Source of the DNA: Methylococcus sp. Mc7
GTDB lineage: Bacteria > Pseudomonadota > Gammaproteobacteria > Methylococcales > Methylococcaceae
Direction of reading: 5' to 3'
NCBI RefSeq assembly: GCF_019285515.1
Contig: NZ_CP079095.1
Span: forward strand, 3,566,501 to 3,630,500
DNA: 64,000 bases
The notes beneath the pieces are model-generated. The model saw only the letters and a program-made list of their open reading frames with translations. It was not told the origin of the DNA and did not search any database. Position 1 is the first letter of the stretch. Each line of letters begins with the position of its first letter. The translations under genes and the position numbers were made by a program. This document shows positions 1 to 64,000 of the stretch, piece by piece.

Positions 1-228
1 GCCGTCGACGTCCTCGGTCTTCTGCAGCGCGATGCAATCCACCGGACACACCGCCGCGCAGAGGTTGCAGGCGACGCAGCGCTCCTCGCCGTCGGGGTCG
101 CGGGTGAGCACGATGCGGCCGCGGTAGCGCGGATAGAGCTTGGGCCGCTGTTCGGGGTACTGGACCGTATCCGCCCGGGTGAAGGTGTGCTTGAGCACGA
201 TCCAGAGGGTGCGCAGTTGGCTGATCAT
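1..228 (-). CDS. nuoI: NADH-quinone oxidoreductase subunit I, N-terminal part
   Basis: Only the first 76 codons are inside the window; the gene runs off the left edge. The protein is the ferredoxin-like subunit that carries two 4Fe-4S clusters in the peripheral arm of respiratory complex I. The visible part has the usual amphipathic N-terminus, followed by the start of the first cluster motif, [15 protein letters not shown] at about residues 51-65. The ATG lies 13 bp after the nuoH stop, and the gene is the last one seen of the nuo operon on the minus strand. Identification is firm from motif and context. Confidence 0.93.
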
Positions 229-241
229 CTCGCTTCCTCCC

Positions 242-1192
242 TCACGGCACCGACAGGCCGACGGCCCCGGTGACGACGATATTGACCAGCGTCAGCGGCA
301 GCATCACCTTCCAGCCGAAACTCATGAGCTGGTCGTAGCGCGGACGGGCCAGCGCCGCCCGCAGCAGGATGAAGAACATGATGAAGACCAGGGTCTTGAG
401 GATGAACCACGCCAAGGGCGGCAGGAAGGCCGGCCCTAGCCAGCCGCCGAAGAAAAGCGTCACCAGGATGGCCGAGTTCAGAGTGATGCCTAAATATTCC
501 CCGACGAAGAACATGCCGAACTTCATGCCGGAGTATTCGGTGTGGAAGCCGCCGGTGATTTCCTGTTCGGCTTCCGGCAGGTCGAAGGGCGCGCGATGGC
601 ATTCCGCCACGGCCGCCACCAGGAAGGCGAGGAAGCCGGCGAACTGCGGCAGCACGTACCAGCAGTCCTTCTGCGCCTCGACGATCTCCCGCAGGTTGAA
701 GCTGCCGGACAGCATCACCACGCCCATGGCGGCCAGGCCCATGAACACCTCGTAGCTGATGCTCTGGGCGGCGGCGCGCAGGCTCCCGAGCAGGGAGTAT
801 TTGTTGTTCGAGGCATAGCCGGCCAGCACCTGGCTGTAGACCGCCAGCGAAGACAGCGCGAAGAAATACAGCAGGCCGAAGTTGAAGTCGATGACGCCCA
901 CGCCCGGCGCGAACGGCACCACCACGAAGCCGAGCAGCATGGTCACCATGACGATGGCCGGCGCGATGACGAACACCGGTTTGTCGGCGAAAGGTGGAAT
1001 CCAGTCTTCCTTGAAGAAGATCTTGACCATGTCCGCCACCACTTGCCCCAGCCCCAGCGGGCCGACCCGGTTGGGCCCGAGCCGGTCCTGCCAGATCCCG
1101 ATCAGGCGGCGCTCCACCCAGATCAGCCAGGCCGCGACGACCACGACCGAGAGCAGGATGCCGACGACGACATAGGGCGATCCGACGGTCAT
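242..1192 (-). CDS. nuoH: NADH-quinone oxidoreductase subunit H
   Basis: 316-residue integral membrane subunit that links the peripheral arm of complex I to the proton-pumping arm and forms part of the quinone chamber. It has the expected series of hydrophobic helices, the N-terminal segment [20 protein letters not shown] near residues 24-43, and the acidic loop [19 protein letters not shown] typical of NuoH. The start chosen here (ATG at 1192) overlaps the nuoG stop as ATGA. An open frame continues upstream inside nuoG, but the ATGA overlap and the family's N-terminus favour this start. It is translationally coupled to nuoG and followed by nuoI. Confidence 0.96.
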
Positions 1193-4100
1193 GGCGTATC
1201 TTCTCCGGGCTTGTTCGGCGTCCATGGCCGCGAGGCGGTTTCCAGGAAAGGCAGGTCGGGCAGGCCTGCCGGCACGCCGGCGACGCCGGCCGCGAGGCCG
1301 GGGAGGAGCTTCACCGGCAGCCAGATGTCCGGGGCAAGCTGGACTTCTTCGCCCTCGGCGAGAGCAAAGCGTTCGGCGTCCTCGGGGCTGAGGGCCAGAT
1401 AGGGATGCGGCGCCCGCTCGGCGACCGCGGCAGACTGCATGCTGGTCTCGTCGCTGCCGAAGATGTGGGGTATCGGTACCAGCCGCAGGGCGTCTGGGGG
1501 CGAGGTGCCGGCCTCGGGCGGCGCGAACCACTGAAGGCCGGTTCCGCCGCCCTCGCCGATCAGGCGGATGCCGGGATCGCCGCCGCGCAAATGGCCGCCG
1601 GCTTCATCCTGGAATTTCCCGACCGACTGGTTCGAATTCCAGCCCGGCGCCCAGACGAAGGGATTCAGGGCGGGCGGATGGTCCTGCCCGGCGCCTTCCA
1701 TGGAAAAGGCCAGGGCCGAATCCGTATCCTCCGGCTGTTTCGGCTCGTGGATACGGACGTCGGCCAGCATGGCGGTGCGCCCGCTGTACCGGTGCGGCTG
1801 GCGCGGGATTTTCTGGCCCGCGATGCGGAAGGCCGCTCCCGGTGCGCAACCGGTAATTTCCCGGAACACCGGCAGCGATTCGGCCAGCGCATGGGTGAGA
1901 TCGTCGATGTGGGTCCAGGGCCCGAGCCAGCGCCAGGCGTCGCGGCTGTCGCCGGTGGGCTGCATCGCAGAGAAGAAACGCTGGGCGCGGCCTTCGCTGC
2001 TGACCAGCGTGCCTTCGGTCTCGGCGAAGCTTGCGGCCGGCAGGGCGAGGTGAGCGCGCCCGGCGGTCTCGTGCAGGGTATGGTCGATCACGATCACCTG
2101 TCTGGCGCGGTCGAGCAGGGCGTCGATGGCGGTCCTGTCCGCCCGCCGGTAGAGATCGTTTTCCAGGATGAGCAGCGTGTCGGCCTCGCCTCGTTCGATC
2201 GCTTGAACGGCAGCCGCAAGCGAGAAAGGCAGGGGCGTAACGGCTAGCTCACCCTCTCCCTCTGGGAGAGAGGGATGTGCGCCATGCGCACCGGATCGTT
2301 CCCCGGCACCTGCAGATAGGGTGGATAAGCCTAGCGCATCCACCTCCGCGCTGACTCGAAGAGCAGCGGAGCTGACTCGAAGAGCGGCGGAGCCGACTCG
2401 AAGAGCAGCGGAGCTGAATTCGGCGGATGCGCCGCGGCTTGTCCCCCCTACGATCCCGATAGGTTCCTGGGTAGGGCCGGGGTGAGGGAAATCGCCCTCC
2501 ATGCCCATCAGCGCCAGCCCCAGGCTGTTGCATTCCGGCACGGCGAAATGCGCACCCGTGGGTCGGCCCTGCCGTTTCGCCGCCAGCGCGGCGGCGATCT
2601 GCCCCGCCGCCCGCAGCACGTCCTCGCTCAGGCAGCCGGTGCCGGACACGATCAGGGGCCGTTCGGCGCCTGCCAGCGCGTCGGCGATCTCCGCGGCCAG
2701 CGCCTCGTGTTCGGGCGTCAGGCCTGAGACGGCCGGCGCCTCGGGGCAGATGCCGTGCGCGACGGCGAAACCCAGCCGGGCGATGGCGTCGGGGCCGGCG
2801 CGGCAGATCCGCGCGGCGACCTCGTCCAGCCGGGTCGGCGCCGGACTGGCGACGAACAGCGGGCTTTTTTCGGCCTGGGCCGCTTCGCGCACGGCGGCGT
2901 CCTGCCAGCGCGGGATGCCCAGCCCCTCGGCGATGGCCAAAGCGCGGTTGCGCACCGCCTGGCGCAGCGCCAGCGCCAGCCGCGGCGCGGTCTGGGTCGG
3001 GTCTTCGCCCAGCACCAGCACCGCATCGGCCCGTTCGGCCTCGCGCAGGGACACGAGATGCACCGGGAAATCCCGGACGATACCGAGCAGGCTGCGCAGG
3101 CATCCGTATTCGGCGTCGCCGATGCCGGCATGGAAACGCTCCGCACCGACCCGTTCCCGCAAGGCGAAATTGGCCTCGAGGCTGGCGCGGGGCGATCCGA
3201 TGCCGATGATCCCCTGAGCGTCCCGGATCGCGGCGGTGAATCGGTTTGCGGCGGTGTTCACATCGAGCGGACCTTCCTCGGCCGACCGGGCCTGACGGAG
3301 GCGCGCCGGGCCGTTGACGAAGCCGTAGCCGAAACGCCCGCGGTCGCACAGGAAATAGCCGTTGATCTCGCCGTGATAGCGGTTGACGATCCGCCGCAGG
3401 CTGCCGTAGCGCTCGCCGGGGCTGGTGTTGCAGCCGATCCCGCAGTGGACGCAGATCGAGGGCGCGGTCTGCAGATCCCATTTGCGGCTGTAATGCCGGC
3501 TGAAGGTCTTGTCGGTGAACACCCCGGTGGGGCAGACCTCGACCAGGTTGCCGCTGAATTCGTTCTCCAGCGCCCCGTCCTCATGGCGGCCGAAATAGAC
3601 GTGGTTGTGCGAGGCGAACACCTGCAAGTCGTCGCCGCCGCAATAGTCCTGGTAATAGCGGACGCAGCGGTAGCAGGCGATGCAGCGGTTCATCTCGTGG
3701 TTGATGAACGGCCCCAGGTCCTGGTTGCGGTGGGTGCGCTTGAGGCCGCGGTACTGGCGGAAGGTATGGCCGGTCATCACGGTCATGTCCTGCAGATGGC
3801 ATTCGCCGCCTTCCTCGCACACCGGGCAGTCGTGCGGGTGGTTGGTCATCAGCAGTTCCAGGATGCCGGCGCGGAAATTCTTGGCATTGTCGCCTTGCAG
3901 AGATATCCGCATGCCTTCGGCCACCGGCGTCATGCAGGCCATCACCAGCCGACCTTGGCTGTCGTCGGCGTTCTGGTACTGGATCACGGCGCACTGGCGG
4001 CAGGCGCCCACCGAGCCCATGGCCGGGTGCCAGCAGAAATAGGGCAGGTCCAGGCCCAGCGAGAGTATCGCCTGCAGCAGGTTTTCCCCCGCCTTGACCG

Positions 4101-4539
4101 GATAGCTCTTGCCGTCGATTTCGATGTGCGGACCCGCCTTCGGCTGTCCAAAATCGTTCCTTACGATTTTGTGCGGACTCCTTCCCTGGAGTCCGTCCTC
4201 CGGACCCGCCTTCGGCTGTCCAAAATCGTTCCTTACGATTTTGTGCGGACTCCTTCCCTGGAGTCCGTCCTCCGGACCCGCCTTCGGCTGTCCAAAATCG
4301 TTCCTTACGATTTTGTGCGGACTCCTTCCCTGGAGTCCGTCCTCCGGACCCGCCTTCGGCTGTCCAAAATCGTTCCTTACGATTTTGTGCGGACTCCTTC
4401 CCTGGAGTCCGTCCTCCGGACCCGCCTTCGGCTGTCCAAAATCGTTCCCTACGATTTTGTGCGGACTCCTTCCCTGGAGTCCGTCCTCCGGACCAGCCTT
4501 CGGCTGTCCAAAATCGTTCCTTACGATTTTGTCAGGCAT
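1189..4539 (-). CDS. nuoG: NADH-quinone oxidoreductase subunit G with two in-frame repeat insertions
   Basis: Large iron-sulfur subunit of complex I, 1116 residues; usual NuoG proteins are about 700-910. After residue 137 comes a normal 2Fe-2S ferredoxin domain ([15 protein letters not shown]), then the cluster motifs [21 protein letters not shown] and CVHCGIGC, then the molybdopterin-oxidoreductase-like region. Two segments look foreign: residues 4-137 are five and a half copies of a 24-residue repeat, and about residues 686-765 are translated repetitive DNA with three SSAALRV-like units. Both keep the frame. The ATG at 4539 overlaps the nuoF stop by 8 nt, so coupling to nuoF is kept. Whether the extra residues remain in the mature protein is unknown. 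Confidence 0.93.
2249..2489. repeat. Nested intergenic-type repeat inserted in nuoG
   Basis: About 240 bp inside nuoG has the structure of a repetitive element. Two arms near 2317-2344 and 2422-2450 are an imperfect inverted repeat. They flank three direct 21-bp units at 2351-2371, 2372-2392 and 2393-2413. Outside the arms, 2471-2489 and 2249-2275 look like the two halves of a common REP-like sequence with the core CTCCCTCTGGGAGAG, as if one element had landed inside another. The whole block is read through in frame by nuoG. That it is mobile or multi-copy is inference. Confidence 0.7.
4129..4530. repeat. 72-bp tandem repeat array at the 5' end of nuoG
   Basis: Five full units and one partial unit with a period of exactly 72 bp (starts at 4129, 4201, 4273, 4345, 4417 and 4489), almost identical to one another. 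Each unit holds at least three inverted repeats: AAAATCG/CGATTTT, GGACTCC/GGAGTCC and GTCC/GGAC. Because 72 is divisible by 3, nuoG reads it as [13 protein letters not shown]-type 24-residue repeats directly after Met-Pro-Asp. The units have no variable spacers, so this is not a CRISPR. The near-identity suggests recent expansion or continuing homogenisation. Confidence 0.93.
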
Positions 4540-5815
4540 ACACGCCTCCGCTGATGCTCTGCGGCTGGAGATAGCGCTCGAAATCGGCGCGGAAGTATTT
4601 GAGGGCGCTCTGCAGCGGCTCCATCGCGCCGGGGGCGAGGGCGCAGAAGGTGTTGCCCGGGCCGAGTAGGCCGCACAAGCGCTCCAAAGTCTCGAGATCC
4701 TCCGGCCGGCCGCGCCCCGCGATCAGTCCTTCGAGCAGGCCGACGGTCCACGGCAGACCGTCCCGGCAGGGCGTGCACCAGCCGCAGGATTCCTGGGCGA
4801 AGAACCGCTCGAGATTGAGCACCATCCGCACCGGGCAGGTCCGGTCGTCCAGCAGGATCATCGTGCCGGTGCCGAGCCGGCTGCCGGCCTTGCCGATCGA
4901 GCCGTAGTCCATGGGGACGTCCAGGTGCTCCGGCAGCAGGAAGTCGGTGGATGCGCCGCCCGGCATGTAGCCCTTGAGCCGCAAGCCTTCCCGCATGCCG
5001 CCGGCGTGTTCCTCGATGATCTCGCGCGCCGTCGTGCCCATCGGCAGCTCCCAGGCGCCGGGGCGTTTGACCCGGCCGCTCACGCCGTAGATCTTGGTGC
5101 CCGGCTCGCCGGTCCGGCTGAGGCCTTTGTACCACTCCACCCCGTTGCGGAGGATGTGCGGCAGGTTGCACAGGGTCTCGACGTTGTTGACGATGGTGGG
5201 CTTGCCGAACAGGCCGGAAACCTGCGGAAAGGGCGGCTTGGCGCGGGGATTGGCGCGCTTGCCTTCCAGCGAGTTGAGCAGGGCGGTTTCCTCGCCGCAG
5301 ATGTAGCGCCCGGCGCTGGTGTGCAGGCGGAGGTCCAGGCTGAACTCCGAGCCGAGAATGTTCTCGCCGAGCAGCTTGTGTGCTTCGGCTTCGGCGATCG
5401 CCCGCCGCAGCCGGTCCGCTGCCAGCCGGTATTCGCCGCGGAGGAAGACGTAGGCGATGTTCGCCTGGATGGCGTAAGACGCGATGGCGACACCTTCGAT
5501 CAGTTGGTGCGGATCGCCTTCCAGCAGCAACCGGTCCTTGAACGCGCCGGGCTCCATTTCGTCGCCGTTGACCACCAGGTATTTGGTTTTGGGCGCGTCC
5601 TCGCCCATCGGCACGAAACTCCATTTCAGGCCGGTCGGGAAGCCGGCGCCGCCCCGGCCGCGCAGCCCCGAGTCCTTGACCCTTTGCTGAACCTCCAGCG
5701 GGGCGAGTTCGGCGAGAACTTTTTTCAATCCCTCGTAGCCGCCGTTGGCCCGGTATTCGGCCAGGCTGGCGGCGGAGCCGTCGGGCTTGATGTTGCGGGT
5801 GAGCGGCTTGTCCAT
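4532..5815 (-). CDS. nuoF: NADH-quinone oxidoreductase subunit F
   Basis: 427-residue catalytic subunit that binds NADH and FMN and carries cluster N3. The glycine-rich nucleotide-binding region (LRGRGGAGFPTGLKW, about residues 50-64), the FMN-pocket segment around VNGDEMEPGAFKDR, and the 4Fe-4S motif SCGWCTPCRDG near residues 342-352 are present, with a downstream cysteine. Length matches the family. Its start overlaps the nuoE stop (ATGA) and its stop overlaps the nuoG start, so all three are tightly coupled. Confidence 0.97.
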   Translation of the reverse strand: MDKPLTRNIKPDGSAASLAEYRANGGYEGLKKVLAELAPLEVQQRVKDSGLRGRGGAGFPTGLKWSFVPMGEDAPKTKYLVVNGDEMEPGAFKDRLLLEGDPHQLIEGVAIASYAIQANIAYVFLRGEYRLAADRLRRAIAEAEAHKLLGENILGSEFSLDLRLHTSAGRYICGEETALLNSLEGKRANPRAKPPFPQVSGLFGKPTIVNNVETLCNLPHILRNGVEWYKGLSRTGEPGTKIYGVSGRVKRPGAWELPMGTTAREIIEEHAGGMREGLRLKGYMPGGASTDFLLPEHLDVPMDYGSIGKAGSRLGTGTMILLDDRTCPVRMVLNLERFFAQESCGWCTPCRDGLPWTVGLLEGLIAGRGRPEDLETLERLCGLLGPGNTFCALAPGAMEPLQSALKYFRADFERYLQPQSISGGVYA

Positions 5816-6288
5816 CAGGGCGCTCCGGTTTCGCCGAGAATGTCGTCCAGCTTGGCCGGATCGACGTTGAAATGGGTTTCCTCGCCGATCATCACCACCG
5901 GCGCCCGGTCGCAGGCCCCCAGGCAGACGATGGGCAGCAGGGTGTATTCGCCGTCGCCGGTGGTTTCACCCAGCCCGATGCCGAGCTTGTCGCTCAAATG
6001 GCGGCGGTTGTCCTCCGCGCCCAGCATCCAGCAGCTCACGCTGTCGCAGTAGTGGATCACGCGCCTGCCGACCGGACGGCGGTAGATCAGGTTATAGAAG
6101 GTGGCGACGCTGTCCAGGTCCGCCGGCGACATCCCCAGCAGCTCGGCGACCTCCTTCAGCAGCTCGTCGGAAATCCAGCCGTGGCCCTGCTGGGCGATGT
6201 TGAGCGCCTCGATCGCGGCCGCGGAAGGGCAGGGGAAGTGCCCGGCTTCCTGGCGGATGGCTTGGATTTCGTCGGGGGTGAGGATCAC
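5815..6288 (-). CDS. nuoE: NADH-quinone oxidoreductase subunit E
   Basis: 157-residue thioredoxin-fold subunit of complex I that holds the N1a 2Fe-2S cluster next to NuoF. The four cysteine ligands are visible as CDSVSC and CLGAC, and the N-terminal helical region ends in the family signature DSVATFYNLIYRRPVG. It sits 15 bp after nuoCD and overlaps nuoF by the ATGA arrangement. Size and order are normal. Confidence 0.96.
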   Translation of the reverse strand: MILTPDEIQAIRQEAGHFPCPSAAAIEALNIAQQGHGWISDELLKEVAELLGMSPADLDSVATFYNLIYRRPVGRRVIHYCDSVSCWMLGAEDNRRHLSDKLGIGLGETTGDGEYTLLPIVCLGACDRAPVVMIGEETHFNVDPAKLDDILGETGAP

Positions 6289-6303
6289 GGTCTTTCAGCT
6301 CCT

Positions 6304-8067
6304 TCAGCGGTCCACGTCGGCCATCACGAAATCGATGCTGGCGAGGATGGCGATCAGGTCGGCGATCATCAGCCCCCGGCTCATCAGCGGGATCATCTGC
6401 AGATGGGGGAACGAGGGCGTGCGGATGCGGGTGCGGTACGACATGGTGCCGCCGTCGGAAGTGAGGTAGTAGCCGTTCAGTCCCTTGGTCGCCTCGATCG
6501 TCACGCAGGCCTCGCCCGGCGGGATCACCGGTCCCCAGGAGACGCTGAGGAAGTGCTGAATCAGCGTCTCGATGTCGTGCATCGTGCGTTCCTTGGGCGG
6601 CGGCGTGGTGAGCGGGTGCTCGGCCTTGTAGGGGCCGGACGGCATGTGGTTCACGCACTGCTCGATGATCCGGAGACTCTGCCGCATCTCCTCCACACGC
6701 ACCGCGCAGCGGTCGTAGCAGTCGCCGTTCGCGCCGGTGGGAATGTCGAATTCGAAGTTCTCGTAGCCCGAGTACGGCCGGGCCTTGCGGTAGTCCCAGG
6801 CGAGGCCCGTGGCCCTGATTCCCGCGCCGGTCACGCTCCAGTCGATGGCCTCCGCCGTGGTGTAGGCGCCGATGCCGCGGGTGCGGCGCTGGATCAGCTT
6901 GTTGGCCATCACCGCCTTGTCGTACTCGGCCAGGCGCTTGGGGAAGTAGGCGATGAACTCGCGGATCAGCCTGTCCCAGCCCTCCGGGAGGTCCATGGCG
7001 ACGCCGCCGATGCGGAAGAAGCTGGAATGCATCCGGGCGCCGGTGAAGGATTCGATGATTTCGAACACCTTCTCGCGGTCGATGAACATGTAGAAGATCG
7101 GCGACATCTGTCCCACGTCCTGGGCAAAGGTGCCGTAGAACAGGAGGTGGCTGGCGATCCGGTAGAACTCGGAGATCATGACCCGGATGACCCGGGCGCG
7201 CTCCGGCACCTCGATCCCGGCCAGTTTCTCCACCGCCATGACGTAAGGCAAGTTGTTCATCGAACCGCCGAGGTAGTCGACCCGGTCGGTGTAGGGGATG
7301 TAGCTGTGCCAGGACTGGCGCTCCCCCATCTTCTCGGCGCCGCGGTGGTGGTAGCCGATGTCCGGCACGGCATCGACGATCTCCTCGCCGTCGAGCTGGA
7401 GGGCGACCCGGAACACCCCGTGCACGCTGGGATGATTGGGACCCAAGTTCAGGAACAGGAAATCGGTGTCAGCGCTCTGGCGCTGCATGCCCCATTCCTC
7501 GGGCACGAAACGCAGGGCTTCCTGCTCGTGCTGCTGCACGTCGTCCGGCAGGCTGAACGGTTCCATCTCGGTGGCGCGGGCCGGGTGGTCCTTGCGCAGG
7601 GGATGGCCCTGCCAGGTCGGCGGCATGATGATGCGGCGCAGGTTGGGATGGCCGTCGAAACGGATGCCGAACATGTCCCAGACTTCCCGCTCGTACCAGT
7701 TGGCGGCGGGACAGACGGAGGTGATGCTGGGCAGGACGGGCCCGGATTCGGGCAACGCCACCTTCAGCCGGACGTCGGCATTGCGCTCCAGGGAAATCAG
7801 ATGGTACACGACGGTGTAGGCGCTGGCCGGCAAGCCGTCGCGGTGTTGGCGGACCCGCTCGTCCAAGGCGGTCAGGTCGAACAGCAGGGCATAGGGCCGG
7901 TCGATCTCCAGCCGCAGGTAGCGGACCGCCGCCACGATGGCTTGGGAGGGGACCCACAGCGTCGGGATACCGTCGGCGGTGGTCTGCGGGATGAAGCCCT
8001 CGCCGCCGAAGCGCCGGCTCAGGTCCGGTACGATGGTTCCAGCATGTTCCGTCATCGAGGCCGCCAT
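6304..8067 (-). CDS. nuoC: NADH-quinone oxidoreductase, fused subunits C and D
   Basis: 587-residue fusion of the 30-kDa subunit (NuoC, about residues 1-190) with the 49-kDa subunit (NuoD, about 200-587). The NuoC part has the signature [20 protein letters not shown]. The NuoD part begins near [17 protein letters not shown] and contains the quinone-site segment [11 protein letters not shown]. The C/D fusion is the arrangement known from enterobacteria and some other gammaproteobacteria. The ATG at 8067 was chosen; a second Met four codons later is possible. Confidence 0.96.
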
Positions 8068-8085
8068 GTCCGGGTTCCCTCTCGT

Positions 8086-8727
8086 TCAATCCAGGCTGAA
8101 CGGATCGTGCAGTTCGGCGGCCCGGTTGCGCTCGGCCTGTTTGAGGTCGCGCCGGCTGGGCGCGGGGGCCTTTTGAATGCCTTGCGGGCCGATCACCCAG
8201 CTCAAGGGCCGCTCCTCTTTTCCCACCGATTCCTGCAGCATCATCAGCCCCTCCAGCAAGGCTTCCGGCCGCGGCGGACAGCCCGGCACGTAGACATCCA
8301 CCGGCAGGAACTTGTCCACGCCCTGGACCACGCTGTAGATGTCGTACATCCCGCCGGAATTGGCGCAGGAGCCCATGGAAATGATCCACTTGGGTTCGAG
8401 CAACTGATCGTACAGGTGCTTGACCACCGGCGCCATTTTCCGGAACACCGTGCCGGAAATCACCATCAGGTCGGCCTGGCGGGGGCTGGCGCGGATGACC
8501 TCGGAACCGAAGCGGGCGATGTCGAAGCGGCTGGTGAAGGCCGTCGCCATCTCGACGTAACAGCAGGACAGGCCGAAATTGAAGGGCCAGATCGAATTCT
8601 TGCGGCCCCAGCGCACCAGGTCGTCCAGGCGGGCGAACAGGATGTTGCGCCGCAGGGCTTCCTCGTAGGTCTGCCGACCCGGCTGGGGCGTTAAGGCTTG
8701 GTCCGCTCGTGTCAGGCTCCAGCGCAT
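8086..8727 (-). CDS. nuoB: NADH-quinone oxidoreductase subunit B
   Basis: 213-residue subunit holding cluster N2, the last iron-sulfur centre before quinone. The ligands are visible as LSCCYVEM (adjacent cysteines), GSCANSGG and [11 protein letters not shown]. An AGGAG ribosome site precedes the ATG at 8727; an open frame extends further upstream but has no such site and overlaps nuoA. The C-terminus is longer than in many NuoB proteins and is rich in charged residues. Confidence 0.96.
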
Positions 8728-8735
8728 GGGGGCTC

Positions 8736-9155
8736 CTACAGGTGGATTTTGGCTTCGACGATGCGCTGGCGGGGCGTGCGCCAGTCGAGCGCGCCGATAC
8801 GCCACAGATAGACCAGTGTGGCAACCAGGACGCCGATGAAGATCAGGATTTCGATGTAGCCGGGCCAGCCGCTTTCGCGGAAGGCGATGGCCCAGGCGAA
8901 GATGAAGACGGCTTCGAGGTCGAAGATGACGAAGAAGATCGCGATGAGATAGAACCGGACCGAGAAGCGGAGCTGGGAGCTGCCCACCGCGACGATGCCC
9001 GATTCGTAGGGCTGTTCCGTCGCGTGGGTGCGGCGGGTGCGGCGTTCGCCCAGGAAGGGAGGCAGCGCGAGCATGGTGCCCACGACGATCAGCACCAGCC
9101 CGAAATAGAGCAGGAGCGGCCAAAGATCGGTGTGTGGAACGCCAGCGGAACTCAT
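8736..9155 (-). CDS. nuoA: NADH-quinone oxidoreductase subunit A
   Basis: 139-residue membrane subunit with three transmembrane helices and the conserved loop [20 protein letters not shown], followed by the acidic helix [16 protein letters not shown]. It is the first gene of the minus-strand nuo operon; nuoB starts 8 bp after its stop. The 180 bp upstream (9156-9336) must hold the operon promoter. TTGAC-like boxes read on the minus strand at 9250-9255 and 9232-9237, with an AT-rich stretch near 9203-9210, but no box pair has ideal spacing. Confidence 0.95.
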
Positions 9156-9336
9156 GTACTCATGTCTCCCGATGTTCGCGTAAGCACCTTCCGCCGGGGC
9201 GGAAAATATGCCACAAAGCTGGCTACACTTTCGTCAAGCGGAGCCGGGTTGTCAATCGCAATTATGGGAGCGGATCAAAGCCCGCTTCCATCGAGTTCCC
9301 ACGGGCCGGCAAGCCGGGACGCCCATACGACCCGCC

Positions 9337-12300
9337 TCAGCCGGCCGCTGAGGATTCCGGCTTCCCTCCTTTCTTCCGCTCGCTCCAGCGCTGGGTGATG
9401 ACGTAGAACACTGGCACGAAAGGAATGGCCAGGATGGTGGAGGCCAGCATGCCGCCGAACACTACGGTGCCGATCGCCTGCTGGCTGGCCGCGCCCGCGC
9501 CGCCGGCCTTCATCAGCGGGACGACGCCGAGGATGAAAGCGAACGAGGTCATGATGATGGGCCGGAACCGGCGCCGGGTGGCCTCCACCGCGGCGTCGGC
9601 GATGGCCATGCCCTCGGCGCGCAGTTCCCGGGCGAACTCCACCACCAGAATGGCGTTCTTGCTGGCCAGCGCGATCATGAGCACCAGCCCGACCTGGGTG
9701 TACAGGTTGTTGTCGAAGTGGCGGATGATGAGGGAGACGATGACGCCCACCAGGGCCATGGGCACCACCAGGATCACCGCGGCGGGGCTGGCCCAGCTTT
9801 CGTACTGGGCGGCCAGCACGAGGAACACCAGGAGGATGGACAGGGCGTAGATGTAATACGCCTGGTTGCCCACCTGCTTTTCCTGGAACGCGGTCGCGGT
9901 CCATTCGAAGTTCATGCCTTGCGGCAAGGTGTTCTTGGCGACCTGCTCCATCAGCCGGATCGCTTCGCCGGAACTGAATCCAGGGGCCGCGGTGCCGAAA
10001 ACCGGTGCCGCCGGATAGAGGTTGTAGCGCGTGACCAGTTCCGAACCCAGCTTGTGGTTCACGGTCAACAATGAGCCCAGCGGCACCATGTCCTCCCGGA
10101 CGTTCTTCACGTACAGATTCTGTATGTCCTCCGGACGCAGCCGGTAAGGTGCGTCGGCCTGGACGTAGACCTGGAACGACTGGTTGAATTTGTTGAACAG
10201 ATTGACGTAGGCCGACCCGAGATATGCCTGCAAGGTGGCGAACACGTTGTTCATCGGGACTTCCTGCGACTGCGCCTTGGTCCGGTCGATGTCGAGGTAG
10301 AGCTGCGGGCTGCGGTTGCTGAAGGTCGAGCCCACGAAGCCGAGACCGGATTGCGAGGAGCCGGCGCGGGTGAGTTCCAGCACGCCTTTCTGCAACTCGG
10401 GCAGGCCGAGGCTGCGCTTGTCTTCGACCATCAACTGGAAGCCGCCCGCCTGGCCGAGGCCGCGGATGGGCGGGGGAATCATGATCGCGAACTGGGCCTC
10501 CGGAATGGCGTCGAGCTGCTGTTTCAAGCCGCCGAGAATGCGGGCCTGAGTCAGCGTCTCGCCGCGCTTGTCCCAGTCGTCATAAATGACGAAGGTCGTG
10601 GAGGCGTTCGAAAGGTTGGCGGTATCGAGAATCGACAGGCCCCCGATCACGACCCAGGCGTTGACGCCGGGGGTTTTCTTCAGGACCTCATCCAGCTTCC
10701 GGCTGGCTTCCCGGAGCCTGGGCTGCGCGGCGCCGTCCGGCAGGCGCGTCATGATCATGGCGTAACCCTGGTCTTCGCTGGGCAGGAAGCCGGTGGGGTG
10801 GATGCTGAACAGCCAACCGCCCACGGCGATGACGGCGAAGAAAACCGCGGCCATCGCTCCGGTCCGGTTCACCATCCACCGCACCAGCCGGGTATAGGCC
10901 GCCTCGATTGCGCCATAGACTTTGTTGAAGCCGCGGTAGAACGCGTTCGGACGGTGCTCGGCCGGTCTGGCCTTGAGGTAGAGGGCGCACTGGGCGGGTT
11001 TCAGGGTCAAGGCGTTGATGGCGCTGATGACCGCGGTGGAGGCGATCACCAGGGCGAATTGCCGGAACATCTGGCCGGTGATGCCGGGCAGGAAGGCCGA
11101 AGGCAGGAATACCGCCGTCAGCACCAGGGTGATGCCGATCACGGGACCGGTCATTTCGCTCATGGCCTTGATCGCCGCGTCCTTGGGCGTCAGTCCCTTC
11201 TCGATGTAATGCCAGGCGTTCTCGACGATCATGATGGCGTCGTCCACGACGATGCCGATCGCCAGGATCAAGGCGAACAGCGTCATCAGATTGACTGAAA
11301 AGCCCAGCATCGCCATCGCGGCGAAGGCGCCGATGATGGTCACCGGCACGGTGGTCGCCGGCACCAGGGTGGCCCGCCAATTCTGCAGGAACACCATGAT
11401 GACGATCAGCACCAGCACGCCGGCTTCGAGCAGGGTCTCGTAGACCGCGTGGATCGATTGATCGATGAACTTCGTGGTGTCGTAGAAGATCGCGTACTTG
11501 AGCCCTTCGGGAAAGTCCTGGCTCATTTCTTCCATCGACTGCTTGATTTTTTCGCCGACGTCGATGGCGTTGGCCCCGGGCAGGGTATAGACCACGATCT
11601 GGGTCGACCGGTGGCCGTTGACCTCGGCGTAGTTGGTGTAAGTCTGCTGGCTCAACTCGACTCGGGCGAGGTCCTTCACGCGCACGATCCGGGCGGTATC
11701 CTCGCTCGCGACCGCCTGCTGGGGCTTTCCCCGCGTGGTCTTGATGATGATGTTCTCGAATTCCGAGACATCGGACAGGCGGCCCAGGGCATTGATGGTG
11801 AACTGGTAGGGCTGGTCCTCGGGCACCGGCGGGCCGCCGAGCTGGCCGGCCACGACCTCGACGTTCTGCTGCTGGATGGCGTCGGCCACGTCCTTCGCCG
11901 TCAGGCCGTAGTAGCGCAGCCGTTCCGGATTCAGCCACACCCGCATGCTGTAGGAGCCGGCGCCGACGACCTTGATCTGCCCGACGCCATGGATGCGGGC
12001 CAGCGGATACTGCAGATTGATGACGGCGTAATTGGACAGATAGGTTTCGTCGAAACGGTCGTCGTCCGAGTACAGGCTGATGACCTGCAGCATGTCGGTC
12101 GAGACCTTCTTGACGGTGACGCCCTGTTTCTGGACGGCATCCGGCAACTGGGCCAGGGCGCCGTTGACCATGTTCTGTACCAGGGCCAGGCCGGTATTGA
12201 GGTCGCTGCCGACCCGGAAGGTGGCGGTCAAGGTGTAGGAGCCGTCGCTGCCGCTGGTCGAGGACAGATACAGCGAATTCTCCACCCCGTTGACGGCCTG

Positions 12301-12501
12301 CTCGATCGGGATGCCGACGGTGTTGGCGATGATTTCTGCGCTGGCGCCGGGATAGCGGGTGGTCACCTGGATGGTGGGTGGCACGATGTCCGGGTATTGG
12401 GCGACCGGCAAATTGATGAGGCTGACGGCACCCAGAATGATCGTGACGATCGCGATGACGTTCGCGAAGATCGGCCGTTCGATGAAGAACTTGGAGATCA
12501 T
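9337..12501 (-). CDS. RND efflux transporter, HAE1 (AcrB/MexB) type
   Basis: 1054-residue inner-membrane proton antiporter of the hydrophobe/amphiphile efflux family. It has the typical N-terminus (MISKFFIERPIFANVIAIVT), two large periplasmic loops, twelve predicted helices, and the adjacent aspartates of the proton relay in IGIVVDDAIMIVEN (Asp420-Asp421). It starts inside the stop of the membrane-fusion gene (ATGA), so the two are coupled. Substrates cannot be read from sequence. The closest named relatives by style are multidrug pumps such as MexB/MexF. Confidence 0.95.
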   Translation of the reverse strand: MISKFFIERPIFANVIAIVTIILGAVSLINLPVAQYPDIVPPTIQVTTRYPGASAEIIANTVGIPIEQAVNGVENSLYLSSTSGSDGSYTLTATFRVGSDLNTGLALVQNMVNGALAQLPDAVQKQGVTVKKVSTDMLQVISLYSDDDRFDETYLSNYAVINLQYPLARIHGVGQIKVVGAGSYSMRVWLNPERLRYYGLTAKDVADAIQQQNVEVVAGQLGGPPVPEDQPYQFTINALGRLSDVSEFENIIIKTTRGKPQQAVASEDTARIVRVKDLARVELSQQTYTNYAEVNGHRSTQIVVYTLPGANAIDVGEKIKQSMEEMSQDFPEGLKYAIFYDTTKFIDQSIHAVYETLLEAGVLVLIVIMVFLQNWRATLVPATTVPVTIIGAFAAMAMLGFSVNLMTLFALILAIGIVVDDAIMIVENAWHYIEKGLTPKDAAIKAMSEMTGPVIGITLVLTAVFLPSAFLPGITGQMFRQFALVIASTAVISAINALTLKPAQCALYLKARPAEHRPNAFYRGFNKVYGAIEAAYTRLVRWMVNRTGAMAAVFFAVIAVGGWLFSIHPTGFLPSEDQGYAMIMTRLPDGAAQPRLREASRKLDEVLKKTPGVNAWVVIGGLSILDTANLSNASTTFVIYDDWDKRGETLTQARILGGLKQQLDAIPEAQFAIMIPPPIRGLGQAGGFQLMVEDKRSLGLPELQKGVLELTRAGSSQSGLGFVGSTFSNRSPQLYLDIDRTKAQSQEVPMNNVFATLQAYLGSAYVNLFNKFNQSFQVYVQADAPYRLRPEDIQNLYVKNVREDMVPLGSLLTVNHKLGSELVTRYNLYPAAPVFGTAAPGFSSGEAIRLMEQVAKNTLPQGMNFEWTATAFQEKQVGNQAYYIYALSILLVFLVLAAQYESWASPAAVILVVPMALVGVIVSLIIRHFDNNLYTQVGLVLMIALASKNAILVVEFARELRAEGMAIADAAVEATRRRFRPIIMTSFAFILGVVPLMKAGGAGAASQQAIGTVVFGGMLASTILAIPFVPVFYVITQRWSERKKGGKPESSAAG

Positions 12502-13661
12502 CGGGCGGGCGCTCCCGCGGACTTGCCGGCCGAGTCAGCCGCCAACGGCTGCCGGACGGGTGCCACTTCCTTGCCCGGAATGGCGCGCAGCAGGCCGTCG
12601 ACGACGATCCAGTCGGTGCTTTTCAGCCCGTCGGTGATCGACATCATGCGGCCGGAAGGGGGGCCGGTGGTGATGCTGCGCCGCTCGACCAGGTTGCTGT
12701 CGTTGACCACGAGCACGTAGGGGCCGATCTGGTCGTAGCTGATGGCTTCCACCGGGATGAGCAGCGCGGACTGCGCCGTATCGACCGGCGCCTTGAGCCG
12801 GGCGAACAGGCCGGGAAGAATGGAATAGTCCGGGTTCGGGAAGACGGCGCGCAGCAGCAGGGTGCCGGTGGAGGGGTCCAGCCGGATGCCGGCGAAGTCG
12901 AGTTTGCCTTGGTGCGGGTAGCCGTCCTCGTTGACCAGGCCCAGAAAGACGGGCACGTCCGGCATCCGGGGGCTGGTCGCCTCATCCTGGTGCTTGCCGC
13001 GGACCCGCAGCAGATCCTGCTCGCTGATCGTGAAATAAGCATAGATCGGGTCGATCTGGTTGATCTCGGCGAGCACGGTTTTCTCGCCGGCGCCCACCAG
13101 GTTGCCGGGATCCTTGAGGCGGCGGCCGGCGCGGCCGGTGAACGGCGCCCTGACTTCGGTGTAGCTCAGATTGAGCCGGGCCAGGTCGACGTTGGCTTCC
13201 GAGGCCATGACCGCGGCCTGCGCCGAATCCCGTTCGTAGTGCCAGCGGTCGACGTCGGTCTGGGCGGCCGCGTTCTGCTTGAGCAGCCCCGAGAAACGGG
13301 CGAATTCGGTTTCCGCATGCATCAGGCGGGCCTTGTCGGCGAGCACCTGGGCCTTGGCCTCCTTGAGCTTGGCGTCGTAGGTGTTCTGCTGGATGAGGAA
13401 CAGCAGTTGTCCTTCCTTGACGATTTCGCCCTCGCGGAACAGGATTTTTTCCAGATAGCCTTCGACGCGGGCCCGGAGCTCCACGGTCTTGATCGCCTGG
13501 GTGTTTCCCGTGAGTTCGAGGTAAGGCGTGACCGGGCCTTCGACCGGCTGGCTGACGATCACTTTCGGCGGCGGCGGCGGCACGTAAGTGTTGGGTTTCT
13601 CGCAGCCGGCGGAGGCAAGCAACAGCATGGATATGCCCGTACCGATAAGCGCTCGCCACAT
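12498..13661 (-). CDS. RND efflux membrane-fusion (periplasmic adaptor) lipoprotein
   Basis: 387-residue adaptor that links the RND pump to the outer-membrane channel. The N-terminus has a lipoprotein signal (LLLASAGC), and then the biotinyl-lipoyl-like halves (VELRARVEGYLEKILFREGE and VRAPFTGRAGRRLKDPGN) flank a coiled-coil hairpin. The ATG at 13661 was preferred to an upstream in-frame start (13772) because it places the signal peptide at the N-terminus. It overlaps the pump gene by 4 nt and follows the outer-membrane gene. Confidence 0.92.
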   Translation of the reverse strand: MWRALIGTGISMLLLASAGCEKPNTYVPPPPPKVIVSQPVEGPVTPYLELTGNTQAIKTVELRARVEGYLEKILFREGEIVKEGQLLFLIQQNTYDAKLKEAKAQVLADKARLMHAETEFARFSGLLKQNAAAQTDVDRWHYERDSAQAAVMASEANVDLARLNLSYTEVRAPFTGRAGRRLKDPGNLVGAGEKTVLAEINQIDPIYAYFTISEQDLLRVRGKHQDEATSPRMPDVPVFLGLVNEDGYPHQGKLDFAGIRLDPSTGTLLLRAVFPNPDYSILPGLFARLKAPVDTAQSALLIPVEAISYDQIGPYVLVVNDSNLVERRSITTGPPSGRMMSITDGLKSTDWIVVDGLLRAIPGKEVAPVRQPLAADSAGKSAGAPAR

Positions 13662-13794
13662 AGTCCCTGGGCGGCAATGAGTCGTGCGAATCACTGGAAG
13701 AGTCTCCCTGAAGTCGTTTCCGGTAGCGGCGGGACCGTGTGAGGAAGCACGCGCCGCGAGGTCTTGAATCATAAGGCTTGAGAGGGTTCCGGCC

Positions 13795-15390
13795 TCACCA
13801 GTCCGGTGCCCGGATGAGGTTGGCCGGCGGTGCCTTGGGGACGGCCCCCGGCTTCAACAGATCGCCCCAGTTGGTTCGCTCGGCCATCGCCTGCTGGATC
13901 GGTTCGGGGACGAAATCCTTGCCTTCGCGAATCTGCCAGCCGCCGCCCAGGGTACGATAAACGCCGACCAGATTGGTGGCGATGTTGCCGAGGGTCTGGG
14001 CGAAGTTGTCCTGCTGCTTGAGCAGATCCTGCTCCGCCGTCAGCACGGTGGTGAAATCGGTGATGCCTTCGCGGTACTGCAGCGTGGCCAGATCCAGCGA
14101 GCGCTGGGCGGCGGCGGTGCTCTCCGCCAGGAACTCCGCGGAATTCTGGGTCTTGAGGAATCCGATCAAGGCGCTCTCGGCCTCCTGCTGCGCCTTCAGC
14201 ACCGTGTTCTGGTAACCCAGGGCCAGTTCCTGGAAGCGGGCGTCCTGGGCCCGGACCTGGTTGGTGAGCTGGCCGTAATTGAACAAATTCCACTGCACCG
14301 AGGGCCCGAAGCGGTAGAAATGCTGCCCCCAATTGAAGATGTCGCCCAGGCTATGGCCCTGGGAGTTGGTGGAGACGAAGCCGAAGCTGCCGCTGATCGA
14401 GAAGGCCGGATAGAGCGACGCCTTGGCGATGCCGATGCGGGCCGATTGCGCGGCGGCGCTCTGTTCCGCGCGGCGCACGTCCGGCCGCCGCCGTAGCAGA
14501 TCGGCCGGAATGCCGACGGCGACCTGGACCGGCGGGGCGGGAATCTGTCCGAACCGGGCTCCCGAGCCCAAGGGCTTGTCGAGTTTTTCGGGCGGCATGC
14601 CCAGCAGATAGCTAAGCGTGTTTTTCGCCTGCCGCAACTGTCCTTCCAGCACCGGGATGGTTGCCTCGGTGCTGGCCAGTACGGTCTTCGCCTGCTCCAC
14701 GTCGCGCTGGGTGCTGGTGCCGCCGTGGAACTTGGCGTCGGCGATGCGCAGGCTCTCGCTCTGGGTCTCGACGTTGTGGCGGGCGATGTCGAGGCGCTTT
14801 TCCAGGGTCCGGATCTGCACGTAGGTGTTGGCGACATCGGCGGTGAGGGTGACCAGGATGTCGTCGTACTCGGCGACGGAGGCCATCAACTGGGCATCGG
14901 CCGACTCGATGGCCCGGCGGTACTTGCCCCAGATGTCGATTTCCCAGTTCGACATGACGCCGACGCGGGTATACCAGAGGCTGTCGCCACTTCCCAAGCC
15001 GAGATCCCGGAGGAAAGGCATGCTGATTTTCTCGGTTTGCCCCTCGAATCCCTGTTGCTGCGGAAACAGATTGCCGGTGGCGACGCCCAGTTCCGCGCGC
15101 GAGCCCAGGATGCGGACGGCGGCGATCTGCAGCGGGAGATTCTGCGAATAAGCGGTTTCGATGAGTTTGTTCAGGACCGGGTCCTTGAACACCCGCCACC
15201 ACTCGCGGAAATTGCCTTCCTTCTTGGAGACCCGGGAGTCCTCGCTTTCGAGCCAGTCGGGGGAAACCCGGGTTTCGGGAGTCTGGTAATCCGGTCCGAT
15301 CTTATTGCTGCAGCCGACGGCGAGAACCGCCGGAATGATCAGAAGCAGCCGGCATCCGGCGTTCTTCAATACCTCGATTTTGGGCTCCAT
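13795..15390 (-). CDS. Outer-membrane efflux lipoprotein, NodT/OprM family
   Basis: 531-residue TolC-like channel. It has a lipoprotein signal ending in AVLAVGC, the family motif IGPDYQTP soon after, and two copies of the helical outer-membrane-efflux domain. It is the first gene of the three-gene efflux operon, with the adaptor starting 133 bp downstream. The C-terminal extension past the second repeat (about residues 480-531) is longer than usual and rich in Pro, Ala and Lys. Confidence 0.93.
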   Translation of the reverse strand: MEPKIEVLKNAGCRLLLIIPAVLAVGCSNKIGPDYQTPETRVSPDWLESEDSRVSKKEGNFREWWRVFKDPVLNKLIETAYSQNLPLQIAAVRILGSRAELGVATGNLFPQQQGFEGQTEKISMPFLRDLGLGSGDSLWYTRVGVMSNWEIDIWGKYRRAIESADAQLMASVAEYDDILVTLTADVANTYVQIRTLEKRLDIARHNVETQSESLRIADAKFHGGTSTQRDVEQAKTVLASTEATIPVLEGQLRQAKNTLSYLLGMPPEKLDKPLGSGARFGQIPAPPVQVAVGIPADLLRRRPDVRRAEQSAAAQSARIGIAKASLYPAFSISGSFGFVSTNSQGHSLGDIFNWGQHFYRFGPSVQWNLFNYGQLTNQVRAQDARFQELALGYQNTVLKAQQEAESALIGFLKTQNSAEFLAESTAAAQRSLDLATLQYREGITDFTTVLTAEQDLLKQQDNFAQTLGNIATNLVGVYRTLGGGWQIREGKDFVPEPIQQAMAERTNWGDLLKPGAVPKAPPANLIRAPDW

Positions 15391-15566
15391 CCTGTACGGA
15401 ATCCTGCTTCAGTCAAAGTCCTGGTGATGATCGTGTCTCACCGACCGTTCGTCGGAACGCGCCATGGCCATTCGGGCCGAATGGCTGCGGTACGCGCCAA
15501 GCATGCCTTAAGCCTTCCCATCGTGTCGAGCCATGCCTTGGAATTGTAATCGAGAACACGAAGGGG

Positions 15567-15592
15567 CTCCCTCCCTTCGTGCCCGGCACCCG
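15567..15592. terminator. Hairpin downstream of the zinc-ribbon gene
   Basis: CACGAAGGG and CCCTTCGTG form a 9-bp stem immediately after the minus-strand gene that ends at 15594. No clear U-run follows on the minus strand, so it may be a weak terminator or a stabilising stem. Confidence 0.35.
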
Positions 15593-15593
15593 C

Positions 15594-15845
15594 TTACAGT
15601 TTTCCAAGCATGAACAACACCACGCCCGGCATCGCGAGCGCGGGTCCCCACCAGGCGCCGACAAGGGTCGCCACGATGCCGGCGGCAAGAGTCAGGATTC
15701 CGATGGCCTGGAATTTTCCGCCGAGCTTCCTGATGGGAGGTTCATTTTCACCGGCGGATGATTCGACCGATTTTCCGCAGCTTGGGCAGACGCTTGCGGG
15801 CGCGGAGATTTTTGCTCCGCAGTTTGCACAGGTGCCGAGTTCCAT
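15594..15845 (-). CDS. Small zinc-ribbon membrane protein
   Basis: 83-residue protein with an N-terminal zinc ribbon (CANCGAKI and CPSCGKSV) and two C-terminal hydrophobic helices. A good GAGGAG ribosome site lies 7 nt before the ATG at 15845; the open frame extends 10 codons further without one. The architecture (zinc ribbon plus two helices) recurs in many small bacterial membrane proteins of unknown role. It sits alone between the efflux operon and rodZ. Confidence 0.75.
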   Translation of the reverse strand: MELGTCANCGAKISAPASVCPSCGKSVESSAGENEPPIRKLGGKFQAIGILTLAAGIVATLVGAWWGPALAMPGVVLFMLGKL

Positions 15846-16080
15846 ATTTTTCTCCTCGTTCTGAGATCGGGCCAACGGCCCTTTGTTGTTTTGGGAGTGG
15901 AGACTGCATAGCCTTACGCCGGAACGCTGGTCCGGTGTGGCTATTCTGACACCTCAAGCCTGGCCGTGGCACGCCGCGCTGTCACGCGGGAGCCCCGCGG
16001 CGGAATCGAACTTGCCAAGCCGTGACCGGATGCGTTTGAATGCGCGGACGGGCAAGCGCTTAAAATACTTCGTTTTTCGG

Positions 16081-16986
16081 ATGGCGGACAACGACATGGG
16101 CGACGCGATGGACAACGATCTTGCAGGCCGGCCGGGAGGGGAAGGGGGGAGCGCGGGGCAGAGGCTCCGGGCCGCCAGGGAGGCTCGCCGCCTCGGGGTC
16201 GACAAGGTGGCGCGCGAACTGCACCTGTCGGCAGGGATCATCGGCGCGCTCGAGCGGGACGACTACGCCAGCCTGCCGCCCCCGGCGTTCGTGCGCGGAT
16301 ACCTGCGCAATTACGCGCGTCTGCTGGATCTGCCGGAGCAGGAAATCGTCGACGCCTACAACCGCGTCGCAGGGGAGGAGGCAGGTCCGGAGCTGCGGCC
16401 GGCGGTGCGCGGCCAGGGCGAGGCGAAACCCGCTTCCTGGCTCGGTCCGCTGGGACTGGTCCTCCTGGGCATTGCGGGTATCTGGGGCTACCAGTATTGG
16501 CGTTCGTTCCAGACTTCCGGCCCGGTTTCTTCCCCGGTCGAGCTTTCCGAACCCGTGCCGGCGGAACCGGCTGCGAACGGGTCCGCCATGCCCGCGGAGG
16601 AGGTGCAGCCTTCGTCCGGCGCGCCGGCACCCGCCTCGAGCCCAATGGCGGCTGTCGAGGCGCCTGGCTCGCCGGCCGTTCCGCCGTATCCGTCAGCGCA
16701 GCCGGAGCCCTCTCCCGCGCCCCTACAGCCGGAGGTGGATACCCTGACGCTGAGCTTCTCGGGGGAATCCTGGGCCAGCGTCATCGATGCGGAAGGGAAA
16801 AGACTGCTCTTTCAGACAGTGGCCAAAGACCAGGTAAAGACCGTCCAGGGGAAGGCTCCGTTCAAGATCACGCTCGGCCGTCCGGCGGACACCCGCCTGG
16901 AATACAACGGCAGGGCTTACGATCACGGCTATACCAGCAACCGCAGTTCGGTGCGGTTTTCCGTGCCCAGGGCTTCCGGGCAATGA
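16081..16986 (+). CDS. rodZ: RodZ-like helix-turn-helix membrane protein
   Basis: 301-residue protein with a cytoplasmic XRE-type helix-turn-helix (about residues 25-90, with YLRNYARLLDLPEQEIVDAY), one transmembrane helix near 120-140, a proline/alanine-rich periplasmic linker, and a C-terminal beta domain (about 220-300) of the type found in RodZ (DUF4115). RodZ proteins connect the MreB cytoskeleton to the cell-wall elongation machinery. The start is uncertain: ATG at 16081 or 16096 both leave the domain complete. It converges with the next gene, 6 bp away. Confidence 0.88.
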   Translation: MADNDMGDAMDNDLAGRPGGEGGSAGQRLRAAREARRLGVDKVARELHLSAGIIGALERDDYASLPPPAFVRGYLRNYARLLDLPEQEIVDAYNRVAGEEAGPELRPAVRGQGEAKPASWLGPLGLVLLGIAGIWGYQYWRSFQTSGPVSSPVELSEPVPAEPAANGSAMPAEEVQPSSGAPAPASSPMAAVEAPGSPAVPPYPSAQPEPSPAPLQPEVDTLTLSFSGESWASVIDAEGKRLLFQTVAKDQVKTVQGKAPFKITLGRPADTRLEYNGRAYDHGYTSNRSSVRFSVPRASGQ

Positions 16987-16992
16987 GCGTTC

Positions 16993-18078
16993 CTACAGCG
17001 ACAGGCCGACTCTCCGGCGGGCATCCAGACAGTTCGCGCTGCCGGGTGTGAAGTCCCGGCAGGTCCGGGGGCGGTCCTGGTAGATCCGGCAGGCATAGGA
17101 TTCCGCCGGGTCGTTGCCGCCCGCCAGGGCGGCGCAGCGTTCGCCGTCGCGGCGCAATTTCCGGCGGTTCCCGGCGGCGATGACCAGTTCGGGATGCAGG
17201 CGGGCGACCGGTTCGCGCGCCGCTATCTCCACCGCCTGGTAGGCTTCCCGGCAGCAGGCGCCGCAGGCGAGGCAATCGAGCTCTTCAGCAGGCTCCCAGC
17301 GCATGCAGGCCGGCGCGTCGGGGGCGATGCGCACTTTCGGTGCATGCCGGCAGCGAATCCCCTGGCGTTCGGCGTGTGACCATGCGCAGCCGGCGCAGCC
17401 TTTGTCCGCCCGATGGAGCGCGACGGCGGCATGGCCCGCCGGATGCCGCGGCGGGGGTGGTGCGACCGTGCCCCACAGGGACGGCATCCGCCCTTCGCCG
17501 GCGTCATCGCTCCTGATGTGGGCGGGGACGACGACGGCGACGGCCGCGGTCGCCGCCAGGGCAGCCTGGAGGTGCGGCGCCCAGCGCGGCTGCGAGGCGC
17601 GCCAAGCCGCCAGCCGTGCGGCGACGCACGAAGGCTCGCGGCGGCCGCCTTTGTCCGCCGGCGCCGTCATCGGGTCGTCGCCGAGGGTTGGCCAGAATTT
17701 GACGCGAAAGTCGGTGGTGGGGGCGAAAAAATGGCGCAGGCCCACGCCGTCGGCGAGATGGGCCTGGAGCCGCAGGCAGGCCTGCTCGCGCCACAGGTGG
17801 CGGTTGCTGGTGTTGTCCAATCCCCAATCCACTTGGGCTTCGCCGGCCTCGCCCTCCACCAGCGCATGGCACAGCTCGTGGAAGATCATCTGGGCGAGGG
17901 AGTCGTCCGGGTCGAGCAAGTCGTCGCTGCCGATCAGGATCGTGCCGCGCCCGTCGGTGGACGCATAGACCTCGGGGCTGCGTGCGATGCGGAAGCCCAC
18001 GTTTTCGGCGCAGGCGATCCAGATTCGCGCCAGAGGGTCGTCGTAACGGTGATGGGGTTGGCGCAGGAATGCGGTCAT
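16993..18078 (-). CDS. Putative metallopeptidase fused to YkgJ-type cysteine-cluster domain
   Basis: 361 residues in three parts. The N-terminal part (about 1-150) has an HELCH zinc-protease-like motif within MIFHELCHALVEGEAGE. The middle (about 150-240) is Ala/Pro-rich and ends in a small cysteine cluster (CAGCAW). The C-terminal part has the YkgJ/UPF0153 pattern CLACGACC, YACRIYQDRPRTCRDFTPG and a last cysteine, thought to bind Zn or Fe. The functions of both domains are unknown here. It is the last gene of the run that starts at 21106. Confidence 0.75.
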   Translation of the reverse strand: MTAFLRQPHHRYDDPLARIWIACAENVGFRIARSPEVYASTDGRGTILIGSDDLLDPDDSLAQMIFHELCHALVEGEAGEAQVDWGLDNTSNRHLWREQACLRLQAHLADGVGLRHFFAPTTDFRVKFWPTLGDDPMTAPADKGGRREPSCVAARLAAWRASQPRWAPHLQAALAATAAVAVVVPAHIRSDDAGEGRMPSLWGTVAPPPPRHPAGHAAVALHRADKGCAGCAWSHAERQGIRCRHAPKVRIAPDAPACMRWEPAEELDCLACGACCREAYQAVEIAAREPVARLHPELVIAAGNRRKLRRDGERCAALAGGNDPAESYACRIYQDRPRTCRDFTPGSANCLDARRRVGLSL

Positions 18079-18138
18079 GTACCGGAAGTGGCGGTGCGCG
18101 GTGAAACGGGAAAAGCGGCGTGCGAGGTGCCGATGCGG

Positions 18139-18642
18139 TCAAACGGCCGAAGGGGGGAACAGCGTCATAATGACGCTGTAGCTTCCCGCCACGTACGCGA
18201 CGGCAAGCAGCAGGCCGGTGGTCCAGGGTTTGGACAGCGCATGCCGGAAGATGTGCGCGACGACGGCGACGTGCCAGAGCATCATGCCGAACAGGATGAG
18301 ATGGATGCCGGCGGCGTCGGGGACTGCAAGGGTCCAGCCCACCAAGGGGATGGCGGGCGCGCTGATGACGACGTCGCTGCCGAGAATGGCGGTCGCCGTC
18401 TTCTGCCAGCGCGGCGTCTTCTTGAAGAGAGCCAGCAGCAGCCAGACGAATCCGAGGAGCATCGCCAGTTCCGCCACCGATTCGATGATGGCCGGCAGCC
18501 ATTCCACTTCCAGCCCCAGCAGGATGAAGCCGACGATGAGGTAGGTGCCCGCCGTGAGCCACAACAGCAGCGTGGACGGCGGGATATCCTGGGGACCTTT
18601 GCGGAACAGGCAGATTTCGATGAACAGTCGGATCAGCGGCAT
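18139..18642 (-). CDS. Integral membrane protein of unknown function
   Basis: 167 residues with about four or five hydrophobic helices (near 28-48, 55-77, 92-112, 118-135 and 141-160) and no recognised motif. The ATG at 18642 lies 18 bp after the stop of the ABC-F gene, so it is probably co-transcribed with it. No function assigned. Confidence 0.7.
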   Translation of the reverse strand: MPLIRLFIEICLFRKGPQDIPPSTLLLWLTAGTYLIVGFILLGLEVEWLPAIIESVAELAMLLGFVWLLLALFKKTPRWQKTATAILGSDVVISAPAIPLVGWTLAVPDAAGIHLILFGMMLWHVAVVAHIFRHALSKPWTTGLLLAVAYVAGSYSVIMTLFPPSAV

Positions 18643-18660
18643 GCGGTGTCTTCTCCGGAT

Positions 18661-20562
18661 TCAGGCAGTGTCAGCCAAGACCTGCGCCTGTTCCAGCGCC
18701 TCGGTGGCGGCATACCAGGCCGCTTCGGCGCGGACCAGCGACTCTTCCGCCTTGGCCTTGTCCAGCAGCAGCAGTTTGAGCCGGTCCTTGGCTTCCTCGG
18801 CGTAAACGCCGGGATCGGCCAACTGCGCATCGAGTTCGTCCCGCCGCTTCGAGCAGCGCTCCAGCTCCGCTTCGGCTCGTTCGAGCTGCAGGCGCAAAGG
18901 CCGGAGCTGCTGGCGCCTTTCGGCATCGGCCCGCCGGGTCTCGCGGCGGGAGGATCCGGCGTCGCGGCGGCCCTCGGCGGCGGATTCGGGGGAGTTACGG
19001 TTGCGCAGCCAGGCGCGGTAGTCGTCCAGATCGCCGTCGAATGGGGTGACCCGGCCGTCGGCGACCAGGAAGAAATTGTCCGCCACCGCCCGCAGCAGGT
19101 AGCTGTCGTGGGATACCAGTACCGCCGCGCCTTCGAAATCCTGCAGCGCCCGGATCAGCGCCAGGCGCATTTCCAGGTCCAGATGATTGGTCGGTTCGTC
19201 CAGCAGCAGGAGGTTGGGACGCTGGTAGACGATCAGGGCAAGCACCAGGCGGGCCTTCTCGCCGCCCGAAAACCCGGCGACGGGCTCGAAAGTCCGTTCG
19301 CCGCTGAAGCCGAAGCCGCCGAGGAAATCGCGGATGTCCTTTTCGGAAGCCTTGTCGTCCAGCCGCTGGACATGGAAGATCGCGTTTTCCTCGGGACGCA
19401 GCAGTTCCAGTTGATGCTGGGCGAAATAACCCAGCCGCAGTTCGCCGGAAACCCTGCGGTCGCCGTTGAGCGGCGGCTGCAGCCCCGCCAGCAGCCGGAT
19501 CAAGGTCGATTTGCCGGCCCCGTTGCGGCCCAGCAATCCGACCCGGTCGCCCGGCATCAGCGACATCCCGACGTTTTCCAAGAGCGGAACGCCTTCGTAT
19601 CCCACCGCCACGCCTTCGGCCTGCAGCAGCGGACGGGGCAGCTTTTCCGGCGGGCGGAAGGCGAATTCGAAGGGTGAATCCACGTGGGCCAGCGAAATGA
19701 CCTCCATCTTCGCCAGCAGCTTGAGCCGGCTCTGGGCCTGACGCGCCTTGGTCGCCTTGGCACGGAACCGGTCGACGAAACCCTGCAGGCGGGCGATCTC
19801 GGCCTGCTGTCTGCGGAACGCCGTTTGGTTCTGGGCCAGCCGCTGGGCGCGGGCTTGTTCGAAGGCGGAGAAATTGCCGGTGTTCAGGACCACTTCGCCG
19901 TTTTCGATGTGGAGGATGTGATCGGCCAGGCCATCGAGGAAGTCCCGGTCGTGCGAGACGAACAGCAGGGTGCCGGGATAGGCCGCGAGCCATTCCTGCA
20001 GCCACAGCACGGCGTCGAGGTCGAGGTGGTTGGTCGGCTCGTCCAGCAGCAGGAGGTCCGAGCGGCACATCAGCGCCCGGGCCAGCGCGAGGCGCATGCG
20101 CCAGCCGCCGGAAAAGGCGTCGACCGGACGGTCCCCGTCTCCCGCCGCAAAGCCCAAACCCGCGATGAGCCGCCCGGCGTTGGCCCTGGCCTGGTAGCCG
20201 CCGATCGCTTCGTAGCGAGCGTGGGCCCGGGCCAGCGCGAGCCCGTCTCCGGAGGCTTCGGCCGCGGCGATCTCACGCTCGACCTCGCGCAGCTCGGCGT
20301 CGCCGTCCATGACGAACTCGATCGCCGCCCGCGTGTCCGTCGGCGTTTCCTGGGCGACATGGGCAATCACCCAGTTCGGCGGAAGCTGAACTTCGCCCGC
20401 GTCGGCCTGGCCGCTACCGGTCACCAGCTTGAACAGGCTGGACTTGCCGACCCCGTTGGCGCCGGTCACGCCGACCTTCTGACCCGGGAAGATGCTGAAC
20501 GACGCGTGCTCGAACAGTATCCGCCCGCCGATCCTCAGGGTGACGTCGCGAAACCCGATCAT
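18661..20562 (-). CDS. ABC-F family ATPase, YheS-like
   Basis: 633-residue soluble protein with two ABC ATPase domains and no membrane part. Walker A motifs are GANGVGKSS and GRNGAGKST; signatures are [15 protein letters not shown] and FSGGEKARLVLAL; Walker B segments read LLLLDEPTNHLDLD and LLLLDEPTNHLDLE. The linker between the domains and a C-terminal coiled coil match YheS-type ABC-F proteins, which act on ribosomes. The ATG at 20562 starts at the family N-terminus (MIGFRDVTLRIGGRILFE); the longer frame upstream lacks support. Confidence 0.92.
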   Translation of the reverse strand: MIGFRDVTLRIGGRILFEHASFSIFPGQKVGVTGANGVGKSSLFKLVTGSGQADAGEVQLPPNWVIAHVAQETPTDTRAAIEFVMDGDAELREVEREIAAAEASGDGLALARAHARYEAIGGYQARANAGRLIAGLGFAAGDGDRPVDAFSGGWRMRLALARALMCRSDLLLLDEPTNHLDLDAVLWLQEWLAAYPGTLLFVSHDRDFLDGLADHILHIENGEVVLNTGNFSAFEQARAQRLAQNQTAFRRQQAEIARLQGFVDRFRAKATKARQAQSRLKLLAKMEVISLAHVDSPFEFAFRPPEKLPRPLLQAEGVAVGYEGVPLLENVGMSLMPGDRVGLLGRNGAGKSTLIRLLAGLQPPLNGDRRVSGELRLGYFAQHQLELLRPEENAIFHVQRLDDKASEKDIRDFLGGFGFSGERTFEPVAGFSGGEKARLVLALIVYQRPNLLLLDEPTNHLDLEMRLALIRALQDFEGAAVLVSHDSYLLRAVADNFFLVADGRVTPFDGDLDDYRAWLRNRNSPESAAEGRRDAGSSRRETRRADAERRQQLRPLRLQLERAEAELERCSKRRDELDAQLADPGVYAEEAKDRLKLLLLDKAKAEESLVRAEAAWYAATEALEQAQVLADTA

Positions 20563-20581
20563 CGTGAAAGGCGCGGCCGCT

Positions 20582-21106
20582 CTAGTCCGCCGCGGCGATC
20601 CGTTCGTCCGCCGCCCGCACGAAGTCGCGCAGCTTGGCGGCATTGACCGTGGCCCGCGGCACGATCAGGGCCGCGTCGATCGCCACGAAAATGAATGCGT
20701 ACTTGTCGGTGAGCTCGATCCGCAGGATCTCGCTCCAGGGAATCCGGCTTTCCTCGCCGTCCAGCTTCTTTTCGATCAGCGCGTCCCTGGCTACGCTCAG
20801 CCGGTAGCGGCCCAGGATGCGCCGCTTGTCTTCGTCCGAGTGCATGGCGAGCAGTTGCTTGCGCGTGGTCCACCGCATGTAGGCGGGAACCAGGAAGCCC
20901 CAGGCCAGCGCGATGACGCCGACGTAGGCCGCGGACACCAAGTCCTGGTAATAGAACCAGAGAAACAGCGAAATGGCGACCAAGAAGGCAGGGATCGTCG
21001 ACTGATGCCGTTGCCGCCGTTTCTTCAGCGCCTTGGTTTCCCGTATCTGATGCTCGCTGAAGGCCAGCAGGTCCTGTTCGCGCAGTTCGTACTCGATTTC
21101 GTTCAT
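20582..21106 (-). CDS. YcxB-like membrane protein
   Basis: 174 residues with two transmembrane helices (about 37-73) and a C-terminal PH-like region (about 85-165) as in YcxB-like proteins. Function unknown. It lies 19 bp upstream of the ABC-F gene and likely begins the minus-strand run, divergent from bfr. Confidence 0.7.
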   Translation of the reverse strand: MNEIEYELREQDLLAFSEHQIRETKALKKRRQRHQSTIPAFLVAISLFLWFYYQDLVSAAYVGVIALAWGFLVPAYMRWTTRKQLLAMHSDEDKRRILGRYRLSVARDALIEKKLDGEESRIPWSEILRIELTDKYAFIFVAIDAALIVPRATVNAAKLRDFVRAADERIAAAD

Positions 21107-21283
21107 CTGTTGAGGTGTTCCGGTCGCCGATGTTGTGGTTTTCTTGCCGCGTGCGCCGCGGATCGGGCGTATATTCGAATGTGGCAGGGTGTTTTTTGGA
21201 GCTGACTAGTATACGTAATTCTGTTTCAATTACGCACGACAACCACGAAGGCCCTGAAGGGCCGCGTCCCGGGAGATGGGGAA

Positions 21284-21763
21284 ATGAAAGGCCAACCCGA
21301 AGTGATAACGGCGCTGAATCGGCTGCTGGCGGGCGAGCTTGCCGCCATCGACCAGTATTTCATCCACGCGATGATGTACCGGGACTGGGGATTTCATGCC
21401 CTGCATGAGCACACCGCCCACGAAATGCAGGAAGAACAGGCTCACGCTGGTGCGCTGATCAAGCGGATCCTGTTCCTGGAAGGGGTTCCGGATGTGGTCG
21501 GCCGGGATGCGATCCGCGTCGGACGGAACGTGCCGGAGATGCTGAAAAACGACCTCGGCGTCGAATACGCCGTGATCGGCCATCTGCGCGAGGTGATCGG
21601 CCTGTGCGAGGAGAAGGGTGACTACGAGACCCGGCGTATCCTCCAGATTCTGCTCGACGACACCGAGGAGGATCACAGCTTGTGGCTGGAGACCCAGCTT
21701 CGGCTGATCGAGAGCATCGGCCTGGAGAACTATCTGCAAAGCCAAATGGAAGAAGGGATTTAG
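21284..21763 (+). CDS. bfr: Bacterioferritin without the heme-ligand methionine
   Basis: 159-residue four-helix iron-storage subunit that aligns without gaps over the first 55 residues with E. coli Bfr. The ferroxidase ligands are present: Glu18, Glu51, His54, the glutamate in GVEYAV, and the EEDH pair. Position 52, the heme-ligating Met of E. coli Bfr, is Gln here (HEMQEEQAHA), so this subunit probably does not bind heme by the usual bis-methionine mode. A second bfr gene elsewhere is likely but not seen. It has a GGAGATGGGGAA-type leader and is followed by bfd. Confidence 0.93.
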   Translation: MKGQPEVITALNRLLAGELAAIDQYFIHAMMYRDWGFHALHEHTAHEMQEEQAHAGALIKRILFLEGVPDVVGRDAIRVGRNVPEMLKNDLGVEYAVIGHLREVIGLCEEKGDYETRRILQILLDDTEEDHSLWLETQLRLIESIGLENYLQSQMEEGI

Positions 21764-21836
21764 GCGCCGCTTCGGCCGTTGGATCGGGAAATGCTGTCGT
21801 CCCGATTCGGAAACAAAATTTTTTTCCGATTCTTGT

Positions 21837-21865
21837 TTGAGAAACGTTCTCAGTTCTGCTAGTCT
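21837..21865 (+). promoter_or_regulatory. Likely bfd promoter with overlapping operator palindrome
   Basis: TTGAGA at 21837-21842 and TAGTCT at 21860-21865 are separated by 17 bp. Across the -35 box lies a perfect 6-3-6 inverted repeat, TGAGAA-ACG-TTCTCA (21838-21852), resembling part of a Fur operator. Iron-repressed bfd genes are known in related bacteria, so Fur control is plausible but unproven. Confidence 0.45.
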
Positions 21866-21890
21866 AAGCTCGTACCCAGTCTCGAGGTCC

Positions 21891-22100
21891 ATGCTTATGT
21901 ACGTCTGCATCTGTAGGAACGTCACTGAACGCCAGGTCCGGGAAGCCGTCGTTCGCCACGGCGCGTGCAATCTGCGCACGCTGCGGAAGCGTGTGGATAC
22001 CTGCAGCCAGTGCGGAAAATGCGCGCTGGAGGTCAAGACGCTCATCCGGGAAACCCTGGCGGAAAACGCCATGCTGGAACAGCAGGACATGGCGGCCTGA
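21891..22100 (+). CDS. bfd: Bacterioferritin-associated ferredoxin
   Basis: 69-residue 2Fe-2S protein that reduces bacterioferritin and releases stored iron. The cysteines occur as CIC near residues 5-7 and CSQCGKC near residues 38-44, the pattern of the Bfd / BFD-like 2Fe-2S domain. An AGG site precedes the ATG at 21891; a second Met two codons later is also possible. It follows bfr on the same strand but appears to have its own promoter. Confidence 0.9.
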   Translation: MLMYVCICRNVTERQVREAVVRHGACNLRTLRKRVDTCSQCGKCALEVKTLIRETLAENAMLEQQDMAA

Positions 22101-22401
22101 ATATCCCTTGGCTTCCCCGGCGAAGCTTGCGCCGGCATCCAACGCCTTCCGTAAGCCGGGTTCCCACTCCGACATCAGAGCGAGCACAGGGCGCTTCAGC
22201 CCATTCCTCACGGCCCAATCCGGATCATTTCCGAAAACGTAAAACGCCCTTCCACGACCAGTTCTCCGAGAGGCCTCCGGGACCAGGGTGGCTGGTCGCC
22301 ATGATCGTCAGGATTTCGTTGAATCACGGGGGACCATTCGCCCCCCGGATCGTTGATGCCAGCCGGCATCGGTGGCAGCGGGGCCGTTTGGTCCGCCGGC
22401 C
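22101..22401. other. Intergenic stretch between bfd and def
   Basis: About 300 bp with no convincing gene. Open frames here are short and have atypical composition. No strong terminator with a T-run was seen for either converging gene. Confidence 0.4.
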
Positions 22402-22976
22402 TCAGCCGGATTCGATGTCCCGGTACCGTGCGTAGTTGGCCTGGCTGGTGAAGCTGCGCGGGTCCATGCGGTCGATGTAGAGGCTGCCGTGCAGGTGATC
22501 GATCTCGTGCTGGAGGATACGGGCATACCAGCCGCTGGCCTCGATGATTCGCGCTTCGCCCCACTGGTCCAGGCAGGACACCCGGACCGAGCGCGCGCGC
22601 TCCACCCGTGCGCTGAAGCCGGCGAGGCTGAGGCAGCCTTCGTGGAAGACGTCGGTCTCTTCCGAGCGGGCGATGATTTCCGGGTTGACGATGACGTGGA
22701 AGGGCACCGGTTCGCGTCCTCGCGCCGCCAGTTCCTCGGCCGACAGGCTCTTCTGGTAGTCGGCGCGGTCTTCGATGACGGCCAGTTGCAGGCCCTGGCC
22801 GATCTGCGGGGCGGCGAGCCCTACGCCGGCGCGTCGCGCATCGTCTCGCGCATGTGCCCGATCAGCGCCTGGACCGCGGCGCTGCGGATTTCCTCCGGGC
22901 TCAAGGGACGCGCCCGCTGCCGCAGCACCGGTTCGCCGGCCTGGACGATCTTCAATCTGAGAGCGGCGCCGGCCAA
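22402..22976 (-). pseudogene. def: Peptide deformylase with a frameshift
   Basis: All three peptide-deformylase motifs are present but in two frames. The upstream frame begins near 22976 or 22955 (TTG starts) with LKIVQAGEPVLRQRARPL and stops in MRDAPA. One base later in the other frame comes GLAAPQIG (motif 1), then HEGCLS (motif 2) and QHEIDHLHG (motif 3, zinc site). Adding one base near 22825-22829 restores a continuous protein through AP-G-VGLAAPQ. Either the gene is inactive, or the sequence has a one-base error. Its upstream neighbour, the nitroreductase, ends 2 bp before the first TTG. Confidence 0.85.
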
Positions 22977-22977
22977 G

Positions 22978-23799
22978 TCAGCGCAGCTCGAAGCCGAGGG
23001 CGTTCAGGGCCGCCTTGAGGCGGTCGCGGCCGGACAGCTTGGCGGGACCGGAGATCCGGGAGGCGGAGTGTTTCGACCAGTCGCCCGCGACCGCCATGTT
23101 CTGTTCGGCATAGAACTCCGACATCGCGGCGTTGTACCGCTCCACCGCGTCGTCCTGGCTTTCCAGGGCATAGGTTTCCCGGTGCAGCACCGCTTCCTGC
23201 GGCAGGCGCGGCTTGATGGCGGGGAGGGCGGCGGGGTCGGGATGGCCGACGCAGAGCCCGAATACGGCGAAAACCCCTGGCGGCAATCCGAGTTCCGCCG
23301 CCACCTGTTCCGGCCGGTTGCGCATCGCGCCGATGTAGACGGTGCCCAGCCTTAGCGATTCCGCGGCGACCACGGCGTTCTGCGCCGCCAGGGCGGCGTC
23401 GACCACGGCCATGGTGTACATCTCCAGATAATCCAGCCCCTCCGCGGCGATGCCTCGCTGGGCCGCGATCCGCCGCAGACGGGCATGGTCGGCCAGCCAG
23501 ACCAGGAACAGCGGCGCCTGGACGATGTGGGCCTGGTTGCCGGCCAGTTCGGCCAGCCGGGCGCGCCGCTCGCCATCCTCGACAGCGACCACGCTCCAGA
23601 GCTGGAGGTTGGACGAACTGGCGGCGGACTGGGCCGCCGCGATCAGGGTTTCGAGCGTGCCTGGGGCCAAGGGCTCGGCGGTGTAGGCGCGGACCGAGCG
23701 GTGGGACAGCAGGTGTTCCAGGACTTCGTTCGAGGCGATGGCCGGCATGGGTTCGTGCCGGCCGTAACGTGAGGCGAGTAGCGTTCGGGCTTGGCTCAT
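22978..23799 (-). CDS. NAD(P)H-dependent nitroreductase, NfsA-like
   Basis: 273-residue FMN flavoprotein of the nitroreductase family. The N-terminal HRSVRAYTAEPL region, the SAASSSNLQLWSVVAV segment, and the FGLCVGHPD segment match NfsA/FRP-type enzymes, which reduce nitro compounds and quinones. Length is near NfsA (240) with some extension at both ends. It is directly upstream of the deformylase on the same strand. Confidence 0.88.
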   Translation of the reverse strand: MSQARTLLASRYGRHEPMPAIASNEVLEHLLSHRSVRAYTAEPLAPGTLETLIAAAQSAASSSNLQLWSVVAVEDGERRARLAELAGNQAHIVQAPLFLVWLADHARLRRIAAQRGIAAEGLDYLEMYTMAVVDAALAAQNAVVAAESLRLGTVYIGAMRNRPEQVAAELGLPPGVFAVFGLCVGHPDPAALPAIKPRLPQEAVLHRETYALESQDDAVERYNAAMSEFYAEQNMAVAGDWSKHSASRISGPAKLSGRDRLKAALNALGFELR

Positions 23800-23868
23800 G
23801 GTTTTCGATCGATGGCTCAGAAGGGCCGTCCTCCCGCCAGGCTGATGCGCTTGAGCACGCGCCGGGAT

Positions 23869-24102
23869 TCACTTCGCCGCGCTTCGAGTCGGCGGGGAAC
23901 GGGGTTCGCGCATGCACGGTCGCCTGGCTTGCGCTTTGAACGGATTGTAGGTGATGAGCCGCAGGCCGTCGATGAGGGACCTGGTGGCTTCGTCCAGCAT
24001 GTCGTAAGCCAGTGCCAGGTTGATCCGGGTGGTATCGTCGACGTTGGCGATGGGGGCGATGTCCGGGGTCTTGCCGGCGGCGTCGGATGTCGGTACCGGC
24101 AT
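23869..24102 (-). CDS. Small hypothetical protein
   Basis: 77 codons with an ATG preceded by GGAGG. The middle part, roughly residues 18-55, looks like a regular helical segment, while the C-terminus is Arg/Pro-rich. No family was recognised. It could be a real small gene or a chance frame. Confidence 0.35.
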   Translation of the reverse strand: MPVPTSDAAGKTPDIAPIANVDDTTRINLALAYDMLDEATRSLIDGLRLITYNPFKAQARRPCMREPRSPPTRSAAK

Positions 24103-24411
24103 GTCCTCCGGCGGAATCCGGCAAGTGGCGGAGCGGCGGGTTGGCGCGCATACCGGTTGCTTTTTGATTTTGCCCCGGCTCTTCCCGAGGAGGGGGCATT
24201 CGATTATTCAAGAGAAATCCCGCAGCCTGTCCGGTTCCGCAGGCTTGTCGCCGGGCTGCATGCCGTAGATCGCCAGCCGATGGCGCAGGACGTTTGTTTC
24301 CGGGACAACCGCCGGGTTTCCGGCCGCCGCCAAGGCTTCTGAAGGGAGGGGACGTTGACTCAGGGACTTTGTAAACTCCGCCGGGACACTGCGCGATAAC
24401 GGGTACAGGGT

Positions 24412-25242
24412 ATGGCGAACGAATCGCACTACATCATCCAAGGCGGGGAATCCGGAGCCGAGCGGCTGCACGTGCTGGGCCGCGTCATGCGGCCGGGGAG
24501 CCTCGAGGTTCTGGGGCGAGCCGGCTTGGCGCCCGGCATGGACGTGCTGGATCTGGGCTGCGGAAGCGGGGACATGACGCTCGAGATCGCGCAGATCGTC
24601 AGCGCCACCGGGCGGGTCGTGGGGATCGACATGGACGCCGGCGTTCTTGCGCACGCCAAAAGGGTTTCCGACGGCTGTGGCCTCCCGGTCGAGTGGCGGC
24701 AGGGTCGCATCGAGGACATCGACGAAGATGGGGCTTTCGACATCGTTTACGCGCGCTTCCTCCTGTCTCACCTTGCCGATCCTCGCGATGCGCTCCGGCG
24801 GATGTGCAGGGCCGTCCGGCCGCTGGGCCGAATCGTGGTCGAGGACATCGACATCTCCGCCCATGTCCACTGGCCGCCGAGCGCGGCGTTCCGGCGCTAC
24901 GTCGATCTGTACGCCGCTACCGGGCGCGCCCGGGGCGCCGATCCGGGCATCGGGCCGAGTCTTCCCGCATTGCTGATCGACGCCGGCCTGGAAGACGTGG
25001 ACGTAGCGGTTTCCATGCCCGTCTTCCGGCAAGGCGAAGGCAAGACGGTCGCGCGGATCACGCTCTCGAACATCGCCGAGTCGGCGATCGCGGCGGGGCT
25101 GACCTGCCGCGAGGAAATCGACCGCTTGCTTGCCGAGCTGGCGGGACACGAGGCCGATCCGCGGTCCATCCAGAGTACCGCCCAGGTGTTCCAGGCGATC
25201 GGACGCCGTCCGCTGAAAGCGCTGGACACAGCGGGTGTGTGA
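24412..25242 (+). CDS. Class I SAM-dependent methyltransferase
   Basis: 276 residues. The SAM-binding motif I is VLDLGCGSGDMTLEIA (about residues 44-59), followed by the acidic motif II (VVGIDMDAGVLAHAK) and IVYARFLLSHLADP (motif IV region). The N-terminal YIIQGGESGAERLHVLGRVM is typical of a group of unassigned bacterial methyltransferases. The substrate is unknown. It is a single gene flanked by long non-coding stretches. Confidence 0.85.
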   Translation: MANESHYIIQGGESGAERLHVLGRVMRPGSLEVLGRAGLAPGMDVLDLGCGSGDMTLEIAQIVSATGRVVGIDMDAGVLAHAKRVSDGCGLPVEWRQGRIEDIDEDGAFDIVYARFLLSHLADPRDALRRMCRAVRPLGRIVVEDIDISAHVHWPPSAAFRRYVDLYAATGRARGADPGIGPSLPALLIDAGLEDVDVAVSMPVFRQGEGKTVARITLSNIAESAIAAGLTCREEIDRLLAELAGHEADPRSIQSTAQVFQAIGRRPLKALDTAGV

Positions 25243-25716
25243 CGATGTTGCCCTTTTTGGATAGGGTTCGATCTCTGCTGAAGCGACGAAGGAGCACAAG
25301 GAAGTCGAGCGAAGCGAGCGAGTGCGACGACCCCCGCGAAGCCGTAGGCCCGGATGTTTTGTCGGAGTCCGCGGCTTCATCGCGGGCGGAGACAAAACAT
25401 AAGGGAACCGACACGGCGTCGAGTCATTGTGGGAGCCTTGGCGGAGTGCGTCGCTTAAGAGACGGACGAAGCCGAGGCGGACGCAGGACGGCGCGGGCCG
25501 CCGAAGGCAAAGACGTCGCCACAATTTGCTCCCGAGGGTGACTGGGATGTCCCGTCGGGTTTCGCAAAAAATGGCGACGCTCCAGGGCGCCGTTGGGATA
25601 CCATCCGGAAAACGCTTCGGCGTTGTCCTTCCCCCGGTATCGGCGTCAGGGAGTCTTTTACGCACTTTTTATCACCACGTAGATAAACTGCCCTCTTTTT
25701 TGCATTGGACAATCGA
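25243..25716. other. Long intergenic region with repeat-like segments
   Basis: About 470 bp without a convincing gene. It contains purine-rich, low-complexity stretches of GCGAAGCGAGC type and an inverted repeat at 25354-25400 (arms ATGTTTTGTC and GACAAAACAT, extended by imperfect pairing). The last 60 bp before the porin are AT-richer and could hold its promoter. Confidence 0.4.
25354..25400. repeat. Inverted repeat between methyltransferase and porin
   Basis: Ten-base perfect arms (ATGTTTTGTC at 25354-25363, GACAAAACAT at 25391-25400) with a GC-rich, partly paired interior. It could be a terminator-like hairpin or a repeat element; there is no clear T-run. Confidence 0.5.
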
Positions 25717-27090
25717 ATGGCTCTGGTGCCGGAGAGGCTGTTTCCCTTTGCGCGTCGCTTCGCCGTCACAGTGAGTTTATGCCTCGCCTGGCCCCTGGCA
25801 TCCGCCGCGGACACCGCGTCGGGCCTGCTGGATTATCTCGGCGCCGACGTAAACGGCAGCAAGGGGCTCCAGCGGGCGGGCATCCATCTCGGCGGATGGG
25901 TGAACGCCAGCGTGACTTACAACGCAAGCAGTCCGGCGGACGATTTCAACGGTCCCGTTTCATTCAACGACCGCACGGGCGAACTTCAGATGAACCAGTT
26001 CTATCTGTATCTGGAGCGTGCCGTCGCGGCCAGTCCCGACGACTGGGACGTCGGCGGCCGTTTCGACTTCATGTACGGTACCGACGCGATTTTCACCCAG
26101 GCCTACGGCATCCCCTACGTGGACCCGAGAACCGGGCGGCCGTTGAATCGGGGCCATTGGGACCTGCATCTGTCGAGCTGGTCGGACCGCTTCTACGGCA
26201 TCGCCTTGCCCCAGGCGTACGCCGAATTCAATCTGCCGGTGGGCAACGGTCTAGCCGTCAAGGCCGGGCATTTCTATACCCCGCTGGGGTACGAAATGGT
26301 CACGGCGCCGGACAATTTCTTCATCACGAAGCCCTACACCTTTCAGTTCAATCCATTTACGCATACCGGCATCCTCGGCAATTACGCGATCGACGCCAAC
26401 TGGGCGGTGTCGGCCGGGGCGGTCACCGGCAGCGCCACCGGCGGCGGAGACGGTACCTGGGACCAGCAGTTGGGCAATTGGGACTTCCTGGGCGGTGCGG
26501 TTTGGACCAGCGACGACAGGAGCGATTCGCTCAGCCTGACCTCGATGGCGGGGGGGCGTTCCGAACGGTTCGGCGACCTTTGGGCCGTATACAGCCTGGT
26601 GGGCAAGACGAGTTTTTTGGACGACAGGCTGCGTTACGTCATCGAACATACCCACGGTTTCGCGGATCAGGTGCAGACCGCCAATTACACGCGCAACGGC
26701 GGAAAGCTGGAAAACGCCCAGTGGTACGGTATCGCCCAGTGGCTGACCTATGCGCTCGAGGAGCACTGGTCGGTCGGCTTCCGGGCCGAATGGTGGCGCG
26801 ACAACAACGGCTTCCGCGTGTCCGGTCCGCCGCGCTGCAGCGGGAGCGTGAACATCAACGGCGCCGGCGTTGCACGGCCCTATGCCTGCAACCCCGATTT
26901 TTCCACCGTCTATCCGGTTCAGGGCAGTGGGTATTACGCGCTGACGTTGGGCCTGAACTGGAAGCCCCTGAACTGGGTCATCCTGCGTCCCAACGCCCGC
27001 TACGACTGGTCCGACGACATCAAGATCTTCGATGCGGGGAAACGCTCGGACCAATTCCTGTTTTCCGCCGACGTGATCGTGACTTTCTGA
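25717..27090 (+). CDS. Outer-membrane beta-barrel porin (BBP2-like)
   Basis: 457 residues with a signal peptide (FAVTVSLCLAWPLASAADT), alternating hydrophobic beta strands throughout, aromatic residues at strand ends, and a terminal Phe (DVIVTF) as expected for BAM-dependent barrels. The pattern (GWVNASVTYNAS, GHFYTPLGYEMVTAPDNFF, LGLNWKPLNW) fits the beta-barrel porin-2 superfamily. The ATG at 25717 was chosen; a TTG four codons earlier is possible. It is directly followed by an antiporter remnant. Confidence 0.85.
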   Translation: MALVPERLFPFARRFAVTVSLCLAWPLASAADTASGLLDYLGADVNGSKGLQRAGIHLGGWVNASVTYNASSPADDFNGPVSFNDRTGELQMNQFYLYLERAVAASPDDWDVGGRFDFMYGTDAIFTQAYGIPYVDPRTGRPLNRGHWDLHLSSWSDRFYGIALPQAYAEFNLPVGNGLAVKAGHFYTPLGYEMVTAPDNFFITKPYTFQFNPFTHTGILGNYAIDANWAVSAGAVTGSATGGGDGTWDQQLGNWDFLGGAVWTSDDRSDSLSLTSMAGGRSERFGDLWAVYSLVGKTSFLDDRLRYVIEHTHGFADQVQTANYTRNGGKLENAQWYGIAQWLTYALEEHWSVGFRAEWWRDNNGFRVSGPPRCSGSVNINGAGVARPYACNPDFSTVYPVQGSGYYALTLGLNWKPLNWVILRPNARYDWSDDIKIFDAGKRSDQFLFSADVIVTF

Positions 27091-27092
27091 CG

Positions 27093-27557
27093 CCGGGCGG
27101 CATCCTGGAAACGCGCCGTTTCGACATTCTCGATAAAGTGGGGCGGCTGGAGTGGGACACGCTCCTGTTCTTTTACGGTGCGATGGTGGGCATCGGCGGG
27201 CTCGGTTTCATCGGCTATCTGGACGCCGTATCGGCCTGGCTGTACGGCCAGCACAACGCTACGCTTGCAAACGTGCTGATCGGTCGTTCGTCCGCCTTCG
27301 TCGATAACGGGACGCTGATGTTCGCCGTCCTGAGCATGCGCCCCGATCTGCCCGAAGGGCAGTGGCTGCTGGTGACGCTGCCCCTCGGGCTGGGCGGCAG
27401 TCTGCTGGCCATCGGGTCGGCGCCGGGCATCGCATTGCTCGGGATGACCAAAGGGCAATACGGCTTCAGCAGCCATCTGAAATGGTGCCCGGTGATCCTT
27501 CTTGGTTATTTTGCAGCCATCGGGGTCCATTTCGTCGTCAACTCGCGTTGTTTCTGA
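27093..27557 (+). pseudogene. C-terminal remnant of a NhaD-type Na+/H+ antiporter
   Basis: About 150 residues match the end of NhaD antiporters: IEWDTLLFFYG-like EWDTLLFFYGAMVGIGGLG, a VDN motif, GQWLLVTLPLGLGGSLLAIG and HLKWCPVILLGYFAAIG. The N-terminal two-thirds is absent, and the frame opens inside or just after the porin gene. No start with a ribosome site was found. In usual NhaD the motif reads VDNIPVMFA; here VDNGTLMFA. Probably a deletion relic. Confidence 0.75.
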
Positions 27558-27962
27558 CAATCCATGCCTCAATGGCGGGCGCCGTGAACGGCGTCCTGCA
27601 CCTTTTCCGCGCGCGGCTGGAAAAGCTCTGGGCGTTGAGTAAATGTCCATATTTATCAACGGAATGAATCCTGATTGCCCGGCGAGCCCACATGCTTATC
27701 CACAGATTCTGTGGACATTGTTCCGTCTGGGAGCCGCTTGAATGCCCTATGATCCGGGTTTTCCTTACGACTGGTCTGGTTATTGCTTCATCCTGGTCGA
27801 TGCCTGAACCGTAGGCGTTTGCCGCGGACTTGAGCCCGCTGCCCTGGCAACGAACCGCCAGGCGCTGCCGGAAGCTCGCAGGGCGCGGCCGAAAGGGCCG
27901 GCCCGGACCGGTTCGGGCGCAGTATTATCCTTGTTGAACAACATGTTATAGAGGAAACAGTC
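27558..27962. other. Intergenic region upstream of the flavodoxin gene
   Basis: About 400 bp without a gene. It holds one perfect DnaA-box sequence, TTATCCACA (27696-27704), followed by a partial inverted copy TGTGGACA at 27710-27717. One isolated box pair does not make an origin. The region just before the flavodoxin ATG has an AGAGGA ribosome site. Confidence 0.4.
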
Positions 27963-28499
27963 ATGGGGAAGATAGGGATCTTTTTCGGCTCCGATACCGG
28001 CAATACCCGCCGCGTCGCCAAGCAGCTTGCCAAGAAGCTGGGCGATGACGCGGATGCTCCGGTCGATGTCAAAAAGGCCAGCATCGACGACGTGCTCAAA
28101 TACGATGCACTGATCCTGGGAACGCCGACCCTGGGGGACGGCGAATTGCCTGGCCTGGACTCCGGCGCTTCGGAGGAGAGCTGGCTCGAGTTCCTGCCGA
28201 AGTTCAAGGGCAAGGACATGTCGGGGAAGACCGTGGCGCTGTTTGGTCTGGGCGATCAGCAGGGTTACGGCCATGAATTCGTCGACGCCCTGCGCGAAAT
28301 CTACGAGCAGGTGATCGAGTGCGGGGCCAATGTGGTCGGCGCGTGGCCGACGGATACCTACGAGTTCGAAAAGTCCAAGGCGGTCGTGGACGGACAGTTC
28401 GTCGGCCTGGTGATCGATCACGAAAACCAGAGCGAAATGACGGACGAACGCCTCGACGAGTGGCTGGAGATCGTCAAGCCGGCGCTCGTCGGCGCCTGA
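27963..28499 (+). CDS. fldA: Flavodoxin, long-chain type
   Basis: 178-residue FMN electron carrier. The phosphate-binding loop GSDTGNTRRVAK is at residues 9-20. The long-chain insertion and the FMN loops TPTLGDGELPG and FGLGDQQGYGHEF are present. Length and motifs match FldA/NifF flavodoxins. A strong hairpin follows the stop, so it is probably monocistronic. Confidence 0.95.
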   Translation: MGKIGIFFGSDTGNTRRVAKQLAKKLGDDADAPVDVKKASIDDVLKYDALILGTPTLGDGELPGLDSGASEESWLEFLPKFKGKDMSGKTVALFGLGDQQGYGHEFVDALREIYEQVIECGANVVGAWPTDTYEFEKSKAVVDGQFVGLVIDHENQSEMTDERLDEWLEIVKPALVGA

Positions 28500-28533
28500 T
28501 ACCCTTCGGCTTGCTTCGGTTCACAATGATGTG

Positions 28534-28566
28534 CAAGGAAGCTCCGGGTCGATCGGAGCTTCCTTG
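28534..28566 (+). terminator. Hairpin terminator after flavodoxin
   Basis: A 13-bp perfect stem (CAAGGAAGCTCCG / CGGAGCTTCCTTG) with a 7-nt loop lies 34 bp after the stop, followed by AATTT. The stem is strong but the T-run is short. Confidence 0.65.
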
Positions 28567-28785
28567 AATTTCCCGCCCCTTGCCTGGTCAAACGCTACAG
28601 GCCCTGCGCGGCGTCAGGGCGAGAGGCTGAAGTTCGCGAGAGTGCTTGGCATTCGTCTCTTTCGGCCGGCTCTGGACGGCGCTCGCCTTCGATCCAAGCG
28701 GCAAACTGCTTTATCATCTCTGGTTTCGGTCTGCGCCGCGGCTCTAAGCAAGGGAGCGCGGACGACCGTTGAACTTCCGAGGGGA

Positions 28786-29283
28786 ATGATGCCGACAATA
28801 TCGACCAGCGTCTGCGTGAACTACACGCAGGACCAGATGTACGAGCTCGTCAACGACGTGGCCGACTATCCGAAATATCTGCCGCTCTGCCGCGACGTCA
28901 GAGTGCTGTCCGCGGCGGAGCGCCACATCAAGGCGACCATCACCCTGGCGAAAGGCGCAGTGAGGCTGAATTTCACCACCGCCAATACCATGGAGCCGGG
29001 CCGGCACATCCACATGAAGCTGGTGGATGGGCCTTTCAAGTATCTGCGGGGGAACTGGCGTTTCGACCCCAATCCCCACGGCGGCTGCGACGTTTCGTTC
29101 CGGGTGGATTTCGAATTCGCAAATCCCCTCCTGCAGATGGCCTTGGGCGGGATTTTCAGGGAAGTGATGGAGTCGCTGGTGGCGGCATTCTGCAATCAGG
29201 CGGCCAAGCGTTACGGCAACGGCGGCCCCGCGTTGCCGCAGGGGCCTGCGCTGGATGGCGTCGGCCAGACCGGCCCTGCCTGA
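28786..29283 (+). CDS. ratA: RatA/CoQ10-type START-domain protein
   Basis: 165 residues of the polyketide-cyclase/START-like fold found in E. coli RatA and in coenzyme-Q-binding Coq10. The N-terminal segment YTQDQMYELVNDVADYPKYLPLC is characteristic, with the later GPFKYLRGNWRF and VDFEFANPLLQMALG. Its role is ubiquinone-related or ribosome-related in relatives. Two Met codons are adjacent (28786 and 28789); AGGGGA precedes them. It converges with ftsK. Confidence 0.88.
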   Translation: MMPTISTSVCVNYTQDQMYELVNDVADYPKYLPLCRDVRVLSAAERHIKATITLAKGAVRLNFTTANTMEPGRHIHMKLVDGPFKYLRGNWRFDPNPHGGCDVSFRVDFEFANPLLQMALGGIFREVMESLVAAFCNQAAKRYGNGGPALPQGPALDGVGQTGPA

Positions 29284-29298
29284 ACGGAAGAAGCTCCT

Positions 29299-31653
<2,355 letters not shown>

Positions 31654-31812
31654 CTTCTTGTCCGCTCTCGCCAAAAGGCCCACCAAATCAATCAAATAAA
31701 TAAACCAATTATTGTTTCAAATGTGCGCGGCGATCCGCAAGGCGCACCGCTTCCGGCGCAGGCGCTTCCCGTGCGCGTCCGGTTAGAAATCGCGCTCGGC
31801 CGCACCGTATAA

Positions 31813-32799
<987 letters not shown>

Positions 32800-32838
32800 G
32801 TATTCGGTGATCCATAGGCCTCACTTGAAGAGTCGCAG

Positions 32839-33450
32839 ATGAAAATGAATGTCTGGAATTTACGGACGGCTTGCCGGTTCGCGCTGTCGGGCTTGGCCAT
32901 GGCAGGGATGACGGCATGCGCCCCCCATTACGATCCGAACGCTCCTGCGCTGAGGACCGGCTATACCTGCTGCAACCTGCATTTCGAGGATGACTGGATC
33001 AGCGACGGCAACTACGGGGAAAACCCGTTCATCGCCGCGGGAACGCCGGTCCAGGTGTACGGATACAGTGGCGACCGCGCCTACGCGGAAATCGGCGGCC
33101 GGAAGATGCGGCTCGGCCACGACTACGGCCGCAAGCAGGAAACGCTGCAGCAGTGGGTCGAAAAGATCGTCGTGACGAAAGACCCGAAGATCCGTCTCGC
33201 CACGTTTCCGCCTGATGTGCGGGAGGCCATCCGCATCGGCAAAGTGTCGGAGGGCATGACCAAGGAACAGGCCATCATGGCGGTCGGTTATCCCTTGACC
33301 AGCGATACCCCTTCGCTGGACGCGCCGGTGTGGAATTACTGGCTGTCCAGTTTCGCCCAGTACCAACTCATCTGGGACAAGGAGGGTAGGATGAAGGTCT
33401 CGGCCGATCCGGGCGTCAAGGCCAGAGCGGTATACTCGCCCGGGAAATGA
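32839..33450 (+). CDS. Putative lipoprotein with SmpA/BamE-like repeat
   Basis: 203 residues with a lipoprotein signal (LAMAGMTAC). The C-terminal half has the pattern IRIGKVSEGMTKEQAIMAVGYP, reminiscent of the SmpA/OmlA (BamE-like) fold. Two adjacent cysteines near residue 44 (TGYTCCNLHF) follow. Function unknown. It is 39 bp after trxB and upstream of mutL. Confidence 0.7.
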   Translation: MKMNVWNLRTACRFALSGLAMAGMTACAPHYDPNAPALRTGYTCCNLHFEDDWISDGNYGENPFIAAGTPVQVYGYSGDRAYAEIGGRKMRLGHDYGRKQETLQQWVEKIVVTKDPKIRLATFPPDVREAIRIGKVSEGMTKEQAIMAVGYPLTSDTPSLDAPVWNYWLSSFAQYQLIWDKEGRMKVSADPGVKARAVYSPGK

Positions 33451-33577
33451 TGTTTCCACGGCGCAGTCGGCGGCCTTTCGAGATGGTCGTGGAGCTCCGG
33501 TCGCATCCCGTTTTTTCAGGGGCGCGGAAACACCTGCCGGATGAACGGCGCCGAGCCATTTTCCCGCCTTGATCCGC

Positions 33578-35371
33578 ATGCGCATCCGCCAACTCCCTCC
33601 ACAACTGATCAACCAGATCGCCGCCGGCGAGGTCATCGAGCGGCCGGCTTCCGTCGTGAAGGAGCTGGTCGAGAATTCTTTCGATGCCGGTGCCCGCCGG
33701 ATCGAACTCGACGTCGAGCAGGGCGGAGCGCGGCTGATCCGGATCCGCGACGACGGCTGCGGCATCGACCGCGAAGACCTGGGCCTGGCACTGTCGCGCC
33801 ATGCCACCAGCAAGATCGCATCGCTCGAGGACCTGGAGCGGGTGGCGAGCATGGGGTTTCGCGGCGAGGCCTTGCCCAGCATCAGCTCCGTGGCCCGGCT
33901 GACGCTCACCTCCCGCACCGGCGATGCCCAGTGCGGCTGGCGGGTGAGCGCCGACGGCAGCGAGAGCGATTTCGACATCCAGCCCGCCCAGCATGCCCAG
34001 GGCACCACGGTCGAGGTGCGGGACCTGTTCTATAACACCCCGGCCCGGCGCAAGTTCCTGCGGGCGGAGAAAACCGAGTTCGGCCACATCCAGACCCTGG
34101 TGCAGCGGATGGCCCTGGCGCGGTTCGACGTCGGCTTCGGCCTGCGGCACAACCAGCGCGAAATCCTCCGGCTGCGGCCGGGCGTTGAGGAAACCGAACG
34201 GGCCGAGCGCATCGGCGCGCTGTGCGGCCCCGATTTCCTGGAACAGTCGCTGCGGGTGGATTTCGAAGCCTGCGGCCTCAGGCTGCACGGCTGGGTTGGG
34301 CTGCCGACCTTCTCACGCAGCCAGGCCGATCTACAGTTCTTCTACGTCAACCGCCGGCTGATCCGGGACAAGCTGGTCGGCCATGCCATCCGCCAGGCCT
34401 ACAAGGACGTGATGTACCACGAGCGCCAGCCGGTCTACGTGCTGTACCTCGAGATCGATCCGGCCCTGGTCGACGTCAACGCGCATCCGGCCAAGCTGGA
34501 AGTGCGTTTCCGCGAGGGACGGATGGTGCACGATTTCCTGTTCAGCGCCCTCCACCGTTCGATCGCCGGACATCGGCCGGGGCAGGCGGCGAGCGTGGCC
34601 GAGGCACCCGCCGTGGAACGTCCGGCCTCGCCGCCGGAACAACCGCAGGGGCGCCAGCAGCCGCTGTTCCGGGTCGCGGAGGCGCCGCCCCGCCCGTACC
34701 AGCCAGGCGGCTTGAGCGATCTGCGCAAACTCTATTCGGCGCCGGCGCCCGTTCCGAATCCACCGGAGACCCAAGGCGAGCACGACGTCCCCCCACTGGG
34801 CTACGCCCTGGCCCATCTCAAGGGTGTGTACATCCTGGCCGAGAACGCGCAGGGGCTGATCCTCGTCGACGGCCATGCCGCCCATGAGCGGATCACCTAT
34901 GAGCGCTTGAAGCGGCAATACCAGGCCGGCGGGATCGCCAGCCAACCCCTGCTGCTGCCGGTGAGGATCAAGCTGAGCCGGGCCGACGCCGATCTGGCTG
35001 AGGAGCATGGCGAGCATCTGGCGCGGTTAGGGATAGAGCTGCGGCGCACGGGCGAGGACAGCGTGCTGGTCCGTTCGGTGCCGGCTTTGCTGGACGGGGG
35101 CGACGTCGAGCGGCTGGTGCGGGATACCTTGGCCGATTTGCGTGAGCACGGGTCTTCCGAGCGTTTGCAGGAAACCTTGAACACCGTCCTCGCCACCATG
35201 GCCTGCCACGGCTCGGTGCGGGCCGGGCGCAAGCTCACGGTGCCGGAGATGAACGCGCTGCTGCGCGAAATGGAGGCCACCGAGCGCGCCGGCCAGTGCA
35301 ACCACGGCCGGCCGACCTGGGTGCAGCTCGACACCCAGGAGCTCGACCGTCTGTTCCTGCGCGGCCGATGA
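33578..35371 (+). CDS. mutL: DNA mismatch repair protein MutL, endonuclease-type
   Basis: 597 residues. The GHKL ATPase is N-terminal ([36 protein letters not shown]). The C-terminal dimerisation domain carries [12 protein letters not shown] at residues 431-442, which matches the endonuclease motif DQHAx2Ex4E except for Q to G, plus [12 protein letters not shown] and CNHGRP. MutL proteins of species without MutH have this motif. ATG at 33578 was chosen over TTG 33569. Its stop overlaps the miaA start (ATGA). Confidence 0.96.
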
Positions 35372-36306
35372 CCGCTGCCGAGCTGCCGCCGGTCGTGGTG
35401 CTGATGGGCCCCACGGCGTCGGGCAAATCACGGCTGGCGATCGAACTCGCCGACGCCCTGAACGGCGAGATCGTCAGCGTCGACTCCTCCCTGGTCTACC
35501 GCGGCATGGACATCGGCACCGCCAAGCCCACGCCCGCCGAACGCGAAGCCGTGCCGCACCACCTGATCGACATCCTCGACCCGAGCGAGGCCTTCTCGAC
35601 CGGCCAATTCCGCGACCAGGCCTTGGCCCTGATCGCCGATATCATCGCCCGTGGCCGTCTGCCGGTGCTGGCCGGCGGCACCATGCTGTATTTCAACGCC
35701 CTGTTGCGGGGACTGGCGGAACTGCCCTCGGCCGATCCGGCTATCCGCCGCGAGATCGAAGCGCGGGCGGCGCTGGAAGGCTGGCACGCACTCCACGCCG
35801 AACTGGCCCGCATCGACCCGCCCGCCGCCGCCCGCATCCACCCCAACGATCCCCAGCGCCTGCAACGCGCTCTGGAAGTGTTCTACATCACCGGCCGGAC
35901 GCTGACCGACCTGTGTGAAGGCAGCCGGACTCCCGATCTGCCGTTCCGGCCCTTGCGCCTCGTGCTGGCGCCATCGAGCCGGGCCGTGCTGGCGGAGCGC
36001 ATCGCCGAGCGGTTCCGGCGGATGCTGGAGGAGGGATTTCTGGAAGAAGTCGAAGTCCTCTACCGGCGCGGCGACCTGAACGAAACCCTGCCCTCCATCC
36101 GCGCCGTGGGCTACCGCCAGGCCTGGGCTTATCTGAAAGGGGATTGCGACTTCGATACCTTCGTCGAACGCGCCATCATCGCCACCCGGCAGTTCGCCAA
36201 GCGGCAGTACACCTGGCTGAGAAAGGAGACCAAGGCTACCTGGCTGGAGAGCCAGGCGCGTGGTTTGAAGGAAAGAGCGGTGATGGAGGTGAGGGCAATG
36301 CTATAG
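35368..36306 (+). CDS. miaA: tRNA dimethylallyltransferase
   Basis: 312-residue enzyme that transfers a dimethylallyl group to adenosine 37 of tRNAs reading U-starting codons. The P-loop GPTASGKS, the [16 protein letters not shown] segment, the PHHLIDI and SFSTGQFRD-like [12 protein letters not shown] motifs and the C-terminal [13 protein letters not shown] match the family. The start overlaps the end of mutL; the mutL-miaA order is conserved in gammaproteobacteria. Confidence 0.96.
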
Positions 36307-36311
36307 CGCTT

Positions 36312-36340
36312 GGGGGCACAGTCGTGATCATGACGCCCCC
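36312..36340. terminator. Inverted repeat between miaA and vapC
   Basis: GGGGGC and GCCCCC arms enclose a second palindromic core (GTCGTGATCATGAC). It lies just after the miaA stop and before the vapC stop on the other strand. No T-run, so it may be a bidirectional stem rather than a classic terminator. Confidence 0.4.
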
Positions 36341-36364
36341 TGAGCAATATCATCAAGCAAGATG

Positions 36365-36799
36365 TCACGTGGCGCGACGTGGCTCCTCTATTGCGATTCG
36401 TGTCAAGCGCTCTGCCAAACAGGCAAACTCAGGGTCAGCGGTCAGCAAGGTCGCCTCACGGCCCATGGCCAAGGCCGTGGCGAAGCAATCCGCGTATGAC
36501 ATGGGGTAGTTCGCCTTGAGCTGGACTGCCTGCCAGAACAATATGTCATCGAAAGGAATGACCGTAACGGGCAGAAGCGTGATTTCGTGACGTTTGCGTT
36601 CGGCCAAGGCCCATCCATGGGTTTTGCCGATCCGATAGACCACTTCGCCCAGATTGATTTGGTGCATCAGGATTTCACATTCCCCGCGCCGGGCTGAGTA
36701 GAGATACTCCGCCACCTTGGCCGTACCCGGTTCGGCCTGCGCCAGGCATAGCAAGGCGCAGGCATCCATCACGAAAATAGGTTTAACGCCCTTTGTCAC
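36365..36799 (-). CDS. vapC: PIN-domain toxin, VapC-like
   Basis: 144-residue putative ribonuclease toxin. The four conserved acidic positions of PIN domains are seen in FVMDACAL, INLGEVVYR, YADCFATALA and LLTADPEF. The start is GTG at 36799, preceded by GAGG; it overlaps the antitoxin stop by 17 nt, typical of vapBC. The toxin frame is intact while the antitoxin gene upstream is interrupted. Confidence 0.87.
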   Translation of the reverse strand: MTKGVKPIFVMDACALLCLAQAEPGTAKVAEYLYSARRGECEILMHQINLGEVVYRIGKTHGWALAERKRHEITLLPVTVIPFDDILFWQAVQLKANYPMSYADCFATALAMGREATLLTADPEFACLAERLTRIAIEEPRRAT

Positions 36800-37403
36800 G
36801 TTCAACCTCTACGGCGTGTTCGGAGATCAGTTCGTCGGCGAGGCTGACGTCTCCGGCCAGGGAACCTCTAAACGCGGCGATAGGATCCTTGGGCATTGGC
36901 CAAAGTTCGATGTGGTCGCTGCTGACTCGGAGTTCCAGTAACACCCCGGGCTCGATGCCGAATTGTCCCCGCACTTCGGCGGGAATGAGTGCGTCCGTGA
37001 GGACGCTTTGTTAGCAAGGTGAAAGTCCATGCCATAGGAAGTCACAACCTGTGTAGTCGAAGGTCACTGCGTCGCCGCGAGGCGGGGTGGAGAGCCACCT
37101 AAGACGAACGAACAGCCCGTAGGCTGACGAACCCGATTCGGCGGCGTGTGGCGGCGAGCCTGCTCATTCATGGCGAAGCCCGAAATTCGTTGGGCGCGCT
37201 GAAGTGACTGGCAAAGCGACGTCCGGGCGCACGGTGTGGTTGGGGGCGGGATGTTCGGAAAGCAAAGCGGAGTAAGCTTCAGAGACCTGGCCTTCGGCGC
37301 GAAGAGGGTCAGGAGTCAGAGCCCGCATAGTACCGAGGCGGCGTAAGCCGCGAGAGATTCGGGTAGCAAAACCGGATCGAGGGAAGGCAGGGCAGGAAGG
37401 TGG

Positions 37404-38738
37404 ATGCGTAAAGACAGAGAGAGGCCAATGAAAGCATCGACAGTGCCGGTGAAGGCTAAGCAAGGCGCAGAAGCCCTTGGGATACCGGGGGTGGAAGCCT
37501 CGATCTGGACGGAGCGCATGGTGTCGGCACTGGTTAACGGTGTCGAAGGAGGCAAATGGTATAGCCTGATGGACAAGGTGTATGCGCCCCAGACGCTGGT
37601 GTTGGCCTGGGAGAAAGTCCGGGCCAACCGAGGCGCGGCGGGCGTGGATGGGCAAAGCGTGGAGCGTTTTGCAGCCCAAGCCGGGCGCTACCTGGCCGAG
37701 TTGGGCCAGGCGCTGCGGGAAGGCTGCTACCGCCCCGGCGCGGTGAAGCGCGTGGAGATTCCCAAAGGGAACGGCCAAATCCGCCCGCTGGGGATACCGA
37801 CCGTGAAGGATCGCATCGCGCAGACCGCGGTGAAGCTCGTGATCGAACCGATCTTCGAGGTTCAGTTTCTGGCGAGCAGCTATGGGTTCCGGCCCGGCCG
37901 GGGTTGCAAGGACGCGCTGCGAGCAGTCGATGCGCTGCTGAAGGCGGGCTATACCCATGTGGTGGATGCCGACCTGAAAGGGTACTTCGACAGCATCCCG
38001 CATGAACGGCTGATGGAACGGGTGAGCGCCTCGGTCAGCGATGGCCGGGTACTCGACCTGCTCCGGGGCTGGCTGAAGCAGGACGTCCTCCAGGGTCTGG
38101 AACGCTGGACGCCGACCGGGGGCACCCCGCAAGGCGGGGTGATCAGCCCGCTGTTGGCGAATCTATACCTGCACCCGCTGGATGAACGGCTGATGGCCCG
38201 AGGTTACCGCATGGTGCGCTACGCCGACGACTTCGTCGTGTTGTGTGCCAGTCGGGAAGAAGCCGAAGCTGCCTTGGGAGTCATCCGGGACTGGGTGGCC
38301 GAAAACGGCCTGACCCTGCACCCGGACAAGACCCATCTCGGGGACTGTCGGCAAGCGGGGCAAGGCTTCGACTTTCTGGGCTATCGGTTCGAAGCCGGGA
38401 AACGCTGGGTGCGGAAGAAAAGCCTTCAGCGGATCAAGGACGGCATTCGAGCCAAGACACGGCGGACGCGCGGGGACAGCGTTGAGCGGGTCATCGCCGA
38501 TTTGAACCCGATGCTGCGCGGCTGGTTTGGATACTTCAAGCATGCCCATTCGAGTACCTTTCGCAAGTTGGACGGTTTTCTCCGCCGCCGACTGCGAGCG
38601 TTGTTGCGCAAACAGGAAAGGCGTCCAGGGAGGGGCCGCTGCCTGGCCGACCAGCAACGCTGGAATAACGCCTTCTTCGCGGCTGCCGGGTTGTTCGCCT
38701 TATACCCAGCCTGGCAAGCCGAGAGACATCCCCGATGA
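37404..38738 (+). CDS. ltrA: Group II intron reverse transcriptase/maturase
   Basis: 444 residues. Reverse-transcriptase motifs run from PKGNGQIRPLGIPTVKDRI and YGFRPGRGCKDALRAV to the catalytic YADD at residues 273-276, then a maturase (X) region (FDFLGYRFEAG, GWFGYFKHA). The HNH endonuclease domain found in larger intron proteins is absent. An alternative start is ATG 37431. The frame is complete, so the intron may still be active. Confidence 0.93.
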   Translation: MRKDRERPMKASTVPVKAKQGAEALGIPGVEASIWTERMVSALVNGVEGGKWYSLMDKVYAPQTLVLAWEKVRANRGAAGVDGQSVERFAAQAGRYLAELGQALREGCYRPGAVKRVEIPKGNGQIRPLGIPTVKDRIAQTAVKLVIEPIFEVQFLASSYGFRPGRGCKDALRAVDALLKAGYTHVVDADLKGYFDSIPHERLMERVSASVSDGRVLDLLRGWLKQDVLQGLERWTPTGGTPQGGVISPLLANLYLHPLDERLMARGYRMVRYADDFVVLCASREEAEAALGVIRDWVAENGLTLHPDKTHLGDCRQAGQGFDFLGYRFEAGKRWVRKKSLQRIKDGIRAKTRRTRGDSVERVIADLNPMLRGWFGYFKHAHSSTFRKLDGFLRRRLRALLRKQERRPGRGRCLADQQRWNNAFFAAAGLFALYPAWQAERHPR

Positions 38739-38755
38739 GGAAACCACCGACTGGA

Positions 38756-38788
38756 GAGCCGTGTGCGGGAAAACCGCCCGCACGGTTC
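38756..38788 (+). ncRNA. Group II intron domain V
   Basis: 33-nt hairpin that starts GAGCCGTGTGCGGGAAAA and ends with CACGGTTC, the highly conserved catalytic domain V with its AGC triad. It lies 18 nt after the maturase stop, and a second stem (domain VI) follows. Confidence 0.85.
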
Positions 38789-38926
38789 GGAGGGCGGGGA
38801 GGCGAAAGCCTTCCCGACCCCTATCGACCTGGCCTTTCGCCAGTGTGCGCACCGTGTGCATTTGTGTCTCCAGCTGAGTTGTGGGAGATATCAGTTTAAC
38901 CAGGTTGAATCGGTTAAACCAAGGTG

Positions 38927-39766
38927 TCACCGACCATTCAACACCGCCCTGCAGGCTCTGGGCAGGGCGGGCGAGGGGGCCGGGCCGTGATGGTTGTCGG
39001 GCAGAGGCCGCAGGGGCGGGAGGGATAGCCACCAGTCCAGCGACGCGTCGCAGCCGTCGCCGGGTTCGAGCGGTTTTTGCGGCACGCAGTCTGGACTGTC
39101 GGCGGGACAGGCGAGGCGCATGTGGAAATGGTCGTCGTGGCGGTGCCAGGGGCGGATTTTCCGCAGCCAGGAGCGGTCGCCGCGCACCGAGCGGCAGAGT
39201 TCCTGCTTGATGCGGGCGTTGACGAAGATCCGGTCGACGCGGCGGTCGCGGGCGGCGGCTTCCAGCACGCGGGCATGGCTGGCGTCCCACAGCATGTGGT
39301 TGAGCCGGGTCTGGTCCGAGGTCAGCAGCGAGGGCGCGGGGATGTTGCTGCGCAGGCCGTCGGCGTTGCGGACCAGGTTCGGGTCGAGCGCGAACCAGAC
39401 GTCGGCGTCGATGCCGCTCTGATGGCTGCGGTGGCCGAACCGCATCGGCCCGCCGCGGGGCTGGGACAGGTCGCCGACATGGAGTTCGCCCCAGCGACCT
39501 TGCACGGTGGCGCGCCCCAGCTCGACGATGCTGCGGATCAGGTCGGGGTGGCCGTAGTTGCGGTTGCGTTCGAGGTGCATGACCTTGTAGCCCTCGCCTT
39601 CGGTGGGCAGGCGCAAACCGCCGGCCAGGCATCCCGCGCTGGTTTCGCCGATGGCTTCGGGCGTTCCGGAGGTCGGGGAGGGGACGTCTCCCCAGTCGCG
39701 GCTCGCCGCGGGGAGGCTGACGACGGACAGCAGGGCCAGAAGCAGGGGTAAGCGGTTCAATGGCAT
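38927..39766 (-). CDS. mepA: Penicillin-insensitive murein endopeptidase MepA
   Basis: 279-residue periplasmic zinc enzyme that cleaves D-Ala-meso-DAP cross-links in peptidoglycan. An N-terminal signal peptide (LLLALLSVVSLPAAS) is followed by the zinc-site motifs HRSHQSGIDADVWF and RPWHRHDDHFHMRL. Five or more cysteines are spread as in the family. It lies beside vapB on the minus strand, 7 bp after the next upstream gene's stop, so it may be co-transcribed with that gene. Confidence 0.93.
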   Translation of the reverse strand: MPLNRLPLLLALLSVVSLPAASRDWGDVPSPTSGTPEAIGETSAGCLAGGLRLPTEGEGYKVMHLERNRNYGHPDLIRSIVELGRATVQGRWGELHVGDLSQPRGGPMRFGHRSHQSGIDADVWFALDPNLVRNADGLRSNIPAPSLLTSDQTRLNHMLWDASHARVLEAAARDRRVDRIFVNARIKQELCRSVRGDRSWLRKIRPWHRHDDHFHMRLACPADSPDCVPQKPLEPGDGCDASLDWWLSLPPLRPLPDNHHGPAPSPALPRACRAVLNGR

Positions 39767-39773
39767 CGGCGAC

Positions 39774-40850
39774 TCACTTTTCCGGCAATTCGGGGGGCAG
39801 GCCGGGCGGTTCCGGTTCGTCGAATTCGGCGTCCTGGCCGAGCTGGAACCGGCGCGAGGCGTTGATGACCCAGCCCTTGGCCTTGGCGAGCTTGATGTCC
39901 CTGACTTCTTCCTCCAGCAGCAGGCGCTGGCGCTCCAGCGCGAGCAGCTCGATTTCCCGGCGCAGGCGGGCGTCGGCGTCGTCCATGGCTTCGGCGCGCC
40001 GGGCTTTCGACTGCAGCTCGGCCTCGATCTCCATTTCCCGCAGTTTCTGCTCGTGGCGCACCTGCTCTTCCTTCTGGCGGGCTTCCGCGGCCCGCCGTTC
40101 GGCCTGCAGTGCTTCTTCCGCGGCGAGTTCGGCCTTCAGACGCTCGGTTTCGTGGGCGTACTTCGCCTTCCGCAACTCGGTCTCCCGCTGTTCCAGCGCC
40201 AGCCTTGCCCGTTCCCGATCCATCCGGGCCGTTTCGTCCTGGGCCTCCTGCTCCCGCCGCCGCCGTTCTGCTTCGGCGGCGAGGTCACGCTGGCGCAGCA
40301 GCAAAGCCCGATAGAGCGGACGATGCGGCGACCACGGCGGCAGGTTCTCGACTTCCGCCTCGTCCAGCGCCCGGAATTCCGGGGTGAGGACGCAGCGGGC
40401 GCGGCAGCGGATGCCCTGTGCGGCCAGGGCCTCGTTGGTCAGGGTTTCGACGCGCCGTTCGATCCCCGCACATCCCTCCGTCAGCCAGAACGGGTCTTCC
40501 AGCACCCGCAGTTCTTCCAAGGCCATGTCGAGCAGAACTCGCTGGTAGCGCAGCTTGATGGCATGGGTGAGCTGGTCCAGGCTGTCGGGATTGCTGCGGG
40601 CATAGTCCAGGGTCGGCTGGAATCTCACGAACAGATCGACGCCGATGCGCAGCGCCTCGCCCAGCGTCAGGTCGGGCACCGGCAGGCTCCAGTCCTCGAT
40701 GGCCAGTTCGGTGAGCCGGTGGTAGAAGCGGGGCGTGAAATCGCGCGGTTTGAGGAACAGCTTGCGGAACGGGCCGAGCCGGGCGGTGACGAGGTAATGG
40801 TCGCCGACGAAGCCGGGGTCCCAGCGGTCGTGGTCAGGCTCGCCGTTCAT
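39774..40850 (-). CDS. Coiled-coil protein of unknown function
   Basis: 358 residues. The N-terminal part (about 1-180) is a mixed helical domain, and the C-terminal part from about 185 to 320 is a long charged coiled coil (Glu/Arg/Ala-rich). No known catalytic motif. The ATG at 40850 overlaps the previous gene's stop by 17 nt, which argues for co-translation with that membrane protein. No function assigned. Confidence 0.75.
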   Translation of the reverse strand: MNGEPDHDRWDPGFVGDHYLVTARLGPFRKLFLKPRDFTPRFYHRLTELAIEDWSLPVPDLTLGEALRIGVDLFVRFQPTLDYARSNPDSLDQLTHAIKLRYQRVLLDMALEELRVLEDPFWLTEGCAGIERRVETLTNEALAAQGIRCRARCVLTPEFRALDEAEVENLPPWSPHRPLYRALLLRQRDLAAEAERRRREQEAQDETARMDRERARLALEQRETELRKAKYAHETERLKAELAAEEALQAERRAAEARQKEEQVRHEQKLREMEIEAELQSKARRAEAMDDADARLRREIELLALERQRLLLEEEVRDIKLAKAKGWVINASRRFQLGQDAEFDEPEPPGLPPELPEK

Positions 40851-42105
40851 GGGTTTTTCTTTCGATGAACTGCCGTATGTTGCCATCCTGGATACCCTCG
40901 CCGGCGCCGGCCTGCGGCGGCTCCTTTCTCATGCATTCGGCCATGATGGGGTAGAGATTGGGCGCGAATTCCACGCTGCGTTCGCTCACCTTTCTCAGGA
41001 ACCCCCGGTTGAGCAGGAAGGCCACGGTGAACATGCGGTTCCAGTCGGGAAAGCGTTTCGCCCGTTCGAGCTCGGTCTTCTCGAACACGAACTCCAGCTC
41101 GTCGTTGTCATTGATGGCGAACTGCGAGAACTCGCGCAGGCCCTGGAAGGCCAGCACTTTCTCCTCCTCGGTCAACGGCCCGGGGGCGCTGAACTCCAGC
41201 CGGTATGACAGCACCAGGGTGAAGAAATCCACCATGGCGGCGCAGGCGAGCGCGAACAGGGACAGGTCTTCCCACATGGCGAAGGAGGGGGTGATGCCGC
41301 GGACGAATTCGGCATGGCTGCCCCAGGCCGGCGCTGGAACCGGAGCGGCGCCGTGGACCGATGCGAGATTGTCCGCCTTGGACTGGGCCTGCCGCACCTG
41401 TTCCATGAGTTCGGCATAGAGGGCCGGATTCTTGAGGTCCGCCGAAAACCTCTGCACCGTGCCCCGCGCGGCCGCGATGCGCTGGTCGAGCTCGCCGAAG
41501 CTCGCTTCCATCTGGCGCAGCCGGTTTTCCTCCGCGAGCTGGAGCTCGTTGTAGTGGCTCCACATCGGCCCCTTGCCCACCCGTCTCCGGCTTTCCTCGC
41601 GGATGCCCTGCAAGGTGCCGAGATAGGCCTGGGTGGCCTCCTTCGCCGCCGCATCGGTCCGCTTCTGCTGGCGCGCCATCAGCGTGCTCTTCAGTTTGTT
41701 GATCCGGTCCAGGTAGTCGTTCAGATTCTGGTCCAGGGTGCGGTAGCGGGTCAGCAAGGTGTTGTCCTGCTGCGAAAGCTCGTAGAACTTGAAGTAGGAG
41801 AACGACACCGAGACCAGCAGGGCGACGGCCAGCGTCACACCGACGGTGAGGAAGCGCGCCGGGCTGGCGCGCCAGTGGCAGCCCGCCAGCTCCAGGGAGC
41901 AGATCACGATGACCGACTGCACGGCGACGGTGATGATCAGCGCGATCCAGTCCGTAATGAAGTAGGACAGGCCATAATAGGTGGTGTAGCCGGAGGCGAG
42001 GCTGAGCAGCAGCACCAGCGGAATGGACCAGATGCGCAGGAGGCCCACGAAGGTGCTCTGCACCGAGTTCAGTATCTGCCCGATGCGCCAGACCGATGTG
42101 TTCAT
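40834..42105 (-). CDS. Membrane protein with coiled-coil domain
   Basis: 423 residues with three N-terminal transmembrane helices (about 25-43, 53-72 and 85-103), a long helical region predicted as coiled coil (about 108-270), another helix around 279-298, and a soluble C-terminal part. No recognised family. It is divergent from the small membrane protein/HerA pair and overlaps the coiled-coil gene downstream. The two probably form a complex, an inference from overlap and shared coiled coils. Confidence 0.75.
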   Translation of the reverse strand: MNTSVWRIGQILNSVQSTFVGLLRIWSIPLVLLLSLASGYTTYYGLSYFITDWIALIITVAVQSVIVICSLELAGCHWRASPARFLTVGVTLAVALLVSVSFSYFKFYELSQQDNTLLTRYRTLDQNLNDYLDRINKLKSTLMARQQKRTDAAAKEATQAYLGTLQGIREESRRRVGKGPMWSHYNELQLAEENRLRQMEASFGELDQRIAAARGTVQRFSADLKNPALYAELMEQVRQAQSKADNLASVHGAAPVPAPAWGSHAEFVRGITPSFAMWEDLSLFALACAAMVDFFTLVLSYRLEFSAPGPLTEEEKVLAFQGLREFSQFAINDNDELEFVFEKTELERAKRFPDWNRMFTVAFLLNRGFLRKVSERSVEFAPNLYPIMAECMRKEPPQAGAGEGIQDGNIRQFIERKTHERRA

Positions 42106-42185
42106 GTCGTCCTCGTCCGGGCAGAATGGAAACCTTGGCGGCAGGTCATCGATCGAGTCTATGGGCGAATGTGAAGAGGGAAGCC

Positions 42186-42323
42186 ATGGAGCTGTTCCTG
42201 ATTTTCTCCATTATTGCTTTCCTCGTCATCGTCGGCAACGCATTGCTCTTGTTGCGTACGGCGCGAAAGCCGAAGCTGCCCGATACGGTGCGGCCTAAGC
42301 CTTGCTGGGACGACGAGGACTGA
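42186..42323 (+). CDS. Small single-pass membrane protein
   Basis: 45 residues: one N-terminal hydrophobic helix (LFLIFSIIAFLVIVGNALLL) and a short basic then acidic tail ending CWDDED. An AGAGGGA site lies before the ATG. It begins the plus-strand operon and sits 31 bp before the HerA-type gene. Function unknown. Confidence 0.65.
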   Translation: MELFLIFSIIAFLVIVGNALLLLRTARKPKLPDTVRPKPCWDDED

Positions 42324-42354
42324 TGGCTTGTTTCAACCGGGAGTCGGGATTTCC

Positions 42355-43995
42355 ATGGATGCATCCGAAAATTCGCTGATCGGCCACGTGGTCGAAGTCC
42401 GGGCCGGACGTTTCGTCGCCCGTCTGCTGTCGGAGGAGGAAGGCTTCCGCAGCGAGGTGTCGTTGGGGGAGGAAGCCCAGCGTCCCGGTCAGGTCGGTGC
42501 CTACGTGTCGGTCCGGCATGGCGCTTTCCGCATCCTTGCGCTGGTTCGGGAGGTCTCCGGCGGGGGCGCCGGATCGGCCGCCGGCAGCTCGATGCAGTTG
42601 GTACCACTGGGCGAATTCAACGACAAGGGCGCATTCAGCCGCGGGGTGCGGCGTTATCCGGTGCCGGGCGCCGAGGTCCACGCCGCCGCGCCTCAAGAGA
42701 TCAACGCCGTGTTCGCCCGCACCCGCAGCCTGCGGTTCAATCCGGGCTATCTGCCGAATCACCCCGCGACCGGCGTCTATCTCGACCCCTCGGCCCTGTG
42801 CAGCCGGCATTTCGCCATCCTCGGCCAATCCGGCGCCGGCAAGTCCTGGACCGTGGCCAGCCTGATCCAGCGCATGCTCGTCTCCAGTCCCAAGGCGCAC
42901 ATCATCCTGCTGGATCTGCACGGCGAGTACTGCTGGCGCGGCGCCGATGGCACGGTCCACTGCGCATTTCCGCCCGAGGCCACCCGGGCGATGGATGCCC
43001 GGGAACTGGAAATTCCCTACTGGCTGATGAGCTTCGCCGAGCTGGTGGATCTCCTGATCGAGCGGGACGATCCGGCGGCCTCGATCCAGACCGCCTTCCT
43101 GCGCGAAGCGGTGTTCGAACTCAAGCGGCGGAGCGCCCGCGGGCTGGGTCTGGAAGGGGCGTCGATCGATGCGCCGGTGTATTTCTCGCTGCAGGAGGTG
43201 TACGAGCGTTTCAAGGAAGCCAATGAACACCGGACCGATTTCGGCAAGACCAAGGGGCCGCTGTTCGGGCAGTTCGACGAATTCCTGCTCAAGCTCGGCA
43301 GCCGGCTGCACGACGTGCGCTACGATTTTCTGCTCAACCCGAGCCGCCGCAACCGGTCGGAGAGCCTGCCCGGTCTGCTGCGGGATTTCGTCGGCTTGGG
43401 CGAGCCGCGCTGCCGGATCAGCGTGATCGACCTGAGTCCCGTGCCGTTCGACGTGCGCCCGACCGTTTCCGCCCAGATCGGCCGCCTGGCCTTCGAGTTC
43501 AACTACTGGAATCCGGACCGGCGTGAATTCCCCATCCTGCTGGTCTGCGAAGAGGCGCACGCCTACATTCCCCGCGAACACGCCACCCAGTACGAAGGCA
43601 CGCGGAAGTCGATGGAGCGCATCGCCAAGGAGGGGCGCAAATACGGCGTCGGCCTCGCCGTGGTCAGCCAGCGCCCGCACGAACTTTCCGAGACGGTGCT
43701 TTCGCAGTGCGGGTCCTACATCTGCCTGAGGATCAGTAATCCGGACGACCAGGCTTATGTCCGCAAGCTGGTGCCGGAGGGGGAGGCCGATCTGGTGGAG
43801 GTCCTCACCGCGCTCGGCCGGGGCGAGGCCCTGATCCTGGGCGAGACGACACCGCTGCCGGTACGCTGCCAGATATTCAAGCCGGACCCGCCGCCCAACA
43901 GCAACGACGTGGACTTCCATCGAGCCTGGAACGCCGATGCGGACGACCTCGATGTCGAGGCGATCGTCCGGCGCTGGTGGAGCCAGGGGCGGTAA
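42355..43995 (+). CDS. HerA-type ATPase
   Basis: 546-residue HerA/FtsK-like hexameric translocase. The N-terminal beta-barrel (HAS) domain spans about residues 1-130. Walker A is GQSGAGKSWT near residue 157, and Walker B is ILLVCEEAHAYI near residue 395. The Arg-finger region SQRPHELSETVLSQC follows. In other systems HerA pairs with NurA or with defence nucleases; no NurA neighbour is visible here. Its neighbours are membrane and coiled-coil proteins. Confidence 0.88.
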   Translation: MDASENSLIGHVVEVRAGRFVARLLSEEEGFRSEVSLGEEAQRPGQVGAYVSVRHGAFRILALVREVSGGGAGSAAGSSMQLVPLGEFNDKGAFSRGVRRYPVPGAEVHAAAPQEINAVFARTRSLRFNPGYLPNHPATGVYLDPSALCSRHFAILGQSGAGKSWTVASLIQRMLVSSPKAHIILLDLHGEYCWRGADGTVHCAFPPEATRAMDARELEIPYWLMSFAELVDLLIERDDPAASIQTAFLREAVFELKRRSARGLGLEGASIDAPVYFSLQEVYERFKEANEHRTDFGKTKGPLFGQFDEFLLKLGSRLHDVRYDFLLNPSRRNRSESLPGLLRDFVGLGEPRCRISVIDLSPVPFDVRPTVSAQIGRLAFEFNYWNPDRREFPILLVCEEAHAYIPREHATQYEGTRKSMERIAKEGRKYGVGLAVVSQRPHELSETVLSQCGSYICLRISNPDDQAYVRKLVPEGEADLVEVLTALGRGEALILGETTPLPVRCQIFKPDPPPNSNDVDFHRAWNADADDLDVEAIVRRWWSQGR

Positions 43996-44089
43996 GCCGC
44001 TCCCAGCGCTTGTATGCCCGCCGCCTTCGGTGTATGAGTAGGCTCATCCCCGCAGGCCGACGCCTTCCGCAAGCTCGGGAATCGGAGTC

Positions 44090-44425
44090 ATGAACCTTAC
44101 GACCGAAACCATCGACGGCAAGACCGTCCTGAGGCTGGGCGAACAGCGCCTGGATGCCCACAATTCCGGCGAGCTGAAGGACTTCATGCTCAAGCTGCTG
44201 GAGGGCGGCAGCCGCCATCTGGTCGTCGACCTGAGCGGAGTGGGATTCATCGACAGTTCGGGGCTGGGCGCCCTGTTGTCCGGGCAGAAGAATGCCGCTC
44301 TGCGCTCCAGCGTCTTGCTGCTGGCGGGTCTCCAGCCGCGGGTGCGCTCCATGTTCGAGCTGACCCGCCTGCACCGGGTGTTCGAGATCTATTCCACCGT
44401 CGAGGAAGCATTGCGCGGCGAGTAG
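44090..44425 (+). CDS. Anti-sigma factor antagonist, STAS domain
   Basis: 111-residue SpoIIAA/RsbV-type protein. The phosphoserine site is Ser56-Ser57 in GFIDSSGLGALL. Unphosphorylated forms of such proteins bind the anti-sigma factor and free the sigma factor. The gene for the likely kinase partner starts 14 bp after its stop, and a PP2C phosphatase is at the end of the same operon. Confidence 0.9.
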   Translation: MNLTTETIDGKTVLRLGEQRLDAHNSGELKDFMLKLLEGGSRHLVVDLSGVGFIDSSGLGALLSGQKNAALRSSVLLLAGLQPRVRSMFELTRLHRVFEIYSTVEEALRGE

Positions 44426-44438
44426 CCGGGAGGGTGCC

Positions 44439-44867
44439 ATGCACGGCGAAACCGATGTCGATGTCGACATCGCGGTCCCCAACCAGACCCGTTACCTCGG
44501 GCTGATCGGGAACATCGCGGAGCAGATCGCCAGGGAACTGGTGGACTACCGCGGTGACCGCGATACGCTGGGTTACCACATGAACCTGGTGCTGACCGAA
44601 GCCATGGTCAACGCGATCGAGCACGCCACGCCGGGTGAGACGGACAAGACGGTCCGGGTTTGGATCCACATCGAGGACGAGGAACTGTGCATCCGCGTCT
44701 ACGACCAGGGGCAGGGTTTCGACCTGGAGTCCGTCCCGATGCCCGATTTCGACGAGCCGGGCGAACACGGCCGCGGCATCTTTTTCATCCGCACCCTGAT
44801 GGACTCGGTGACCTACCGCCGTACCGAGAGCGGCAATGTCCTGGAAATGCGCAAGAAGCTGGCCTAG
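44439..44867 (+). CDS. RsbW-type anti-sigma serine kinase
   Basis: 142-residue GHKL ATPase. The N box is LTEAMVNAIEHAT, the G1 box VYDQGQGFD, and the G2 region GEHGRGIFFI. The fold is that of RsbW/SpoIIAB kinases, which bind a sigma factor or other partner and phosphorylate their STAS antagonist. No sigma-factor gene is next to it, so the target is unknown. Confidence 0.9.
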   Translation: MHGETDVDVDIAVPNQTRYLGLIGNIAEQIARELVDYRGDRDTLGYHMNLVLTEAMVNAIEHATPGETDKTVRVWIHIEDEELCIRVYDQGQGFDLESVPMPDFDEPGEHGRGIFFIRTLMDSVTYRRTESGNVLEMRKKLA

Positions 44868-44887
44868 CTCAGCGGGAGGGCGCCGGT

Positions 44888-47800
44888 ATGGACGGTAGGC
44901 GGCCGGCCGCCGGCCAAAGCTGGGAAAGCGCTTACGCCGCCGTTCTGAAGCGATTTTGCCGCAGCAGGAGGATCGCCGCGGAGCCGCTGCCCGATGCCCG
45001 GGTTTTCCCGGCCGAATACCGCTCGCGGATTCCGCCGGCGGCGGCAGTGCGGGATGCGATCTTGCTCGAAAAGGCCGTACGGACGGAATCCGGCGCTGCC
45101 GATCTGTGGCGGCCTTCCCCACATTTCGGCGATGCTCACTGCCGGTTGCGAATCTACAGCCCGGCCGAGGAGGATCTCGACCGGATCATGCCGCTGCTGC
45201 AGAATCTGGGGCTCCGCATCGTCGATCAGATCCAGTTCAGGCTCGCCTTCCGAGGGCGATGCTGCTCCGTCCGCAGTTTCGTCGTGGCCTCGGGTGGAGC
45301 GCCGGCCGGTGATCTCATGCCGCTGCGCAAACCGCTGCTGGATGCCCTGGCCGCCTTGACGGCGGGCCGCGTGGAGAATGACGCGCTCAACGCGCTGATC
45401 CTCGCCACCGGCCTGTCGTGGAAGGAAATCGACGTCTTCAGGGCCTATCACAATTACCGCCTGCAACTCGGCGGCCGGTTCGGGCGTTCGCGTTTTTTCC
45501 GGGCGCTGTTCAACAATCCCGAGGCCACCCGGCTTCTCTACCGGTATTTCGAAAGCCGGTTCCACCCGGACGCGCAGGGTGACGAGGAGGCGCAGTCGGG
45601 GCTCCGGCAGGACTTCGTCGCGGCACTGAACGACGTGACGGACAGGGGGGAAGACCACGTCCTCCGGGATCTGTTCAACCTGATCGATGCCACCGTGCGC
45701 ACGAATTTCTACCGGCGCCGCGACGATCCCGATTTCTTCATCGCCTTCAAGATCAGCAGCCTCGGCGTCTTCGACATGCCCGCGCCGAAACCGCTGTTCG
45801 AAATCTACGTGCATTCGGCGGCGATGGAGGGCATCCACTTGCGCGGCGCGCGAGTGGCCCGCGGCGGCATCCGGTGGTCGGACCGGCCGGACGATTTCCG
45901 GGTCGAGATACTGGACCTGATGCAGACCCAGATGATCAAGAATGCCCTGATCGTGCCGCAGGGCGCCAAGGGCGGCTTCGTCCTGAAGTCGCCCTGCCGC
46001 GATCCCGATGAGTGCCAGCGCCTCGCGACGGCGGCCTATGCCACGCTCATCCGCGGCATGCTGGATTTGACCGACAACGTCACGGCGGGCGGTGTCATGC
46101 GGCCCCCTTTCGTCGTCGCCCATGACGATCCCGATCCGTATCTGGTCGTCGCCGCGGACAAAGGTACCGCGCGGCTTTCCGACACCGCCAACGCCATCGC
46201 TCAGGAATACGGCTTCTGGCTGGGGGATGCCTTCGCCGCTGGCGGCTCACAGGGTTACGACCATAAGCGTCTCGGCATCACGGCCCGCGGCGTATGGGAA
46301 TGCGTGAAGCGCCATTTCGCGGAGTTGAATCGGGACATCGGAAAGGAGCCGTTCACGGTGGTCGGCGTCGGCAGCATGGACGGCGACGTGTTCGGCAACG
46401 GCATGCTGTATTCCCGGAACATCCGGTTGCTGGCGGCTTTCAGCGGCCAGCACATCTTTCTCGACCCGGACCCCGATCCGGAGGTGTCGTATCGGGAGCG
46501 GCGGCGGCTGTACGACCTGCCGGGTTCCAGTTGGGCGGATTACGACGGACGGGCTATCTCATCCGGCGGCGGCGTGTTCCGGCGCGATGCGAAGGATATC
46601 CCCCTCTCGCCGCCGGTCCGGGCCTGGCTCGGCGTGCGGCACCGGTCCGTCGACGGCGAAGGGCTCGTCCGCCTGCTGCTGACCGCCCCGGTCGATCTGC
46701 TCTGGCTGGGCGGCATCGGGACCTATGTGAAGGGCAGTGCGGAGAGCCACGAAGACGTCGGCGACCGGGCCAACGACGCGGTGCGGGTGGACGGCATCGA
46801 GTTGCGTGCGGCGGTGGTGGCGGAAGGCGCCAACCTCGGCTTTACCCAGCCGGGACGCGTGGAGTTCGCCTTGGGCAACGGCCGCATCAATACCGATGCG
46901 GTGGACAATTCGGCCGGCGTGGATCTGTCCGACCACGAGGTCAACCTGAAGATACTGACCGGACTGTTGCGGGAGCAGGGGATATTGGGCGGCGGAGAGG
47001 AGCGCAACCGGTTTCTGGCCGAGCTGACCCGTACCGTTTGCGATTCGGTGCTGCGAGACAACGCGTCCCAGAGCCTCTGTATTTCGCTCGACCGGGAACG
47101 CTGCCTTCGTGACGCGGAGCCTTTCCTGGAGCTCGCGGAGCGGCTCGAAAACGCCGGCAGCCTGGACCCTGGCTACGAGTCGTTCCCGGGCCGGAAAGAG
47201 GTTCAGGCCCGCGAGGGGCGCGGGCTGGTCCGGCCGGAACTGGCGGTCCTGCTCGCCCATGCCAAGCTGGTCCTGAAGCGGACACTGCTCGACGCGCCCG
47301 GCTTCCTCGAAGCCGAATGGTGCCGTCCGATCCTGGCGGAATATTTTCCGCCGGAGGCGAGGCAGCGTTGTGGCTCGGCTCTCCATGAGCATTCCCTGGC
47401 CTCTGAAATCACGGCCACCGTCATCTGCAATCGCATCCTGGACCAGGCCGGCCCGTCTTTCCTCGCTCTGGCCGACGAACTCGATCCGGGCATAGCCGCC
47501 GATCTGGCCGGCGCCTATCTGTGCTTCGACGCCGTCCTCGGGGGCGCGGCGTTGCGGAGAACGGTTTCGGCGTGGGGCGGAAGCGTGGAGGTGTCTCGCT
47601 CATACCGCATGCTTTTGGACCTGGAGGATCTCCTGTGCGCCTGTTGCGACTGGGCGGTCCGTGAGGGTCTCGGACTGCGTCCCTCTGAAACCGAAATCGG
47701 AGTCTGGCGGTCCGATCTGGCGGAGTATCTGCACTACCGGGAGGCATCGCTCGGCGACGTTGAGCGAACGGCTTGGGGCGGGCGGCTGGCCGAGTTGAAG

Positions 47801-48256
47801 GGGCTCGGGTTCGGCCAAGAGCAAGCTCGGATATTGGCGTTGCTCGCGGAGCTCCGGGATTTTCCGGTGCTGGCGAAGCTCGCCCGATCGGCCGGTGCGC
47901 CATTGGAAAAGGTTGCCGCCGTGGACGACGCCATCGCCGAACATCTGGGGATTCGCCGCTGTCTCAACCTGCTCCGCAACGTCCGGCCGCGCGACCGCTG
48001 GGAGCGGCGCGCGCAGGCCGCTCTCCTCGAGCGGTTCCGCAGGGCCGCGGCGCACCTGACCGGGCAGGCATTGCGGGCGGAGAGGCTGGAACCGTCGGCC
48101 TTGTTTTCCGGGGAGCGGCTTCGGCGCCGGCTGACGCGGTTCCGGCGGCTGCTGAACGAGCTGGAAGAAACCTCCTCGCCGTCCCTGACGCCTTTCGCCG
48201 TCCTGGGCGTGGAGCTGGAAGCTCTGGTCGACCTGGGGCGGTCGCCGGGCGTCTGA
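44888..48256 (+). CDS. NAD-specific glutamate dehydrogenase, large type
   Basis: 1122-residue enzyme of the large NAD-GDH class, which converts glutamate to 2-oxoglutarate and ammonia. The catalytic region near residue 325-365 reads GGIRWSDRPDDFR followed by IVPQGAKGGFVLK, and a Rossmann part follows (LWLGGIGTYVKG, VVAEGANLGFTQPG). It is much shorter than the ~1600-residue GdhB class, lacking about 500 N-terminal residues. A GGGAGGG site precedes the ATG. It lies between the RsbW-type kinase and the PP2C phosphatase. Confidence 0.9.
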   Translation: MDGRRPAAGQSWESAYAAVLKRFCRSRRIAAEPLPDARVFPAEYRSRIPPAAAVRDAILLEKAVRTESGAADLWRPSPHFGDAHCRLRIYSPAEEDLDRIMPLLQNLGLRIVDQIQFRLAFRGRCCSVRSFVVASGGAPAGDLMPLRKPLLDALAALTAGRVENDALNALILATGLSWKEIDVFRAYHNYRLQLGGRFGRSRFFRALFNNPEATRLLYRYFESRFHPDAQGDEEAQSGLRQDFVAALNDVTDRGEDHVLRDLFNLIDATVRTNFYRRRDDPDFFIAFKISSLGVFDMPAPKPLFEIYVHSAAMEGIHLRGARVARGGIRWSDRPDDFRVEILDLMQTQMIKNALIVPQGAKGGFVLKSPCRDPDECQRLATAAYATLIRGMLDLTDNVTAGGVMRPPFVVAHDDPDPYLVVAADKGTARLSDTANAIAQEYGFWLGDAFAAGGSQGYDHKRLGITARGVWECVKRHFAELNRDIGKEPFTVVGVGSMDGDVFGNGMLYSRNIRLLAAFSGQHIFLDPDPDPEVSYRERRRLYDLPGSSWADYDGRAISSGGGVFRRDAKDIPLSPPVRAWLGVRHRSVDGEGLVRLLLTAPVDLLWLGGIGTYVKGSAESHEDVGDRANDAVRVDGIELRAAVVAEGANLGFTQPGRVEFALGNGRINTDAVDNSAGVDLSDHEVNLKILTGLLREQGILGGGEERNRFLAELTRTVCDSVLRDNASQSLCISLDRERCLRDAEPFLELAERLENAGSLDPGYESFPGRKEVQAREGRGLVRPELAVLLAHAKLVLKRTLLDAPGFLEAEWCRPILAEYFPPEARQRCGSALHEHSLASEITATVICNRILDQAGPSFLALADELDPGIAADLAGAYLCFDAVLGGAALRRTVSAWGGSVEVSRSYRMLLDLEDLLCACCDWAVREGLGLRPSETEIGVWRSDLAEYLHYREASLGDVERTAWGGRLAELKGLGFGQEQARILALLAELRDFPVLAKLARSAGAPLEKVAAVDDAIAEHLGIRRCLNLLRNVRPRDRWERRAQAALLERFRRAAAHLTGQALRAERLEPSALFSGERLRRRLTRFRRLLNELEETSSPSLTPFAVLGVELEALVDLGRSPGV

Positions 48257-48267
48257 AGGAGCGGTCC

Positions 48268-50820
48268 ATGCGGCAACCGGAACTCTCGCGGGCATTGCTG
48301 AACGCCTTCGACGAAGCGCTCTGCCTGTTGGATTCGGCCGGAAATCTCGTGGAGATGAACGGAGCGGCGGAACGCCTCCTCGGCTGCGGCAGGCAAGCCC
48401 TGCTGGGGAAAAAACTGTTGCCGGAGCCAGCATCCGCGACATCGGCCCGGCGGACGCGGATCAGCCTGGGGTGCGGGAAAGACCGGCTGCTCGATTGCGA
48501 AATCCGTCCGCTGGATGCCGCCGGCATCGCGATGGGCCTGCTGCGTCTGTCGGATCCCTCGGCGAAGGATGCCGGTGGCCGGGACAGCGAAGCGACCCTG
48601 CGGGCGGTGCTCGATACACTGGTCGACGGCATCGTCGTGATCGACGATCGGGGCGCCATCCAGTTGTTCACGCCGGCGGCGGAACGCATGTTCGGCTACC
48701 ATGCCGATGAGGTCCTCGGCCGCAATGTCGGACTGCTGATGCCATCGCCCTATCGCGAGGAGCATGACGCCTACATCGGCCGTTATCTCCGCACCGGCGA
48801 GGCGAGGATCATCGGGATCGGACGCGAGGTCCAGGGGCGGCGGAAGAATGGCCGGCTGTTTCCGCTCCACCTCTCGGTCGGCGAGCTCCGCATGGATCGG
48901 CGCCGCTGGTTCGTGGGCATAACCCGCGACCTGACCACGAGGAAACAGACCGAGGACCGGCTCCTCATGCTCTCCAGCGCCGTGGACCAAAGCCCCTCGG
49001 CGGTGCTGATCGCCGACCCGCAGGGCCGTATCCAGTACGTGAATAGAGGTTTCACGGCACTGACGGGGTACGGCGCGGAGGAACTCGTCGGCACGCGGCC
49101 CGGTGTGGCGAGGGCAGGGGATGCGGACCGGTTCGGACGTCTGCGCCATGTCATGCGCTCGCAAGGGGAATGGCGCGGAGAGGTGAGGGATATCCGCAAG
49201 AACGGCGAAATCTATTGGGCGCTCGAAAGCATCACCCCGATTCGCAGCGCAACCGGCGAGGTGACGCACTATCTCGTCATCCAGCAGGACATCACCGAAC
49301 AAAAGCGGGACAAGGAGGCGCTCGCCGAGAGCGAGGAGCGATTCCGCCAAGTGGCGGAAATGGCCGGGGAATGGCTCTGGGAGCAGGACCCCGAGGGGCA
49401 TTACCTCTACAGCAGCGGCGCGGTCCGGGCCATCCTCGGCTTCGAGCCGGAAGAGGTGCGCGGCAAACATTACTTCGAGCTGCTGACGCCCGAGGACCGG
49501 CGGCACTGGATGAGCATTCTGCCGCCGGCCAAGGCGAGCGAAAAGCCGTTCTTCCGCCTCATCAACCGCTACCGGCACAAGGACGGGCACGAGGTCTATA
49601 CCGAATCCACGGGGGCGCCGATCTTCGGCGAGCGGGGCGAACTCATCAAATGGCGGGGCGTCGACCACGACATCACCACCCGAAAGCGCTACGAGGACGA
49701 GCTGAGGGTGCGCAACCGCGCGATCGAGTCGGCAAGCGTAGGCATCAACATCGCCGATGCGCAGACCAAGGGATTGCCGAACGTTTATGTCAATCCGGCG
49801 CTCAGCTCGATCACCGGCTATTCACGGGAGGAACTGCTCCAACACAGCATGCGGATGCTGCAGGGATCGGAGACCGATCCGGCAAGCATCGAAGAAATCC
49901 GCGAGGCGATCCGGGCGGGCCGGCCTTGCCGGCTGACGATCAGGAACTACCGCAAGGACGGCACGCCGTTCTGGAACGAGCTGCTGATCTCGCCGGTGAA
50001 GGACGAAACCGGCGTCATCACCCACTACATCGGGATCCAGACGGATGTGACCGAGCGCCGCCGCGCCGAGGAGGAGCGGCATGAGCTGGAAATCGCAAAG
50101 CAGATCCAGCTCTCACTCCTGCCCGAGGCTCCGCTTCACCTGGCGACTGCCGAGATCGCCGGACTCTGCGTGCCCGCGACCCATGTGGGGGGCGATTATT
50201 TCGATTATTTCCATCGCGGCGATTTGGTGGATCTGGTCATCGCCGACGTCTCCGGCCACAGCGTCGGCGCCGCGCTCATCATGGCGGAGGCCCGCAGCGT
50301 GCTCCGGGCGGAGGCTCGCAGGACGCTGGCCGAGTCCGCTTCGGGCGAAGGCGTCGCCCCGATTCTCGGCGGCATCAACGACATGCTGCATGAGGACCTG
50401 TCGGGGGCGGACCTGTTCATCACCATGTTCTACGTCCGCTACGATTGCCGGATGCGCAGGCTGAGCTACGCCAACGCGGGGCACAATTTCGCGCTGCTGC
50501 TCAGGAACGGGGAGGAGAGCTGCATTCCTCTGGACGCGGACGGTTTGGTCCTGGGCGTCAGAAAAGGCGTGTCTTTCGAGGAAAAGACCGAGGACTTGAA
50601 AGCCGGGGATTGGCTGCTGCTCTATACCGACGGCGTGATCGAGGCGCAGAACGGCGAAGGGGAGTTTTTCGGCATCGCCCGGCTTTGCCACCAGTTTTCG
50701 ACACGCCGCTCACTGGCGCCGGAGGCGATGGTGGCCGGACTCCTGGCCGAGCTTCGGGCATTCGCTGGGAAGAACCCTCTGCGGGACGACGTCAGCATGG
50801 TGGCCCTGCGGACGCGCTGA
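48268..50820 (+). CDS. Multi-PAS sensor phosphatase (heme PAS, LOV-like, PP2C/SpoIIE)
   Basis: 850 residues. A short N-terminal PAS-like segment comes first. PAS at about 107-225 matches FixL: heme-ligand His166 (HDAYI) and Arg186 (IIGIGR) are in the same spacing as in FixL. Two further PAS domains lie near 231-350 and 351-478. A LOV-like PAS follows near 479-600 (NPALSSITGYSREEL, NYRKDG, FWNEL, IGIQTDV), but the adduct cysteine is Met528. The PP2C/SpoIIE domain spans 605-850 (GGDYFDYF, IADVSGHSVG, NAGHNF, LYTDGVIEA, DDVSMVALR). It likely dephosphorylates the STAS protein encoded in the same operon. Confidence 0.92.
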   Translation: MRQPELSRALLNAFDEALCLLDSAGNLVEMNGAAERLLGCGRQALLGKKLLPEPASATSARRTRISLGCGKDRLLDCEIRPLDAAGIAMGLLRLSDPSAKDAGGRDSEATLRAVLDTLVDGIVVIDDRGAIQLFTPAAERMFGYHADEVLGRNVGLLMPSPYREEHDAYIGRYLRTGEARIIGIGREVQGRRKNGRLFPLHLSVGELRMDRRRWFVGITRDLTTRKQTEDRLLMLSSAVDQSPSAVLIADPQGRIQYVNRGFTALTGYGAEELVGTRPGVARAGDADRFGRLRHVMRSQGEWRGEVRDIRKNGEIYWALESITPIRSATGEVTHYLVIQQDITEQKRDKEALAESEERFRQVAEMAGEWLWEQDPEGHYLYSSGAVRAILGFEPEEVRGKHYFELLTPEDRRHWMSILPPAKASEKPFFRLINRYRHKDGHEVYTESTGAPIFGERGELIKWRGVDHDITTRKRYEDELRVRNRAIESASVGINIADAQTKGLPNVYVNPALSSITGYSREELLQHSMRMLQGSETDPASIEEIREAIRAGRPCRLTIRNYRKDGTPFWNELLISPVKDETGVITHYIGIQTDVTERRRAEEERHELEIAKQIQLSLLPEAPLHLATAEIAGLCVPATHVGGDYFDYFHRGDLVDLVIADVSGHSVGAALIMAEARSVLRAEARRTLAESASGEGVAPILGGINDMLHEDLSGADLFITMFYVRYDCRMRRLSYANAGHNFALLLRNGEESCIPLDADGLVLGVRKGVSFEEKTEDLKAGDWLLLYTDGVIEAQNGEGEFFGIARLCHQFSTRRSLAPEAMVAGLLAELRAFAGKNPLRDDVSMVALRTR

Positions 50821-50866
50821 CGCGGGATGCCAGCGACCCTGGCGGTCGGAAGCCGGGCTGACGCCC

Positions 50867-51436
50867 TCATTCCGCTTCGGTGCTCGCCTTGAAGACCGGC
50901 ATGGCGGCCTGGAGATAAACGACCATCGACCACAGCGTCAGCACGGCGGAAACCACCAGCAGCAATTCGCCCGTCGTCTTGACCGCACTGTGCCGGGCAT
51001 CCAGACCGAGCAGCAGGAGCGTGATCGCCAGCATCTGGAAGGTGGTTTTCCATTTCCCCAGGGAGGATACTTCGACCCGCTTCCGCTGCCCGATTTCCGC
51101 CATCCACTCGCGCAGCGAGGCGATGGTGATCTCCCTGCCGATGATGATGGCGGAGGCCACCGCGATCAGCGGTTGGGGTTCGGCCTGCACGATCAGGACC
51201 AGAGCGACGGCGACCATCAGCTTGTCGGCCACGGGGTCCAGGAACGCACCGAAGCGGGTGGCCAGGCCCATCCGGCGGGCGAGGTAGCCGTCCAGCCAGT
51301 CGGTGGCTGCGGCAAACGCGAAAATGATGCCGCAGACGACGTGGGCAGCGCTCCAGGGCACGTAGAACAGCACCGCGAGGATCGGGATGAGCACGATCCG
51401 GAGCAGCGTCAGGTAGGTGGGCAGGTTGAAGTGCAT
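50867..51436 (-). CDS. pgsA: CDP-diacylglycerol-glycerol-3-phosphate 3-phosphatidyltransferase
   Basis: 189-residue membrane enzyme that makes phosphatidylglycerophosphate. The CDP-alcohol phosphotransferase motif is DWLDGYLARRMG with GAFLDPVADK downstream. About four to six helices follow, and the length is close to E. coli PgsA (182). It starts 3 bp after the uvrC stop, an arrangement (uvrC-pgsA) common in gammaproteobacteria. Confidence 0.95.
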   Translation of the reverse strand: MHFNLPTYLTLLRIVLIPILAVLFYVPWSAAHVVCGIIFAFAAATDWLDGYLARRMGLATRFGAFLDPVADKLMVAVALVLIVQAEPQPLIAVASAIIIGREITIASLREWMAEIGQRKRVEVSSLGKWKTTFQMLAITLLLLGLDARHSAVKTTGELLLVVSAVLTLWSMVVYLQAAMPVFKASTEAE

Positions 51437-51439
51437 GAG

Positions 51440-53272
51440 TTAGGCGCCATGATCGTGGAACATGTCGTAGATGCGCTGAGCCAGTTGCCGGTTGATTCCC
51501 TCGACGCTGCTCAGGGCTTCCACGTCGGCGCGGCTGATCTGCCGCAAGCCTCCGAACTGCCGCAGCAGCTGCTGGCGCCGTTTGGGACCCAATCCCGCGA
51601 TCGCCTGCAGCGGGGACTGGATCGCGGCTTTTGCCCGCCGTTGCCGGTGCCCGGTGATGGCGAAGCGGTGCGCCTCGTCGCGGATGTGCTGAATGAGCAG
51701 GGAACCGGGGTTGTTGGGTTCGACGACGATGGGATCGCTGCAGCCTGCTTTGAACAGGGTTTCCATGCCGGGCTTTCTGTCGGGCCCTTTGGCGATGCCG
51801 ATTATACGGACATTTCCCACGCCGAGTTCGTCGAGTGCCTGGGCCGCCGCGTGAATCTGGCCCTTGCCGCCGTCGATGAACAGGATGTCCGGCGTCTCGA
51901 CCTCGCCGGCGCGAACCCGCTGGTAGCGGCGTGACAGCGCCTGGGCCATGGCCGCATAGTCATCGCCGCCGGTGATGCCTTCGATGTTGAAGCGGCGGTA
52001 GGCCGACTTCAGAGGGCCGTTGCGGTCGAACACGACGCAGGACGCGACGGTCTGGTCGCCCTGGGTATGGCTGATGTCGAAACATTCCATGCGGTTGGGC
52101 GGCTCCGCGAGACCCAGCATCTCGGTCAGGTGCCGCAGGCGATCGGCGATGTTCTGCTGGCTGGCCAGCCGGGTTTTCAGCGCGTATTCGGCGTTGGCTT
52201 GAGCCAGTTCCAGACGCCTGGCGCGCTCGCCCCGCAGCCGCCAGGAAATCTTGACGCCGCGCCCGGCCTGCTGTCCGAGCACGGCCTCGAACAGCTCGCG
52301 GTCGCGGATCTCGTGGCTCAGCAGCAGTTCGCGCGGGATCTCCTTGTCCAGGTAGAACTGGGGGATGAAGGCCTCTAGCACGGCCGCGGCGTCGTGTTCG
52401 TCCTGCATTCTCGGGAAAAAGCTGCGGTCGCCGATCTGCTGCCCATTGCGGATGAACACGACGTGGACGCAGCCGATATTGCCCCTGATGGCGCAGGCGA
52501 TCATGTCGAGATCGCCCTGCTCGCCGGCGACGAGCTGCTTCGCCAGTACGGTCCGAAGGTTGGAAATCTGGTCGCGGTAGCGCGCCGCCTTTTCGAACTC
52601 GAGGCGCTGGGCGGCTTGTTCCATGCGCTGCGCGAGCCGGTCGATCAGCGCTTCGCCCCGGCCCTCGAGGAACAGCAGGGTGTTGGCGACGTCCTCGCTG
52701 TAAGCGTCCGGCCCGACCAGTCCCACGCAAGGGCCGGTGCAGCGCTCGATCTGGTACTGCAGGCAGGGCCGGGTGCGGTTGGCGAAATACGAGTCCTCGC
52801 ATTGCCGGACCGGGAAGATTTTCTGCAGGGTTTTCAGGCTGTCGCGCACCGCGGCGGCACTCGGGAAGGGTCCGAAGAAGCGCCCCGGCCGCGCCCGGCT
52901 GCCGCGATGGAAGGCCAGCCGCGGAAATTCCTGGTGGGTGGAGACGTAGATGTAGGGATAGCTCTTGTCGTCGCGCAGGTTGATGTTGTAGCGCGGCTTA
53001 TGGCGTTTGATGAGCTGGTTTTCCAGCAGCAGCGCCTCGCCCTCGGTGCGGGTTACAGTGACCTCGATCGCCTGCACCCGCGCCACCATCGCGTTCTGCT
53101 TGGGCGAATTGTCGCGCTGGGCGAAGTGGCTGGCCACACGCTTCTTCAGGTTCTTGGCCTTGCCGACGTAGATCACCTCGCCGTTTCCGTCCAGCATCTT
53201 GTAGACGCCGGGTGCACCGGTCAGGGTCGCCAGGAAGGCCTTGATGTCGAAAGCCGCTGCCGCGGTGCTCAT
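51440..53272 (-). CDS. uvrC: Excinuclease ABC subunit C
   Basis: 610-residue nuclease that makes both incisions in nucleotide excision repair. The GIY-YIG domain is N-terminal ([20 protein letters not shown]), followed by the UvrB-binding region, the RNase H-like domain ([17 protein letters not shown]), and a C-terminal double helix-hairpin-helix ([14 protein letters not shown]). Length matches E. coli. It is divergent from secA across 175 bp. Confidence 0.97.
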
Positions 53273-53447
53273 GGTGCCGAAAGGGGAAGCCTGGGAGATT
53301 ACCGATGCCCATTATATTCCTCCGCAGCCGCTTTCCCCATTTCGCCCGTCCAGCCGCCCGCAGGCGGGCCGGCCCCCGCATTTCTCCAGGGGTCCGGTTT
53401 TGCGGTATCATGCGCGGATTACGTTTTCGTCCGGAATTCACCGAATC

Positions 53448-56165
53448 ATGCTTGACAAGCTTGTCAGAAAAGTCGTCGGCAGCCGCAACGACCGCATCAT
53501 CAAACGCAAGAGGCGTCTGGTCAAGAAGATCAACCAGCTCGAACCCACGATCGCGGCGCTGACCGACGAGGCGCTGGGACGGAAGACCCTGGAGTTCCGG
53601 GAGCGGCTGAGCGGCGGAGAGACTCTCGACGAACTGCTGGTGGAGGCTTTCGCGGTGGTGCGGGAGGCTTCGCGGCGCGTGCTGAACATGCGCCATTTCG
53701 ACGTTCAGCTGATCGGCGCCATGGTGCTGAACGACGGCCAGATCGCCGAGATGAAAACCGGCGAAGGCAAGACGCTGGTCGCCACCCTGGCGGCGTACCT
53801 CAACGCGCTGCCCGGCAAAGGCTGCCACGTGGTGACGGTGAACGACTATCTGGCACGGCGCGACGCCGAATGGATGGGCAAGCTTTACGGTTTCCTGGGT
53901 CTGAGCACCGGCGTCATCGTCAGTAACCTGGACCAGGAACAGCGCCGCCATGCCTACGCCTGCGACATCACCTACGGTACCAACAACGAATTCGGTTTCG
54001 ACTATCTGCGCGACAACATGGCGTTCACCCTGGATCAGCGGGTGCAACGCGATCCGTTTTTCGCGATCGTCGACGAAGTGGACTCCATCCTCATCGACGA
54101 GGCGCGAACGCCCCTGATCATCTCCGGTCCGACCGAAGACCGCAGCGATCTCTATCACAAAGTCAATACACTGATCCCTCATCTGATCCGCCAGGAAAAG
54201 GAAGGCGGGCCGGGCGATTATTCGGTGGACGAGAAGGCGCGCCAGGTTTACCTGACGGAGACCGGACACGAGACCATCGAGCGGGTGATGGTGGAACAGG
54301 GCCTGATCGGCGCCGAAGAAAGCCTCTACGACGCCGTCAACATCCGCCTGATGCACTACATCAACGCCGCCCTGAAAGCGCACGCGCTGTTCCAGCGCGA
54401 CGTGGACTACATCGTGCGTGACGGCCAGATCATCATCGTCGACGAATTCACCGGCCGCGCCATGCCCGGCCGGCGTTGGTCCGAGGGGCTGCACCAGGCG
54501 GTGGAGGCGAAGGAAAACGTGCAGGTGCACAACGAGAACCAGACGCTGGCCTCGATCACCTTCCAGAATTATTTCCGCCTTTACGAGAAACTGGCCGGCA
54601 TGACCGGCACGGCGGACACCGAGGCGCCGGAGTTCCACCAGATTTACGGCCTCGAGGTGGTCATGGTCCCGCCGAACCGGCCGATGATCCGGAACGACAT
54701 GGGCGATCTGGTCTATCTCACCGCCCGCGAGAAGTTCGCCGCGATCGTCGAGGACATCAAGTATTGCGTCGACCACGGCAAGCCGGTGCTGGTCGGCACC
54801 GCTTCGATCGAGAATTCGGAGCTGCTGTCCGGCATTCTGCGCCAAGCCGGTGTGCCGCACCAGGTGCTCAACGCCAAGCATCACGAGCAGGAAGCGCACA
54901 TCATCGCCCAGGCCGGCCGTCCCGGGGCGGTCACCATCGCCACCAACATGGCCGGCCGCGGCACGGACATCGTGCTGGGCGGCAGCCTGGAGGAGGACTT
55001 GGCCCATGCCGATCCGGCCATGGCCGAGCAGATCAAGGCGGAATGGCAGCAGCGCCACGACGCCGCCGTCGCCGCCGGCGGCCTGCACGTCATCGGCTCC
55101 GAGCGCCACGAATCGCGCCGCATCGACAACCAGTTGCGCGGCCGCTCGGGACGTCAAGGGGATCCGGGTTCCACCCGCTTCTATCTCTCGCTGGAAGATC
55201 CTCTGATGCGCATTTTCGCTTCCGACCGGGTCGCGGTGCTGATGCAGCGCCTCGGCATGAAGGAAGGGGAGTCGATCGAGCATCCGTGGGTGACCCGCGC
55301 CATCGAGAACGCCCAGCGCAAGGTGGAAGCGCGCAATTTCGACATCCGCAAGCAGTTGCTGGAATACGATAACGTCGCCAACGACCAGCGCAAAGTGATC
55401 TACCACATGCGCACCGAACTGATGCGGGCCGACGATATTTCCAAGACCATCGAGGACATCCGTCACGACGTGCTCGGCCGCATGTTCGCCGAACACGTGC
55501 CTCCGCACAGCCTCGAGGAGCAGTGGGACGTCCGCGGACTGGAGGAGGTGATCGAGCGCGAGATCGGCTTGAGCCTGCCGATACGGCGATGGCTGGACGA
55601 CGAACCCGACCTCCATGAGGAGACCTTGCTGGAGCGCATCATTCAGGAGGCCGACGCCGCTTATGCCGCCAAGGTCGAAGCGATCGGACCGCAGGTCATG
55701 CGGCACTTCGAGAAGTCGGTGATGCTCCAGGTGCTCGACAATTCCTGGAAGGAGCATCTGGCCTCGATGGACCATCTGCGCCAGGGAATACATCTGCGCG
55801 GCTACGCTCAGAAGGACCCCAAGCAGGAATACAAGCGGGAAGCCTTCGAGATGTTCACCGGCATGCTCGACGGCATCAAGCAGGAGGTGGTCGGCATCGT
55901 CTCCCGCGTCCAGGTCCATTCCGAGGAGGAAGTGCAGGAGATGGAGGAACAGAGCCGCCAGCCGCAGGAAATGCAGTTCCAGCACGCCGAGGTCAGCGCC
56001 CTGACCGTGGAGGAGCCTCCCGCCGCGCCGGAAAAATCGCAGGAATATGCGGTTCCGGAAGGCCCCCGCCCATTCGTGCGCCCCGGCGACAAGGTCGGCC
56101 GCAACGACCCTTGCCCTTGCGGCTCCGGGAAAAAGTACAAGCAGTGCCATGGCCGTCTCGCCTGA
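53448..56165 (+). CDS. secA: Preprotein translocase ATPase SecA
   Basis: 905-residue motor of Sec export. Walker A is [11 protein letters not shown] near residue 103, and the DEAD-like motif [12 protein letters not shown] and the preprotein cross-linking region follow. The C-terminal zinc motif is [16 protein letters not shown], which binds SecB. The ATG at 53448 gives the standard N-terminus ([16 protein letters not shown]). Its stop overlaps the argJ start by 17 nt. Confidence 0.98.
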
Positions 56166-57375
56166 GAAGGAAGGAGCGGCGCACGGCCGCGTCAGTCCGG
56201 TATCCGGGATCCGCCTCGGCACCGCGGCGGCGGCTATCAAGCATGTCGGGCGCGACGACGTGCTGCTCATCGAAATGACGGAAGGCTCGACCTGTGCGGC
56301 GGTGTTCACCCGGAACGCCTTCTGCGCAGCGCCGGTCACCGTGTCGCGCGAACATCTGGGGCAGGCGCCGCGCTGGCTTCTGGTCAACTCGGGCAACGCC
56401 AATGCCGGGACCGGTGCGCGAGGTCTGGCGGATGCCCGCGCGAGCTGCGAGGCGGTCGCCGCACTGGCCGGCGGGCGGGCCGAACAGGTCCTGCCCTTTT
56501 CCACCGGGGTGATCGGCGAATATCTGCCGCTCGACAAGATCCGCGCAGCCTTGCCGAAAGCCTTCGAGGCCTTGTCGGAGAACGGCTGGGAGGCCGCCGC
56601 CCGCGCCATCATGACCACCGACACCCGGCCGAAGACGGCGAGCCGCAGAATCGAGTTAGATGGGCATCCCGTCTTTGTGTCCGGTATCGCCAAGGGCGCC
56701 GGCATGATTCACCCGGACATGGCGACTCTGCTGGCCTTCGTCGGTACCGATGCCCGTATCGGGGCCCAGTTGCTGCAGAGCGTTCTGCAACATGCGGTGG
56801 ACCGCTCCTTCAATTGCATCACCGTCGACGGCGACACCTCGACCAATGACGCCTGCGTGCTGATGGCGAGCCAGCGCTCGGACGCGCCGCCGATCGAGCC
56901 GGGCAGTTCCCACCTCGAGACCTTCCAGGCCGCCGTCGACGCGGTGCTGGATGAGCTGGCCGAAGAAATCGTCCGCGACGGGGAAGGCGCCACCAAGTTC
57001 ATCCGCATCGTGGTCGAAGAAGCGGCTTCGGAAGACGAGGCCAGGCGGGTCGGGAAAACCATCGCGCATTCGCCCCTGGTCAAGACCGCGTTTTTCGCCA
57101 GCGATCCCAATTGGGGCCGGATCCTGGCGGCGGTCGGGCGGGCGGGATGCGATGACCTGGACATCTCGCGGGTGGCGATCTGGCTGGACGAGGTCCGGAT
57201 CGTCGCCGGCGGCGGACGCGACCGCGGCTATACCGAGGCGCAGGGCGTCGCCGTGATGCAGCGGCCGGAGATTACCGTGCGAGTATCCCTGGGAAGGGGT
57301 AAGGCTTCCGCCCGCGTGTTGACCTGCGATTTGTCGGTCGATTACGTCCGTATCAACGCCGAGTACCGGACCTGA
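56149..57375 (+). CDS. argJ: Bifunctional glutamate N-acetyltransferase / N-acetylglutamate synthase
   Basis: 408-residue enzyme of the cyclic arginine pathway. The autoprocessing site lies within [17 protein letters not shown] before the Thr of TLLAF, and the N-terminal [13 protein letters not shown] and C-terminal [16 protein letters not shown] motifs match the family. The first Met is inside the end of secA. secA-argJ order is seen in several gammaproteobacteria. Confidence 0.96.
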
Positions 57376-57382
57376 ATTTCCG

Positions 57383-58333
57383 TTGACGTCCCCCGGAAAC
57401 AAGGAGATTCGCGTAGCCGCCGGTGTCATCGAAGATGCCGCCGGCCGCATCCTGATCGCGCAACGGCCGGCCGAGGCGGATCAGGGCGGCCTGTGGGAGT
57501 TTCCCGGTGGCAAGATCGAACCCGGCGAGACGTCGCTCGATGCCTTGCGCCGCGAGTTGATGGAGGAGATAGGCATCGCCGTGGACAGCGCCGAACCGAT
57601 GCTGGTGGTGCGCCACGACTATCCCTCGCGGCGGGTCGTCCTCGACATCTGGCGGGTTCGGCGGTTTTCCGGTGTCGCCCGCGGCTGTCTGGGACAGCCC
57701 ATTCGCTGGGTCGGCGCCGACGAACTGGTCGATTTCCAGTTCCCGGCGGCGAACCGTTTCATCGTGACGGCGGCCCGGCTGCCGTTCCATTATCCGATCG
57801 TGGACGATGCCGCGGGCGATCTCGCGGCCATGCGCCGCCATTTCCGGCGGCTGGTGGCTGAAGGCTATTCGTTGATCCAGTTGCGGGCTAAAACGCTGTC
57901 GCGGACGGACTACCGCGCGTTCGCGCGGGAATGCTTGGAGTACTGTGCCGACGATCGCACTCGATTGCTATTGAACGCCGAGCCGGAACTGGCGGTCGAG
58001 CTCGGTGCCGCCGGCGTTCATCTCACCAGCGCGCGCTTGAACAGCCTGAATTCAAGGCCGCTGGACGAAAGATTCTGGGTCGCCGCTTCGTGCCACGACG
58101 CGGGTGAACTGGAAAAGGCGGAATCTCTGCAACTGGATTTCGCCGTCTTCGGTCCCGTGTTGCCTACCCGGTCCCATCCGGCGTCGGCTCCGCTGGGCTG
58201 GGAGCGTTTCTCCGAATGCCTCCGGGCCGTCAACCTCCCGGTATACGCATTGGGCGGGATGGCGGTGGCGCATCTCGCCGGCGCCAGATCGGCCGGCGCC
58301 TGGGGGATAGCGGGCATTCGGGGATTTCTGTGA
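57383..58333 (+). CDS. Nudix (MutT-type) hydrolase fused to thiamine-phosphate-synthase-like domain
   Basis: 316 residues. The N-terminal half (about 1-130) has the Nudix box (GGKIEPGETSLDALRRELM to EEIG) of MutT-like 8-oxo-dGTP hydrolases. The C-terminal half (about 135-316) is a TIM-barrel ThiE-like domain (LIQLRAKTL, AAGVHLTSARL, FGPVLPTRSHP, PVYALGGM). This fused MutT-ThiE form is known in gammaproteobacteria near secA. The start is TTG at 57383 with a weak ribosome site, so it is uncertain. Confidence 0.88.
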   Translation: MTSPGNKEIRVAAGVIEDAAGRILIAQRPAEADQGGLWEFPGGKIEPGETSLDALRRELMEEIGIAVDSAEPMLVVRHDYPSRRVVLDIWRVRRFSGVARGCLGQPIRWVGADELVDFQFPAANRFIVTAARLPFHYPIVDDAAGDLAAMRRHFRRLVAEGYSLIQLRAKTLSRTDYRAFARECLEYCADDRTRLLLNAEPELAVELGAAGVHLTSARLNSLNSRPLDERFWVAASCHDAGELEKAESLQLDFAVFGPVLPTRSHPASAPLGWERFSECLRAVNLPVYALGGMAVAHLAGARSAGAWGIAGIRGFL

Positions 58334-58359
58334 TCGCAATGCTCCATGGAAGTGCCGCA

Positions 58360-58378
58360 TGCACTAATATAGGGCGCC
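58360..58378 (+). promoter_or_regulatory. Possible NtrC-like binding site upstream of glnA
   Basis: TGCACTA-ATAT-AGGGCGCC resembles the NtrC consensus TGCAC(N)7-ish dyad. It lies about 60-80 bp upstream of the sigma-54-like promoter. The right half is imperfect, so this is a weak call. Confidence 0.3.
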
Positions 58379-58439
58379 ATTTGTTTCGCATGGCGCTTAA
58401 CCCGGGCGTAAAATCAAGAAGATATTTGTCCGGTACCCT

Positions 58440-58455
58440 TGGTACAATTTTTGTA
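58440..58455 (+). promoter_or_regulatory. Sigma-54-like promoter of glnA
   Basis: TGGTACAATTTTTGTA fits the -24/-12 consensus TGGCAC-N5-TTGCA except for two positions, with the GG and the (mutated) GC exactly 10 nt apart. It lies 45 bp before the glnA ATG. NtrC/sigma-54 control of glnA is established in relatives. Confidence 0.55.
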
Positions 58456-58500
58456 TAACCTTTGAATTACCCAATCCTAGCTGGAGGAGACGACCTTACT

Positions 58501-59910
58501 ATGACACCGAAAGACGTATTGCAGATCATCAAGGAAAAGGAAGTCCGCTACGTGGACCTGCGTTTCGCCGACACCCGCGGCAAGGAACAGCACGTGACCG
58601 TCCCCGCTTCGACGATCGACGAGGCCGCCTTCGAAGAGGGCAAGATGTTCGACGGTTCCTCGATCGCCGGATGGAAAGGCATCAACGAGTCCGACATGAT
58701 TCTGATGCTGGACGCATCCACCGCGGTGATGGACCCGTTCTTCGACGATCCGACACTGATCATCCGTTGCGACATCGTCGAACCGGCCACCATGCAGGGC
58801 TACGAACGTGATCCGCGCTCCATCGCCAAGCGGGCCGAAGCCTACATGAAGTCCATCGGCATCGCGGACACCGCACTGTTCGGGCCGGAAAACGAATTCT
58901 TCATCTTCGACGACGTCCGCTGGGGCGCCAACATGTCCGGCTCCTTCTACAAGGTCGATTCCGAAGAAGCGGGCTGGAACTCGGAAAAAGTCTACGAAGA
59001 CGGCAACATCGGCCACCGTCCCGGCATCAAGGGCGGCTATTTCCCGGTTCCGCCGGTCGATTCGTTCCAGGATCTGCGTTCGGCCATGTGCAACACCCTG
59101 GAAGACATGGGCATGGTCGTGGAAGTCCACCACCACGAGGTTGCCACCGCGGGCCAATGTGAAATCGGCGTCCGCTGCAACACCCTGGTGAAGAAGGCCG
59201 ACGAAGTCCTGCTGCTCAAGTACGCCGTGCAGAACGTGGCGCACGCCTACGGCAAGACCGCGACCTTCATGCCGAAGCCGCTGGTCGGCGACAACGGCAA
59301 CGGCATGCACGTTCACCAGTCGCTGGCGAAGGACGGCAAGAATCTCTTCAGCGGCGAGCTCTACGGCGGCCTGTCCGAAACCGCGCTGTACTATATCGGC
59401 GGCATCATCAAGCACGCCAAGGCCCTGAACGCGTTCTGCAACGCCTCCACCAACAGCTACAAGCGTCTGGTGCCGGGCTTCGAAGCGCCGGTCATGCTGG
59501 CCTATTCCGCCCGTAACCGTTCGGCTTCCATCCGTATCCCCTACGTGATGAACCCGAAGGCCCGCCGCATCGAAGTTCGCTTCCCGGACTCCACCGCGAA
59601 TCCGTACCTTGCGTTCGCGGCGATGCTGATGGCCGGTCTCGACGGCATCCAGAACAAGATCCACCCGGGCGATGCCATGGACAAGGATCTGTACGATCTG
59701 CCGCCGGAAGAAGAAAAGGCCATCCCCCAGGTCTGCTACTCCTTCGATCAGGCTCTGGAAGCGTTGGACAGCGATCGCGAGTTCCTGACCCGCGGCGGCG
59801 TCTTCACCGACGACATGATCGATGCTTATCTCGAACTCAAGGGTCAGGAAGTGACTCGTCTGCGCATGAGCACCCACCCGGTCGAGTTCGATATGTACTA
59901 CAGCCTGTAA
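58501..59910 (+). CDS. glnA: Glutamine synthetase, type I
   Basis: 469-residue enzyme that makes glutamine from glutamate and ammonia. [10 protein letters not shown], the metal ligands in [11 protein letters not shown], the ATP-site region [10 protein letters not shown], and the adenylylation site Tyr398 in DLYDLPPEE (Tyr397 in E. coli) are present, so it should be regulated by adenylylation. It has its own sigma-54-like promoter, and a strong terminator follows. Confidence 0.98.
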
Positions 59911-59948
59911 TAATCCGGCCCGTCCCAGACGGTCCCATGTCGTCCCGG

Positions 59949-59983
59949 AACCCGCCTAAGTCTATGACTTGGCGGGTTTTTTA
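59949..59983 (+). terminator. Rho-independent terminator of glnA
   Basis: A stem AACCCGCC(T)AAGTC / GACTTGGCGGGTT with one bulge and a 3-nt loop is followed by six T. It lies 39 bp after the glnA stop. Confidence 0.9.
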
Positions 59984-60204
59984 TGTCCCACGCCGTTCAA
60001 GCAGGTGCTAATGGCGCAAGACGGATATCGGCGATGCCCAGTGGCTGGCCATGCTGGTCCGACCCGCTGTGCCCAGCGCGGCGCCACGGCGGTCCAGGTC
60101 AACCCGGCCGAAACCGCGCTGGACGGCCATGCCGGCTACAATCTGCGGGGCGCGGCAGGCAAGGTCATGCCGCTGCCGCTCCAAGCCCTCCGGAGATCAC
60201 GCCC
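59984..60204. other. Intergenic stretch with a possible transposase fragment
   Basis: No gene recognised. In one frame about 60017-60066 reads KTDIGDAQWLAMLVR, resembling a short piece of an IS110-type transposase. The rest is uninformative. Confidence 0.3.
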
Positions 60205-60474
60205 ATGAAGATCAAGCGCCTGGCTGGAGCCGCCCTCGGCGTCAGCCTGGCGGCCGCCGCCGACGATGCCGCCCGCTGCTACAACATCCGCGACAAGGAC
60301 CTGCGCAACGCCTGCCTCGCCGACACCCGCGGCGACAAGAGCCGCTGCTACTCGATCCAGGATGCCGACGCCGAACAGCTCTGCCTCGCCCGCCTCACCG
60401 GCGACAAATCGCGCTGCTACAACGTCCGCGACAAGGACCTGCGCGCGGCCTGTCTGGCGGGAATGGGACGCTGA
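60205..60474 (+). CDS. Small secreted protein with three Cys-Tyr repeats
   Basis: 89 residues with a short signal-like N-terminus (MKIKRLAGAALGVSLAAAA) and three near-identical units of about 23 residues, beginning RCYNIRDKDLR, RCYSIQDADAEQ and RCYNVRDKDLR, each with a second Cys nine to eleven residues on. The paired cysteines suggest disulfides or metal binding. No family recognised. Confidence 0.55.
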   Translation: MKIKRLAGAALGVSLAAAADDAARCYNIRDKDLRNACLADTRGDKSRCYSIQDADAEQLCLARLTGDKSRCYNVRDKDLRAACLAGMGR

Positions 60475-60541
60475 GCTTGCGGCAAGCCCCCGCCGGTTTC
60501 AGAATCGGCTCTCCAGACGCAGAACCGCAGAAAACAACCGT

Positions 60542-61111
60542 ATGACCGCTCCCGCCGAACGCCTCGCCACTTATCGAGACCTGTTCGATCTTCCGGACAA
60601 CGTGATCGGCGAGATTCTGCACGGTCAGCTGATCGCCCAGCCGCGGCCCGCGCCTCGGCATGCCCGCGCCGCCTCGGTACTCGGCGGGGATTTGATGAAT
60701 CCGTTCGACCACGGCAGAGGCGGCCCCGGCGGCTGGTGGATACTCTTCGAGCCGGAGCTCCATCTCGGTGCGCATATCCTGGTCCCCGATCTCGCGGGCT
60801 GGCGGCGGGAGCGGATGCCCGTGTTTCCGGATGAGGCCTATTTCACGCTGGCCCCGGACTGGGTCTGCGAAGTGCTCTCGCCGGGCACCGTGCGGATCGA
60901 CCGCGTGGTGAAGATGCCGCTCTACGCCGAACACGGCGTCGGCTGGCTCTGGCTGGTGGACCCGGACCAGCGCACCCTGGAAGTGTTCCGGCTGCTCGAA
61001 GGCCATTGGCTGATGGAACAGGCCTGGCAGCAGAACGAAGAGGTCGGCGCCCCGCCCTTCGGCGAATGGCGGTTTGCGCTGGCGGACTTATGGGTGCCGG
61101 AGGCAACCTAG
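60542..61111 (+). CDS. Uma2-family protein (DUF820)
   Basis: 189 residues. The restriction-endonuclease-like core shows LVPDLAGWRRERMP, WVCEVLSPGTVRIDRVVKM and GWLWLVDP, with Asp-Glu-Lys in the positions expected of this family. Such proteins are common accessory genes of unclear role. It lies 68 bp after the Cys-repeat gene. Confidence 0.85.
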   Translation: MTAPAERLATYRDLFDLPDNVIGEILHGQLIAQPRPAPRHARAASVLGGDLMNPFDHGRGGPGGWWILFEPELHLGAHILVPDLAGWRRERMPVFPDEAYFTLAPDWVCEVLSPGTVRIDRVVKMPLYAEHGVGWLWLVDPDQRTLEVFRLLEGHWLMEQAWQQNEEVGAPPFGEWRFALADLWVPEAT

Positions 61112-61142
61112 CATCCGCTCGTTCCGTTCACCCTCGGCACGG

Positions 61143-61529
61143 CTAGCGTTTTGTCAGATCGACCCTGATCCAAGCGGCGAAGGCAACCTCGTCCAGATCG
61201 CCGGCGGCCAAGGCGAGCATAGTCAGGACACAGTCCGCATCTTCGGCTTCCAGGCTGTAGCCATTCAGGGCCAGGAACAACTCGACACATACGAATGCCG
61301 TGCGCTTATTGCCGTCGATGAACGGATGATTGCGGGCGATGCCGAAGCCATAAGCCGCGGCGCAGTCGGCCGCATCGGGCGTTCCGTAGGCGGCGAGGTT
61401 CCGGGGCCGTGTCAGGGCGGAGTCCAGGAGACCGGCGTCTCGGACGCCTGCGGAGCCGCCGTGCTCGGCCAGTTGCGCTTCATGGACGGCCCAAACGACG
61501 GCTTCGTCGATCCAGTGGAACACGGTCAC
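61143..61529 (-). CDS. doc: Doc-type (Fic fold) toxin
   Basis: 128 residues. The active-site loop is HPFIDGNKR (His68-Arg76), the Doc/Fic motif HxFx[D/N]xNKR. Doc toxins inactivate EF-Tu by phosphorylation. The gene overlaps the antitoxin by the ATGA arrangement, so the pair is co-translated. Confidence 0.87.
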   Translation of the reverse strand: MTVFHWIDEAVVWAVHEAQLAEHGGSAGVRDAGLLDSALTRPRNLAAYGTPDAADCAAAYGFGIARNHPFIDGNKRTAFVCVELFLALNGYSLEAEDADCVLTMLALAAGDLDEVAFAAWIRVDLTKR

Positions 61530-61753
61530 TTGGCGAGTTCGCGAAGCACATTGCGCCGCCGCTTCATGATCTCCTCGGCCTCGCTCATTTGCCGTTCGAA
61601 GCCGGGATCGTAGCCCACGACGCGATAGCCGTCGGGCGACTCGGTCAGGAACACGGCGTCGCCCTTTTCCAGCTTCAGCCGCGCCAGGACTTCCTTGGGC
61701 AGGATCACTCCCACGGAGTTGCCGATCTGGGTCAGTTTGAGGGTGTAGTGCAT
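61526..61753 (-). CDS. AbrB-type antitoxin of the Doc pair
   Basis: 75 residues with the AbrB/MazE swapped-hairpin pattern (KLTQIGNSVGVILPKEVLARL) and a charged C-terminal tail that should bind the toxin. In phage P1 the Doc partner is Phd, so this is an AbrB-Doc combination. An operator palindrome lies upstream. Confidence 0.87.
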   Translation of the reverse strand: MHYTLKLTQIGNSVGVILPKEVLARLKLEKGDAVFLTESPDGYRVVGYDPGFERQMSEAEEIMKRRRNVLRELAK

Positions 61754-61772
61754 AGCGGGTCCCGGTTGAAGT

Positions 61773-61788
61773 TATAACAATCGTTATA
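61773..61788 (-). promoter_or_regulatory. Operator palindrome of the AbrB-Doc pair
   Basis: TATAAC-AATC-GTTATA is a 6-4-6 inverted repeat about 20 bp before the antitoxin start. On the minus strand it also gives a TATAAC-type -10. It is likely where the antitoxin represses its own operon. Confidence 0.5.
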
Positions 61789-61814
61789 CTACCGCGGCGG
61801 TCGGGTTAAAGGAA

Positions 61815-61865
61815 CGTCATACCGGCATGGAGTGCCGGTATCCAGGGCACAGGGATGTGAATGCC
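61815..61865. repeat. Short palindromic repeat (REP-like)
   Basis: ACCGGCATGGAGTGCCGGT is an imperfect palindrome in a context (GTCAT before, ATCCAGG after) resembling dispersed intergenic repeats. It sits exactly where the decayed AAA gene loses its start. Confidence 0.5.
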
Positions 61866-62908
61866 TTTGGCCATGCCGCCCGCGAAGTTTGGGTTCCGCC
61901 AATCCGGAACGACCGGCAAACCGGCTTTCCTGCGGCACTTCCTGCTGCCGGTCGCCTTCGTTCAGCCGCCGCGCTCGGTGCGCCGACAGATGGTGGAATC
62001 TCGCCTCGGCGAGTGCGCGGTCCCGCTGTCGCTGCTGGACGAGCTGGCCGATGACGCGGTGCTTGCCCCGGCCCCGTTGGGCTCGGCGCGCCGATTGTGG
62101 GAGCTGCTGCCGGAAGCGCCGCCCGAGGAGACGATCCGGGCCGGTGTGGCCGCGCTGCGCACGCTGTTGCACGGTTCACCCTCGCCCCCGCCGGCGCCGG
62201 GCGGCCACCCGGTTCGATGCGGCCTTCCTGAACCTGGCCGGCGGAGTGAGCCCGGGCGCCATCGTCCGGGCCCTTTCCCGGCACGGCCACGGCGGCCTGT
62301 GCTTCTACGGCCCGCCGGGCACCGGCAAGACCGCCTTCGCCGAAATCCTGGCCGAGGCGCTCGACCGGGAACTGGTGGCGCGGCAGGCTTCGGACCTGCT
62401 TTCTCCCTTCGTGGGCGAAACCGAGCAGAATCTGGCCCGTCTGTTTCTGGAGTGCGATCCCTCGCAGTCGGTCCCGCTGCTCGATGAGGTCGACAGCTTC
62501 CTGACCGACCGGCGCCAAGCGCAACGGTCCTGGGAGCGCACCCGGGTGAACGAGCTGCTGCAGCGGATGGAGCGCTACCCCGGCATCTTCATCGCCGCAA
62601 CCAATCTGATGAGCAGCATCGATGCGGCGGCCTAGCGCCGATTCGATTTCAAGTTGCATTTCCGTGCCTTGACCTCCGCGCAGCGGCTCGCTCTGTTTGC
62701 GCGGGAGGCTTTGGGGGATGCCACGGCGCCGGTGCCGGCGGACCTGATCTATGCGCTGGAGGGCTTACAGGGCCTCACGCCCGGCGATTTCTCCGCGGTC
62801 ACGCGCCAGTGCACGCTGCTCGGCGAGCGGCTGACCCCGGAGCAGTTCCTGCGCCGACTGGCGGCGGAATGCCGGCTGAGGCGGACGGAGCCCCTGGAGG
62901 AGGCTTGA
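61861..62908 (+). pseudogene. AAA-type ATPase with a frameshift and an in-frame stop
   Basis: Parts of one protein lie in two frames. First, about 61900-62200: RHFLLPVAFVQPPRSVRRQM to ALRTLLHG. After a shift near 62200 come FDAAFLNLAGGVSPG, the Walker A GPPGTGKTAFAE, LLDEVDSFLTDR (Walker B) and MSSIDAAA, then a TAG codon and RRFDFKLHFRAL (the usual sensor-2 region, DAAxLRRFDFK), continuing to 62908. The N-terminus is also missing, with a REP-like palindrome there. Inactive in all likelihood. Confidence 0.78.
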
Positions 62909-62930
62909 GAAACCGGCAGCCGGCCCGGCA

Positions 62931-64000
62931 TCAAGCGGGGCTGGGCGCCCGGCTGGCGCGGGCGGTCTCGACGAGCTGGCCGTAGGCGATCGCGGCATCG
63001 TTGACGGGCAGACTGGCGGGCAGGGCGACTTCGAATCCGTCGGCCCGCAGCAGATCCGTGGTCAGTTCGGCGAGAACGCGGTTCTGGAACACGCCGCCGG
63101 TGAAGCCGGCCAGGTTTACGCCCGATTCGCCCCGTATCGCTCGGGCCTGGGACAGAACCCCTTGGGCCAGGCTGGCATGGAGCATCGCGCTGCGGCCGGC
63201 GGCCGGTCGGCTCCCGTCCATCAAAGCGGGCAGCAGGGGTGTCCAGTCGACGCGGTACAGGCCGTTCTCCCGCCGCAGCGGCAGTTCGACGAAATCCCCC
63301 GTGTCGCCGGCCAGCGCTTCCAGCCGCATGCCGGCCTGGCCTTCGTGGCTTTGATTCAGCGTGACGCCGATCAGGGCGGCGGCGGCGTCGAACAAACGTC
63401 CGGCGGAGCTCGTGTAGGGGCTGTTGATCCCGCGTTCCCAGACGTGCCGGAACGGCGCGGGGTCCACCGGGCAGCCGAACCAGTCCAGCCTCGCTTCCCA
63501 GCAGGCCGCAAGCGCGCAGCGCCAGGGTTCGGCGCTGGCCTTTTCGCCGCCGATGAGGCGGAACGGCCGCAGGCTCCCCACCCGGCGCCAGCCGCCGGGC
63601 CGGCCGAGCAGGGTTTCGCCGCCCCACAGGGTGCCGTCGCCGCCGAAGCCGGTGCCGTCCCAGGCGAACACCAGGATGTCGTCGTCCGGCGCGAACTCAC
63701 CGTGCAGCGCCGAGGCGTGGGCGTGATGATGGAGGACGCGGTGGATTTCGAGCCCGCAGGTCCGGGCCCAGCGACTGGAGAAGTAGTCGGGGTGGGCGTC
63801 GCAGACCACCCGCTTCGGCTCGATTCCGTACAACCTGGATAGCTCCCGAATCAGTTGCTCAAACACATCGAGGCTGCGCGGCGCGCCGAGATTGCCGAGG
63901 TGCGGGGAGACGATCACGCGGTCTTCGAAGGCCAGGGCGATGGTGTTCTTGAGATCGGCTCCGAGCGCAAGGGTCGGTTCGGCCACTGGACAGGGGAGGC
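62931..64000 (-). CDS. hypF: Carbamoyltransferase HypF, C-terminal part
   Basis: At least 356 residues are visible; the N-terminal part lies beyond the right edge. This is the HypF domain that makes thiocarbamate for the cyanide ligands of NiFe hydrogenases. The segment ALGADLKNTIALAF, the motif HHHAHASALHGE, FAWDGTGFGGDGTLWGGE, and FTGGVFQNRVL are the expected features. No hydrogenase gene is in the window. Confidence 0.92.
   Translation of the reverse strand, partial: LPCPVAEPTLALGADLKNTIALAFEDRVIVSPHLGNLGAPRSLDVFEQLIRELSRLYGIEPKRVVCDAHPDYFSSRWARTCGLEIHRVLHHHAHASALHGEFAPDDDILVFAWDGTGFGGDGTLWGGETLLGRPGGWRRVGSLRPFRLIGGEKASAEPWRCALAACWEARLDWFGCPVDPAPFRHVWERGINSPYTSSAGRLFDAAAALIGVTLNQSHEGQAGMRLEALAGDTGDFVELPLRRENGLYRVDWTPLLPALMDGSRPAAGRSAMLHASLAQGVLSQARAIRGESGVNLAGFTGGVFQNRVLAELTTDLLRADGFEVALPASLPVNDAAIAYGQLVETARASRAPSPA

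Follow-up and report, generated by a model that had tools for sequence, protein, structure and literature searches.

In the window analysed here, a stretch of 64,000 nucleotides from the genome of the methane-consuming bacterium Methylococcus sp. Mc7, nuoF (4532..5815, minus strand; ORF list and Pfam) lies upstream of nuoG (1189..4539, minus strand), and the two genes share 8 nt, ATGCCTGA (4532..4539, minus strand), which hold both the start ATG of nuoG and the stop TGA of nuoF. The nuoG ORF, taken from the ORF list, encodes 1116 aa, contains two repeat insertions and matches the Pfam models Fer2_4, NADH-G_4Fe-4S_3, Fer4_Nqo3, Molybdop_Fe4S4 and Molybdopterin. The first insertion is a tandem array at 4126..4530 (minus strand), as delimited by TRF, the unit listing and covariance-model matches. 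Read in the sense of nuoG, the ATG (4539-4537) and codons 2 and 3 are followed by five units of 72 nt (4530-4171) and a unit of 45 nt (4170-4126), directly behind which, at 4125, the ordinary NuoG sequence resumes. TRF reports a period of 72 with 5.6 copies and 99% matches (4129-4532), in agreement with a preliminary description of this DNA that had noted near-identical 72-bp units, inserted in frame behind codon 3 with the overlap with nuoF left intact. That description was also right about a long extension ahead of the 2Fe-2S domain, but the array adds 138 residues, Met counted, instead of about 134.

Unit 1 (4459..4530, minus strand) occupies the same place as the first unit of all six Methylococcus genomes. 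In the consensus fold it forms four predicted hairpins on the minus strand, H1 with a 9-bp stem (4509..4531), H2 (4494..4506), H3 (4483..4493) and H4 (4463..4482), the latter being the stem that co-varies most strongly in the alignment of the element family described below. The units are thus hairpin-rich, as had been stated, but instead of three inverted repeats there are four predicted hairpins, the supposed middle one consisting of two adjacent small stems. The shortened last unit (4126..4170, minus strand) comprises H1 and H2, i.e. it is 27 nt shorter, and the last unit of genome G004 is cut at the same place (G000 denotes the Mc7 genome under study, other G numbers compared genomes and L numbers loci). 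Only the six nuoG units score with the covariance model inside the window. The second insertion in nuoG is an unrelated dispersed repeat, also in frame (2252..2476 (2224-2502), minus strand; DNA matches, with a 21-bp tandem repeat by TRF). The NuoG proteins of the other five Methylococcus genomes lack its ~93 residues; the repeat has 62 DNA matches in the Mc7 genome, itself included, and short fragments of it adjoin Y1-transposase genes, so that it is perhaps REP/RAYT-like.

The preliminary description implied that the array had landed in Mc7 alone, which does not hold: all six Methylococcus genomes have units at the nuoF/nuoG junction, ranging from one to five full copies (G000 five plus a partial one, G002 one, G003 two, G001 two, G004 one plus a partial one, G005 three), and it is the copy number alone that is recent. 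Since all six genomes have units there, the insertion dates back to their common ancestor or further. Full units differ at 1.27 positions on average within a genome (15 pairs) and at 5.34 between genomes (76 pairs); in Mc7 they differ from each other at 0-2 of 72 positions and from the units of other genomes at 4.6 on average. As differences within genomes are smaller than those between them, the expansion is younger than the split of the species and the insertion older. The copy numbers and the identity within the genome show that the copy number has drifted and that Mc7 has undergone a recent expansion, as had been suspected.

In other genera 23 loci were inspected (14 from the search for relatives and 9 chosen of 80), of which L023, L098 and L108 had no parsed junction. 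None of the 20 readable junctions contains a unit, a short N-terminus in G010 aside. The unfilled sites of G031 and G009 have the same type of start/stop overlap and read ATGGCTGA, followed by ATCGA-type sequence, and G008 has a different N-terminal extension of NuoG. The N-terminus of G010 comprises 20 residues, and its DNA resembles a shortened unit, with 28 of 42 nt being identical (codon-shuffle mean 11.6; 0 of 20000 shuffles) in an alignment that takes the Methylococcus relatives from residue 3 and G010 from residue 2. It displays no excess fold (z = -0.5), is not recognised by the covariance model and, if it is a copy at all, looks like an eroded one. The NuoG tree unites Methylococcus with G010, G008 and G031 (96/95; internal order unresolved). 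The insertion may therefore be older than the genus, although G031 has no unit.

By its sequence the nuoG unit is a member of a dispersed family of four-hairpin, mobile-type elements of ~75 bp. A genome-wide search for the 72-bp unit, as suggested in the preliminary description, gave DNA matches at 7 other places in the Mc7 genome. With a pattern made of H1 and part of H2 the element is found in 12 of 38 genomes of the bacterial family, and with a slightly looser one in 13 of 369 Gammaproteobacteria genomes sampled, the Mc7 genome being included in both counts and the reversed controls giving 0. Covariance-model matches at E <= 0.01 number 61 in G000, 36 in G002, 29 in G005, 13 in G003, 12 in G004 and 3 in G001, and 1 to 55 in each of ten other genomes; these counts are rough, as scoring was confined to the top 150 candidates of each genome, overlapping matches on opposite strands count twice and the nuoG units are included. 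When 43 elements are aligned, they share a four-stem fold in which 96.8% of cells are paired. The covariation of this alignment amounts to 0.366, as compared to 0.126 in shuffles, none of 500 of which reached it, and to no more than 0.072 after sliding, and 10 of 22 pairs changed on both sides, a count that was reached by 13 of 500 shuffles. The 43 elements stem from 51 distinct ones, less three further G000 nuoG units, the second units of G003, G001 and G005, the second L153 copy and L165; L142, L148 and L159 lie outside the set of 51.

Of 5426 E. coli genomes, 604 carry the element, with one or two copies each; the copy that was inspected lies near panC, within ERIC-like sequence that presumably is an ERIC. 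ERICs with an insert of ~70 bp have reportedly been described by Sharp and Leach and by Wilson and Sharp. In E. coli, Klebsiella and Salmonella (L142:2001-2076, L140, L141) the element (el) lies within or beside ERIC-like sequence in the form GAGTG|el|AATCCCC, and these contexts suggest a target of the type G|AATCC. Some other copies lie in sequences resembling tRNA genes, namely in G187 within sequence read as tRNA-Ser-like, at D-loop and T-loop positions, and in L146, L155, L153 and L154 at apparent D-loop or T-loop positions (GGTCG|el|AAAGC, GGTTCG|el|AATCC); ARAGORN finds only intact tRNA genes near these copies. In L004, L007, L144, L151 and L158 the copies start exactly at ATG|A, like a gene start/stop overlap and as in nuoG.

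The element is also found inside other genes. A BREX-like locus of Mc7 (G000:C1:1267770-1283319; L002, L004, L005, L226, L227), whose ORFs match the BrxHI, BrxC, PglZ and BrxA models, holds at least 12 of the 61 model matches in 15.5 kb. Here copies lie in open frame inside the ORFs matching BrxHI, BrxC and PglZ, and the BrxHI-type ORF contains three copies within one open frame. In G005 at least 9 of 29 model matches fall within 14 kb (G005:C1:1144851-1159217), including two copies in the same helicase ORF. Further open-frame copies are present in an AEP-TOTE primase-helicase (G000), in HsdR (G029), where the reading frame is the same as in nuoG, and in an IS256-type (Mutator family) transposase. 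As the ORFs holding copies were chosen for being open, these cases do not prove an in-frame excess. In two genomes (L147, L149) a copy interrupts an IS91-like transposase out of frame, and the codon hit is almost identical in both.

Several candidates for the identity or the vehicle of the element were rejected. A known RNA family is not supported, with no Rfam match at gathering score in loci L001-L008. The name boxC does not suit the E. coli copy, as one or two copies per genome (604 of 5426 genomes) compare with 22-32 copies of boxC in E. coli, according to a passage in PMC2267715. All six Methylococcus genomes carry Y1 genes (23 Y1_Tnp matches), but 0 of the 20 of these loci that were considered carry the element, which argues against a RAYT/Y1 transposase as mobiliser. 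Plasmid origin was dismissed as well: the nuoG unit has no match among plasmids, and a dispersed copy matched 10 records, all enterobacterial, two of which were inspected and show chromosomal-type neighbours (hisS-ispG-rodZ and pdu genes).

Taken together, we consider it likely that the array goes back to a single, old event in which a mobile hairpin element inserted at the gene overlap, and that this copy was kept in frame, was tolerated as a disordered tail and has since expanded and contracted by whole units. A small non-autonomous element (~75 bp, four hairpins) would have inserted, by transposition, behind the nuoF-stop/nuoG-start overlap in the ancestor of Methylococcus, since the same site is occupied in all six genomes and unfilled in other genera. 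Because the sense frame of the element has no stop, nuoG would have stayed open and the element would have become the N-terminus of NuoG. As the 72-bp unit corresponds to 24 codons, tandem duplications and losses keep the frame, so that the number of full units could drift between 1 and 5, and slippage or recombination at the hairpins may have led to the recent expansion in Mc7. The encoded peptide would be a disordered tail ahead of the 2Fe-2S domain that is tolerated without selection on its sequence, as suggested by its predicted disorder, the substitution pattern and the variation in length.

Alternatively, the array might be a selected RNA element that acts at the coupled start, adjusting either mRNA stability or how strongly nuoG is translated in comparison with nuoF, with the copy number serving as a dial, a reading that we regard as possible but rather unlikely. 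It draws on the substitution pattern. In the first unit of the six genomes pS is 0.085 and pN 0.058, as compared to 0.272 and 0.048 in the last 100 nuoF codons and 0.247 and 0.034 over the initial 160 NuoG core codons, i.e. synonymous change in the unit is about one third of that in the flanking coding sequence, although the differences are few, with 21 synonymous and 48 nonsynonymous ones added up over 15 pairs that are not independent. A pS as low, or a pN/pS as high, as that of the first unit is reached in none of 214 flanking windows of 24 codons. Transfer of the unit together with its flanks is rejected as the cause of the low synonymous change, as the flanks diverged normally. Moreover, stems vary less than loops: among 11 distinct full units (of 14 at nuoG; first column left out) 5 of 50 paired and 8 of 21 unpaired columns are variable (p = 0.015). 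The fold of the junction RNA is strong (z = -9.9; 0 of 100 shuffles as good), and the second pair of H2 is A-U, C-G or G-C depending on the genome, at the cost of an amino-acid change between Q, P and R.

Nevertheless, the same H2 pair is broken (A-G) in 5 of the 6 Mc7 units, 6 of 275 cells are unpaired in the 11 distinct units, 24 of 25 pairs lack compensatory change, with changes on both sides in 1 of 25, and the number of full units ranges from 1 to 5 among close species. The N-terminus of G010, which looks like a unit, has neither the excess fold nor a match to the covariance model. Furthermore, copies that lie elsewhere, at sites unrelated to nuoG, have kept these hairpins as well, so that hairpin upkeep may belong to the element itself or to palindrome-correcting mutation. 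The substitution pattern says that it is the nucleotide sequence rather than the peptide that is held, and both selection on RNA and palindrome-repairing mutation would fit. The array may affect mRNA folding and translation coupling, as the preliminary description proposed. A wider version, in which a domesticated mobile four-hairpin element, found across the class and able to persist within coding sequence, acts as RNA at the coupled nuoF-nuoG start and sets the stoichiometry of complex I, with the unit number as an evolvable dial and the tail as a by-product, strikes us as unlikely.

It is very doubtful that the extension instead serves complex I as a functional protein segment whose sequence is under selection. 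The frame is open in all units and the extension is kept in all six genomes, and the 20-residue N-terminus of G010 resembles a shortened unit even though the hairpins are gone. Substitutions across the six genomes, however, give no sign of selection at the protein level on the encoded peptide: pN/pS is 0.68 in the unit and 0.22 in the core, and the variable columns, being distributed 4/4/5 over the codon positions, show no third-position bias. Pfam places the 2Fe-2S domain at NuoG residues 138-215 and finds no match in residues 1-137. In an AlphaFold run with residues 1-364 and 41 aligned sequences, pLDDT is ~29-37 for residues 1-130 and mostly 60-88, with one weak stretch, in the 2Fe-2S region; the tail is thus predicted to be disordered, in a model that is poor as a whole (mean 44.5). 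Moreover, the extension varies severalfold in length and, with G010 as the exception, 19 of the 20 junctions that could be read in other genera lack it. The comparison with relatives envisaged in the preliminary description had a twofold outcome, i.e. the genus does have N-terminal units at the same site, yet these form no conserved protein domain (Pfam, AlphaFold), and a conserved N-terminal domain is rejected by Pfam, AlphaFold and the comparison with relatives.

It is highly improbable that the array is an untranslated leader and that NuoG, being mis-annotated, starts downstream. N-terminal REPs in other species have been suspected of being extragenic owing to mis-annotation, as stated in a passage of PMC3733652, and in G004 a CTG at codon 40, just ahead of the ordinary protein, makes a non-canonical start conceivable there. 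In Mc7, in contrast, CTG first appears at codon 153, which already lies within the 2Fe-2S domain, and the next in-frame ATG, GTG or TTG is codon 173, likewise inside this domain. None of the six Methylococcus genomes has such a codon within or just behind the array, and in each of them the next one follows only after the PYFCW motif of the 2Fe-2S domain, by which a downstream start at ATG, GTG or TTG is rejected. A Shine-Dalgarno-like GGAGG precedes the first ATG in all six genomes, and this motif and the start/stop overlap are placed as in the unfilled relatives. For a complete NuoG the array must therefore be translated, and from the start codons alone we infer that the tail is made.

We see hardly any room for a birth of the repeat in nuoG, by duplication of its own N-terminus and subsequent spread: G010 and the shortened last units do share the 20-residue form, but the wide distribution of the element disfavours this origin, with the element core being present in 13 of 369 Gammaproteobacteria sampled, the Mc7 genome included, the contexts inspected there not being nuoG, and the E. 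coli copy lying beside panC. Finally, near-identical tandem units are prone to misassembly and the exact number of units could be off, but arrays of differing copy number at the same site in six separate assemblies, four of them single-contig, render an artefact, which the preliminary description had considered, practically negligible.

An old insertion that was tolerated and amplified, which we thus prefer, can be compared with several known systems. ERIC/IRU/RU-1 and other bacterial MITEs are, like the element, small, dispersed and structured repeats, and gene fusions have been reported for RU-1 and RU-2 in a passage of PMC2759123. No TA duplication is visible by eye between filled and empty nuoG sites, the ends being uncertain by 1-2 nt, and the E. 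coli copy lies inside ERIC-like sequence but is not itself an ERIC. REPs and REPINs (GTAG and CGTC families) share the palindromic nature, and intragenic in-frame copies as well as clusters encoding tens of residues are mentioned in PMC3733652. However, a GTAG or CGTC REP is a single palindrome of 20-40 bp with an unpaired tetranucleotide tag, whereas the element is ~75 nt long and has four stems, and GTAG REPs flank a RAYT (Y1) gene, whereas the element stands beside none of 20 Y1-transposase loci. With intragenic VNTRs the array shares an in-frame unit and a copy number that varies between species, but the nuoG unit is part of a family of dispersed elements. Genes known to contain VNTRs mostly encode surface proteins, not complex I. 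Among the matches listed, the open-access literature gave nothing on a repeat array in Methylococcus or NuoG, and searches for the sequence strings of the element as text gave nothing relevant by title.

Protein-coding palindromes are best known from Rickettsia, and protein-coding palindromic repeats such as the Rickettsia RPEs are, likened by description, probably the closest precedent. The Rickettsia and Wolbachia palindromic elements are short, dispersed and found in frame in protein genes, as well as in RNA genes and at protein N-termini, according to passages in PMC2229807 and PMC3733652. Likewise, the nuoG element is dispersed and palindromic with many copies (61 model matches in Mc7, 96.8% of cells paired, strong covariation), and in-frame copies lie in recognisable genes (nuoG, BrxHI, BrxC, PglZ, AEP-TOTE, HsdR and a Mutator-family transposase). 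It differs in being a four-hairpin element of Gammaproteobacteria that is amplified in tandem at one gene with a species-variable copy number. In our reading a dispersed palindrome has come to encode the translated N-terminal part of a core respiratory subunit and was then amplified as a length-variable tail, which would place Rickettsia-like behaviour in free-living Gammaproteobacteria, with the element reaching E. coli. Whether such sequences are tolerated junk or tuned regulators thereby becomes testable in a host that is culturable and non-pathogenic, and with its many open-frame copies in defence genes of the BREX type the element seems to merit a separate study. As compared to the in-frame palindromes already known, what is new here is a different element, located in a core respiratory gene, present genus-wide in six genomes and amplified in tandem.
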